Shown: positions 1 through 39,939 of the stretch, piece by piece
How positions within the stretch are numbered: position 1 is the stretch's first letter
Layout of the letters: the number at the start of each line of letters is the position of its first letter
Assembly: GCA_017414715.1 (NCBI GenBank)
Contig: JAFQKV010000065.1
Span: forward strand, 1 to 39,939
Direction: 5' to 3'
Source of the DNA: Clostridia bacterium
GTDB taxonomy: Bacteria; Bacillota; Clostridia; Oscillospirales; QAMX01
Length of the DNA stretch: 39,939 nucleotides
Translations under genes and position numbers: made by a program
Notes under the pieces: model-generated
Database searches by the model: none
What the model was told of the DNA's origin: nothing
Seen by the model: only the letters and a program-made list of their open reading frames with translations

Positions 1-524
1 CTACGATACTCGCCGGGATGGAATTGGAGCTTTCGCTCTGCCATGGAGCCGTAGCTGATCATAGAGTGCAGCTTGCGGATATAGGTCTGGGAAAGCCGCG
101 CTGTGGCCGTCTCGATGATGTAGTTGACGCAGGAAAAGTGGTTGTAGGCTTCAATCAGATCATCTACAATGATAGGCTCAAAGCCCGTGGAGACTTTGCC
201 TTTCTTGTATACTTCTTCCACCTGATTGAGCATGAGGCGGTTGCTGGCCAGGCGGTTGGAGCTGTAGCAAAAGTTGGTCTGAATGTAATCATAGAGACCG
301 TGATAGATCCTCTTGGTACGCTGGCGCTGCAGTTGCTTCACGAGCTTTGGAAGTTCAGGCGCTTCAGCCTTCAGTTTGGCTGGCTTTTGAGCATCTGCTG
401 GTACAAACCATATCCCGTCTCTTTGAACCGCGCCGGGGATTCTGCCGTTTCGGCAGTGTCTGCGAATCATCTGGTCCGTAATATTCCACAATACGGACGC
501 TTCTTTCGCTGAAATGTAATCCAT
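1..524 (-). CDS. Fic-family protein with N-terminal helix-turn-helix, partial
   Basis: The reading frame starts at ATG 524 on the minus strand and is still open at the window edge; 174 residues are visible. Residues 1-45 look like a small MerR/excisionase-type helix-turn-helix (DYISAKEASVLWNITD, then a wing with RIPGAVQRDGIWFVP). Residues 78-175 resemble the N-terminal region of Fic proteins (a tyrosine/SSN segment, then VDDLIEAYNHF and a helix ending in KLHSMI). The catalytic Fic core (HPFxxGNGR) would lie outside the window. Fic enzymes usually transfer AMP or another phosphate-containing group to proteins. At the place of the inhibitory motif [S/T]xxxE[G/N] the sequence reads SNRLAS (89-94), so the inhibitory glutamate seems to be alanine. 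An AGGAAT ribosome binding site precedes the start. The gene lies beside a tRNA-derived att-like site, so it is probably cargo of a mobile element. The family call rests on pattern recognition of the N-terminal half only. Confidence 0.62.
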   Translation of the reverse strand, partial: MDYISAKEASVLWNITDQMIRRHCRNGRIPGAVQRDGIWFVPADAQKPAKLKAEAPELPKLVKQLQRQRTKRIYHGLYDYIQTNFCYSSNRLASNRLMLNQVEEVYKKGKVSTGFEPIIVDDLIEAYNHFSCVNYIIETATARLSQTYIRKLHSMISYGSMAERKLQFHPGEYR

Positions 525-560
525 AATTTCATTCCTTTCGGTGTGAAAATCTTTGAAAAG

Positions 561-590
561 TCCGGTACTTTGGGCTTCTCCGGTACTTTT
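561..590. repeat. Two direct 11-bp repeats upstream of the fic-like gene
   Basis: TCCGGTACTTT occurs at 561-571 and again at 579-589, 18 bp apart start to start. They lie about 40-65 bp before the minus-strand start codon at 524, downstream of the putative promoter. The spacing is near two helical turns, so they could be a tandem operator for a regulator, possibly the protein's own helix-turn-helix. This role is inference. Confidence 0.45.
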
Positions 591-643
591 CTGACCAGAG
601 TTTTGACCCGAATTAGAGCGAAACACCTTGGACGAGATGAATA

Positions 644-672
644 ATTATAGATTTTGATTGAATAAAATCGAA
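644..672 (-). promoter_or_regulatory. Putative promoter of the fic-like gene
   Basis: On the minus strand a perfect TATAAT (positions 649-644) is preceded after 17 bases by TTCGAT (672-667), a weak -35 element. It would give a leader of roughly 110 nt containing the two direct repeats. The surrounding region is AT-richer than the flanking chromosome. Confidence 0.35.
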
Positions 673-724
673 CTAAATGGACGGATTGGATGAATGGGAC
701 GAATAAATATACCCGAGGGAGCCG

Positions 725-766
725 ATGGCATTCAAGAGGTCAGCGGTTCACATCCGCGTATCTCCA
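725..766 (+). other. 3' half of a tRNA-Ala(GGC) gene, att-like site
   Basis: The stretch reads as a tRNA-Ala from the anticodon loop onward: loop ATGGCAT with anticodon GGC (725-731), 3' anticodon stem TCAAG (732-736), variable region, T arm AGCGG-TTCACAT-CCGCG (742-758), 3' acceptor strand TATCTCC and discriminator A766. The 5' half (acceptor, D arm, 5' anticodon stem) is absent: no GGAGATA start and no CTTGA before the loop. The first T-stem pair is A-G, a mismatch. Such 3' tRNA fragments are the usual product of tyrosine-recombinase integration into tRNA genes. No integrase is visible here. The region 541-912 holds this fragment, the fic promoter and repeats, and the promoter of the next gene, but no further gene that I can support. 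Confidence 0.65.
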
Positions 767-838
767 GCCTGAAGTTGAGAATGTTAAGGGAAGGCTTGGC
801 GATCGGAGTAAGGTCTTTGAGACTACGGTGATTAGGTA

Positions 839-867
839 TTGACGTAGAACGGAGGATATGCTACTAT
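839..867 (+). promoter_or_regulatory. Promoter of the M20 amidohydrolase
   Basis: TTGACG (839-844), a 17-bp spacer and TACTAT (862-867) form a good sigma-A-type promoter. Transcription would start near 874, about 40 nt before the start codon at 913. A 16-codon frame from 866 that overlaps the start would begin inside the -10 element and is therefore probably not translated. Confidence 0.6.
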
Positions 868-912
868 GCAAGTGACCAACCGGGCACTTATGAAATCAGA
901 GAGGGATTATCT

Positions 913-2007
913 ATGACCGTAACCGTGATGGAACATTATCGAAATCTGCATGAGATTCCCGAGCTTGCGGGGACAGAATTTGAAACGGCGGCCTATATTG
1001 AGGCGGCGCTGAAAGCGATGGGCTATGCGCCTGTCCGGGTGGCGGAGAGGGGCGTTTATGCGGATCTCCTTTCCGATCCGGCGGCAAAGTGGCTCCTTTT
1101 CCGGGCGGATACCGATGCCCTTGCCGTGGAGGAGAAGAGCGCGGCACCGGTGTGCTCCCGCCATCCGGGTATTATGCACGCCTGTGGGCATGATACCCAT
1201 TGTGCCATGTTGCTTGCTGCTGCCCAAGCCCTTTACGGGGAAAAACTACCTTATAATATCCGCTTTTTGTTCCAACCGGCGGAGGAGACCACGGCGGGTG
1301 CGGCAGATGTCATTGCGGCGGGAGCTGTGCCGGAGAATCTCCGTGCCTGCTTCGGTCTGCATGTGTGGCAGGGAACGCCGCTGGGCAGTATTTCCTCACG
1401 TTCCGGTGCGATGATGGCCTCCAGCGATATTTATAAGCTGCGCATCCGTGGCCGCAGTGCCCACTGCGCCAAGGCCTCGGAGGGTGCAGATGCCCTGCGT
1501 ACGGCGGTGGAGATCGCCGCCGCCCTTCCCGAGCTCCGGGCAGAGGCGGAGGATCCCAGAACGGTGCTTTTTCTCGGCAGTATCCACGCCGGTAAGAGCC
1601 ACAATGTGGTTTCTGATGCAGCGGAGCTCTTCGGTACACTGCGTACCTTCTCTGCAGAAGATAGGAAAAACCTGAAGGCGCGTCTCGGGCAGTATGCGGA
1701 GATACGCGCGGCTGCAAACGGAACAGAGGCGGAGACCGAGTGGGATATCGGCTGTCCCGCCGTTTATAATGATGAAGAACTCCTGCGCCGCCTGCAGGGG
1801 GCAGGAGTGGAAATTCTGGAGGTCGAACCGACCCTTGCGGGTGAAGATTTTGCCCGCTATATGGAATTTGCACCCGGCGTGATGCTCTGGCTTGGCACCG
1901 GGGATACCCCGCCCATCCACAGCCCGGGCTTCTATGTGCCGGAGGAGGTCTTGCCCGTGGGAGTTGAGCTTTGGCAGCGCATCGCCCGTATCAACTGGGA
2001 CGGGTAA
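913..2007 (+). CDS. M20D-family amidohydrolase (peptidase M20/M25/M40)
   Basis: The 364-residue protein is close to the usual size of M20D enzymes, which hydrolyse N-acyl amino acids (hippurate, IAA-amino acids, N-acetyl-diaminopimelate). The metal-site residues are visible: HACGHDTH at 89-96 (C91, H93), PAEE at 122-125 (E125 metal ligand, E124 general base), GLHVW with H150, and H336 near GFYVPEE; GEDF occurs at 310-313. The lid/dimerisation domain would span about 165-280. There is no signal peptide, so it should be cytoplasmic. GAGAGGG lies 7 nt before ATG 913 and supports this start. The gene is transcribed alone from its own promoter and is followed by the separate promoter of the pheST T-box. 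The exact substrate cannot be told from the sequence. Its position next to a tRNA fragment makes it either the first chromosomal gene beyond the element or its last one. Confidence 0.85.
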   Translation: MTVTVMEHYRNLHEIPELAGTEFETAAYIEAALKAMGYAPVRVAERGVYADLLSDPAAKWLLFRADTDALAVEEKSAAPVCSRHPGIMHACGHDTHCAMLLAAAQALYGEKLPYNIRFLFQPAEETTAGAADVIAAGAVPENLRACFGLHVWQGTPLGSISSRSGAMMASSDIYKLRIRGRSAHCAKASEGADALRTAVEIAAALPELRAEAEDPRTVLFLGSIHAGKSHNVVSDAAELFGTLRTFSAEDRKNLKARLGQYAEIRAAANGTEAETEWDIGCPAVYNDEELLRRLQGAGVEILEVEPTLAGEDFARYMEFAPGVMLWLGTGDTPPIHSPGFYVPEEVLPVGVELWQRIARINWDG

Positions 2008-2116
2008 GCCGTAAGATCCGGAAACGGTGCTGACAGCCAAAGGGATTCAGGATGTACGGTGGATGATTTTATGCGGGAGAAGAACAGGTTCGATTTGATA
2101 AAAAACGGCCATTCCT

Positions 2117-2145
2117 CTTGAAATCCCGGCGGAAATGTGGTAATA
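2117..2145 (+). promoter_or_regulatory. Promoter of the pheST operon
   Basis: TTGAAA (2117-2122), a 17-bp spacer and TAATAT (2140-2145) lie before the T-box leader, so the transcript would start near 2152. Between the preceding stop codon (2007) and this promoter nothing else is evident. Confidence 0.55.
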
Positions 2146-2151
2146 TATCCG

Positions 2152-2430
2152 GAGATATCGGAATTATGGCGATGATCGGGGCTGCTCCCGTGCGGGCGGC
2201 ACAGTAGAAAGTGTGTACAAAACGCGTCAAAGAGAGCGATCGGCGGTGAAAGGATCGCACGCGGACACATCTTTCGAATTTCGACCCGGGAGCTTCCCGC
2301 GAAAACGGGATGTGGCTGCCGCATTAAGGCAGAAAAAGCGGCGGAGCGGGAGATATGCCCGCACCGCAATTTGAGTGGTACCGCGGAAATGATGATCCGT
2401 CTCATGGTTTTATGAGACGGATCTTTTTTT
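2152..2430 (+). promoter_or_regulatory. T-box riboswitch, Phe-specific, with terminator
   Basis: The leader contains an AGAGAG / GGTGAAAG stem I region (2231-2254). A specifier region reads GAATTTC (2276-2282), presenting TTT/TTC, both Phe codons. The invariant T-box TGGTACCGCGG lies at 2376-2386. It is followed by a strong terminator hairpin: GATCCGTCTCAT (2394-2405), loop, ATGAGACGGATC (2412-2423) and a T run to 2430. Uncharged tRNA-Phe would pair with the specifier and with the T-box bulge and stabilise the antiterminator, so pheST is expressed under phenylalanine starvation. The exact 5' end and stem I folding are estimated. This leader accounts for most of the 445-base gap before pheS. 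Confidence 0.9.
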
Positions 2431-2452
2431 ATTTGCATTTAGGAGGAAGCGC

Positions 2453-3508
2453 ATGAACACAGCCATTCTCGAACTGAGAGAAAAACTGGACGCCGCCCTG
2501 GCGGCTGCCCAAAGCGTGGCAGAGCTTGACGGCCTGAAGGTGGAATACCTCGGCAAAAAGGGCTCCGTTACGGCACTTTTGAAGAATATGGGCAAGCTCT
2601 CCGATGAGGAGAAGAAGAGCTTTGGCCGCGAGGTCAACGAGCTCAAGGACTATGCAGCCGAAAAAATCGCGGAGAAGGCCGCCGCCCTTGCGGCTGCCGA
2701 GCTCGCCCGCGAGCTGGACGCGGTGGAGACCTTTGATATCTCCCTGCCGCCGGTGCTTGACCGCGGCTCCTTCCACCCCGTTACCCTCGTGCAGCGCCGC
2801 TGTGAGGCGGTCTTCCGCTCCATGGGCTTCCAGGTGGAGGACTACAGCGAGATCGTCACCGATTACGAGTGCTTTGAGAGCCTCAATATCCCGCCCTTCC
2901 ATCCTGCCCGCGATATGCAGGATACCTATTATCTGGACAACGGTCAGCTTCTGAAGACCCAGACCTCCGCCGCCCAGAACGCCATCTATAAGAAGTACAA
3001 GGATGCCCTCATCAACGAGGGCAAGCCCATCAAGGCCGTTTTCCCCGGCCGCTGCTTCCGCAACGAGGCCACCGATGCCTGCCATGAGAACACCTTCTTC
3101 CAGATGGAGGGCGTGATGGTCGGTAAGGATATCTCCATCGCAAACCTCATCTATTCCATGAAGACCATGCTCAGCGAGGTCTTTGAAAACTACGGCCTTA
3201 AGGTGCGCCTGCGCCCCGGCTTCTTTCCCTTCGTCGAGCCCGGCTTTGAGCTGGATATCAGTTGCCAGATCTGCGGCGGCGAGGGCTGCCCCTCCTGCAA
3301 GCACAGCGGCTGGCTGGAGCTCTGCCCCTGCGGCATGATCCATCCCAACGTCCTGCGTGAGGGCGGAATCGATCCCGATGTGTACACCGGCTTCGCCTTC
3401 GGTCTCGGCCTCACCCGCCTTGCCATGATGAAGTACGGCGTGAAGGATATCCGCGACCTCAACAGCGGCAGCCTCGTGGCCATGAGCCAGTTCACCGAGG
3501 ACAAATAA
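2453..3508 (+). CDS. pheS: Phenylalanine-tRNA ligase alpha subunit
   Basis: The 351-residue class II synthetase subunit forms the catalytic core of the (alpha-beta)2 PheRS that charges tRNA-Phe. An N-terminal coiled-coil region covers about 1-90. The catalytic domain shows motif 2 (CFRNEATDACHENTFFQMEG, near 200-222) and motif 3 (GLGLTRLAMMKYG, near 316-328). The start at 2453 has AGGAGG seven nucleotides upstream, directly after the T-box terminator. It is followed after 18 nt by pheT, the usual operon order. Codon use is strongly biased to C- and G-ending codons, as expected of a highly expressed gene. Confidence 0.97.
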   Translation: MNTAILELREKLDAALAAAQSVAELDGLKVEYLGKKGSVTALLKNMGKLSDEEKKSFGREVNELKDYAAEKIAEKAAALAAAELARELDAVETFDISLPPVLDRGSFHPVTLVQRRCEAVFRSMGFQVEDYSEIVTDYECFESLNIPPFHPARDMQDTYYLDNGQLLKTQTSAAQNAIYKKYKDALINEGKPIKAVFPGRCFRNEATDACHENTFFQMEGVMVGKDISIANLIYSMKTMLSEVFENYGLKVRLRPGFFPFVEPGFELDISCQICGGEGCPSCKHSGWLELCPCGMIHPNVLREGGIDPDVYTGFAFGLGLTRLAMMKYGVKDIRDLNSGSLVAMSQFTEDK

Positions 3509-3526
3509 GGAGAGAGGAGAAGAAAA

Positions 3527-5890
3527 ATGTATATTTCTATGAATTGGATCCGCGAGTTTGTGGATCTTTCCGGTCTGGATATCATGGATCTCATCCGTCA
3601 GTTCTCCCTGTCCACGGCAGAGGTCGAAAATGAGATCTTCCATAAGGGAAGCGATCTCTCCGGCGTTGTGGTTGCGGAGATCAGGAGCGTTGCGCCTCAT
3701 CCCGAATCCAAGAAGCTGCACCTGCTCAAGGTCGACATCGGCGAGAGCGAGCCGGTGGACGTGGTCTGCGGTGCGCCCAATGTGCGTGAGGGCATGAAGA
3801 CCGCCTTTGCCAAGGTGGGTGCCCGCCTCGGTGAGATCACCATCGCCCCCCGTCCCCTCGCAGGCTACATGTCCTGCGGTATGTGCTGCTCCGAGAAGGA
3901 GATCGGCATCAGCGATGACAACTCCGGCATCATGGATCTCGACCCCGCCTATGCAAACGGCACCGACCTGAAGGATATCTTTGCCATTGACGATATTGTC
4001 TTTGAGGTGGACAACAAGTCTCTGACCAACCGCCCCGACCTCTGGGGCCATTACGGCATCGCCCGCGAGTTTTCCGCCCTTTCCGGCCGTCCGCTGAAGG
4101 CGCTGCCCGTGGCGAATCTCGAGGCCTATGCAAGCCTGCCTGCCCTCGATATCGAGATCGAAAACGACGACTGCCTGCGCTACTCCGGTCTGAAGTTTGA
4201 CAACGTCGGCGTCTCCGTCAGCCCTGTGAATATGCGTATCCGCCTTTTCTACTGCGGTATGCGCGCCATCAATTTCCTGGCGGATATGACCAACTACCTG
4301 ATGCTTGAAATGGGCCAGCCCATGCACGCCTTCGATTCCCGCAAGGTGGAGAGCATCCGCGTCCGCAAGTTTGCCGAAGCCTTTACCTTTGCCACGCTGG
4401 ACGGCGTGGAGCGCAAGTGCGATGAGAATACCCTCATGATCTGCAACGGCGAGACGCCCGTGGCCATTGCCGGTATCATGGGCGGTCTGGATTCCGAGAT
4501 CGTTGCGGACACCACCAGCCTGACCCTGGAGTCCGCCTGCTTCGATCCCGTTTCCGTGCGCAAATCCGCCGCCCGTCTGGCTCACCGCACCGATGCTTCC
4601 CAGAGATATGAGAAGACCCTCGATCCCGAGATGACCGTCACGGCCATTGCCCGCTTTGTCAAGCTCCTCTCCGAGATCGATCCCGGTGCGAAGGTCACCT
4701 CCTGCCTCACCGACCGCTACAACCGCTCCTATGAGTGCAAGACTCTGGAGATCGACAAGAGCTTTGTGGACCGCTACACCGGCATCGGTGATGCCATCAC
4801 CTGCGACCATATCGAAAAGACCCTCACCGCCCTCGGCTTTGCCGTGGAGCGTGACGGCGAGAACTTCCGCGTCACCGTTCCCTCCTGGCGTGCCACCAAG
4901 GACGTTACCCTGAAGGCCGACCTTATCGAGGAGATCACCCGTATCTACGGCTACGATAACTTTGCCCCCATCACGGCGAAATCCCCCCTCTATCCCGTCC
5001 GGATGGAGCTGACCAAGTCGGTGGAGGAGAACGTCAAGGATATGCTCGTCAAGCGCTTCTCCCTGCACGAGGTTCATTCCTACGTCTGGGCCTACAGCGA
5101 TGAATATAAGCGCCTCGGTATGGAGGTGGAGGACAACGTCCGCCTGCTCAATGCCACCAACCCCAACCTCTCCGTGCTGCGCACCTCCATCGTGCCCACC
5201 GAGCTTTGCCAGCTCAAGACCAACGTCGGCTATGCTCCCGAGTTCGGTCTCTTTGAGATCGGCCGCGTGGTCAAGGGTCTCCGTGAGGACGGTATGTGCA
5301 ACGAGCGCAAGATGCTCTGCATCACCCTCTATTCCAAGACCGCTGAGCTGCGCGATCTTTACTTCCGCCTGCGGGATATGCTGGCCGTCCTCGCCGACGA
5401 GCTCAAGCACAAGGCTCTCGTCTTTGCGCCCATGGCGGCAGAGCACTCCTGGCAGCATCCGAAGAACCTCAATTCCGTCTCCTGCGACGGCATCTGTCTC
5501 GGCGAGATGGGCGTTGTCCATCCCACTGTCGGCAAGAGCATCGACAAGAAGGCATCCATCGTCTACGCCGAGCTGGATATCGAGGCTTTCGCAAAGATCG
5601 CCCCGGCGGGCATCCGCTATGAGGAGGCCTCCCGCTTCCCCGGTATGGAGATCGACCTGAACGTCAGCTCTGATACCTTTGCCCCCATCAAGGAATCGAT
5701 CGATGCCGCCGCCTGCCCCTACATCAAGGGCGTCCGCGTGGTGGATGTTTACCGTGGCGAGGAAGGCTGCGCCATCAACGTGCGCATCTCCTTCTCCTGC
5801 GCCGACCGTACCCTCACCCGTGAGGAGGTCCAGGCTGTCGTGGACGGCATCGTGGCCGACCTCGCCGCCAAGGGCATGCCGCTGAAATAA
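3527..5890 (+). CDS. pheT: Phenylalanine-tRNA ligase beta subunit
   Basis: The 787-residue beta subunit has the usual bacterial length. The expected order is visible: an EMAP/OB-fold tRNA-binding domain at about 40-150 (VVVAEIRSVAPHP, DVVCGAPNVR), B3/B4 editing domain at about 210-380 (AHRTDASQRYEK), B5 domain at about 405-475, the catalytic-like domain (LIEEITRIYGYDN, NPNLSVLRTS, FEIGRV) and a C-terminal FDX-ACB anticodon-binding domain at about 695-787 (SRFPGMEIDLNVSSD). It works with PheS to charge and proofread tRNA-Phe. GGAGAGAGGAG precedes ATG 3527. It is cotranscribed with pheS under the T-box and ends before a strong terminator. Confidence 0.97.
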   Translation: MYISMNWIREFVDLSGLDIMDLIRQFSLSTAEVENEIFHKGSDLSGVVVAEIRSVAPHPESKKLHLLKVDIGESEPVDVVCGAPNVREGMKTAFAKVGARLGEITIAPRPLAGYMSCGMCCSEKEIGISDDNSGIMDLDPAYANGTDLKDIFAIDDIVFEVDNKSLTNRPDLWGHYGIAREFSALSGRPLKALPVANLEAYASLPALDIEIENDDCLRYSGLKFDNVGVSVSPVNMRIRLFYCGMRAINFLADMTNYLMLEMGQPMHAFDSRKVESIRVRKFAEAFTFATLDGVERKCDENTLMICNGETPVAIAGIMGGLDSEIVADTTSLTLESACFDPVSVRKSAARLAHRTDASQRYEKTLDPEMTVTAIARFVKLLSEIDPGAKVTSCLTDRYNRSYECKTLEIDKSFVDRYTGIGDAITCDHIEKTLTALGFAVERDGENFRVTVPSWRATKDVTLKADLIEEITRIYGYDNFAPITAKSPLYPVRMELTKSVEENVKDMLVKRFSLHEVHSYVWAYSDEYKRLGMEVEDNVRLLNATNPNLSVLRTSIVPTELCQLKTNVGYAPEFGLFEIGRVVKGLREDGMCNERKMLCITLYSKTAELRDLYFRLRDMLAVLADELKHKALVFAPMAAEHSWQHPKNLNSVSCDGICLGEMGVVHPTVGKSIDKKASIVYAELDIEAFAKIAPAGIRYEEASRFPGMEIDLNVSSDTFAPIKESIDAAACPYIKGVRVVDVYRGEEGCAINVRISFSCADRTLTREEVQAVVDGIVADLAAKGMPLK

Positions 5891-5911
5891 GGAACATACC
5901 TAAAATCCGAA

Positions 5912-5950
5912 ACACTCCGGAAAGCTTCATGCTTTCCGGAGTGTTTTTTT
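5912..5950 (+). terminator. Rho-independent terminator of pheST
   Basis: A perfect 14-bp stem, ACACTCCGGAAAGC (5912-5925) with GCTTTCCGGAGTGT (5931-5944), a TTCAT loop and a run of seven T. Confidence 0.95.
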
Positions 5951-5974
5951 GGTGCCTTTAGGCGTGGAAATAAA

Positions 5975-5993
5975 CCCCCAGTTCTACTGGGGG
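5975..5993. repeat. Left-end subterminal hairpin of the IS
   Basis: CCCCCAGT and ACTGGGGG enclose a TCT loop (8-bp stem). It shares the core CCAGT/ACTGG with the right-end hairpin, as expected for TnpA recognition. Confidence 0.8.
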
Positions 5994-6017
5994 AAGGAAA
6001 AAAGCTTTAGCAAGAGA

Positions 6018-6083
6018 AAAACCTCCGTGATATAATGGTAAATGGTTTGGCGACCGCATTACCAAAAGTATCAAGGAGGTTTT
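6018..6083 (+). promoter_or_regulatory. tnpA leader with ribosome-binding-site sequestration and internal -10
   Basis: AAAACCTCC (6018-6026) is the exact complement of GGAGGTTTT (6075-6083), which contains the tnpA ribosome binding site GGAGG. An inner stem TGGTAA/TTACCA strengthens the fold. A consensus TATAAT lies at 6031-6036, inside the loop. A transcript starting from it near 6043 would lack the sequestering arm, while read-through transcripts from outside would include it and fold. This arrangement is inferred from the sequence; similar leader control is known for IS200 and IS10. Confidence 0.7.
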
Positions 6084-6087
6084 AACA

Positions 6088-6564
6088 ATGAAGAAAACAA
6101 ATAATGAAATCAAGCACACAGCTCATTCGAGTTACAGATGCCAATATCATATCGTTTTTGCCTCGAAATACAGACGAAAAGAAATATACGGGAAATTACG
6201 AAGAGATATAGGAGAAATCTTGCGGAAATTGTGCGAGCAAAAGGGAGTAGAAATCATAGAGGCGGAAACGTGTATAGATCATATTCATATGTTGGTAATC
6301 ATACCACTGTATCTTAGTGTAGCACAAATTATGGGATTTCTCAAGGGGAAAAGTTCATTGATGATATTCGACAGGCACGCAAATTTGAAGTACAAATATG
6401 GGAACAGGAACTTTTGGTGCAGAGGATACTACGTAGATACAGTGGGCAAGAACAAGAAAATCATTGAAGAATACATACGAAATCAACTTGAGGAAGATAA
6501 CGCAGGAGATCAAATCAGCATAAAAGAGTATATGGACCCGTTTACGGGTAACAAGAACAAGTAG
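6088..6564 (+). CDS. tnpA: IS200/IS605-family transposase TnpA (Y1 HUH nuclease)
   Basis: The 158-residue protein has the features of TnpA. The HUH metal motif is H65-I66-H67 within CIDHIHMLV, and the probable nucleophile is Y129 in EEYIRNQ near the C terminus. The segment SVAQIMGFLKGKSS (77-90) and the FWCRGYYVDTVG stretch (109-120) are typical of the IS200 branch. It acts as a dimer on single-stranded DNA, cutting at the hairpin-marked ends. GGAGG (6075-6079) is 8 nt before ATG 6088. The stop codon is TAG. The frame is intact and key residues are present, so the element may be active. Codon use is AT-rich, unlike all neighbouring genes. Confidence 0.95.
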   Translation: MKKTNNEIKHTAHSSYRCQYHIVFASKYRRKEIYGKLRRDIGEILRKLCEQKGVEIIEAETCIDHIHMLVIIPLYLSVAQIMGFLKGKSSLMIFDRHANLKYKYGNRNFWCRGYYVDTVGKNKKIIEEYIRNQLEEDNAGDQISIKEYMDPFTGNKNK

Positions 6565-6602
6565 GCAAAAAAAGACAGCCGCGCGTGAGCGGCTGCCCGT
6601 GA

Positions 6603-6670
6603 TGGTAATGCGGTGCCAAACTTCTGTGCCCCTTTTAGGGGTTAAGCCTGTAAGAGCCCCTTCTAGGGGC
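6603..6670 (+). repeat. tnpA 3' region: complement of the leader plus two small hairpins
   Basis: Positions 6603-6621 are complementary to 6045-6064 in the tnpA leader except for one bulged base. They are followed by CCCCTTTTAGGGG (6629-6641) and GCCCCTTCTAGGGGC (6656-6670), two small hairpins near the right end. They may help mark the end or weakly terminate transcripts. Confidence 0.6.
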
Positions 6671-6676
6671 TGGTCA

Positions 6677-6698
6677 AACCACCAGTTTACTGGTGGTT
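6677..6698. repeat. Right-end subterminal hairpin of the IS
   Basis: AACCACCAGT and ACTGGTGGTT form a 10-bp palindrome around a very short loop. It lies only about 15 bp from the stop codon of the oxidoreductase on the minus strand. Confidence 0.8.
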
Positions 6699-6712
6699 AT
6701 GATTTGTGAAAC

Positions 6713-7789
6713 TTACTTCAGCCGGATGGCCTTTTCCTGGGCCTTGAGGCAGAGCTCGGCGGCCTTGAAGGCGTGCTCCTGGGTCATGGCCTTTTCGGTG
6801 CGGTTCAGGCAGTCCAGAATGAGCTCGCCGAAGAAGGGGTAGCCGGTGACACCGGTGGCATCCACATACTGCTCGCCCTTGCCGTTGACGAGGAAGACGT
6901 GGTTTCCGCCCGCCTTCTCGGAGGCAACGTTGACGTACTTGCGGATCTCGATGTAGCCCTCGGTACCGAGGATAAGGGTGCGGCCGTCGCCCCAGGTACG
7001 CAGTCCGTCGGGGGTGAACCAGTCGATACGGAAGTAGTTGGTGGAGCCGTTCTTACCGGTGATGGTGCAGTCACCGAAGTCCTCCAGCTCGGGATACTCG
7101 GGGTGGTTGTAGTTTGCAATGCGGGCAAACTCGACGGTGGCGTCCTCCTCACCGGCAAAATGCAGATACTGCTCGATCTGATGGCTGCCGATGTCGCAGA
7201 GGATGCCGCCGTACTTCTCCTTCTCGAAGAACCAGGCGGGACGGCTGGGGGCGTTGAGACGGTGGGGGCCGAAGCCGGAAACGGAGAGCACACGGCCGAT
7301 CTCGCCGCGATCGATCATATAGCCCGCCATAACGGCACCCTCCACGTGGAGACGCTCGGAATAGTAGACCATGTACTTGCGGCCGGTGTCAGCCACGGCC
7401 TTCTTTGCGGAGGCCAGCTGATCGAGGGTGGTGAAGGGAGCCTTGTCGGTGAAATAGTCCTTGCCTGCCGCCATGGCGCGCAGACCGAGACCGCAGCGCT
7501 CGCTGGTGACGGCGGCGCCGGCGATGAGGTGGGTGTCCTTATCCTCGAGGGCCTCCTCCTCGCATCTCGCGGCGGTGGCCTGCGGATAGTTCTTCAGGAA
7601 GGCGGCGACCTTTTCGGGGTTGGGATCCCAGACATACTTCAGGGTGGCACCGGCCTCGAGAAGACCGTTGGTCATACCGTTGATGTGGCCGTGATCCAGC
7701 CGGACTGCGGAAAAGACAAACTCTCCGGGCTTGACCACGGGCTTTGCTTTGCCCTGAGGGGCATAATTCATACCGTCTGCTGCGTTCAT
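6713..7789 (-). CDS. Gfo/Idh/MocA-family oxidoreductase, divergent
   Basis: This 358-residue protein has the two-domain layout of Gfo/Idh/MocA NAD(P)-dependent sugar or polyol dehydrogenases. The N-terminal dinucleotide fold is atypical: the usual GxGxxG is replaced by RLDHGHINGM (30-39). The catalytic EKP motif appears as DKAPF (115-119), keeping the lysine. D199 and H203 in CDIGSHQIEQ (198-207) match the conserved D-x3-H of the C-terminal domain. AGAAAGG lies before ATG 7789. It begins 45 nt after the trkH stop and may be cotranscribed with the potassium genes, but a functional link is not evident. The missing glycines suggest a divergent subfamily, either with a modified cofactor-binding loop or using a bound cofactor. 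The substrate is unknown. The IS right end lies immediately past its stop codon. Confidence 0.85.
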   Translation of the reverse strand: MNAADGMNYAPQGKAKPVVKPGEFVFSAVRLDHGHINGMTNGLLEAGATLKYVWDPNPEKVAAFLKNYPQATAARCEEEALEDKDTHLIAGAAVTSERCGLGLRAMAAGKDYFTDKAPFTTLDQLASAKKAVADTGRKYMVYYSERLHVEGAVMAGYMIDRGEIGRVLSVSGFGPHRLNAPSRPAWFFEKEKYGGILCDIGSHQIEQYLHFAGEEDATVEFARIANYNHPEYPELEDFGDCTITGKNGSTNYFRIDWFTPDGLRTWGDGRTLILGTEGYIEIRKYVNVASEKAGGNHVFLVNGKGEQYVDATGVTGYPFFGELILDCLNRTEKAMTQEHAFKAAELCLKAQEKAIRLK

Positions 7790-7834
7790 AATTTTGTACC
7801 TTTCTTTATGGATAAGTAGTTTTGCTTTTTGAAA

Positions 7835-9376
7835 TCAAACTTTTTTCCAGCTCCGTCTGCTCAGAAGAATAAGCACGGGGAGAATCTCCAGTCTGCCGAG
7901 AAGCATGGTGAAGGTGAGCAGGATGGAGGAAAAACTGCTGTATCCGGCATAGCTGGAATAGGGGCCGACGGCCTCAAGCCCGGGACCGATGTTGGAGAGA
8001 CAGGAGAGGGTCGCGGTGAAATTGCTTAAGAAGCCGTGGGTGACCTTGTAGGTGCCGGCATCGGACACCACCGTGACCGTCTGCCCGTTGACCGGGTCAA
8101 AAGAGAGCAGAAAAACAACACCGAGGAAAATGAAAAAATACAGAGTGATGAAAGCAAAAACGTCATTGACAGTTCGGGCTTCCAGCTTTTTGCCTTCGAA
8201 TTTTGAATTGGGCACATACCGGGGATTGATGAGCTTGCGGATGTTGATGTGCGCACCCTTCAGGGCAATTATAAAGCGGGAGATCTTGATGCCGCCCGCG
8301 GTGGAGCCGGCCATAGCACCGCAGAACATCAAAAGTATGAGTACGGTGACGGAGAGCATGGGCCATAGATTGAAATCCGTTGTGGTATAGCCGGTGGTCG
8401 TAACGAGCGTGGAGACCTGGAAAAGGGCATGCCGGAAGGCCTCCTCGGTGGTGTAAATCTGTGGAAAGGCATCAAACCGCCCTATAAGTGCCAGAAAGAC
8501 GAAACCGACGGCGGTGATAACGATGCCGAAATAGACCTTCAGCTCTTCGCTGCGGAAAAAATCGCGCACCTTGCCGATAAGCAGCAGGTAATACAGACTG
8601 AAATTGCAGCCGAAAAGCAGCAGGAAGACGGATATCACATACTGAGAAAAAGGCGGGAAAAGCTCTATGCTCCCGGGGATGAAGCCGAAACCGCCGGTGC
8701 CGGCACAGCCGAAGGTGGCGAGAAGACTTAAGAAAAACTGATCCTTTTCATACCCGGGAATGGGCTTATCCAGCATGAGGATGATGATCTCAAGAACGGT
8801 CAGGCCAAGATAGATCAGATAAAGGATCCGCGTTGTTGCTTTCATCTTGGTGACGAGCTTGCCGACCTGCGGACCCGGGCTTTCCGCGCGGAGCAGATGC
8901 ATGGAGGAGCCGTCGCTGCTTTCCGGAATGAAGATCATCACGAACACAAGGATACCCATGCCGCCGATCCAGTGGGAGAAGCTTCTCCAGAAGAGGGAGG
9001 AGCGGGAGATCGTGGTGATATCCTCGATGATGCTTGCACCGGTGGTGGTAAAACCGGACATCATTTCAAAGCATGCATCGATATAGTTGGGGATATTCCC
9101 GTTGATCACAAAGGGGATCGCGCCGAACAGCGTCATTACAATCCAGGAGACTGCCGTCAGCGCAAAGCCTTCCTTCTGATAGAGCGTGTTTCGCTCCGCC
9201 TTTGGCAGCTGGAGCAGGAGACCGAGAAGGATCAACAGAACGATGGGGATCAAAAAGGCCAGAACGTGGGAGAAGGGCTCCCGGTAGATGAGACTCACCG
9301 TCAGGGGCAAAAGCATCAGCACGGCTTCAAGAAACATGATCTTGCCGATGATGCTGCCAAGCTTTTTATAGTTCAT
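7835..9376 (-). CDS. trkH: Trk-type potassium uptake membrane subunit
   Basis: The 513-residue polytopic membrane protein belongs to the TrkH/KtrB superfamily of K+ (or Na+/K+) channels. Four pore-loop regions with selectivity glycines can be recognised: FTTTGASI, GCAGTGGFGF, VTTTGYTTTDF and SNIGPGLEAVG; a gating region AGSTAGGIKISR follows the third. ATG 9376 is preferred over a TTG at 9394, because TTG would overlap trkA and has no good ribosome binding site, while AAGG precedes ATG 9376. It begins 10 nt after the trkA stop and presumably pairs with TrkA, which would gate it. It is the last K+ gene of the four-gene run. Confidence 0.93.
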   Translation of the reverse strand: MNYKKLGSIIGKIMFLEAVLMLLPLTVSLIYREPFSHVLAFLIPIVLLILLGLLLQLPKAERNTLYQKEGFALTAVSWIVMTLFGAIPFVINGNIPNYIDACFEMMSGFTTTGASIIEDITTISRSSLFWRSFSHWIGGMGILVFVMIFIPESSDGSSMHLLRAESPGPQVGKLVTKMKATTRILYLIYLGLTVLEIIILMLDKPIPGYEKDQFFLSLLATFGCAGTGGFGFIPGSIELFPPFSQYVISVFLLLFGCNFSLYYLLLIGKVRDFFRSEELKVYFGIVITAVGFVFLALIGRFDAFPQIYTTEEAFRHALFQVSTLVTTTGYTTTDFNLWPMLSVTVLILLMFCGAMAGSTAGGIKISRFIIALKGAHINIRKLINPRYVPNSKFEGKKLEARTVNDVFAFITLYFFIFLGVVFLLSFDPVNGQTVTVVSDAGTYKVTHGFLSNFTATLSCLSNIGPGLEAVGPYSSYAGYSSFSSILLTFTMLLGRLEILPVLILLSRRSWKKV

Positions 9377-9386
9377 ACCGAATACC

Positions 9387-10742
9387 TTATCCAAAGACGT
9401 CCGTCAGATCGTCAAAGTTTTTGTGAGTGGTCACCACAACGACGTTGTCGCCGAGGCGGATCATGGAATTACCGTTGGGGATGATAACCTCGTTTTTGCG
9501 GATGATGCAGGCGATCAGGCAGTTTTTCTTGATGATCAGATCCTTGAGGGGCTTGTCATAAAAGCGCTCGGGCTTTCTTGCGACAAACTCCAGTGCTTCC
9601 ACCTGATTGTTGACCAGCTGATAGAGGTTCAGTATGTTACTGCCGCGGGAATTGGCCAGTGCGCGGACATAGGTAATGATACGGCTGGCAACGATATCCT
9701 TCGGAGAAACGTCATTTTCAATGCCGAGTTCGTTGAGCATACCGATAAAGTCGTCGATATGTATCTTTGTAATGGTCTTTTTGACCTTCCTGCTGTTGGC
9801 AAACATGGAGACGATGATATTTTCCTCGTCATTGTCCGTCAGAGCAACAAAGGCATCCACGGCATCAATGCCCTCTTCCACCAAAAGGTCGTGCTTGGTG
9901 CCGTTGCCGCAGGCCACCGTGACGCGGGGAAGCTGCCCGGCAAGCTCCCGGGCGGTGGCGGGGTTTGCCTCGATGAGCTTGACGTTATATTTCTTTCGGG
10001 AGAGCATATCGGCAAGATAAAAGCCGATCCTGCCGCCGCCGACGATCATAACGCTGTGCAGGGGCTGCTTGACGAGATTGGCCTCCGCAAGAAAATCGCC
10101 CAGATTTCGGGTGTCGGAGGTGAAATGAATCCGGTCGTTCTCTTCGATCGTGAAATTACCGGAGGGGATAAAGACCGAATCGCCCCGCTGTACGGCGCAC
10201 ACGAGCACCTTTGTGGAGAGCTTTTTGCCAAGCGAGGCCAGCGTCTCGCCCACGAGGGCACAGCCCTTTTCGGCGATGACCTCCACGAGGAGGGCCTTGC
10301 CGCGGGCGAAATGCTCAATATGGGAAACGGAGGGGAGAACGATCAGGTTCATGATCTCGTTTGCGGTCTCTCCCTCGGGATTGACCACCATGGAGATGCC
10401 GAGATCGTTCTTCATCTCGATGATCTGCTTTCGGTATATGGGGTTTCTGACGCGGGCAACGGTGTTCGGCGCGCCGAGCCACTTGGCGACAAGGCAGGCG
10501 AATACGTTCAACTCGTCGTTTCGTGTCAGAGTGATGACCAGGTCGGCGCTGCCGACATGGGCCTCCCGCTGGATATCCATACAGGCACCGTTGCCGACGA
10601 TGCCGGAAATATCATACTGCTCGATAAGCTCCTCGACCAGCGCTCTGTCCTCATCGATGATGGTGATGGTGTGGTCTTTGCAGGACAGGTTTTTCAATAT
10701 GGTACGGCCGATGGTGCCGAGGCCGATAATGACGATTTTCAT
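9387..10742 (-). CDS. trkA: Trk system potassium uptake regulatory protein
   Basis: The 451-residue cytoplasmic protein has two RCK units, each an RCK_N Rossmann domain followed by RCK_C. The first nucleotide-binding motif is GLGTIG (7-12) and the second is GGGRIG (about 234-239). The C-terminal RCK_C domain ends near VVVTTHK. TrkA binds NAD(H)/ATP and controls TrkH opening. GAGGAGG precedes ATG 10742. It lies 70 nt after ktrA and 10 nt before trkH, so the four genes form one leftward unit. The duplicated-domain length distinguishes it from the single-unit KtrA next door. Confidence 0.94.
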   Translation of the reverse strand: MKIVIIGLGTIGRTILKNLSCKDHTITIIDEDRALVEELIEQYDISGIVGNGACMDIQREAHVGSADLVITLTRNDELNVFACLVAKWLGAPNTVARVRNPIYRKQIIEMKNDLGISMVVNPEGETANEIMNLIVLPSVSHIEHFARGKALLVEVIAEKGCALVGETLASLGKKLSTKVLVCAVQRGDSVFIPSGNFTIEENDRIHFTSDTRNLGDFLAEANLVKQPLHSVMIVGGGRIGFYLADMLSRKKYNVKLIEANPATARELAGQLPRVTVACGNGTKHDLLVEEGIDAVDAFVALTDNDEENIIVSMFANSRKVKKTITKIHIDDFIGMLNELGIENDVSPKDIVASRIITYVRALANSRGSNILNLYQLVNNQVEALEFVARKPERFYDKPLKDLIIKKNCLIACIIRKNEVIIPNGNSMIRLGDNVVVVTTHKNFDDLTDVFG

Positions 10743-10812
10743 GGAGAATCCTCCTCTTTGTTACGGGTAACAGCCGGTTTGAAAACTGTTTTCGCAGATG
10801 GTTCTCCGCGTT

Positions 10813-11466
10813 CTATTTCCTGCGGAAAGAAAGGGCTGCCATGTCTGCTTCGGTGCCCATGACCATCAGACTGTCCTCGGCATTGAAAATGTAGTTGGGG
10901 GAGTTGAGCATGCGGGCGGTCTCCCCGCGTTTGACGGCAAGAATGGAGATGCCGTAGTGGGCACGGACATTAAGCTCCAGCACGCTTTTTCCGATCCACG
11001 CAGCGGGTGTGGCGATCTCAAAGATGGATAGATCGTTAGTCAGCTCGAAATGATCGAGAATGGTGTCGTTGGAGAGGCTGACGGCGAGACGCTCGGCCAC
11101 TGCTTCCTCCGGGAAAATGACCCGGTCGGCACCGTTGCGGCGCAGGAATTTTGCCTGCACCTCAGTGGAGGCAAAGCTGATAACTTCTTTTGCCCCCAGT
11201 TCCGAGAGCAGAGCGGTCACCTGCAGACTGTTCTGGAAATCCTCGTCAATGCATACGATGCAGGCATCGTAATTGTCCACGCCGAAGCTTTTGAGCACGT
11301 CGGAACGGGTGCAGTTGCCGATCTTTGCGCTGACAACAAAGGGCAGCACATCGGTCAGCGCTTCCTCGTTCTGGTCGGCGACCATGATATCGCAGCCGCG
11401 GGCGGAAAGCTCCCGGCAGAGATAGTAGCCGAATTTGCCGACGCCGATGATGAGAAAAGATTTCAT
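10813..11466 (-). CDS. ktrA: Ktr system potassium uptake protein A (RCK protein)
   Basis: The 217-residue protein has a single RCK_N domain (GVGKFG, 8-13) and an RCK_C domain (about 140-217), the size of KtrA/KtrC. Octameric KtrA rings bind ATP/ADP and gate the KtrB dimer; in many Firmicutes the RCK_C domain binds c-di-AMP, which closes the system. GAAAGG precedes ATG 11466. It is 24 nt downstream of ktrB. It ends with TAG, showing that this codon is used as a normal stop in this genome. Confidence 0.92.
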   Translation of the reverse strand: MKSFLIIGVGKFGYYLCRELSARGCDIMVADQNEEALTDVLPFVVSAKIGNCTRSDVLKSFGVDNYDACIVCIDEDFQNSLQVTALLSELGAKEVISFASTEVQAKFLRRNGADRVIFPEEAVAERLAVSLSNDTILDHFELTNDLSIFEIATPAAWIGKSVLELNVRAHYGISILAVKRGETARMLNSPNYIFNAEDSLMVMGTEADMAALSFRRK

Positions 11467-11490
11467 GATTTTGGATCCTTTCGATGAGAA

Positions 11491-12828
11491 TCAGCCAATA
11501 TCGATATTTCCTACGGGTTCGGTGACAGGAGGCGGTACCTTCTTTTCCGCCAGCGCGGAGGCAAAGGAGAGGCTGCCGACGCGGCCGCAGTACATCAGAA
11601 ACACGATGATACAGCGGGAGGCGGGCAAAAGATCGCGGGTTATGCCGGTGGTCATGCCTACGGTGCCCACAGCGGAAGTGCATTCGAAAAGCACATCCGT
11701 AAGTCCGATGGGCTGAATGAGGCAGAGAAGAAGGGCCGCACCGACGGTCAGCACAAGATTTGTGATAAACACAGAGCAGGCCTTACGCAGACTGTCATCG
11801 GGAAGACGGCGGCCAAAGACGGTAGTTGTTCGGTAATTCCGCATATAGGAGAAGGAACAGACTAGGATGATGAGCAGCGTGGTCGTTTTCGCGCCGCCGG
11901 CGGTGGAACCGGGGCTGCCGCCCACGAACATCAGAAGTATAGTCATGAATTTGCCTGCCGTGGACATGGAAGCCACATCTATGGAGTTGAAGCCCGCGGT
12001 ACGGGCCGTGACGGAGGCAAAAAAGGCACCGAGGAGTCGCGCAAGAGGACCCTCGCCGGAAAGCGAAGCGGCAGCCTCACTGCAGAAAAAGAAGAGCATA
12101 CCGCCAAACAGCAGCGCTGCGGAGGTGAAGATCACCGCTTTGGTGTGCAGGGCCCAGCGGCGGATGTGCAGACCGTGGTTTGCAAGATCATCCCACACCA
12201 TAAAGCCGAGACCGCCGATGATGATGAGGGCGGAAAGCGTGAGAATGACCAGCGGATCGTCAATGTAACGGACAAAGGAGCTGTAGGGCTCCCGGATGCC
12301 CATCAGATCAAAGCCTGCGTTGCAGAAGGCGGAAACGGAATGGAATATACCGAACCAGATGCCCCGTGCCCAGCCGAATTCAGGGACAAACCGGAAGGAA
12401 AGCAGCAGCGCGCCAAGTCCCTCGCACATGGCGGTGACGCGGAAAATGCGCCCGGCAAGACGGATGACACCGCCGACGTGCGTGCGGTTGATACTTTCGG
12501 TAAGGATCTGGCGGGATCGGAGACCGATGCGCCGCCGCATGAGCAGCAAAAAGCCTGTGGCAATGGTCATAAAGCCCAGACCGCCGATCTGGATAAGCAC
12601 CAACAGCACTGCCTGACCGAACAATGTCCAGGTGGAGTGGGTGTCCACCGGAACGAGACCGGTGACGCAGGAGGCGGAGGTGGCGGTGAAGAGGGCATCC
12701 AGAAAGGAGATCTCAACACCGGGACGGCGGGAGAAGGGGAGAAGAAGGAGCAGTGTTCCGGTCAGGATGAGAAGAAAAAAGCCCAGCGCAATGATTTGCG
12801 TGTGTGACAGCCGAAGCCTGCGGTGCAC
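11491..12828 (-). CDS. ktrB: Ktr-type potassium channel subunit
   Basis: The 445-residue membrane protein is the right length for KtrB. Selectivity-filter loops are SASCVTGLVP, SAFCNAGFDL, TARTAGFNSID and SAVGTVGMTTG, and the glycine-rich gate GGSPGSTAGGAKT is present. The only well-placed start is GTG 12828, with AAAGGGGG upstream. As first gene of the leftward unit it should form the channel gated by KtrA. A DeoR gene is divergent on the other side of a 196-bp intergenic region. Confidence 0.93.
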   Translation of the reverse strand: MHRRLRLSHTQIIALGFFLLILTGTLLLLLPFSRRPGVEISFLDALFTATSASCVTGLVPVDTHSTWTLFGQAVLLVLIQIGGLGFMTIATGFLLLMRRRIGLRSRQILTESINRTHVGGVIRLAGRIFRVTAMCEGLGALLLSFRFVPEFGWARGIWFGIFHSVSAFCNAGFDLMGIREPYSSFVRYIDDPLVILTLSALIIIGGLGFMVWDDLANHGLHIRRWALHTKAVIFTSAALLFGGMLFFFCSEAAASLSGEGPLARLLGAFFASVTARTAGFNSIDVASMSTAGKFMTILLMFVGGSPGSTAGGAKTTTLLIILVCSFSYMRNYRTTTVFGRRLPDDSLRKACSVFITNLVLTVGAALLLCLIQPIGLTDVLFECTSAVGTVGMTTGITRDLLPASRCIIVFLMYCGRVGSLSFASALAEKKVPPPVTEPVGNIDIG

Positions 12829-12860
12829 GGATGCCGCCCCCTTTCCGACGTTTTTTATCC

Positions 12861-12890
12861 ATTATACTCTACTTTTTTCAAAAAAGGTAG
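12861..12890 (-). promoter_or_regulatory. Putative ktrB promoter and palindrome
   Basis: On the minus strand a TATAAT (12866-12861) lies about 33 bp before the GTG start; no convincing -35 is visible at 17-18 bp. Overlapping the expected spacer is a near-perfect palindrome, CTACTTTTTT and AAAAAAGGTAG (12869-12890), which could be an operator. Confidence 0.35.
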
Positions 12891-12958
12891 TCCCCTGCGG
12901 CAAAAGAAAGAAAAAAACAAACAGCATGTTAATTTTGAACATTATTTATGTTAAGGGC

Positions 12959-12987
12959 TTGCAAAATGCATGAAAATATAGTACAAT
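12959..12987 (+). promoter_or_regulatory. Promoter of the deoR-type gene and probably of the rhamnose operon
   Basis: TTGCAA (12959-12964), exactly 17 bp, then TACAAT (12982-12987). Transcription would start near 12994, with the ribosome binding site AAAGGAG and ATG 13025 following. No terminator or other strong promoter is visible between the regulator and the dehydrogenase genes, so this is a candidate promoter for the long operon as well. Confidence 0.6.
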
Positions 12988-13024
12988 GTACAGCGGCTAA
13001 TGTTGTGCGAAAGGAGCGGCAGAA

Positions 13025-13774
13025 ATGGAAGAAAGAAGACGCGCGATACTGGCCTACCTGGTCACCCATACGCGGGCAACCGTGGAAGAGCTCAATGAGC
13101 TTTTTCCCGGCACCTCTGCCATGACCATCCGCCGCGATCTGGATCATCTGGAGCAGGAGGGAGAGGTCATCCGTATCCACGGCGGTGCGATGCTCAATCC
13201 CGCCCGTACCCTGCAGGAAGCCCAATACGGCGTTCGTGAGGTGGAAAACCGGGACGAAAAGGCGCGTATTGCCACCCTTGCAGTTGCGCAGCTGGGGGAT
13301 ACCCGGTCGATCTACATTGATGCCGGCACCACCTGCATGGAATTTGCCCGCCGGCTTTCCGGCAGCGGCCTGCTGGTCACCACCTCCGGCGCGAATATCG
13401 CGGCGGAGCTTGCGGGACGCAATCCGGATATGACGGTCACCATGCTCGGCGGATCCCTGAACCCCCGCAGCCTTGCTGTATCCGGCTCACAGCCCATCGC
13501 GCAGGTGCAGAATATCAATATCGATACCGCCGTTATGTGTACCTCGGGCTATGCCCCCGGAGCGGGGTTTTCCAACGGTCACATCGGAGAATCGGAGCTG
13601 AAACGCGCGGTCATTGCCAAGGCCCGGCGAGTCATTTTGCTGATGGATGGAACAAAGCTTGGCAAGACGCTCCCCTACACCTTCGCACGGCCGGAGGATG
13701 TGGATCTCATTATCTGCGACCGGAACCCCGGTAATGCCGCCGGCGGAATTCCGGAGGAGAAGATCATTTATTAA
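13025..13774 (+). CDS. DeoR/GlpR-family transcriptional regulator
   Basis: The 249-residue protein has the typical DeoR length. An N-terminal winged helix-turn-helix (1-57; TVEELNELFPGTSAMTIRRDLDHLEQEG) with the family signature is followed by a DeoRC sensor domain (about 75-235) showing YIDAGTTCMEFAR, LVTTSGANIA, LLMDGTKLG and DLIICDR. DeoR sensors usually bind a phosphorylated sugar, which releases DNA. Here a likely ligand is a rhamnose-pathway intermediate such as rhamnulose 1-phosphate, by context only. It lies 34 nt before the E2 gene on the same strand and is divergent from ktrB. Confidence 0.9.
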   Translation: MEERRRAILAYLVTHTRATVEELNELFPGTSAMTIRRDLDHLEQEGEVIRIHGGAMLNPARTLQEAQYGVREVENRDEKARIATLAVAQLGDTRSIYIDAGTTCMEFARRLSGSGLLVTTSGANIAAELAGRNPDMTVTMLGGSLNPRSLAVSGSQPIAQVQNINIDTAVMCTSGYAPGAGFSNGHIGESELKRAVIAKARRVILLMDGTKLGKTLPYTFARPEDVDLIICDRNPGNAAGGIPEEKIIY

Positions 13775-13808
13775 TTAGGTAAAAAATGCATTAAGCAGGA
13801 GGAATTAT

Positions 13809-15059
13809 ATGGCAAACATTATTCTGATGCCCCAGAAGGGCGTGTCCGAAGAATCTGCCGTCCTCGCCGAGTGGTATATCCAGGTCGGCGATACGGTCAA
13901 GATCGGCGACAAACTCTTTTCCATTGAAAACGGCAAATCTGCCTTCGACGAGGAGTCCGAGGTAGAGGGCACCGTTCTTGCGCTGCTGTGTGAGCCCGGT
14001 GACGAGCTGCCCATCAAGGCACCTGTCTGCGTGATCGGTGCTCCCGGCGAGAGCTTTGAGGTTCCCGGCGCTGCCAAGGCCGAGGCTCCCGCGGAGGAAA
14101 AGCCCGCAGCGGCTGCCGAGACTCCCGCTGCCGCAGCACCTGTTGCAGCTCCCGCAAAGCGCGAGGGTGACCGTATTTTTGCCTCTCCCCGTGCAAGAAA
14201 CCTCGCCGAAAAGGCAGGGGCCGATCTTACCGAGATCGGCGGTACCGGTCCCGAAGGCCGCATCATCGAGCGTGATGTCAACGCATGGCTGGATGCCGGC
14301 CGTCCCGTGAGCAAGCCCGTCGAGGCTGCCGCTCCCGCACCTGCTGCCGCTCCCGCCGCCGCAGAGGGCGAGTTCACCGTGGAGCCCATCAGCCGTATGC
14401 GCCGCATCATCGCGGAGAACATGCACAAGTCCCTCTCCGAGATGGCGCAGCTCACCGAGACCAGCTCCTTTGATGCTTCCGCCATCATGGCCTTCCGTAA
14501 GTCCGCAAAGGCGGCGGAGGCTCTGGGTCTCGGCGGTGTCACCCTCAACGACGTGGTGCTCTTTGCCGTTTCCCGCACCCTGCTTGCCCACCCCGACCTC
14601 AACGCCAACTTTGACGGCGATAATATGAAGCGCTTCAACACCGTGCATCTCGGCTTTGCCTGCGACACCCCCAAGGGTCTCGTGGTGCCTGTGATCCGCA
14701 ACGCTGAAAAACTCAGCCTGCTGGCCATCTCCGCCGAGGTCAAGCGCCTTGCCAAGGCTGCTCAGGAGGGCACCCTCTCCGCCGCGGAGATGAGCGGCGG
14801 CTCCTTCACCGTTTCCAACCTCGGTGCCTTCGGTATCGAGAGTTTCACCCCCGTCATCAATCCCCCGCAGACGGGCATCCTCGGTGTCAACACCATCTCC
14901 ACCCGCGTGCGCGAGGTGAACGGCGAGCTCAAGGCCTACCCGGCCATGGCTCTTTCCCTCACCTTTGACCACCGCGTGGTGGACGGCGCTCCCGCAGCCC
15001 GCTTCCTGAAGGATCTCGGCAATAACCTGGAGAACTTCAGCCTGCTGCTGGCAAAGTAA
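13809..15059 (+). CDS. 2-oxo acid dehydrogenase complex E2, dihydrolipoyl acyltransferase
   Basis: The 416-residue protein shows all E2 parts: one lipoyl domain (1-78), an Ala/Pro-rich linker (about 85-116), a peripheral subunit-binding domain (123-157; FASPRARNLAEKAGADL and GPEGRI), a second Ala/Pro linker, and the catalytic acyltransferase domain (about 185-416) with the active site HRVVDG (H388, D392). The lipoylation lysine is K43 in IENGKSA, where most E2 proteins read ETDKA. It would carry the acyl group from E1 to CoA. GGAGG precedes ATG 13809. It is followed by E3 (15 nt) and E1 (further 28 nt), an uncommon gene order. Which acyl group it handles cannot be deduced; context links it to rhamnose catabolism. 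Confidence 0.92.
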   Translation: MANIILMPQKGVSEESAVLAEWYIQVGDTVKIGDKLFSIENGKSAFDEESEVEGTVLALLCEPGDELPIKAPVCVIGAPGESFEVPGAAKAEAPAEEKPAAAAETPAAAAPVAAPAKREGDRIFASPRARNLAEKAGADLTEIGGTGPEGRIIERDVNAWLDAGRPVSKPVEAAAPAPAAAPAAAEGEFTVEPISRMRRIIAENMHKSLSEMAQLTETSSFDASAIMAFRKSAKAAEALGLGGVTLNDVVLFAVSRTLLAHPDLNANFDGDNMKRFNTVHLGFACDTPKGLVVPVIRNAEKLSLLAISAEVKRLAKAAQEGTLSAAEMSGGSFTVSNLGAFGIESFTPVINPPQTGILGVNTISTRVREVNGELKAYPAMALSLTFDHRVVDGAPAARFLKDLGNNLENFSLLLAK

Positions 15060-15074
15060 GGAGGGCGATAAACG

Positions 15075-16436
15075 ATGTATGATCTGATCGTCCTCGGCGG
15101 CGGCCCCGCCGGTTACCGCGCGGCGGAGCGTGCCGGCGCGGAGGGTATGAAGACCCTCGTCATCGAGAAGCGCGCCCTCGGCGGCGTCTGCCTCAACGAG
15201 GGCTGCATCCCCTCAAAGACCCTGCTCAACTCCGCAAAGATCTATGACTACGCCAACGGCTACGGTGAGAAGTACGGCGTTTCCACCACCGGCGCAAAGC
15301 TCGATCATGCCTTTGTTGTCAACCGCAAGAACAAGGTCGTCAAGACCCTGGTCGGCGGCATCGGTGCCGCCATGAAGAAGTACAAGGTCGAGGTGGTCTA
15401 TGCCGAGGGTAAGATCTCGGGCCGCACCGCGAACGGCTTCTCCGTTGAGGCCGACGGCAAGGCCTACGAGACCGCAAAACTGCTCATCGCCACCGGCTCC
15501 GAGGCGCTGGTGCCTCCCATCCCCGGCCTGCGCGAGGGTCTTGCGGCGGGTCATGTGCTGACCAACCGCGAGATCCTGGACCTTGACCACGTACCCGAGA
15601 GCCTCTGTGTTATCGGCGGCGGTGTCATCGGTCTGGAGATGGCCTCCTATTTTTGCTCCGCAGGCAGCCACATTGAAATCGTCGAGATGATGGACAAGAT
15701 CGCCGGTCCCACCGACCGCGAGATCTCCGCCATGCTCCAGAAGCATTACGAGAAGAAGGGTATCGTCTTCCGTCTCGGTGCCAAGGTCGTGGAGGTCAAG
15801 CCCGGCGAGGTCATCTACGAGAAGGACGGCAAGCGCGAATCCGTCAAGGCGGAGAAGATCCTCTGCTCCATCGGCCGCCGCGCCGTTACCGCGAATATCG
15901 GTCTTGAGAGCATCGGCGTGGCCTGCGAGCGCGGTGCCATCCTCACCGATGACCAGATGAAGACCAATGTTCCCGGTGTTTTTGCCGCCGGTGATGTCAA
16001 TGCCCGTATTATGCTTGCCCACACCGCATACCGTGAGGCTGAGGTCGCCATCAACACCATGCTGGGCCGCAAGGACAGCATGAACTACAACGAGATCCCC
16101 TCCGTTATCTACACCAATCCCGAGGTCGCGAGCGTCGGCGAGACCCTGGACAGCGCAAAGAAGAAGGGCATTGATGCCGAGGAGCGCAAGATCCCCATGG
16201 CATACTCCGGCCGCTTCCTTGCGGAGAACGAGGGCGGCGAGGGTGTCTGCAAGGCAGTCGTCGATAAGAAGAGCCACAAGCTGCTGGGCGTTCACATGAT
16301 GGGCAACCCCTGCTCGGAGATCATCGTTTCCGCGGCTCTGATGCTCAACCGCGAGCTGCGCCTTGCGGATCTGGAGCGCCTTGTGTTCCCCCATCCCACC
16401 GTGGGTGAGGTCATGCGCGAGTTCATTTTTGACTGA
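15075..16436 (+). CDS. lpdA: Dihydrolipoyl dehydrogenase (E3)
   Basis: The 453-residue flavoprotein reoxidises dihydrolipoyl groups with NAD+. An FAD-binding motif GGGPAG is at 8-13, the redox disulphide is C39/C44 in GGVCLNEGCIPSK, the NAD-binding motif GGGVIGLEMASYF is near 180, the second FAD motif is FAAGDVNARIMLAHTA, and the C-terminal catalytic pair is H440/E445 in HPTVGE. It lacks an N-terminal lipoyl domain. AAGGAGGG precedes the start, 15 nt after the E2 gene. Its place between E2 and E1 indicates that it serves this complex. Confidence 0.95.
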   Translation: MYDLIVLGGGPAGYRAAERAGAEGMKTLVIEKRALGGVCLNEGCIPSKTLLNSAKIYDYANGYGEKYGVSTTGAKLDHAFVVNRKNKVVKTLVGGIGAAMKKYKVEVVYAEGKISGRTANGFSVEADGKAYETAKLLIATGSEALVPPIPGLREGLAAGHVLTNREILDLDHVPESLCVIGGGVIGLEMASYFCSAGSHIEIVEMMDKIAGPTDREISAMLQKHYEKKGIVFRLGAKVVEVKPGEVIYEKDGKRESVKAEKILCSIGRRAVTANIGLESIGVACERGAILTDDQMKTNVPGVFAAGDVNARIMLAHTAYREAEVAINTMLGRKDSMNYNEIPSVIYTNPEVASVGETLDSAKKKGIDAEERKIPMAYSGRFLAENEGGEGVCKAVVDKKSHKLLGVHMMGNPCSEIIVSAALMLNRELRLADLERLVFPHPTVGEVMREFIFD

Positions 16437-16464
16437 AAATAATATATAAGGAGAGATATTCATC

Positions 16465-18942
16465 ATGCCGAAGAATCAATTTGTCGATCCCGCCGAGGTA
16501 CGCAAGCCCGGTAAAATCCATTTCAAGGATATTCCTCTGAACGCCTACTCCAAGACCATGGCCGACGAGATCAAGGCCAAGAATTTCACCAATGACGACC
16601 TCATCGGTATCTACCGCGACATGCAGTACATCCGTGAGTTCGAGACCATGCTCTATTCCGTCCGTTCCACCAAGCATTACAACGGTGTGGACTACACCTA
16701 CGTCGGACCGGCTCACCTCTACACCGGCCAGGAGGCTGCCGCTGTCGGTATGGCCTACACCCTGACCATGGATGACTACATCTTCGGCTCCCACAGAAGC
16801 CACGGTGAGGTCATCGCCAAGGGTATGGCTGCCATCAAGCACCTGCCCAAGGACGAGCTCTACAGGATCATGAAGGACTTCTTCGGCGGAGATATCCTCA
16901 AGCCCGTCGAGGCCCGCAACACCACCGGCGACATGAAGGACCTTGCCGAGGACTTCCTGCTCTACGGCTTCATGAGCGAGCTCTTCGGCCGCACCACCGG
17001 CTTTACCCGCGGCCTCGGCAACTCCATGCACGTCTTCTTCACCCCCTTCGGCATTTATCCCAACAACGCCATCGTCGGCGGCTCCGCCGGCATCAGCGTT
17101 GGTGCTGCCCTCTATAAGAAGGTCAATGAGAAGCCCGGTCTCGTTGTCTGCAACGCCGGCGATGCCTGCCTCGGCTGCGGCCCCGTCTGGGAAGCTCTCA
17201 ACTTCGCCGGCATCGATCAGTTCAAGGAACTGTGGGATGCTGCGCACAACGGCGGTCTGCCCATTATCTTCAACTTCCTCAACAACTCCTACGGTATGGG
17301 CGGCCAGACCCGCGGTGAGACCATGGCCTACGACATCCTCGCCCGTGTCGGTGCCGGTATCAACCCCGACCAGATGCATTCCGAGCGTATCGACGGCTAC
17401 AATCCCCTGGCCGTTATCGATGCCTTCAAGCGCAAGAGAAAGATCATCGAGGAGCGCCGCGGTCCCGTCCTGATGGATACCGTGACCTACCGCTACGTCG
17501 GTCACTCCACCACCGATGCCAACACCTACCGCACCGACGAGGAGATCGAAGCCTGGAAGCAGCAGGATTCCATCGCTGCCTTCCGTGCCGAGCTCATCAA
17601 GAACGGCATTGCCGACGATGCCAAGCTCGATGCCATCAACGAGTCCGTCAAGGAGCGCATCACCCGCATCCTCAAGCTCTCCATCGACGACGAGATCAGC
17701 CCCCGCATGGATCCCGCAAAGGATCCCGATGTCATCCGCAACTTCATGTTCTCCAACGAGCATATGCCCAAGATGGATGACCGCAAGCCCGACGTTCTCA
17801 CCGCAAAGGAGGACAACTCCCGCGTTAAGAAGAACGCCCAGAAGATCCGCTACGCCTTTGATGCCGAGGGTAAGCCCGTCTCCAAGCTCAAGTGCTTCAA
17901 CATCCGTGATGCCCTCTTTGAGTCCATCTTCGACAAGTTCTACGAGGATCCCACCCTCATCGCCTTCGGTGAGGATAACCGTGACTGGGGCGGTGCCTTC
18001 GGCGTTTACGGCGGCATGACCGAGAGCCTGCCCTACCACCGCTTCTTCAACTCTCCCATTTCCGAGGGTACCATTGTTGCCGCCTCCGTCGGTTACGGTC
18101 TCTGCGGCGGCCGTGCGATCCCCGAGCTGATGTACTGCGACTTCCTCGGCCGTGCCGGTGACGAGGTCTTCAACCAGCTGGCCAAGTGGCAGTCCATGAG
18201 CGCCGGCGTGCTGAAGATGCCCGTTGTTCTCCGCGTTTCCTGCGGTGCCAAGTACGGTGCCCAGCATGCGCAGGACTGGTCCAGCCTCTGCAGCCATATC
18301 CCCGGCCTGAAGGTCGTCTTCCCCGCAACTCCCTACGATGCCAAGGGTCTGATGAATGCCGCCCTCTCCGGCACCGACCCCGTCATCTTCTTTGAAAGCC
18401 AGAAGATCTACGATATGGGTGAGCAGTTCCACAAGGAGGGCGTGCCCGAGGGCTACTATGAGGTCGCCATCGGTGAGCCCGACATCAAGCGCGAGGGTAA
18501 GGATATTACCATTCTCTCCGTCGGTGCTACCCTCTACCCGGCCCTTGATGCCGCGAAGATCCTCTCCGAGAAGTTCGGTCTGGAGGCCGAGGTCATCGAT
18601 GCCCGCTCCATCGTTCCCTTCAACTACGAGCCCGTTATTGAGAGCGTGAAGAAGACCGGCCGCATCGTCCTCGTTTCCGATGCCTGCGAGCGCGGCTCTC
18701 ACCTCAACGACATGGCCCGCAACATCACCGAGATGGCCTTCGATTATCTCGATGCACCTCCCGTTGTTGTCGGTGCTCCCAACGAGATCTCTCCCTGCCC
18801 CGAGCTGGATAAGTTCTACTATCCCCAGGCCGACTGGCTGCTCGATGCCATCAACGAGAAGATCCTCCCCCTGCCCGGCCACACCTCCAAGTTCAACTTC
18901 ACCACCCTGGAGAAGATCCGCCGCGAGAAGCTCGGTATCTGA
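16465..18942 (+). CDS. 2-oxo acid dehydrogenase E1, fused alpha and beta subunits
   Basis: The 825-residue protein joins an E1-alpha-like half (about 30-430) and an E1-beta-like half (about 475-815), normally two proteins. The alpha half has the thiamine diphosphate motif GDAC (near 231) with NN (near 272), and the regulatory loop YRYVGHSTTDANTYR (near 343-357). A linker of about 60 residues follows. The beta half starts near KCFNIRDALFESI and shows FGEDN, GTIVAASVGYG and the transketolase C-terminal domain (DITILSVGATLYPAL, EVIDARSIVPF). It would decarboxylate a 2-oxo acid and reductively acylate E2. The layout is closest to branched-chain, acetoin or pyruvate dehydrogenase E1 families; the substrate is not evident. 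AAGGAG precedes ATG 16465. Codon use is strongly biased, suggesting high expression. Confidence 0.92.
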   Translation: MPKNQFVDPAEVRKPGKIHFKDIPLNAYSKTMADEIKAKNFTNDDLIGIYRDMQYIREFETMLYSVRSTKHYNGVDYTYVGPAHLYTGQEAAAVGMAYTLTMDDYIFGSHRSHGEVIAKGMAAIKHLPKDELYRIMKDFFGGDILKPVEARNTTGDMKDLAEDFLLYGFMSELFGRTTGFTRGLGNSMHVFFTPFGIYPNNAIVGGSAGISVGAALYKKVNEKPGLVVCNAGDACLGCGPVWEALNFAGIDQFKELWDAAHNGGLPIIFNFLNNSYGMGGQTRGETMAYDILARVGAGINPDQMHSERIDGYNPLAVIDAFKRKRKIIEERRGPVLMDTVTYRYVGHSTTDANTYRTDEEIEAWKQQDSIAAFRAELIKNGIADDAKLDAINESVKERITRILKLSIDDEISPRMDPAKDPDVIRNFMFSNEHMPKMDDRKPDVLTAKEDNSRVKKNAQKIRYAFDAEGKPVSKLKCFNIRDALFESIFDKFYEDPTLIAFGEDNRDWGGAFGVYGGMTESLPYHRFFNSPISEGTIVAASVGYGLCGGRAIPELMYCDFLGRAGDEVFNQLAKWQSMSAGVLKMPVVLRVSCGAKYGAQHAQDWSSLCSHIPGLKVVFPATPYDAKGLMNAALSGTDPVIFFESQKIYDMGEQFHKEGVPEGYYEVAIGEPDIKREGKDITILSVGATLYPALDAAKILSEKFGLEAEVIDARSIVPFNYEPVIESVKKTGRIVLVSDACERGSHLNDMARNITEMAFDYLDAPPVVVGAPNEISPCPELDKFYYPQADWLLDAINEKILPLPGHTSKFNFTTLEKIRREKLGI

Positions 18943-18964
18943 TCCGGTATAAGGAGCAAACAAG

Positions 18965-20227
18965 ATGAAAACAAGAGCAGTCCGCCTTTACGGCGCAAAC
19001 GATCTGCGTCTCGAAGAGTTTGAGCTGCCCGCCATGGGCGAGGATGAGATCCTCGCCCGGGTGGTCTCCGACAGCCTCTGCATGTCCTCTTACAAGGCCA
19101 CCGAGCAGGGCCCGCGCCACAAGCGCGTGCCCGACGATGTGGCGGAGAATCCCGTCATCATCGGTCATGAGTTCTGCGGTGAGATCATTGAGGTGGGCAA
19201 AAAGTGGCAGGATCAGTTCAAGCCCGGTGACCATTTCTCCATTCAGCCTGCACTGAACTACAAGGGAAGCCTTAATTCCCCCGGCTATTCCTATCCCTAT
19301 ATCGGCGGCGATGCCACCTACATCATCATCCCAAACGAGGTCATGGAGCTGGGCTGCCTGCTGCCCTTTGACGGCGAGGCCTATTTCTACGGCTCCCTGG
19401 CCGAGCCCATGAGCTGCATCGTCGGCGGCTATCACGCCCAGTATCACACCAAGAACGGCAGCTATGAGCACCGTATGGGCATCGTTGAGGGCGGCAAGAT
19501 GGCCATCCTCGCCGGTGTCGGCCCCATGGGCATGGGTGCCATCGACTACGCCCTGCACTGCGACCGCCGTCCCTCCCTGCTGGTGGTGACGGATATCGAC
19601 GATGCACGTCTTGCCCGCGCAGCCCAGCTCCTCACCGTTGAGGATGCTGCGGCCCACGGCGTGGAGCTGCACTACGTCAACACCGCCAAGTGCGAGAATG
19701 CCGACGAGGCTCTCCTTGCCTTCACCGGCGGCACCGGCTATGACGACGTTTACGTCTATGCCCCCGTCCGTCCCGTGGTGGAGCAGGGCGACCGCATCCT
19801 CGGCCGCGACGGCTGCCTCAACTTCTTTGCGGGTCCCACCAATCCTGCCTTTGCTGCCGAGTTCAACTTCTACAACGTCCATTATGCCTCCACCCACGTG
19901 GTGGGTACCTCCGGCGGCAATATCGACGATATGAAGGAATCCCTCGCGCTCATGGAGAAGGGCATCATCAATCCCTCCGCCATGATCACCCACGTGGGCG
20001 GTCTGGATTCCGTCGCCGAGACCACCAAGAATCTGCCCAAGATCCCCGGCGGCAAGAAGCTGGTCTACACCTGCATCGATATGCCCATGACCGCCATTGC
20101 CGACTTTGAGGAAAAGGGCAAGACCGATCCCTTCTTTGCCGATCTTGACCGCATCTGCAAGGCAAACAACGGTCTGTGGTGCCCCGAGGCGGAAAAATAT
20201 CTGCTGAAGACCAAGGGAGGTATGTAA
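18965..20227 (+). CDS. Zinc-dependent medium-chain dehydrogenase, SorE-like
   Basis: This 420-residue MDR-family protein has an N-terminal catalytic domain with probable zinc ligands C39 (DSLCMSS), H68/E69 (GHEFCGE) and E147 (EPMSC), and a nucleotide-binding domain with GVGPMG at 184-189 followed by VVTDIDDARLARA. The four-cysteine structural zinc site of classical alcohol dehydrogenases is not visible. The overall pattern recalls L-sorbose-1-phosphate reductase (SorE). In this operon it could oxidise or reduce a rhamnose-derived ketose phosphate or lactaldehyde; this is inference. AAGGAG precedes ATG 18965; it ends one base before the aldolase start, so translation is probably coupled. Confidence 0.85.
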   Translation: MKTRAVRLYGANDLRLEEFELPAMGEDEILARVVSDSLCMSSYKATEQGPRHKRVPDDVAENPVIIGHEFCGEIIEVGKKWQDQFKPGDHFSIQPALNYKGSLNSPGYSYPYIGGDATYIIIPNEVMELGCLLPFDGEAYFYGSLAEPMSCIVGGYHAQYHTKNGSYEHRMGIVEGGKMAILAGVGPMGMGAIDYALHCDRRPSLLVVTDIDDARLARAAQLLTVEDAAAHGVELHYVNTAKCENADEALLAFTGGTGYDDVYVYAPVRPVVEQGDRILGRDGCLNFFAGPTNPAFAAEFNFYNVHYASTHVVGTSGGNIDDMKESLALMEKGIINPSAMITHVGGLDSVAETTKNLPKIPGGKKLVYTCIDMPMTAIADFEEKGKTDPFFADLDRICKANNGLWCPEAEKYLLKTKGGM

Positions 20228-20228
20228 A

Positions 20229-22187
20229 ATGGCCGACATGAAGGATATTATTTCCCTCTCCTGTGAGTACGGCGCCAATGCCGATTTCGTTCTCGCCGGC
20301 GGCGGCAACACCTCCGTCAAGGATGAGGACTATCTTTGGGTCAAGCGTTCCGGTACCGGTCTTGCCGGCATCACCGAGGACGGCTTTGTCAAGCTCTGCC
20401 GTAAAGGCCTTGCCGCTACCCTTAAAAAGAGATATTCCGGCACCGAGGATGAGGTCGAGGCCGAGGTTCTCGCCGGTATGATGAGCGCCCGCTGCCGCGG
20501 CGAGGAGGCAAAGCGCCCCAGCGTCGAGGCTCTGCTGCATGCTCTCTTCCCCCAGAAGCTCGTTGTGCATCTCCATCCCGCCGCCATCAACGGCATGACC
20601 TGCGCAAGGGATGCCAAGGCCGCCGTGGTGAAGGTTCTCGGCGAGGATCTTATCTGGATGAACGAGACCAAGCCCGGTTATACCCTTGCTGCCTCCGCTG
20701 CCCGTGCCCTGAAGGCCTATAAGAAGGAAAAGGGTGCCGACTGCAACCTTATGGTTCTGCAGAACCACGGTATTTTCTTCGCTGCCGATACGGCAGAGGA
20801 GATGCGCGCCCTGATCTCCGGCGTGATGGCCAAGGTGGACGCTGCCGCTGACGAGAAGCCCGATATGACCGAGGCGGAGTTTGATGCCGACCTCGTTGCC
20901 AATCTTGCCTGCGAGATCCGCATGCTTGCCGCTCCCGGCGCTTCCTCCTTCGTCACCTTCACTGCGCCGAAGAGCCTCCTTTGCATGATGGAGGACAAGG
21001 CCTCCTTTGCTCCCATCAACGGTACATACACCCCCGACCACATCGTTTATACCGGCCATATGCCCGCCTACGCCGAGTCCGCGGAGGATGAGGCTGTGGC
21101 CAAGGCCATTGCCGGCTTTAAGAAAAAGTACGGTGCCGCGCCCCGCATCGTCTGCGTCAAGGGCGTTGGCTGCTTTGCCGTCGGCTCCTCCAAGAAGAAC
21201 GCCGATATCGCCGCCGCCGTCTTCCGTGACGCGGTGAAGATCGCCGTTTACACCAAAAACTTCGGCGGCAACCGCTTTATGGCCCCCAAAATGGTCTCCT
21301 TCATCCGCAACTGGGAGGTGGAGAAGTATCGCTCCTCCGTGTCCCTTGCCGGCGCGGGCGCAAAGCGCCTTTCCGGCCGTATTGCCATCGTCACCGGCGG
21401 TGCCCAGGGCTTCGGCTACGGTGTTGCTGAGGAGATGTGCGCGGAAGGTGCCTCCGTTGTTATCGCTGATATGAACGCCGAGGGCGCAGCCAAGGCTGCC
21501 GAGACCCTCTGCGCCGATTTCGGTGCCGGTGCGGCCTTTGCCGTTGCCTGCAACGTGGCCGACGAGGCCTCCGTTGAGAATCTCGTCCGCGAGACCGTCT
21601 GCCATTACGGCGGTCTGGACGTTTTTGTCAGCAACGCCGGTATCCTGCGCTCCGGCGGTCTCGAGGATATGGATCTCAAGACCTTTGATCTTATGACCAA
21701 GGTCAACTACGAGGCCTACTTCCTTTGTGTCAAGTATGCCGCCCGCATCATGCGCCGCGAGCATGCCTTTGATGCCGACCGTTATTTCGACATCATCCAG
21801 ATCAACTCCAAGTCCGGCCTTTCCGGTTCCAACCGCAACTTTGCCTATGCAGGCGGTAAGTTTGGCGGCATCGGCCTGACCCAGAGCTTTGCGCTGGAGC
21901 TGGTGGATCACCGCATCAAGGTCAACTCCATCTGCCCGGGCAACTTCTTCGACGGTCCCCTGTGGAGCGATCCGGAGAAGGGTCTCTTCATCCAGTATCT
22001 CCGCTCCGGCTAGGTGCCCGGTGGGAAGACCGTGGAGGATGTGAAGTTCGCCTATGAGATCAAGGTCCCCATGCGCCGCGGCTGCGGCACCAAGGACGTT
22101 GCCCGTGCCCTCTTCTACATTATCGAGCAGGAGTACGAGACCGGTCAGGCTGTGCCTGTCACCGGTGGACAGAATATGCTCAATTGA
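20229..22187 (+). pseudogene. Class II aldolase / short-chain dehydrogenase fusion, interrupted by an in-frame TAG
   Basis: The frame encodes a class II aldolase domain (about 1-360; GGGNTSVK at 24-31, zinc ligands H114 and H116 in HLHP, H180 in QNHGIF) joined to an SDR domain (about 380-651; nucleotide motif TGGAQGFG from 389, S527, Y540 and K544). The family (YuxG/RhaEW-like) cleaves L-rhamnulose 1-phosphate to dihydroxyacetone phosphate and L-lactaldehyde and oxidises an aldehyde or sugar. Codon 595 is TAG (22011-22013). The same frame then continues for 57 codons with family-like sequence (VPGGKTVEDVKFAYE, VPVTGGQNMLN) to TGA at 22185-22187. Homologues usually have lysine at this place, so one base change (AAG to TAG) explains it. 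Without read-through the product is 594 residues, keeping the aldolase but losing the SDR C terminus. It could be a recent mutation, sequencing error or read-through. Confidence 0.82.
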
Positions 22188-22190
22188 CAA

Positions 22191-22229
22191 ATGCCTCCGC
22201 TGCCTGTAAAATATAGGCAGCGGAGGCAT
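22191..22229 (+). repeat. Perfect 15-bp hairpin without a T run
   Basis: ATGCCTCCGCTGCCT (22191-22205) and its exact complement (22215-22229) flank a 9-nt AT-rich loop. No T tract follows on either strand, so it is not a classic terminator. It lies between the aldolase/SDR gene and the PHP gene, the widest gap within the operon. It could protect or delimit mRNA segments. Confidence 0.8.
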
Positions 22230-22274
22230 CTATGCAAAGATTTGCCCCCAAAAAGGAGCTGCAAAGAGGATACG

Positions 22275-23546
22275 ATGAACATTTGCCAACTGGAAAAACA
22301 GCTTAACGATCCCTCCCTTGCCGCAAGACAGGAGGCGCTCACCGCCCTTGTGAATGCGGAAAAGGCAGGGGAGATCCCCGCCGCCCCCATCGGCTCGGAC
22401 GTGAACAACCATATCCACACCTGGTATTCCTTCTCTCCCTATTCTCCCACGGCGGCGGTGTGGTTTGCCCACCGGGCAGGCCTTTCCACCGCGGGCATCA
22501 TGGATCATGATTCCGTGGCGGGCATCCGGGAGTTCCACGAGGCCGGCCGCATCGTCGGCATGGCCACCACCGGCGGCATGGAGTGCCGCGTCTACGTCGG
22601 CGATACCGCCATCCGCGGCCGCCGCGTCAATAACCCCGACCAGAACGATATCGCCTACATCGCCTTCCACGGTCTGCCCGTGGCAAGCCTTCCCGCAGTG
22701 GAGGCCTTCATCGCTCCCCGCCGGGAGATGAGATGTGAGCGCAACCGCAAGATGTGCGCCCGCATCAGCGAAAAGTATGCTCCCTACGGCATCAGCCTTG
22801 ACTTTGACCGGGACGTGTACCCCGTCTCCAAGGCGGCTGAGGGCGGCAGTGTCACCGAGCGCCACATTCTCTGGGCCCTTTCCCTGAAGCTCATTGAAAA
22901 ATTCGGCCGCGGCGAGGGCCTCATCCGCTTCCTGCGGGCGGAGCTCGGCCTTTCCGTTTCCGCAAAGAACGAGGGCTGGCTGCTCGACGTGGAGAGCGAC
23001 AAGTACGTCTACGATCTGCTGGGCGTGCTCAAGAGCGATACCTCCTTCTTCTACCTGCCTGCTGATGCCGAATGCGCTCCCATTGCGGAGGCTGTGGCGG
23101 TCTGCGAGGCCGCCGGCGGCATCTGCGCCTACGCCTATCTTGGCGACGTGGGGGATTCCGTCACCGGCGACAAGCGCGCCCAGAAGTTTGAGGACGAGTA
23201 TCTGGACACCCTCTTTGACGTGCTGAAGACCACCGGCTTCCGCGCCGTCACCTACATGCCCTCCAGAAATACCCCCGCGCAGCTTGCGCGCATCCGCGAA
23301 AAGTGCCGTGCGGAGGGCTTCTTCCAGATCAGCGGCGAGGATATCAACTCTCCCCGCCAGTCCTTCGTGTGCGTGGCTGCCCGCGCGCCGGAGTTTGACA
23401 ACCTCAAGGAGAGCACCTGGGCCCTCATCGGCCACGAAAAGCGCACCCTGAAGGATCCCAAGGACGGCTTCTTCGGTGCGGCGGCGCTTTCCGAGCACCC
23501 CGATCTTGAAGCCCGGACGGCAGCCTTTGCCGCCTCGGCAAGATAA
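22275..23546 (+). CDS. PHP-domain metal-dependent phosphoesterase-like protein
   Basis: The 423-residue protein contains a PHP domain, a trinuclear-metal hydrolase fold seen in histidinol phosphatase, nucleoside-5'-phosphate phosphatases and polymerase proofreading domains. Metal-ligand motifs are H46 and H48 (NNHIHT), D77-H78-D79 (MDHDS), E103 (GMECRV) and the late GEDINSPRQ. The region from about 110 to 330 is longer than in minimal PHP phosphatases. AAAGAGG precedes ATG 22275; an upstream in-frame ATG lies inside the hairpin and has no ribosome binding site. It sits between the aldolase/SDR and rhamnulokinase genes, so it may hydrolyse a phosphorylated sugar in the pathway; no specific role is proven. 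Confidence 0.82.
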   Translation: MNICQLEKQLNDPSLAARQEALTALVNAEKAGEIPAAPIGSDVNNHIHTWYSFSPYSPTAAVWFAHRAGLSTAGIMDHDSVAGIREFHEAGRIVGMATTGGMECRVYVGDTAIRGRRVNNPDQNDIAYIAFHGLPVASLPAVEAFIAPRREMRCERNRKMCARISEKYAPYGISLDFDRDVYPVSKAAEGGSVTERHILWALSLKLIEKFGRGEGLIRFLRAELGLSVSAKNEGWLLDVESDKYVYDLLGVLKSDTSFFYLPADAECAPIAEAVAVCEAAGGICAYAYLGDVGDSVTGDKRAQKFEDEYLDTLFDVLKTTGFRAVTYMPSRNTPAQLARIREKCRAEGFFQISGEDINSPRQSFVCVAARAPEFDNLKESTWALIGHEKRTLKDPKDGFFGAAALSEHPDLEARTAAFAASAR

Positions 23547-23557
23547 GGAGAACGCAT

Positions 23558-25051
23558 ATGGCAACCAAAAAGATCATTACCTTTGACTACGGCGCCACCA
23601 GCGGCCGCGGCATCCTCGGAGAGTATGACGGCAGCCGCATCACCGCCACGGAGCTGCACCGCTTCTCCAACGACCCCGTCCGCGTTACCGGTCATCTGAC
23701 CTGGGACGTGCTGCGCCTTTTCTTTGAGCTGAAGGCAGGTCTCATCAAGGCGGCCATCGCCGGGCACAAGGACATCGAGTCCATCGGTGTGGACACCTGG
23801 GGCGTGGACTTCGGTCTGCTCAACGCCTACGGCCAGCTCATCGGCAATCCCTTTGCCTACCGCGATGAGCTGACGGAGGGGGAGATGGAGCGTGTCTTCG
23901 GCATCGTGCCGAAAAAGGAGATCTACGACCGCACCGGTCTGCAGTTCCTGCGCTTCAATACCCTTTTCCAGCTGACCGCCATCAAGGAGAAGTATCCCGA
24001 GATCCTTGCGGGCGCAAAGGATCTGCTCCTCATGCCCGACCTCATCAACTATCTGCTGACCGGTGTGAAGGCGGCGGAGTTCTCCATCGTTTCCACCACG
24101 CAGATGTTCAACCTGCAGAACCGCGACTGGGATTATGAGCTGCTTGCAAAGCTCGGCATTGATCCCTCCATCCTGCAGAAGATCGTGCCCTCCGGCACCA
24201 TGCTCGGCGGCCTGCTGCCGGACATTGCCGAGGAGACGGGCATCGAAAATGCCAGGGTCTGCGCCGTCTGCGGACATGACACCGGCAGCGCCGTGCTGGC
24301 CATCCCCATGGACCGCGGTGAGCGCTGCGTATACCTCTCCTGCGGCACCTGGAGCCTGCTCGGCGTGGAGCTTTCCGCTCCCCGTAACGACGATGCGGCC
24401 TTTGCTATCGATTACACCAACGAGGGCGGCTTTGATAACACAACCCGCTTCCTGAAGAACATCATGGGCCTGTGGATCTACACCGAGGTCAAGCGTGAGT
24501 TTGAGCGCCGCGAGGGTGAGGTGGACTACGACACCCTCAATGCCGAGGTGCTTGCCGCCCCGGGACAGAAGTGCTACATCGATCCCGATGACGATCGCTT
24601 CATGACTCCCGGCCGCATGGTCCGCAAGATCCGCGAGTACTGCCGGGAGACCGGCCAGCCCGAGCCTGAGACCCGCGGCGAGGTGCTGCGCTGCGTGCTG
24701 GAGAGCCTTGCTCTCAAGTACCGCTACGCCATTGAGCAGCTGGAGGGCGTTCTCGGCTACTACCTGCCCTGCATGCGTGCCCTCGGCGGCGGCTGCAAGA
24801 ACCGTATCCTCATGCAGTTCACCGCCAATGCCATCCGCCGCCCCGTTTATGCCGGACCGGTGGAGGCCACCGCCTTCGGAAACATGGCCGCACAGCTCAT
24901 CACCCTCGGCGAGGCCAAGGATCGCTGGGAGGCGCGGCAGATCGTTGCCCGCTCCACCGACATCGAGTCCTACGAGCCGAAGGATGGCGAGACCTGGGGA
25001 GCCATGTATGAAAAATTCAAAGAGATCATTACCAAAGGAGCAGAGAAATGA
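23558..25051 (+). CDS. rhaB: Rhamnulokinase
   Basis: The 497-residue FGGY-family sugar kinase phosphorylates L-rhamnulose at O1. The first phosphate-binding loop is DYGATSGR (10-17), GVDTWGVDFGLL matches the RhaB signature, CGHDTGSAV is the interdomain motif, SCGTWSLLGVE contains the adenosine-site loop, and GGGCKN is the C-terminal ATP motif. Length fits RhaB (about 480-490). AAGGAGAA precedes ATG 23558, 11 nt after the PHP gene. The stop overlaps the rhaA start by 4 nt, so the two are translationally coupled. Confidence 0.94.
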   Translation: MATKKIITFDYGATSGRGILGEYDGSRITATELHRFSNDPVRVTGHLTWDVLRLFFELKAGLIKAAIAGHKDIESIGVDTWGVDFGLLNAYGQLIGNPFAYRDELTEGEMERVFGIVPKKEIYDRTGLQFLRFNTLFQLTAIKEKYPEILAGAKDLLLMPDLINYLLTGVKAAEFSIVSTTQMFNLQNRDWDYELLAKLGIDPSILQKIVPSGTMLGGLLPDIAEETGIENARVCAVCGHDTGSAVLAIPMDRGERCVYLSCGTWSLLGVELSAPRNDDAAFAIDYTNEGGFDNTTRFLKNIMGLWIYTEVKREFERREGEVDYDTLNAEVLAAPGQKCYIDPDDDRFMTPGRMVRKIREYCRETGQPEPETRGEVLRCVLESLALKYRYAIEQLEGVLGYYLPCMRALGGGCKNRILMQFTANAIRRPVYAGPVEATAFGNMAAQLITLGEAKDRWEARQIVARSTDIESYEPKDGETWGAMYEKFKEIITKGAEK

Positions 25052-26301
25052 GCAATATCACCAAGGCTTATGAGCTTGCGCGCGAGCGCTATGCCGCCCT
25101 CGGCATCGATACCGATAAGGTCATCGAAAAGGTTCTTTCCACCCCTCTTTCCATGCATTGCTGGCAGGGTGACGACGTCACCGGCTTTGAGAACGTCGGC
25201 GGAGCTCTTTCCGGCGGTATTCAGGTGACCGGCAACTACCCCGGCAAGGCCCGCAACCCCGAGGAGCTGCGCGCCGACATCGACAAGGCCTTCTCCCTCA
25301 TCCCCGGTGAGAAGAAGGTCAACATCCACGCCTTCTATCTGGAGGCCGATGAGAAGGTCGACCGCGATGCCATCGAGGCAAAGCACTTCGACAACTGGAT
25401 CGACTGGGCCAATAAGGGCGGCTTCGGTCTGGACTTCAACCCCACCTGCTTCTCCCATCCTTACAGTGAGGATGGCTACACCCTTTCCAGCGGCAATGAG
25501 ACCATCCGCAAGTTCTGGGTCGAGCACGTCGTCCGCAGCCGTCAGATCGCCGAGTACATCGGTAAGAAGACCGGCAAGATCTGCGTCAACAACATCTGGG
25601 TTCCCGACGGCGCCAAGGACAACGTAGCGGACCGCTTCGCTCCCCGCGCAAGACTTGCCCAGTCTCTGGACGAGATCTTTGCCGTCAAGTGCGATCCCGC
25701 CTACGAGCGCTCCTCTCTCGAAAGCAAGGTTTTCGGTATCGGCAGCGAGGCCTACGTGGTCGGCAGCCATGAGTTCTACATGGGCTATGCCATGAAGAAC
25801 AACCACATGCTCACCCTCGATATGGGTCACTATCATCCCACCGAGAGCGTGGCGGATAAGATCTCCTCCATCCTGCTCTTCTCCGATAAGGTGCTCTTCC
25901 ACGTTTCCCGTCCCATGCGCTGGGACTCCGACCACGTGGTCATCATGAACGACGACCTCATGGCCATCGCAAACGAGCTGGTGCGCAACGAGTTCCTCGA
26001 CCGCACCTACCTCGCTCTGGACTACTTCGACGGCTCCATTAACCGTGTCGCCGCCTGGGTCATCGGTATGCGCAACACCCGCAAGGCTCTGCTGCGCGCC
26101 ATGCTTGAACCCTTTGCCGCCATCCGCGAGATGGAGTATGCCGGCGACCGTACCGGCGTCCTCGCCATCGCCGAGGAGAGCAAGTCCATGCCCTGGACCG
26201 CCGTTTGGGATTACCTCTGCGAGAAGTGCGGCATGCCCGCCGGTCAGGAGTGGCTTGACGAGGTCCGTGCCTACGAGAAGAACGTTCTCGCTGCCCGCTA
26301 A
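25048..26301 (+). CDS. rhaA: L-rhamnose isomerase
   Basis: The 417-residue protein matches RhaA in length and sequence pattern: TPLSMHCWQGDDVTGFE near the N terminus, GLDFNPTCFSHP (about 130-141), the metal-site region VVGSHEFYMGYAM and LDMGHYHPTE, and VSRPMRWDSDHV. It isomerises L-rhamnose to L-rhamnulose with Mn2+ and Zn2+, the first catabolic step. AAAGGAG precedes the ATG, which overlaps the rhaB stop. It is the clearest indicator that the operon is for rhamnose or a close analogue such as L-lyxose or L-mannose. Confidence 0.96.
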   Translation: MSNITKAYELARERYAALGIDTDKVIEKVLSTPLSMHCWQGDDVTGFENVGGALSGGIQVTGNYPGKARNPEELRADIDKAFSLIPGEKKVNIHAFYLEADEKVDRDAIEAKHFDNWIDWANKGGFGLDFNPTCFSHPYSEDGYTLSSGNETIRKFWVEHVVRSRQIAEYIGKKTGKICVNNIWVPDGAKDNVADRFAPRARLAQSLDEIFAVKCDPAYERSSLESKVFGIGSEAYVVGSHEFYMGYAMKNNHMLTLDMGHYHPTESVADKISSILLFSDKVLFHVSRPMRWDSDHVVIMNDDLMAIANELVRNEFLDRTYLALDYFDGSINRVAAWVIGMRNTRKALLRAMLEPFAAIREMEYAGDRTGVLAIAEESKSMPWTAVWDYLCEKCGMPAGQEWLDEVRAYEKNVLAAR

Positions 26302-26312
26302 GGAGAAACGCG

Positions 26313-26678
26313 ATGGAAAAGACCTACGGAAAATGCGAATGGCTCATCGCCGATGCTTTCTGGGATTCTCATTCCAACGGCCTTTATCCCAGCCATGAGG
26401 CCGTCTGCGTGCTCAATTGCGGCGATATCGATGCCGAACTCCAGTTTACCCTCTATTTTGAGGACCGTGAGCCCATGACGGGCTTCACCGCCCTCTGCGG
26501 TGCCCGCCGCACCCACCACGTCCGCATGGATAAGCTGGTGGCGGCCGACGGAAGCACCGTTCCCATCGACGTGCCCTACGCCATTCTGCTGAAAAGCTCG
26601 GTGCCCGTGGTGGCGCAGTACAGCCGTCTGGATTCCGCCCAGGCGGAAATGACCCTGATGACCACCATCGCCTACTGA
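26313..26678 (+). CDS. Sensory rhodopsin transducer (ASRT) family protein
   Basis: The 121-residue protein matches the family of the Anabaena sensory rhodopsin transducer: GKCEWLIADAFW at the start, SHEAVCVLNCGD, TLYFEDREP, ARRTHHVRMD, and a C-terminal VVAQYSRLDSAQAE with MTTIAY. The family forms small beta-sandwich tetramers. Most members occur in organisms without rhodopsin, often near carbohydrate genes, and the fold was proposed to bind small molecules such as sugars. No rhodopsin gene is present here. TAAGGAG precedes ATG 26313, 11 nt after rhaA. It is the last gene of the operon before a bidirectional terminator. A role as a rhamnose-intermediate-binding accessory protein is inference. 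Confidence 0.85.
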   Translation: MEKTYGKCEWLIADAFWDSHSNGLYPSHEAVCVLNCGDIDAELQFTLYFEDREPMTGFTALCGARRTHHVRMDKLVAADGSTVPIDVPYAILLKSSVPVVAQYSRLDSAQAEMTLMTTIAY

Positions 26679-26686
26679 AAAAACCA

Positions 26687-26725
26687 AAAAAGGAGCAGAT
26701 GCAATGCATCTGCTCCTTTTCTTTT
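26687..26725. terminator. Bidirectional terminator between the rhamnose operon and the oxidoreductase operon
   Basis: GGAGCAGATGCA (26693-26704) and TGCATCTGCTCC (26706-26717) form a long palindrome, flanked by an A run on the left and a T-rich run on the right. It can end transcription from both converging operons. Confidence 0.9.
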
Positions 26726-26737
26726 GTGTGCATGTTT

Positions 26738-27751
26738 TTATGCCCGCGGGCCGAAGCCGGAGGCTTTATAGATGCCGTCGATGACGCGGAGGGCGCGGAT
26801 TCCCTCATGTCCGTCCACAGCAAAGGGACGTCCCTCAGCGATCGAGGCGTAGAAATCCTCGATGATGAAGGAATGGCAGTTGCCCCAGTAGGACTTGTCG
26901 TCCGTCTTGGGGGTGGTATCCATGATACGCTCCACGCGCTTATCCGCATGGTGGATGGTAAGGGCATCGTCTGTGGCAATGAGAAGCGCATTTTCGCACT
27001 GGATCTCAAACTCAATGGGCGAATTGCTCTTCCACGCATTGGAGGCAAAGAAGAGTGCCGTGGCTCCGCTGTCAAAGCGAAGGTGTGCCGTGGCGGTATC
27101 CTCGACCTCGATCTTGCCCTCCAAAAGCTCGGAGAAAATGCCGCAGTTTGCGCGGATACCGGTGGGATCACCGAGGGTCCAGATGAGCAGGTCAAGGGTG
27201 TGGATGGACTGATTGATAAGCACGCCGCCGCCCTCGGTCTCGAAGCTTCCGCGCCAGCCGCTGTCGGCATAATAGGGAACGTCGCGGAACCAGGTGACGA
27301 TGCCCTTGCCGCCGATGGGTTTGCCGTAAATGCCGGAGAGCACCAGCTCCCGCAGCTTTGCGTTGATGAACTTATAGCGGTTCTGGAAGCATACGCCGAG
27401 ATACTTGCCCGCGGCCTCGGCGGCACGGATCATGGCCTCCGCATCCTCGGGGGTGGTGGCCATGGGCTTCTCGGTGAAGACGTGCTTGCCTGCTGCAAAG
27501 GCGGCGATGGCGATGGGGGCGTGCAGCCAGTGGGGGGTGCAGATATGGATGCAGTCGATATCCTCCCGGGCGAGAACGTCCCGATAGTCGGTATAATAGC
27601 TGACACCGTATTTTTCGCCGGCGGCAGCGGCGCGATCCTCGCGAATATCGCAAACGGCGACCAGTTCGGCAAGCGCGCTCCCGGTCAGAGCCTCGGTATG
27701 TCTTCTGGAAATATTGCCGCAGCCAATGACGGCGGAACGGAAGGCTTTCAT
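26738..27751 (-). CDS. Gfo/Idh/MocA-family oxidoreductase
   Basis: The 337-residue protein is of typical family length. The NAD(P) motif is GCGNIS (10-15), the catalytic lysine motif is EKP (94-96), and LINQSIHTLDLL (178-189, with H184) is the active-site helix of the C-terminal domain. Such enzymes oxidise or reduce sugars, polyols or their derivatives. AAAGGAG precedes ATG 27751. It is 39 nt downstream of the GH32-like gene and ends at the shared terminator, so it is the last gene of a three-gene leftward operon. The substrate is unknown; GH32 linkage suggests a fructoside or related sugar. Confidence 0.92.
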   Translation of the reverse strand: MKAFRSAVIGCGNISRRHTEALTGSALAELVAVCDIREDRAAAAGEKYGVSYYTDYRDVLAREDIDCIHICTPHWLHAPIAIAAFAAGKHVFTEKPMATTPEDAEAMIRAAEAAGKYLGVCFQNRYKFINAKLRELVLSGIYGKPIGGKGIVTWFRDVPYYADSGWRGSFETEGGGVLINQSIHTLDLLIWTLGDPTGIRANCGIFSELLEGKIEVEDTATAHLRFDSGATALFFASNAWKSNSPIEFEIQCENALLIATDDALTIHHADKRVERIMDTTPKTDDKSYWGNCHSFIIEDFYASIAEGRPFAVDGHEGIRALRVIDGIYKASGFGPRA

Positions 27752-27790
27752 GGTTTTTCTCCTTTGTTTTGGATGGAAAACAGACTGCTG

Positions 27791-29335
27791 TCAATAAGGA
27801 TTCGTGGGAGATACCTCATGGGCGCAGACGTTGCGGAAGCGGACCCTTGCATCCGCAGCAAGACCGACGCCGCAGGCTGCGGCAGGGTCGGAATTGTATA
27901 CCCGGCGGCAGATGGCCTGCCGGTCGTTTGCATAAACCTCGACCACGGAGCGGTCGATGAAAATATCCAGCCGGAGCTCCTCGCCCTCCGCAAGGCGGAA
28001 GGGAGCGCGCTCAACGATGCGGCGGCCCTCGGTGCCAACCTTGGTGGCATCAAAGACCAGCTCGCCGGCAGTTTTGTCATAGTAGATCTGGCAGAGCTCG
28101 GAAAGATCCGATGTCGCACGGACGTAGGCACCCACACGACGTGCGCTGCCCGTATCGGCGGTGAAGGAGAGGTGGCAGAGGTCGCCGTTTTTCACGGCGA
28201 GGGGTGCCGCGCCGGAGATCTCCATATCGCCAAAGCGCTGCTCGTTATAGAACAGACGGGTGACTTCTTCCGCGGGGGCCATGCGGAGAGTGCCGTCCTC
28301 GCCGCGCCAAAGCTCACGGGGAAGACCGTAGACGCCGCTCCATCCGAAGCGCTCAAAGTCACCGTCAAGATTATCCAAAAGCCACGCCCACATGATCTGA
28401 CGGCCACGGCCGTCGATCAGCGCCTCCGGGGCGAAATAGGTGTTGTCCTGCCAGGACATGCGGCCGTGGACCTCGGGGTAGAAATGCTCGTCCCGATAGT
28501 CGCCGATGTAGTACTGAGCCCCCTTGTTGTGGGCGATGAAAAGCTGCAGGAATTTATCACTCATTTTCCCGCCGCCGCGCTGCGCAGGCAGGGGAAGGAA
28601 GGAGGGGCACATATCGTCCTCGGTCTCGTCCGTCCAGGAATTGTCCGTCCGGCGCTCGTAGAAGCGGTGGACGAATTCCCAGCTGCGGAGATCGCGGGAA
28701 CGGAAGAGCTCCACATGGTCACCGCGGTATTCGGCGGGAGAGTCCGCCTCGCGGCCGTAGAGATTGAGGGTGATGAGGTTGCCCGTCTGCATGTAATAGA
28801 AGCCATCGTGCTTCCAGATGTTGCTTGGGTCGGCGCAGCCGAGGTGATGCACGGTGCCGTCCTCGGCGGTATAGTCCATGCTGCCCCACTCCTTGCCGTC
28901 GAGTCCTTCGATGGCGATGGGCTGCAGACGCGTCCATTCCTCGTAGGGGGGCTCGGCCACGGCGAGGGCGATGCCGCCCTTATCACCGCCGTTTTTGGAG
29001 GGGAATTTCCAGAAGGAGAGATAAGCCTTGCCGTCGTCATCTACAAAAGCCCCGCCGGAGAAACAGCCCTCATCCCCCTCAAGGCTGCCGATGGCATCGG
29101 GATGATGCCGCCAGTGGAGCAGATCTGTGGAGGAAATATGTCCCCAATGGAAGGCGTTGGTGGAGCGGCGGCGGTAAAGATACATCAGGTGATAACGACC
29201 GTCGGCAAAAAAAGCACCGTTGGGATCGCCCGGGCGGCCGTCATCATCCGCAATGGCGAAATGATAGGCGGGACGGTAGGGATCGGCGAGCATTTTTTCG
29301 CGGTAGGCGCGGACGGCGGCGATGGTTTCTTTCAT
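27791..29335 (-). CDS. GH32-like protein with altered catalytic motifs
   Basis: The 514-residue protein has the five-bladed beta-propeller plus C-terminal beta-sandwich layout of glycoside hydrolase family 32 (invertase, levanase, fructanase). Recognisable blocks are GDPNG (36-40; D37 at the nucleophile position), WGHISSTDLLHW (64-75), CFSGGAF (91-97) and the C-terminal LDIFIDRSVVEVYAN. The RDP motif is changed to ADPSN (168-172). At the acid/base motif, usually ECP, the sequence is MCP (242-244), preceded by two aspartates. No signal peptide is visible, so a cytoplasmic protein is expected. AAGGAG precedes ATG 29335. It lies between two Gfo/Idh/MocA genes. It may be a GH32 subfamily with another mechanism or substrate, or a non-hydrolytic relative; a simple sucrase call would be unsafe. 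Confidence 0.85.
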   Translation of the reverse strand: MKETIAAVRAYREKMLADPYRPAYHFAIADDDGRPGDPNGAFFADGRYHLMYLYRRRSTNAFHWGHISSTDLLHWRHHPDAIGSLEGDEGCFSGGAFVDDDGKAYLSFWKFPSKNGGDKGGIALAVAEPPYEEWTRLQPIAIEGLDGKEWGSMDYTAEDGTVHHLGCADPSNIWKHDGFYYMQTGNLITLNLYGREADSPAEYRGDHVELFRSRDLRSWEFVHRFYERRTDNSWTDETEDDMCPSFLPLPAQRGGGKMSDKFLQLFIAHNKGAQYYIGDYRDEHFYPEVHGRMSWQDNTYFAPEALIDGRGRQIMWAWLLDNLDGDFERFGWSGVYGLPRELWRGEDGTLRMAPAEEVTRLFYNEQRFGDMEISGAAPLAVKNGDLCHLSFTADTGSARRVGAYVRATSDLSELCQIYYDKTAGELVFDATKVGTEGRRIVERAPFRLAEGEELRLDIFIDRSVVEVYANDRQAICRRVYNSDPAAACGVGLAADARVRFRNVCAHEVSPTNPY

Positions 29336-29371
29336 GTCAGCAGGTCTCCTTATCCGGAAAAGATAGAAGTG

Positions 29372-29405
29372 CCCTCATCCGCCGGTGTTGCCCGGCGGAT
29401 GAGGG
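29372..29405. repeat. Hairpin between the oxidoreductase and GH32-like genes
   Basis: CCCTCATCCGCCGG (29372-29385) and CCGGCGGATGAGGG (29392-29405) form a 14-bp stem with a 6-nt loop, without a continuous T run on the minus strand. It may attenuate transcription or protect the upstream message so that the first gene is expressed more than the two downstream genes. Confidence 0.75.
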
Positions 29406-29420
29406 TGGATTCTGTCAGGT

Positions 29421-30578
29421 TCAGATCTCGGGGATCTCGATCTCGATCTCGCGGCCCAGGTCGGAGGAACGGGCAATGCCGTCCAGAATGGCCTGGTTAT
29501 AAAGGATCTGGGAAGAGGGGATGGGAGCGGGGGTGCCGTCGCGGGAGGCATCCAGGAAGGTGCGGATCTTGTGGTCGAAGAGATTGCCGCTGCCTTCCAG
29601 CACGGGCACCTGGGTTTCCACTGTGGTGGTGCCGATGGTGCGATAGATGGTCATGGGGCCGCCGATGGAACCGTTCCAGCAGTCGGTGGAGGGGATACGG
29701 AGGCCGCCCTTGGTGCCGAGGATGATGATGTCACCCGGGGTGTCGATGTGCATGGCCCAGGCAATACGGAAGTCGAGGATAATGCCGCCCTCCAGTCGGA
29801 CAAAGGCTGCGGCGAAGTCATCCACGCCGAAAAGCTTGGCATATTCGGGATGACCGACGTAGTAGTTGGGATCCTTGCCGAAGAAGTCGGACTTATAGCC
29901 GGTAACGGTCAGAGGCTTGGGATAGCCGACGGCATTGAGGACCATATCCAGAGAGTAGCAGCCGATGTCAGCCAGTGCGCCGAGACCGGCGGTCTCGTTC
30001 TCAATGAAGGTGGTGCCGAAGGGGGTGGGGATACCGCGGCGGCGGCCGCCGCCGGTCTGAATGTAATACACGTCGCCGAGCTCGCCGCTCTCAACGATCT
30101 TCTTGACCATCTTCATGTTCTTGTCAAAGCGGGGCTGGAAGCCGATGGACAGAACCTTTCCGCTGCGCTTCTCGGCGCGGCAGATCTCAACGGCCTCGTC
30201 CAGCGTGACGCACATGGGCTTCTCCAACAGTACGTTGACACCGTGATCCAGCGCATAGATGGTGCAGGGGGCATGTTGACGGTTGTAGGTGCAGACGCTG
30301 ACGCAGTCCAGATCCTTTTCACCGTCGATCAGGGCGTTGCCGCTGTCATAGTGACGGGCACCCTCAATACCCATACGCTTGGCAAAGTCCTCGGTCTTGC
30401 CGGGAACGATATCGGCGAGGGCGACGATATCCACATCATCCATGCGCAGATAGCTTTCGGCATGGGATTCTGCGATCCAGCCGCAGCCGATGATACCGAC
30501 ACGCATGCGGCGGCCGGTCTTGCGAGTTTCAACGGCGGCTTCGTTTTTAAAGGCATCGAGCCCGGAAATCTGAGCCAT
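29421..30578 (-). CDS. Gfo/Idh/MocA-family oxidoreductase with N-terminal extension
   Basis: The 385-residue protein carries GCGWIA (31-36) for NAD(P) binding, EKP (119-121) with the catalytic lysine, and DIGCYSLD (204-211), where Y208 stands in the usual histidine position. About 24 residues precede the Rossmann fold; AAAGGAG lies before ATG 30578 and supports this longer start over an internal ATG. It is the first gene of the leftward operon, with its own strong promoter. The tyrosine variant occurs in other branches of the family. The substrate is unknown. Confidence 0.92.
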   Translation of the reverse strand: MAQISGLDAFKNEAAVETRKTGRRMRVGIIGCGWIAESHAESYLRMDDVDIVALADIVPGKTEDFAKRMGIEGARHYDSGNALIDGEKDLDCVSVCTYNRQHAPCTIYALDHGVNVLLEKPMCVTLDEAVEICRAEKRSGKVLSIGFQPRFDKNMKMVKKIVESGELGDVYYIQTGGGRRRGIPTPFGTTFIENETAGLGALADIGCYSLDMVLNAVGYPKPLTVTGYKSDFFGKDPNYYVGHPEYAKLFGVDDFAAAFVRLEGGIILDFRIAWAMHIDTPGDIIILGTKGGLRIPSTDCWNGSIGGPMTIYRTIGTTTVETQVPVLEGSGNLFDHKIRTFLDASRDGTPAPIPSSQILYNQAILDGIARSSDLGREIEIEIPEI

Positions 30579-30615
30579 TTTTCAATCTCCTTTACAGGAA
30601 GTATTTTATGGAATA

Positions 30616-30644
30616 ATCATAGCTTTTCGGGAGAGTTTTGTCAA
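30616..30644 (-). promoter_or_regulatory. Promoter of the oxidoreductase-GH32 operon
   Basis: On the minus strand, TTGACA (30644-30639), exactly 17 bp, then TATGAT (30621-30616): a near-consensus promoter. The -35 overlaps the stop codon of the upstream DUF1294 gene. Confidence 0.75.
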
Positions 30645-30940
30645 GAGAAAAAGCCAAGTTTGGCGCGATAAATGATGAAGACGGCCAGGGCGATCCATGC
30701 AATGAGAATGGCGGGAACGCCGAGGGTGAATTTTTTGTGCAGCGTCTTGTGACGAAGGGTGTACATGGCGATGAGCGCACCCACGGAGCCGCCAAAGGCA
30801 GCGAGCAGCAAAAGGGTCTTTTCGGGTACGCGGCGGCGGTGCTTGCGGGCTCTGCGCTTATCGGCAGCATAGACGATATAGGTGACGAGATTGAGGAGAA
30901 AAAGGGCTCCGACGGTCCACAAAAGCAGTACCTTTGGCAT
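30641..30940 (-). CDS. DUF1294 small membrane protein
   Basis: The 99-residue protein has three or four hydrophobic segments (near 5-25, 42-60 and 75-95) and the family pattern AADKRRARKHRRRVPEKTL followed by AAFGGSVGALIAMYTLRHKT. DUF1294 proteins are small inner-membrane proteins of unknown function. ATG 30940 is chosen because GGGAGG lies 11 nt before it; an in-frame GTG at 30952 would abut the ribosome binding site. A TATAAT on the minus strand near 30980 could be its -10. It is divergent from uxaB. Confidence 0.85.
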   Translation of the reverse strand: MPKVLLLWTVGALFLLNLVTYIVYAADKRRARKHRRRVPEKTLLLLAAFGGSVGALIAMYTLRHKTLHKKFTLGVPAILIAWIALAVFIIYRAKLGFFS

Positions 30941-31010
30941 GTATACATACACCTCCCAAACGGTTTTTCTGTATTATAACATACTTTGCCTGCCGGAGGA
31001 AAGAAACGCA

Positions 31011-31039
31011 TTGCAAATTGCAGATCCGAAGTGTATAAT
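31011..31039 (+). promoter_or_regulatory. Promoter of uxaBA
   Basis: TTGCAA (31011-31016), a 17-bp spacer and TATAAT (31034-31039). The start codon GTG at 31075 follows after GGAGG (31062-31066). Confidence 0.65.
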
Positions 31040-31074
31040 TTCCTTAAAGATGTAATTTCTCGGAGGATGGGACA

Positions 31075-32493
31075 GTGACGGAGAAAAGAACGCGCCCGCT
31101 GCGGGTGCTGCAGTTTGGCGAGGGCGTTTTCCTGCGGGCCTTTGCCGACTGGATGATCGACGTGGCAAACGAGACAGGTGCCTTTGATGGAGACGTTGTC
31201 ATTTTTAAACCCAGAGCGGGCAAGCTCTCCAATGCCTTCCAAAGGCAGAAATGCCTCTACACCGTTGCCCTCCGGGGAAAATCGGAGGGGAAAATCGTGG
31301 ATAGCCGCCGCGTCATTACCTGTGTGCGGGACTGCATCTCTCCTCATGAGACATCGGAGGCTTTTTCTGCCCTTGCAGAGGAGCCGGAGCTGCGTTTCTG
31401 CATCTCCAACACCACAGAGGCAGGCATTGCGCTGGATCCTTGTGACCGGGATGACGGTATTCCCGCCACGTTTCCCGGAAAAGTGGCAAAATTCCTCTAT
31501 CTGCGCTGGCGGCATTTTGCCGGGGCGGCGGATAAGGGCCTGATTTTTCTGCCGACGGAACTGATTGAAGAAAACGGTGCCCGTCTGCGGGAATATGTGC
31601 TTGTGCTGTCCGAGACCTGGGGTTATCCGGCAGATTTCATTGCGTGGGTCAGGGAGGCCTGTGTCTTTGCAAATACCCTTGTGGACCGCATCGTTACCGG
31701 AAAGCCGGAGGAGGAGCTGATTCCCTATGTGGATGCACTTCTTGATGCGGCGGAGCCCTTTGCGCTTTGGGTCATCGAAAGTGAGCGGGATATCTCCGGT
31801 GAGTTCCCCTTGCACAGGGCGGGGCTTCCGGTGGTTTTCTGCCGGGATCTGACCCCTTACCGGGAACGCAAGGTACGAACCCTGAACGGCGCGCATACAT
31901 CAAGCGTGCTGCTCGGGTGGCTGCTTGGCTGCGAAACGGTGGGCGATTGCCTGCGGGATGAGGATATGCGTGCCTTTATGGAGCATGCGGTCTTTGACGA
32001 TATTGTTCCCCATGTTCCCCTGCCCCGTGCGGAGGCGGAGGCCTTTGCCCGGGCGGTGTTTGAACGCTTTGAAAACCCCTTCCTGCGCCACAGTGTGCTG
32101 GCTATTTCCCTCAATTCCGTATCCAAATGGCGTGCCCGTGTGCTGCCGAGCCTTAAAGATGCCTATGCGGCGGGGACGGTTCCTGCGGCGCTGGTCTTTT
32201 CCTTTGCGGCGCTGCTTGCTTTCTATACTGCGGCGGCGGATGGTGAGGCGGTGACCGCCGACGGACGGGCCTACACCGTTCGGGACGATGCGGCGGTGCT
32301 GGCTTTCTTTGCGGAGAATTGTCGGCTGCCAACTGCAGAATATGTGCGCAGAGCTGTTGAAAAAAAGGAATTCTGGGGTGAAAATCTCGGAGAATATCCC
32401 GGCTTTGCCGAGCTTGCGGAAAACTATCTTGCGGATATCCGTGCCCACGGTGCCCGCGCTGCACTGCGGGCGTTTTTGGAGGGTATACAATGA
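31075..32493 (+). CDS. uxaB: Tagaturonate reductase (altronate oxidoreductase)
   Basis: The 472-residue protein belongs to the polyol-specific long-chain dehydrogenase family (mannitol dehydrogenase-like). It begins with VLQFGEGVFLRAFADWMID, a UxaB hallmark that forms the NAD loop, and contains LPTELIEENG, NTLVDRIVTG and the active-site region KVRTLNGAHTSSVLLGWLLG. It reduces D-tagaturonate to D-altronate with NADH in galacturonate catabolism. The start is GTG 31075, with GGAGG eight bases upstream. Its stop overlaps the uxaA start by 4 nt. UxaC and KDG kinase/aldolase genes, needed to complete the pathway, are not in the window. Confidence 0.93.
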   Translation: MTEKRTRPLRVLQFGEGVFLRAFADWMIDVANETGAFDGDVVIFKPRAGKLSNAFQRQKCLYTVALRGKSEGKIVDSRRVITCVRDCISPHETSEAFSALAEEPELRFCISNTTEAGIALDPCDRDDGIPATFPGKVAKFLYLRWRHFAGAADKGLIFLPTELIEENGARLREYVLVLSETWGYPADFIAWVREACVFANTLVDRIVTGKPEEELIPYVDALLDAAEPFALWVIESERDISGEFPLHRAGLPVVFCRDLTPYRERKVRTLNGAHTSSVLLGWLLGCETVGDCLRDEDMRAFMEHAVFDDIVPHVPLPRAEAEAFARAVFERFENPFLRHSVLAISLNSVSKWRARVLPSLKDAYAAGTVPAALVFSFAALLAFYTAAADGEAVTADGRAYTVRDDAAVLAFFAENCRLPTAEYVRRAVEKKEFWGENLGEYPGFAELAENYLADIRAHGARAALRAFLEGIQ

Positions 32494-33959
32494 AATCGGC
32501 CCATGTGATTTGCGGGAAGGACAATGTCGCCGTTGCTCTGCGGGATCTGACCGCGGGTGAGACTGCGGCGGAGGTTTGCCTTGCGGAAAATATCCCGGCA
32601 GGACATAAGTTTGCCCGCTGTGCCATAAAAGCCGGGGATCCGGTCATCAAATACGGCGAGTCCGTTGGTCGGGCAACGGAGGATATTCCTGCGGGTGCCC
32701 ACGTTCATTCCCACAACCTGAAAAGCGGTCTTGGCGGCCCGGGAGAATACGTCTGGCAGCCCCGCGCAACGGAGCTTCCGGCAGCGGATATGCCCGGATT
32801 TATGGGCTACCGTCGGAAGGACGGGCGTGTCGGCATCCGCAATGAGGTGTGGATCATTCCCACCGTCGGCTGTGTCAATGCAATTGCGCGCACCGTTGAA
32901 AGCCGCTGTGCACATATGGCGGTGGGAAGTGTGGAGCGCATCGTGGCCTACAACCATCCCTACGGCTGCTCACAGCTTTCGGAGGATCATGAAATGACCC
33001 GCCGCTTTCTTTGTGCGCTCATTAACCATCCCAATGCCGGTGCCGTACTGGTGCTGGGCCTTGGCTGCGAAAACAACCATATCGCCGGGATGCAGGAGCA
33101 GCTCGGCGCATGGGATCCCGATCGGGTGGCCTTTCTCAACTGTCAGGATACGGAAGACGAGCTCTTGGCGGCGGAAACGATCATGGAGCGGCTTTGCGCC
33201 CATGCAGCGAGTGCGAAGCGGGAGCCCTGTGCCGCATCCGACCTGGTCATCGGTCTGAAGTGCGGCGGCTCGGATGGGTTTTCCGGTATCTCGGCAAATC
33301 CGCTGCTCGGTCGACTCTCCGACCGCATTATCGCCGCCGGAGGCTCGGCTATCCTCACGGAGGTGCCGGAAATGTTCGGCGCGGAGCATCTGCTCATGGC
33401 CCGTTGCCGTAATGCGGAGACCTTCCGCGATACCGTGGAGATGATCAACAGCTTCAAAAGCTATTTTATGCGCTACGGCGAGGGGGTGGATGAGAATCCA
33501 TCCCCCGGCAACAAGGCCGGAGGCATTACCACGCTGGAGGAAAAGGCGCTGGGCTGCACCCAGAAGGGCGGCACGGCCCCCGTGGCGGACGTGCTCGCCT
33601 ATGCCGATGCGGTGCGCAGGCCCGGTCTGTCCCTTTTATATGCGCCGGGAAACGATTTGGTCGCATCCTGCGCCCTGGCGGCCGGCGGCGCGCAGATGGT
33701 GCTGTTCACCACGGGGCGGGGAACGCCCTTCGGATGCCCGGTGCCCACCGTCAAGATCTCCAGCAATACGCCACTTTATGAGAAAAAGCGCCGATGGATC
33801 GATTTTGATGCGGGCCCGCTTCTTTCGGGTGCGGATCCGGAGTGCATGGCAGAGTCCTTTGCGGAATATATTCTTTCTGTGGCCTCCGGTCGGGAAACGC
33901 TCTCCGAGGAGCTTCCCAAGACCGATCTTGCGATTTTTAAGGACGGCGTGACCCTTTAG
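32490..33959 (+). CDS. uxaA: Altronate dehydratase
   Basis: The 489-residue protein has an N-terminal SAF domain (about 10-80; AENIPAGHKFA, DIPAGAHVHSHNL) and the D-galactarate/altronate dehydratase core, with YRRKDGRVGIRNEVWIIPTV, YNHPYGCSQL, LGLGCENN, GLKCGGSDGFSGISANP and TGRGTPFG. It dehydrates D-altronate to 2-keto-3-deoxygluconate using iron. The start overlaps the uxaB stop (ATGA), so translation is coupled. It ends with TAG, an ordinary stop here. Confidence 0.95.
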   Translation: MKSAHVICGKDNVAVALRDLTAGETAAEVCLAENIPAGHKFARCAIKAGDPVIKYGESVGRATEDIPAGAHVHSHNLKSGLGGPGEYVWQPRATELPAADMPGFMGYRRKDGRVGIRNEVWIIPTVGCVNAIARTVESRCAHMAVGSVERIVAYNHPYGCSQLSEDHEMTRRFLCALINHPNAGAVLVLGLGCENNHIAGMQEQLGAWDPDRVAFLNCQDTEDELLAAETIMERLCAHAASAKREPCAASDLVIGLKCGGSDGFSGISANPLLGRLSDRIIAAGGSAILTEVPEMFGAEHLLMARCRNAETFRDTVEMINSFKSYFMRYGEGVDENPSPGNKAGGITTLEEKALGCTQKGGTAPVADVLAYADAVRRPGLSLLYAPGNDLVASCALAAGGAQMVLFTTGRGTPFGCPVPTVKISSNTPLYEKKRRWIDFDAGPLLSGADPECMAESFAEYILSVASGRETLSEELPKTDLAIFKDGVTL

Positions 33960-33961
33960 AA

Positions 33962-33990
33962 TTGCAAATTCACAGCGAAAGTGATATGAT
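33962..33990 (+). promoter_or_regulatory. Promoter of dtd
   Basis: TTGCAA (33962-33967), a 17-bp spacer and TATGAT (33985-33990), starting directly after the uxaA stop codon. AAGAGG and ATG 34018 follow. Confidence 0.6.
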
Positions 33991-34017
33991 ATAAGGGAAG
34001 AAAAGAGGTTTTGCCAT

Positions 34018-34452
34018 ATGAAGATCGTTTTGCAGCGGGTCCGCAGTGCCTCCGTCACCGTGGAGGGGGAGCGCATCGGCGCCATCGGCCGCGGATTCCT
34101 GCTGTTTATCGGTGTTTTTGCCGAGGATACTCAGGCGGAATGCGAACGTCTGGCCAAAAAGATCGCAAACCTGCGCATTTTTGAGGATGCGGCGGGAAAG
34201 ACCAACCTGTCCCTTGCGGATGTGGGAGGGGAGATCCTTGCCGTGTCCCAGTTCACACTCTGTGCCGACTGCCGTAAGGGCAACCGTCCCTCCTTTGTCG
34301 GCGCGGGCGATCCTGTCCATGCAAACGCCCTCTATGAGGATCTTGTTGCCCGCCTGCGGGCGGCGGGCATCCATACCGAGACGGGCGAATTCGGTGCGGA
34401 TATGCAGGTGGAGCTGTGTAACGACGGCCCCTTTACCCTGGTTCTGGAATAA
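34018..34452 (+). CDS. dtd: D-aminoacyl-tRNA deacylase
   Basis: The 144-residue protein is the usual size of DTD, which hydrolyses D-amino acids (and glycine mischarged on tRNA-Ala) from tRNA. It starts [17 protein letters not shown], has the catalytic region [17 protein letters not shown] (near 78-94) and the C-terminal NDGPFT, where many homologues read NDGPVT. It is a cytoplasmic homodimer. AAGAGG precedes ATG 34018. The GNAT-like gene follows after 22 nt. Confidence 0.96.
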
Positions 34453-34474
34453 ATTCTACGGGGAGGAAGCGCGA

Positions 34475-34966
34475 ATGATCCATTTTGAGACCCTGAAAAA
34501 GGAAGCCTTTGACAGTTTTACCGATCAGCTCTTTGCCATTATGGCGGAAAACATGTCCGTTTATGTGGAAAATGAGGCGGGCACGGAGGCGGGAAAGATG
34601 CTTTGGGCGGCAAAGGCGGCGGAATCCCTCAAAAGCCGCAGCCGCCGCATGGTGCTCATCCGCTCGGATACGGAGCTTATCGGCTTCTTCCTCTACGACA
34701 TCCGTGACATGGCGCTGGTCATTGAGGATATGCAGATCAAGCCGGAGTGGCAGGGAAAATCCAATATTTTCTGGATGCTGTTCAACTTCATCGCGCCGGA
34801 GCTTCCCGAGACCCTCAAATACATCCGCACAAAGACCAAGAAGAAAAACACCAAGGCCGACGGTGTTATCCGTCATCTCGGCATGAGCGTGGTGGGGGAG
34901 ACGGAGGCAAGCTACTTCTACGAGGGCAAATTCTCCGACTTCCTGCGCTGGTTCAATCGGAAATAA
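34475..34966 (+). CDS. GNAT-like acetyltransferase fold protein
   Basis: The 163-residue protein resembles a small GNAT-fold protein: a strand pair [20 protein letters not shown], then [19 protein letters not shown] where a beta4 strand and the acetyl-CoA loop would be, then a helix, and a C-terminal [18 protein letters not shown] with SYFYEGKF. No clear Q/RxxGxG/A signature is present, so catalytic activity is uncertain. GGGAGG lies before ATG 34475, and this start is preferred over upstream in-frame ATGs inside dtd. It is probably cotranscribed with dtd and ends before a strong terminator. The substrate is unknown. Confidence 0.65.
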
Positions 34967-34967
34967 G

Positions 34968-35011
34968 AAAAAAGATACGCGCCGAAAATACTTTCGGTGC
35001 GTATCTTTTTT
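34968..35011 (+). terminator. Terminator after the GNAT-like gene
   Basis: GATACGC-CCGAAA pairs with TTTCGG-GCGTATC (one G-T pair in the stem) around ATAC, preceded by six A and followed by a T run ending at 35011. It could work in both directions. Confidence 0.92.
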
Positions 35012-35024
35012 CGGGGAAATGTGT

Positions 35025-35030
35025 TATAAT
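35025..35030 (+). promoter_or_regulatory. Putative -10 element of uvrBA
   Basis: A perfect TATAAT lies 37 bp before the uvrB start; the corresponding -35 position falls inside the terminator arm and is weak. No SOS-box-like palindrome is obvious in this short gap. Confidence 0.4.
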
Positions 35031-35067
35031 AAACAGAACGAATTTTCGCAAAAAGGAGGGCTTCGCT

Positions 35068-37062
35068 TTGGGCGATTTCAAGCTTTCATCTAAATTTGCC
35101 CCGACGGGCGATCAGCCTGAGGCTATTGACGCCCTCTGCCGGGGACTGGATGCCGGGATCTCGGAGCAGACGCTCTTAGGCGTTACCGGCTCCGGCAAGA
35201 CCTTTACCATGGCCAATATCATCGCCCGTCACAACCGTCCGACGCTGGTGCTGGCTCACAACAAGACTCTGGCGGCCCAGCTTTGTGCAGAATTCCGGGA
35301 GTTTTTTCCGGAAAATGCTGTGGAATATTTCGTATCCTACTTTGATTATTATCAGCCGGAGGCGTATATTCCCTCCACGGATACCTATATCGAAAAGGAT
35401 TCCTCCACCAATGAGGAGATCGACCGCCTGCGCCATTCGGCCACCTCTGCCCTCTTTGAACGGCGGGATGTCATTGTAGTGGCTTCTGTTTCCTGCATTT
35501 ACGGTCTCGGTGACCCGGTGGATTACGGAAAGCTGGTCATTTCCCTGCGCCCCGGCATGCAGATGGAGCGGGATACCCTCATCCGGCGGCTGGTGGCAAA
35601 CCGCTTTGACCGCAACGATGTTGCCATCGGCCGCAACCGCTTCCGCGTGCGTGGCGATACGGTGGAGCTCATGCCCTCCTGGTCGGAATCCCGGCTCATC
35701 CGGGTAGAATTCTTCGGAGATGAGATCGACCGCCTCTCGGAGGTGGATCCCCTGACCGGCCGCCCCATCCGCACTCTCAACCACGCCGCCATTTATCCTG
35801 CAAATCACTTTATTACCACCGATGACAAGATGGAGATCGCCCTGAAGAACATCGAGGCGGAATTTATCGAGCGGGAAAAGTATTTCCTCGACAACGGGAT
35901 GTATCTGGAGGCGGAGCGCATCCGCCAGCGCACCACCTACGATCTGGAGATGATGCGGGAAATCGGCTACTGCAGCGGCATCGAGAACTATTCCCGTCAA
36001 CTGGACGGCCGTGCCGCAGGCACACCTCCCTGGACGCTGATGGACTATTTCCCCAAGGATTTCCTGATGTTCGTGGACGAGTCCCACGTGTCGCTGCCGC
36101 AGGTACGGGGCATGTACGCCGGCGACCGCGCCCGCAAGGAAAACCTTGTGCGCTACGGCTTCCGCCTTCCCAGCGCTCTGGACAACCGCCCCCTGACCTT
36201 TACGGAATTTGAGGAGCGCATCCATCAGGTCATCTACGTTTCCGCCACCCCCGCAGAGTATGAGACCACCCGATCGGGGCAGATCGCGGAGCAGGTCATC
36301 CGCCCCACCGGGCTTCTTGATCCGGAGGTGGAGATCCGCCCGGTGGAGGGACAAGTGGACGACCTCATCGGCGAGATCCGTCTGCGGGAGGAGAGGGGCG
36401 AGCGTGTGCTCGTCACCACCCTGACCAAAAAGATGGCGGAGGATCTTACCGCCTATATGGAGCAGATCGGCATCCGGGTGCGGTATATGCACCATCAGGT
36501 GGATAATATGGAGCGCATGGCTCTTATCAGGGATCTGCGCCTTGGAAAATTTGACGTGCTCATCGGCATCAATCTTCTGCGCGAGGGTCTGGATATACCG
36601 GAGGTTTCCCTCGTTGCGGTGCTGGATGCCGATCAGGAGGGCTTCCTCCGTTCGGAAACCTCCCTTGTGCAGATCATCGGCCGTGCGGCCCGAAATGCGG
36701 AAGGCCGGGTTATTCTCTATGCCGACCGCATGACCGATTCCATCCGCGGCGCGGTGGAGGAGACCGACCGCCGCCGCAAGATCCAGCGGGCGTATAACGA
36801 GGCCCACGGCATCGTGCCCAAGACCATCATCAAGGAAGTGCGGGACGTGCTCTCCATCGGGGCTGCCGAAGAGCAGCAGGATCCCGATGCGGCTCCCATG
36901 ACGGAGGAGGCGCGCCGCGAGCGCATCGCCGCCCTGACGGCGGAGATGAAGACGGCGGCACAGAACCTGGAGTTTGAATATGCGGCGGAACTGCGGGATC
37001 GCATCATCCGCCTGCAGGACAGAAAAGAGCCCGGAAAGGGCAGACGCAGAGGCAGAAAATGA
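35068..37062 (+). CDS. uvrB: Excinuclease ABC subunit B
   Basis: The 664-residue protein has the usual UvrB length. Walker A is GVTGSGKT (38-45), the damage-probing beta-hairpin region is [16 protein letters not shown] (about 93-108), the DEAD-type box is DESH (near 336), helicase motifs V and VI are [14 protein letters not shown] and [13 protein letters not shown], and a C-terminal UVR domain (about 620-655) binds UvrC. The start is TTG 35068, with AAGGAGGG seven bases upstream; this gives [16 protein letters not shown], a normal UvrB N terminus. It acts with UvrA and UvrC in nucleotide excision repair. The stop overlaps the uvrA start by 4 nt. Confidence 0.97.
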
Positions 37063-39902
37063 GAGAGAATATCGTTGTCCGCGGTGCGCGGCAGCACAAT
37101 TTAAAGAATATCGACGTGGAGATCCCCCGGGACAAGCTGGTGGTCATCACCGGCCTTTCCGGCTCGGGAAAATCCTCCCTGGCCTTTGATACCATCTATG
37201 CCGAGGGCCAGCGGCGGTATGTGGAATCCCTGTCCTCCTATGCCCGCATGTTCCTTGGACAGATGGACAAGCCGGAGGTGGACTCCATTGAGGGGCTTTC
37301 CCCGGCCATTTCCATCGACCAGAAGACCACTTCAAAGAATCCGCGCTCTACGGTTGGCACAGTAACGGAGATCTATGATTATCTGCGTCTTCTCTGGGCA
37401 CGGGCGGGCACGCCCCATTGTCCCAAGTGCGGCAGGGAGATCGCACGGCAGACGGTGGATCAGATCCTCGACAAGCTGATGGCTCTTCCCGAGGGAAGCC
37501 GCATGACCGTGATGGCACCCATCGTGCGGGGCCGCAAGGGAGAATATAAAAAGCAGTTTGAATCCGCCGCCCGTGCAGGCTACGTCCGTGCCCGGGTGGA
37601 CGGCAATATGTACGAGCTGACGGAAGAGATCCCGCTGGATAAAAATAAAAAGCATTCCATTGAGATCGTCGTAGACCGTCTCATTATGCGCCCCGACGTT
37701 CGCGGACGGCTGGCAGATTCCGTGGAAACGGCCTCCAATCTCGCCGGCGGTCTCGTTATCGTGCACGTGGACGGGGAGGACATGCTCTTTTCCCAGAACT
37801 ATGCCTGTGAGGACTGCGGCGTGAGCCTTCCGGAGCTGGAGCCCCGGCTTTTCTCCTTCAACAATCCCTCCGGTGCCTGCCCGGAGTGCTCCGGTCTCGG
37901 CTTCCGGATGGAGATCGACCCCGAGCTCTTTATCCCCGACCGCGACAAAACGATCGCAGAGGGTGCGATCGTAGCCAGCGGCTGGAATTATGCTGATCGC
38001 ACGGGCATGTGCAAAATGTATTTTGATGCGGTGGCCGAGCATTACGGCGTTCCGCTGGACGTGCCGGTCCGCGAACTGACGGAGGAGCAGCTTCGTCCCT
38101 TCCTTTTCGGAACGGGGGGCGAGAAGCTCAGAATGAGCTACCAGAATTCCCGCGCAAGCTCGGTCTATACCGCCGCCTTTGAGGGCGTGGTCAACAATCT
38201 CAAGCGCCGCTACAACGAGACGCAGTCGGATGAGATGCGTGCCCAGATGGAGCAGTATATGACCAGCGTGCCCTGCTCGGCCTGCGGCGGCCGGCGCCTT
38301 TCCCCGGCGGCGCTTTCGGTGACGGTGGGCGGGATGACCATTGCGGAATTCTGCGAAAAGAGCGTTGCGGAGGCTCTGGAGATCGTCCGCGAACTGAAGC
38401 TCTGCGGCAAGGATGCCGTGGTGGCGGACAAGATCCGTAAGGAGATCCTGGCACGGCTGGATTTTCTGCGCAGCGTGGGACTTTCCTACCTCACCCTTTC
38501 CCGTACGGCGGCGACCCTATCCGGCGGCGAGAGCCAGCGCATCCGGCTGGCTACCCAGATCGGTTCCTCGCTGGTGGGCGTGCTCTACATTCTCGACGAG
38601 CCGAGCATCGGTCTGCATCAGCGGGACAATGAGCGGCTGCTCCGCGCCTTGCGGGAGCTTTGCGATCTTGGAAACACCCTCATCGTGGTGGAGCACGACG
38701 AGGATACCATGTTTGCCGCCGACCATATCATCGACGTGGGCCCCGGCGCGGGTCTTTCGGGCGGAGAGATCGTTGCGGCAGGTACGGCGGAGGAGATCAT
38801 GGCCTGCCCCGATTCTCCCACCGGCCAGTATCTTTCCGGACGGAAGTTTATTCCCATCCCCGAAAAAAAGCGGGAGGGAAACGGCTGCGTTCTCACCGTT
38901 CGCGGTGCCGCAGAGCACAATCTCAAGGGCATCGACGTGGAATTCCCCTTAGGCAAGTTTATTGCGGTGACGGGTGTTTCCGGATCGGGGAAATCCTCGC
39001 TGGTCAACGAGATCCTTACCCGCCGGCTTTCGGCAGAGCTCAACGGTGCCCGCCGTTCCTGGGGCAAGCACGACCGCATTGAGGGCATCGAAGCGCTGGA
39101 TAAGATCATCAGCATCGATCAGTCCCCCATCGGACGCACGCCCCGGTCCAATCCGGCTACCTATACCGGCATTTTCAACGATATCCGTGAGCTTTTTGCC
39201 GCCACGCGGGAGGCAAAGGCCCGGGGATACGGACCGGGACGCTTCTCCTTCAACATCAAGGGCGGCCGCTGCGAGGCCTGCGCCGGCGACGGTATGCTCA
39301 AAATCGAAATGCACTTCCTGCCGGATGTCTACGTTCCCTGCGATGTCTGCGGCGGTCAGCGCTACAACCGGGAGACGCTGGAGGTGCGATATAAGGACAA
39401 AAATATCGCCCAGGTGCTGGATATGACGGTTGCCGAGGCGCTGGAGTTCTTCTCTGCGGTGCCGAAGCTTAAGCGCAAGCTGGAGATCCTGGACCGTGTG
39501 GGTCTTTCCTATGTCAAGCTCGGTCAGCCATCCACCACCCTTTCCGGCGGTGAGGCGCAGCGCGTCAAGCTCGCCACCGAGCTTTCCCGGCAGTCCACCG
39601 GCCGTACCCTTTACGTGCTGGACGAGCCGACCACGGGTCTGCATATTGCCGACGTGCAGCGTCTGCTGGATGTGCTCAATGAGCTCTGCGACCGCGGAAA
39701 TACCATTCTGGTCATTGAACACAATATGGAAATGATCAAATGTGCCGACCATATCATCGACCTCGGCCCCGAGGGCGGAGACGGCGGCGGTGAACTCATC
39801 TACGCGGGCACGCCGGAGGATTCCGTATACTGTGCGGAATCCCATACCGGACGGTGTCTCGCGGAATATTACGCCCGCCATCCCGGACAAAAAACGGAAT
39901 AA
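37059..39902 (+). CDS. uvrA: Excinuclease ABC subunit A
   Basis: The 947-residue damage-sensing ATPase is full length. The first ABC unit has Walker [10 protein letters not shown] (32-40) and signature [11 protein letters not shown] (near 487); the second has GVSGSGKSS (near 641) and [11 protein letters not shown] (near 828). Two zinc modules are visible: CEDC with CPEC (about 250-278), and CEAC with CDVC (about 738-766). It recruits UvrB to lesions. The start overlaps the uvrB stop (ATGA), so both are translated together. No uvrC lies in the window. The remaining 37 bases after the stop hold no feature that I can support. Confidence 0.98.
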
Positions 39903-39939
39903 TGCATAAATTTGCCCTCCCGAACTTATACTTGTACAG

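Follow-up and report, generated by a model that had tools for sequence, protein, structure and literature searches.

The D-D-E triad of family GH32 is regarded as fixed, and a gene that encodes the GH32 fold with ADP in the place of RDP and MCP in the place of ECP raises the question of what its product does, and with which residues. Such a gene lies on the minus strand of the 39,939-nucleotide stretch of a Clostridia bacterium contig analyzed here (JAFQKV010000065.1, assembly GCA_017414715.1; hereafter the window), where it had been singled out from sequence as a GH32-like protein with a clear GDPNG nucleophile region and altered RDP and ECP motifs.

A Complete GH32 Fold

The open reading frame at 27791-29335 (minus strand) is intact, encodes 514 amino acids, and has an AAGGAGA ribosome-binding site preceding its ATG.

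27791..29335, minus strand: GH32-like protein, 514 aa, without a signal peptide; five-bladed propeller and C-terminal beta-sandwich (Pfam, AlphaFold2)

Pfam matches to GH32N (PF00251, 6.5e-33, 115 bits against a cut-off of 22.1) and GH32C (PF08244, 1.5e-20, 74 bits against a cut-off of 21.9) together span the protein. The match to GH43 (PF04616) stayed under its cut-off (25.9 bits; cut-off 32.2), and NCBIfam gave sub-threshold matches only, to sucrose-6-phosphate hydrolase and BfrA. An AlphaFold2 model built with 29 relatives as input reached a pLDDT of 90.9 and a pTM of 0.91; it superimposes on the Thermotoga maritima invertase 1uyp with a Z score of 36.5, and on GH32 invertases with Z scores of 35-36.5 across about 420-455 aligned residues. 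By Pfam and by this model, the window protein is a complete GH32 fold, and the coordinates, fold and nucleophile region originally proposed were borne out by the reading frame, Pfam and the alignments described below.

The same genome separately keeps an ordinary GH32 gene with NDPNG, RDP and ECP (G000:C107). A third, distant GH32-like gene (L003, G000:C33:3552-4079) has VGDC in place of NDPNG and retains ARDP and ECS/ECP; with similar genes at L147, L148 and L151, it represents another divergent GH32-like type.

Replaced Active-Site Residues

Residue equivalences rest on alignments made independently by phmmer (to PDB chains), MAFFT and HMM-HMM comparison. In all three, Ala168 falls on the RDP arginine and Met242 on the ECP glutamate; residues 168-172 read ADPSN, so both motif changes were as first reported. 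The residues concerned, all on the minus strand, are as follows, with counts for the close members and the wider branch defined in the next two sections.

29216..29230: GDPNG, residues 36-40; nucleophile Asp37 retained, fructose-binding Asn36 replaced by Gly
29177..29179: Leu53, where FYQ has the substrate-binding Gln; Leu in 28/28 close members, Gln in 18/18 ordinary GH32
28826..28834: ADP, residues 168-170, replacing RDP; Arg lost, stabilizer Asp169 retained; Ala168 in 28/28 close members, Asp169 in 72/72 of the branch
28604..28621: EDDMCP, residues 239-244, replacing ECP; acid/base Glu is Met242 (28/28), with Asp240 two residues upstream (72/72 of the branch)
28529..28531: His269, first residue of the loop past strand B of blade IV; 72/72 of the branch, 3/59 ECP proteins
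28466..28468: His290; 65/72 of the branch
28424..28426: Glu304 in FAPEAL, replacing Gln (YAPQ); 60/72 of the branch, Gln in 45/59 ECP proteins

The losses thus go beyond the RDP arginine and the ECP glutamate to N36G and Q53L, and position 304 has also changed, from Gln to Glu. Compared with the GH32 beta-fructosidases T. maritima BfrA (1uyp), the Bifidobacterium adolescentis enzyme (6num) and Arabidopsis cwINV1 (2ac1), the window protein has the same propeller and beta-sandwich over its full length (Z 35-36), and shares the nucleophile Asp, the RDP Asp, FSG, WGH, the Cys-Pro after the acid/base site and a C-terminal SVVEVYAN. Unlike them, it lacks the acid/base Glu, the RDP Arg and the fructose-binding Asn and Gln, and has new Asp240 and His269 residues and Glu304 for Gln. 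Among the GH32 features tested, the nucleophile Asp is present (Asp37), and the full RDP motif (Asp kept, Arg lost), the ECP glutamate and the fructose-binding Asn and Gln are absent. With three defining sequence features failing, we class the protein with the GH32 fold as one of its divergent branches and not as a beta-fructosidase.

Published mutants indicate what such changes cost. In an exo-inulinase, the equivalents of Asn36, Gln53 and Arg168 bind substrate, and both R181L and R181K are dead (PMC7545266). In BT1760, the acid/base mutant E221A is about 4,000-fold less active, although levan binding persists (PMC6560043). By homology to these mutants of the equivalent Arg and Glu, the window protein should not act as an ordinary fructosidase, and on the same grounds the initial view is right that the two altered positions bear on how substrate is held and how the proton is donated.

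Conservation and Spread of Close Relatives

Scanning of genomes turned up 30 relatives, which belong to Clostridia, Planctomycetota, Verrucomicrobiota, Lentisphaerota, Armatimonadota and Bacteroidota. A set of 28 close members (window included; 43-95% identical; six phyla) was compared with 18 ordinary GH32 proteins. Ala168, Leu53 and Met242 are invariant in the close members, as are Asp37, Asp169, Glu239, Asp240, His269, His290 and Glu304; the ordinary proteins have Arg, Gln, Glu and Gln in columns 168, 53, 242 and 304. With Arg and Glu at 168 and 242 in all 18 of the latter, the two motif changes are more than a chance pattern. Comparison of the window gene with its two nearest relatives gave dN/dS values of 0.056 and 0.15. 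The gene is under purifying selection, and the shared losses are not decay.

A close copy is present in 10 of the 21 genomes of the window's own family, and none was found in 148 genomes from elsewhere in the phylum. Every Clostridial member falls in one clade nested among environmental members, a placement that fits a single transfer into gut Clostridia.

A Single Branch Without the ECP Glutamate

GH32N matches were listed in 25 genomes carrying relatives, and many of them were fetched and aligned, giving a GH32 tree of 136 rows. In it, 72 proteins that lack the ECP glutamate and have Asp240 (58 distinct by their last 300 residues) form one branch with an SH-aLRT support of 98. Because proteins were labeled as shifted by the presence of Asp240 together with the missing Glu, what the tree and alignment show independently is that the members form a single branch, carry His269 and lack the Arg. 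Asp169, Asp240 and His269 occur in all 72 members and Asp37 in 71, the remaining one having a gap. The RDP arginine is found in none of them (Ala 38, Phe 14, Trp 12, Tyr 6, Gly 2) and in 54 of the 59 ECP proteins; among the latter, an Asp aligns at 240 in six and a His at 269 in three, and the two never occur together.

The branch comprises at least four subclades: ADP/EDxMCP, which includes the window, FDP/(E)DxACP, WDP/EDxSC, and Y/FDP or GDS with (E/D)DGACP. The fructose-binding Asn and Gln are both kept by another subclade than that of the window. Two proteins of one genome (L084 and L102, G219) adjoin the branch with a support of 93; they keep the Glu, with WD replacing RDP and WELP replacing WECP, so that Arg and Cys are lost. 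Going by their sequences, they are an apparent intermediate in which the Glu was kept and the RDP Arg lost, and the tree suggests that the standard ECP glutamate was probably lost once, in the common ancestor of the branch. Three genomes (G209, G219 and G222, those of L039, L050 and L053) show a strong expansion, with 11-16 GH32N matches each that include several subclades of the branch.

Domain Architecture and Gene Neighborhood

Most non-Clostridial relatives carry a signal peptide, as read from their sequences, and a LamG domain (Laminin_G_3), and the FDP relative tested also carries LamG. The LamG fusion is therefore probably ancestral and was lost in Clostridia. In Planctomycetota and the neighboring groups the protein would mostly act as an exported, LamG-fused enzyme, and in the window organism as a cytoplasmic enzyme from an operon with two Gfo/Idh/MocA oxidoreductases.

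26738..27751, minus strand: Gfo/Idh/MocA oxidoreductase (Pfam), probable operon partner, 39 bases downstream
29421..30578, minus strand: Gfo/Idh/MocA oxidoreductase (Pfam), probable operon partner, 85 bases upstream

This order, with the GH32-like gene between the two oxidoreductases, recurs in the two closest genomes within the genus and is limited to that genus. The open reading frame at 30592-31896 (minus strand) was rejected as a further operon gene, a mannitol-dehydrogenase-like gene lying there on the opposite strand. Rhamnose isomerase, kinase and altronate-dehydratase-like genes flank the operon, and the rhamnose catabolism genes adjoining it (20229-26301, plus strand) include:

20229-22013, plus strand: aldolase-SDR fusion, rhamnose catabolism
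23558-25051, plus strand: rhamnulokinase-like, below its cut-off
25048-26301, plus strand: L-rhamnose isomerase

No gene family recurs across phyla around the GH32-like gene, and outside the window's genus its neighbors name no substrate. In three Clostridial genomes, unusual glycyl radical enzymes are encoded a few genes away (L036:450-2672, L038:3057-5045, L064:4189-6321); they are PFL-like, far under every NCBIfam cut-off, and at L038 the GH32-like gene comes immediately after those for the enzyme and its radical SAM activase. At L040 (4555-11120) and L060 (2738-12923), branch members lie near an ordinary GH32 gene, with an MFS sugar transporter following in L040 and one upstream of the branch member in L060.

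Asp240 and His269 as a Candidate Acid/Base

In the AlphaFold2 model, DSSP assigns residues 242-250 to strand A and 258-268 to strand B of blade IV, the two forming a hairpin. Such a hairpin brings residue 240 next to 268-269, so Asp240 and His269 should be neighbors at the funnel rim, at the former Glu site. That they are close and pocket-facing, at facing ends of the hairpin, is an expectation from the DSSP strand register of the model. Since Glu304 is absent from one subclade, Asp240 and His269 are the sole newly fixed ionizable pair of the branch.

These features suggest a mechanism in which Asp37 would hold the place of the nucleophile (or general base) and Asp169 that of the transition-state stabilizer, and in which Asp240, at the rim of the blade that held the old Glu and two positions ahead of it, would have taken over proton donation, probably as an Asp-His dyad with His269 of the neighboring strand. 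The window's subclade has lost the three residues of the -1 subsite that recognize fructose, Asn, Gln and Arg, and its substrate is therefore probably not a beta-fructofuranoside. We give about an even chance to this reading as a whole, that of an active glycosidase with its acid/base rebuilt as Asp240-His269 and, for the window's subclade, probably a non-fructoside substrate. Clade-wide conservation and the invariant Asp240 and His269 strengthen the earlier expectation that a changed mechanism or substrate is likely. Of the two aspartates that the original prediction offered as the acid, Asp240 stands as a good candidate, and Asp241 is dropped, being D or N even in close relatives. A metal site built from the D/E/H residues was also considered, and nothing favors it over the dyad.

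A precedent for such a mechanism exists in the GH117 3,6-anhydro-L-galactosidases. These are five-bladed propeller glycosidases (PMC9728383), and crystal structures together with QM/MM identified a His302/Asp320 dyad as the general acid (PMC11574756), PpGH117 combining the His/Asp dyad with an Asp base. The precedent covers the kind of general acid that the window protein may use, and the inverting mechanism is that of GH117; no GH117 chain was among the PDB sequence and fold matches listed for the window protein, lists that are full of GH32 chains. A wider proposal, which we rate as less likely than not, is that the whole branch is a functionally separate glycosidase family or subfamily, active in Planctomycetota, Verrucomicrobiota and gut Clostridia on glycosides of sugars other than fructose. 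In its common ancestor Glu would have been replaced, once, by an Asp-His dyad convergent with that of GH117, possibly with a change from retaining to inverting.

The invariant residues could alternatively serve ligand binding or structure, and the main rival, an unlikely one in our view, is a pseudoenzyme that has kept the pocket and lost cutting, binding sugar for sensing, storage or adhesion. The mutants cited above lend themselves to this, BT1760 E221A still binding levan with its catalysis crippled (PMC6560043) and the inulinase being killed by Arg to Leu or Lys (PMC7545266), as does the LamG fusion of many relatives, often a binding module. The literature offers a named precedent in the plant "defective invertases": like GH32 acid/base mutants, they share with the window protein a GH32 fold that has lost catalytic or binding residues. 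Unlike in either, the losses here extend across a deep bacterial branch, in which new ionizable residues have appeared and are invariant; Asp37 and Asp169 stay invariant through this divergence, and binding alone would not need the newly fixed Asp/His pair.

Glu304 or His290 could instead be the acid in the window's subclade. The original prediction had named an intact acid/base glutamate elsewhere, with normal invertase activity, as the outcome that would count against it, and a glutamate does stand at 304 in 60 of the 72 members, though not in all. Gained in blade V for the usual Gln, it is invariant in the window's, FDP and WDP subclades, and as the replacement acid/base of the window's subclade it has a rather small chance of being right: one subclade sharing the Glu loss has Ser, Thr or Ala there, and in the model Asp37 and residue 242 start their strands, with Glu304, four residues along strand A (300-307), at a deeper level.

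A shade less probable still is an ordinary beta-fructosidase that tolerates the substitutions, with Asp240 standing in for Glu242 and a fructoside substrate retained. The top matches of the window protein are beta-fructosidases, and the relatives in L040 and L060 have an ordinary GH32 gene and an MFS sugar porter close by, yet Asn36, Gln53, Arg168 and Glu242 are all replaced in 28 of 28 close members, and single Arg or Glu changes abolish or nearly abolish the activity of tested enzymes (PMC7545266, PMC6560043). A decayed gene or annotation artefact, which the missing motifs alone might suggest, is refuted by the intact frame, the ribosome-binding site, purifying selection and conservation in 10 of 21 family genomes and six phyla, and has next to no chance.

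Novelty and Implications

A profile built from the window's subclade and its FDP relatives gives PDB chains no more than 234 bits, against 740-883 bits for members of the window's subclade, and no solved structure of the branch came to light. Searches of open-access PMC papers for divergent, inactive or GH32-like branches turned up no account of the branch or of its motif set.

Profile libraries match the branch genes most closely to invertase or sucrose-6-phosphate hydrolase, names that would mislead if the entire branch had another invariant set of acids. Such a branch would also be a natural example of an acid/base residue that has moved within a conserved fold, and the apparent intermediate L084/L102 makes the order of the steps testable. 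The branch may, in addition, hide a new substrate specificity.
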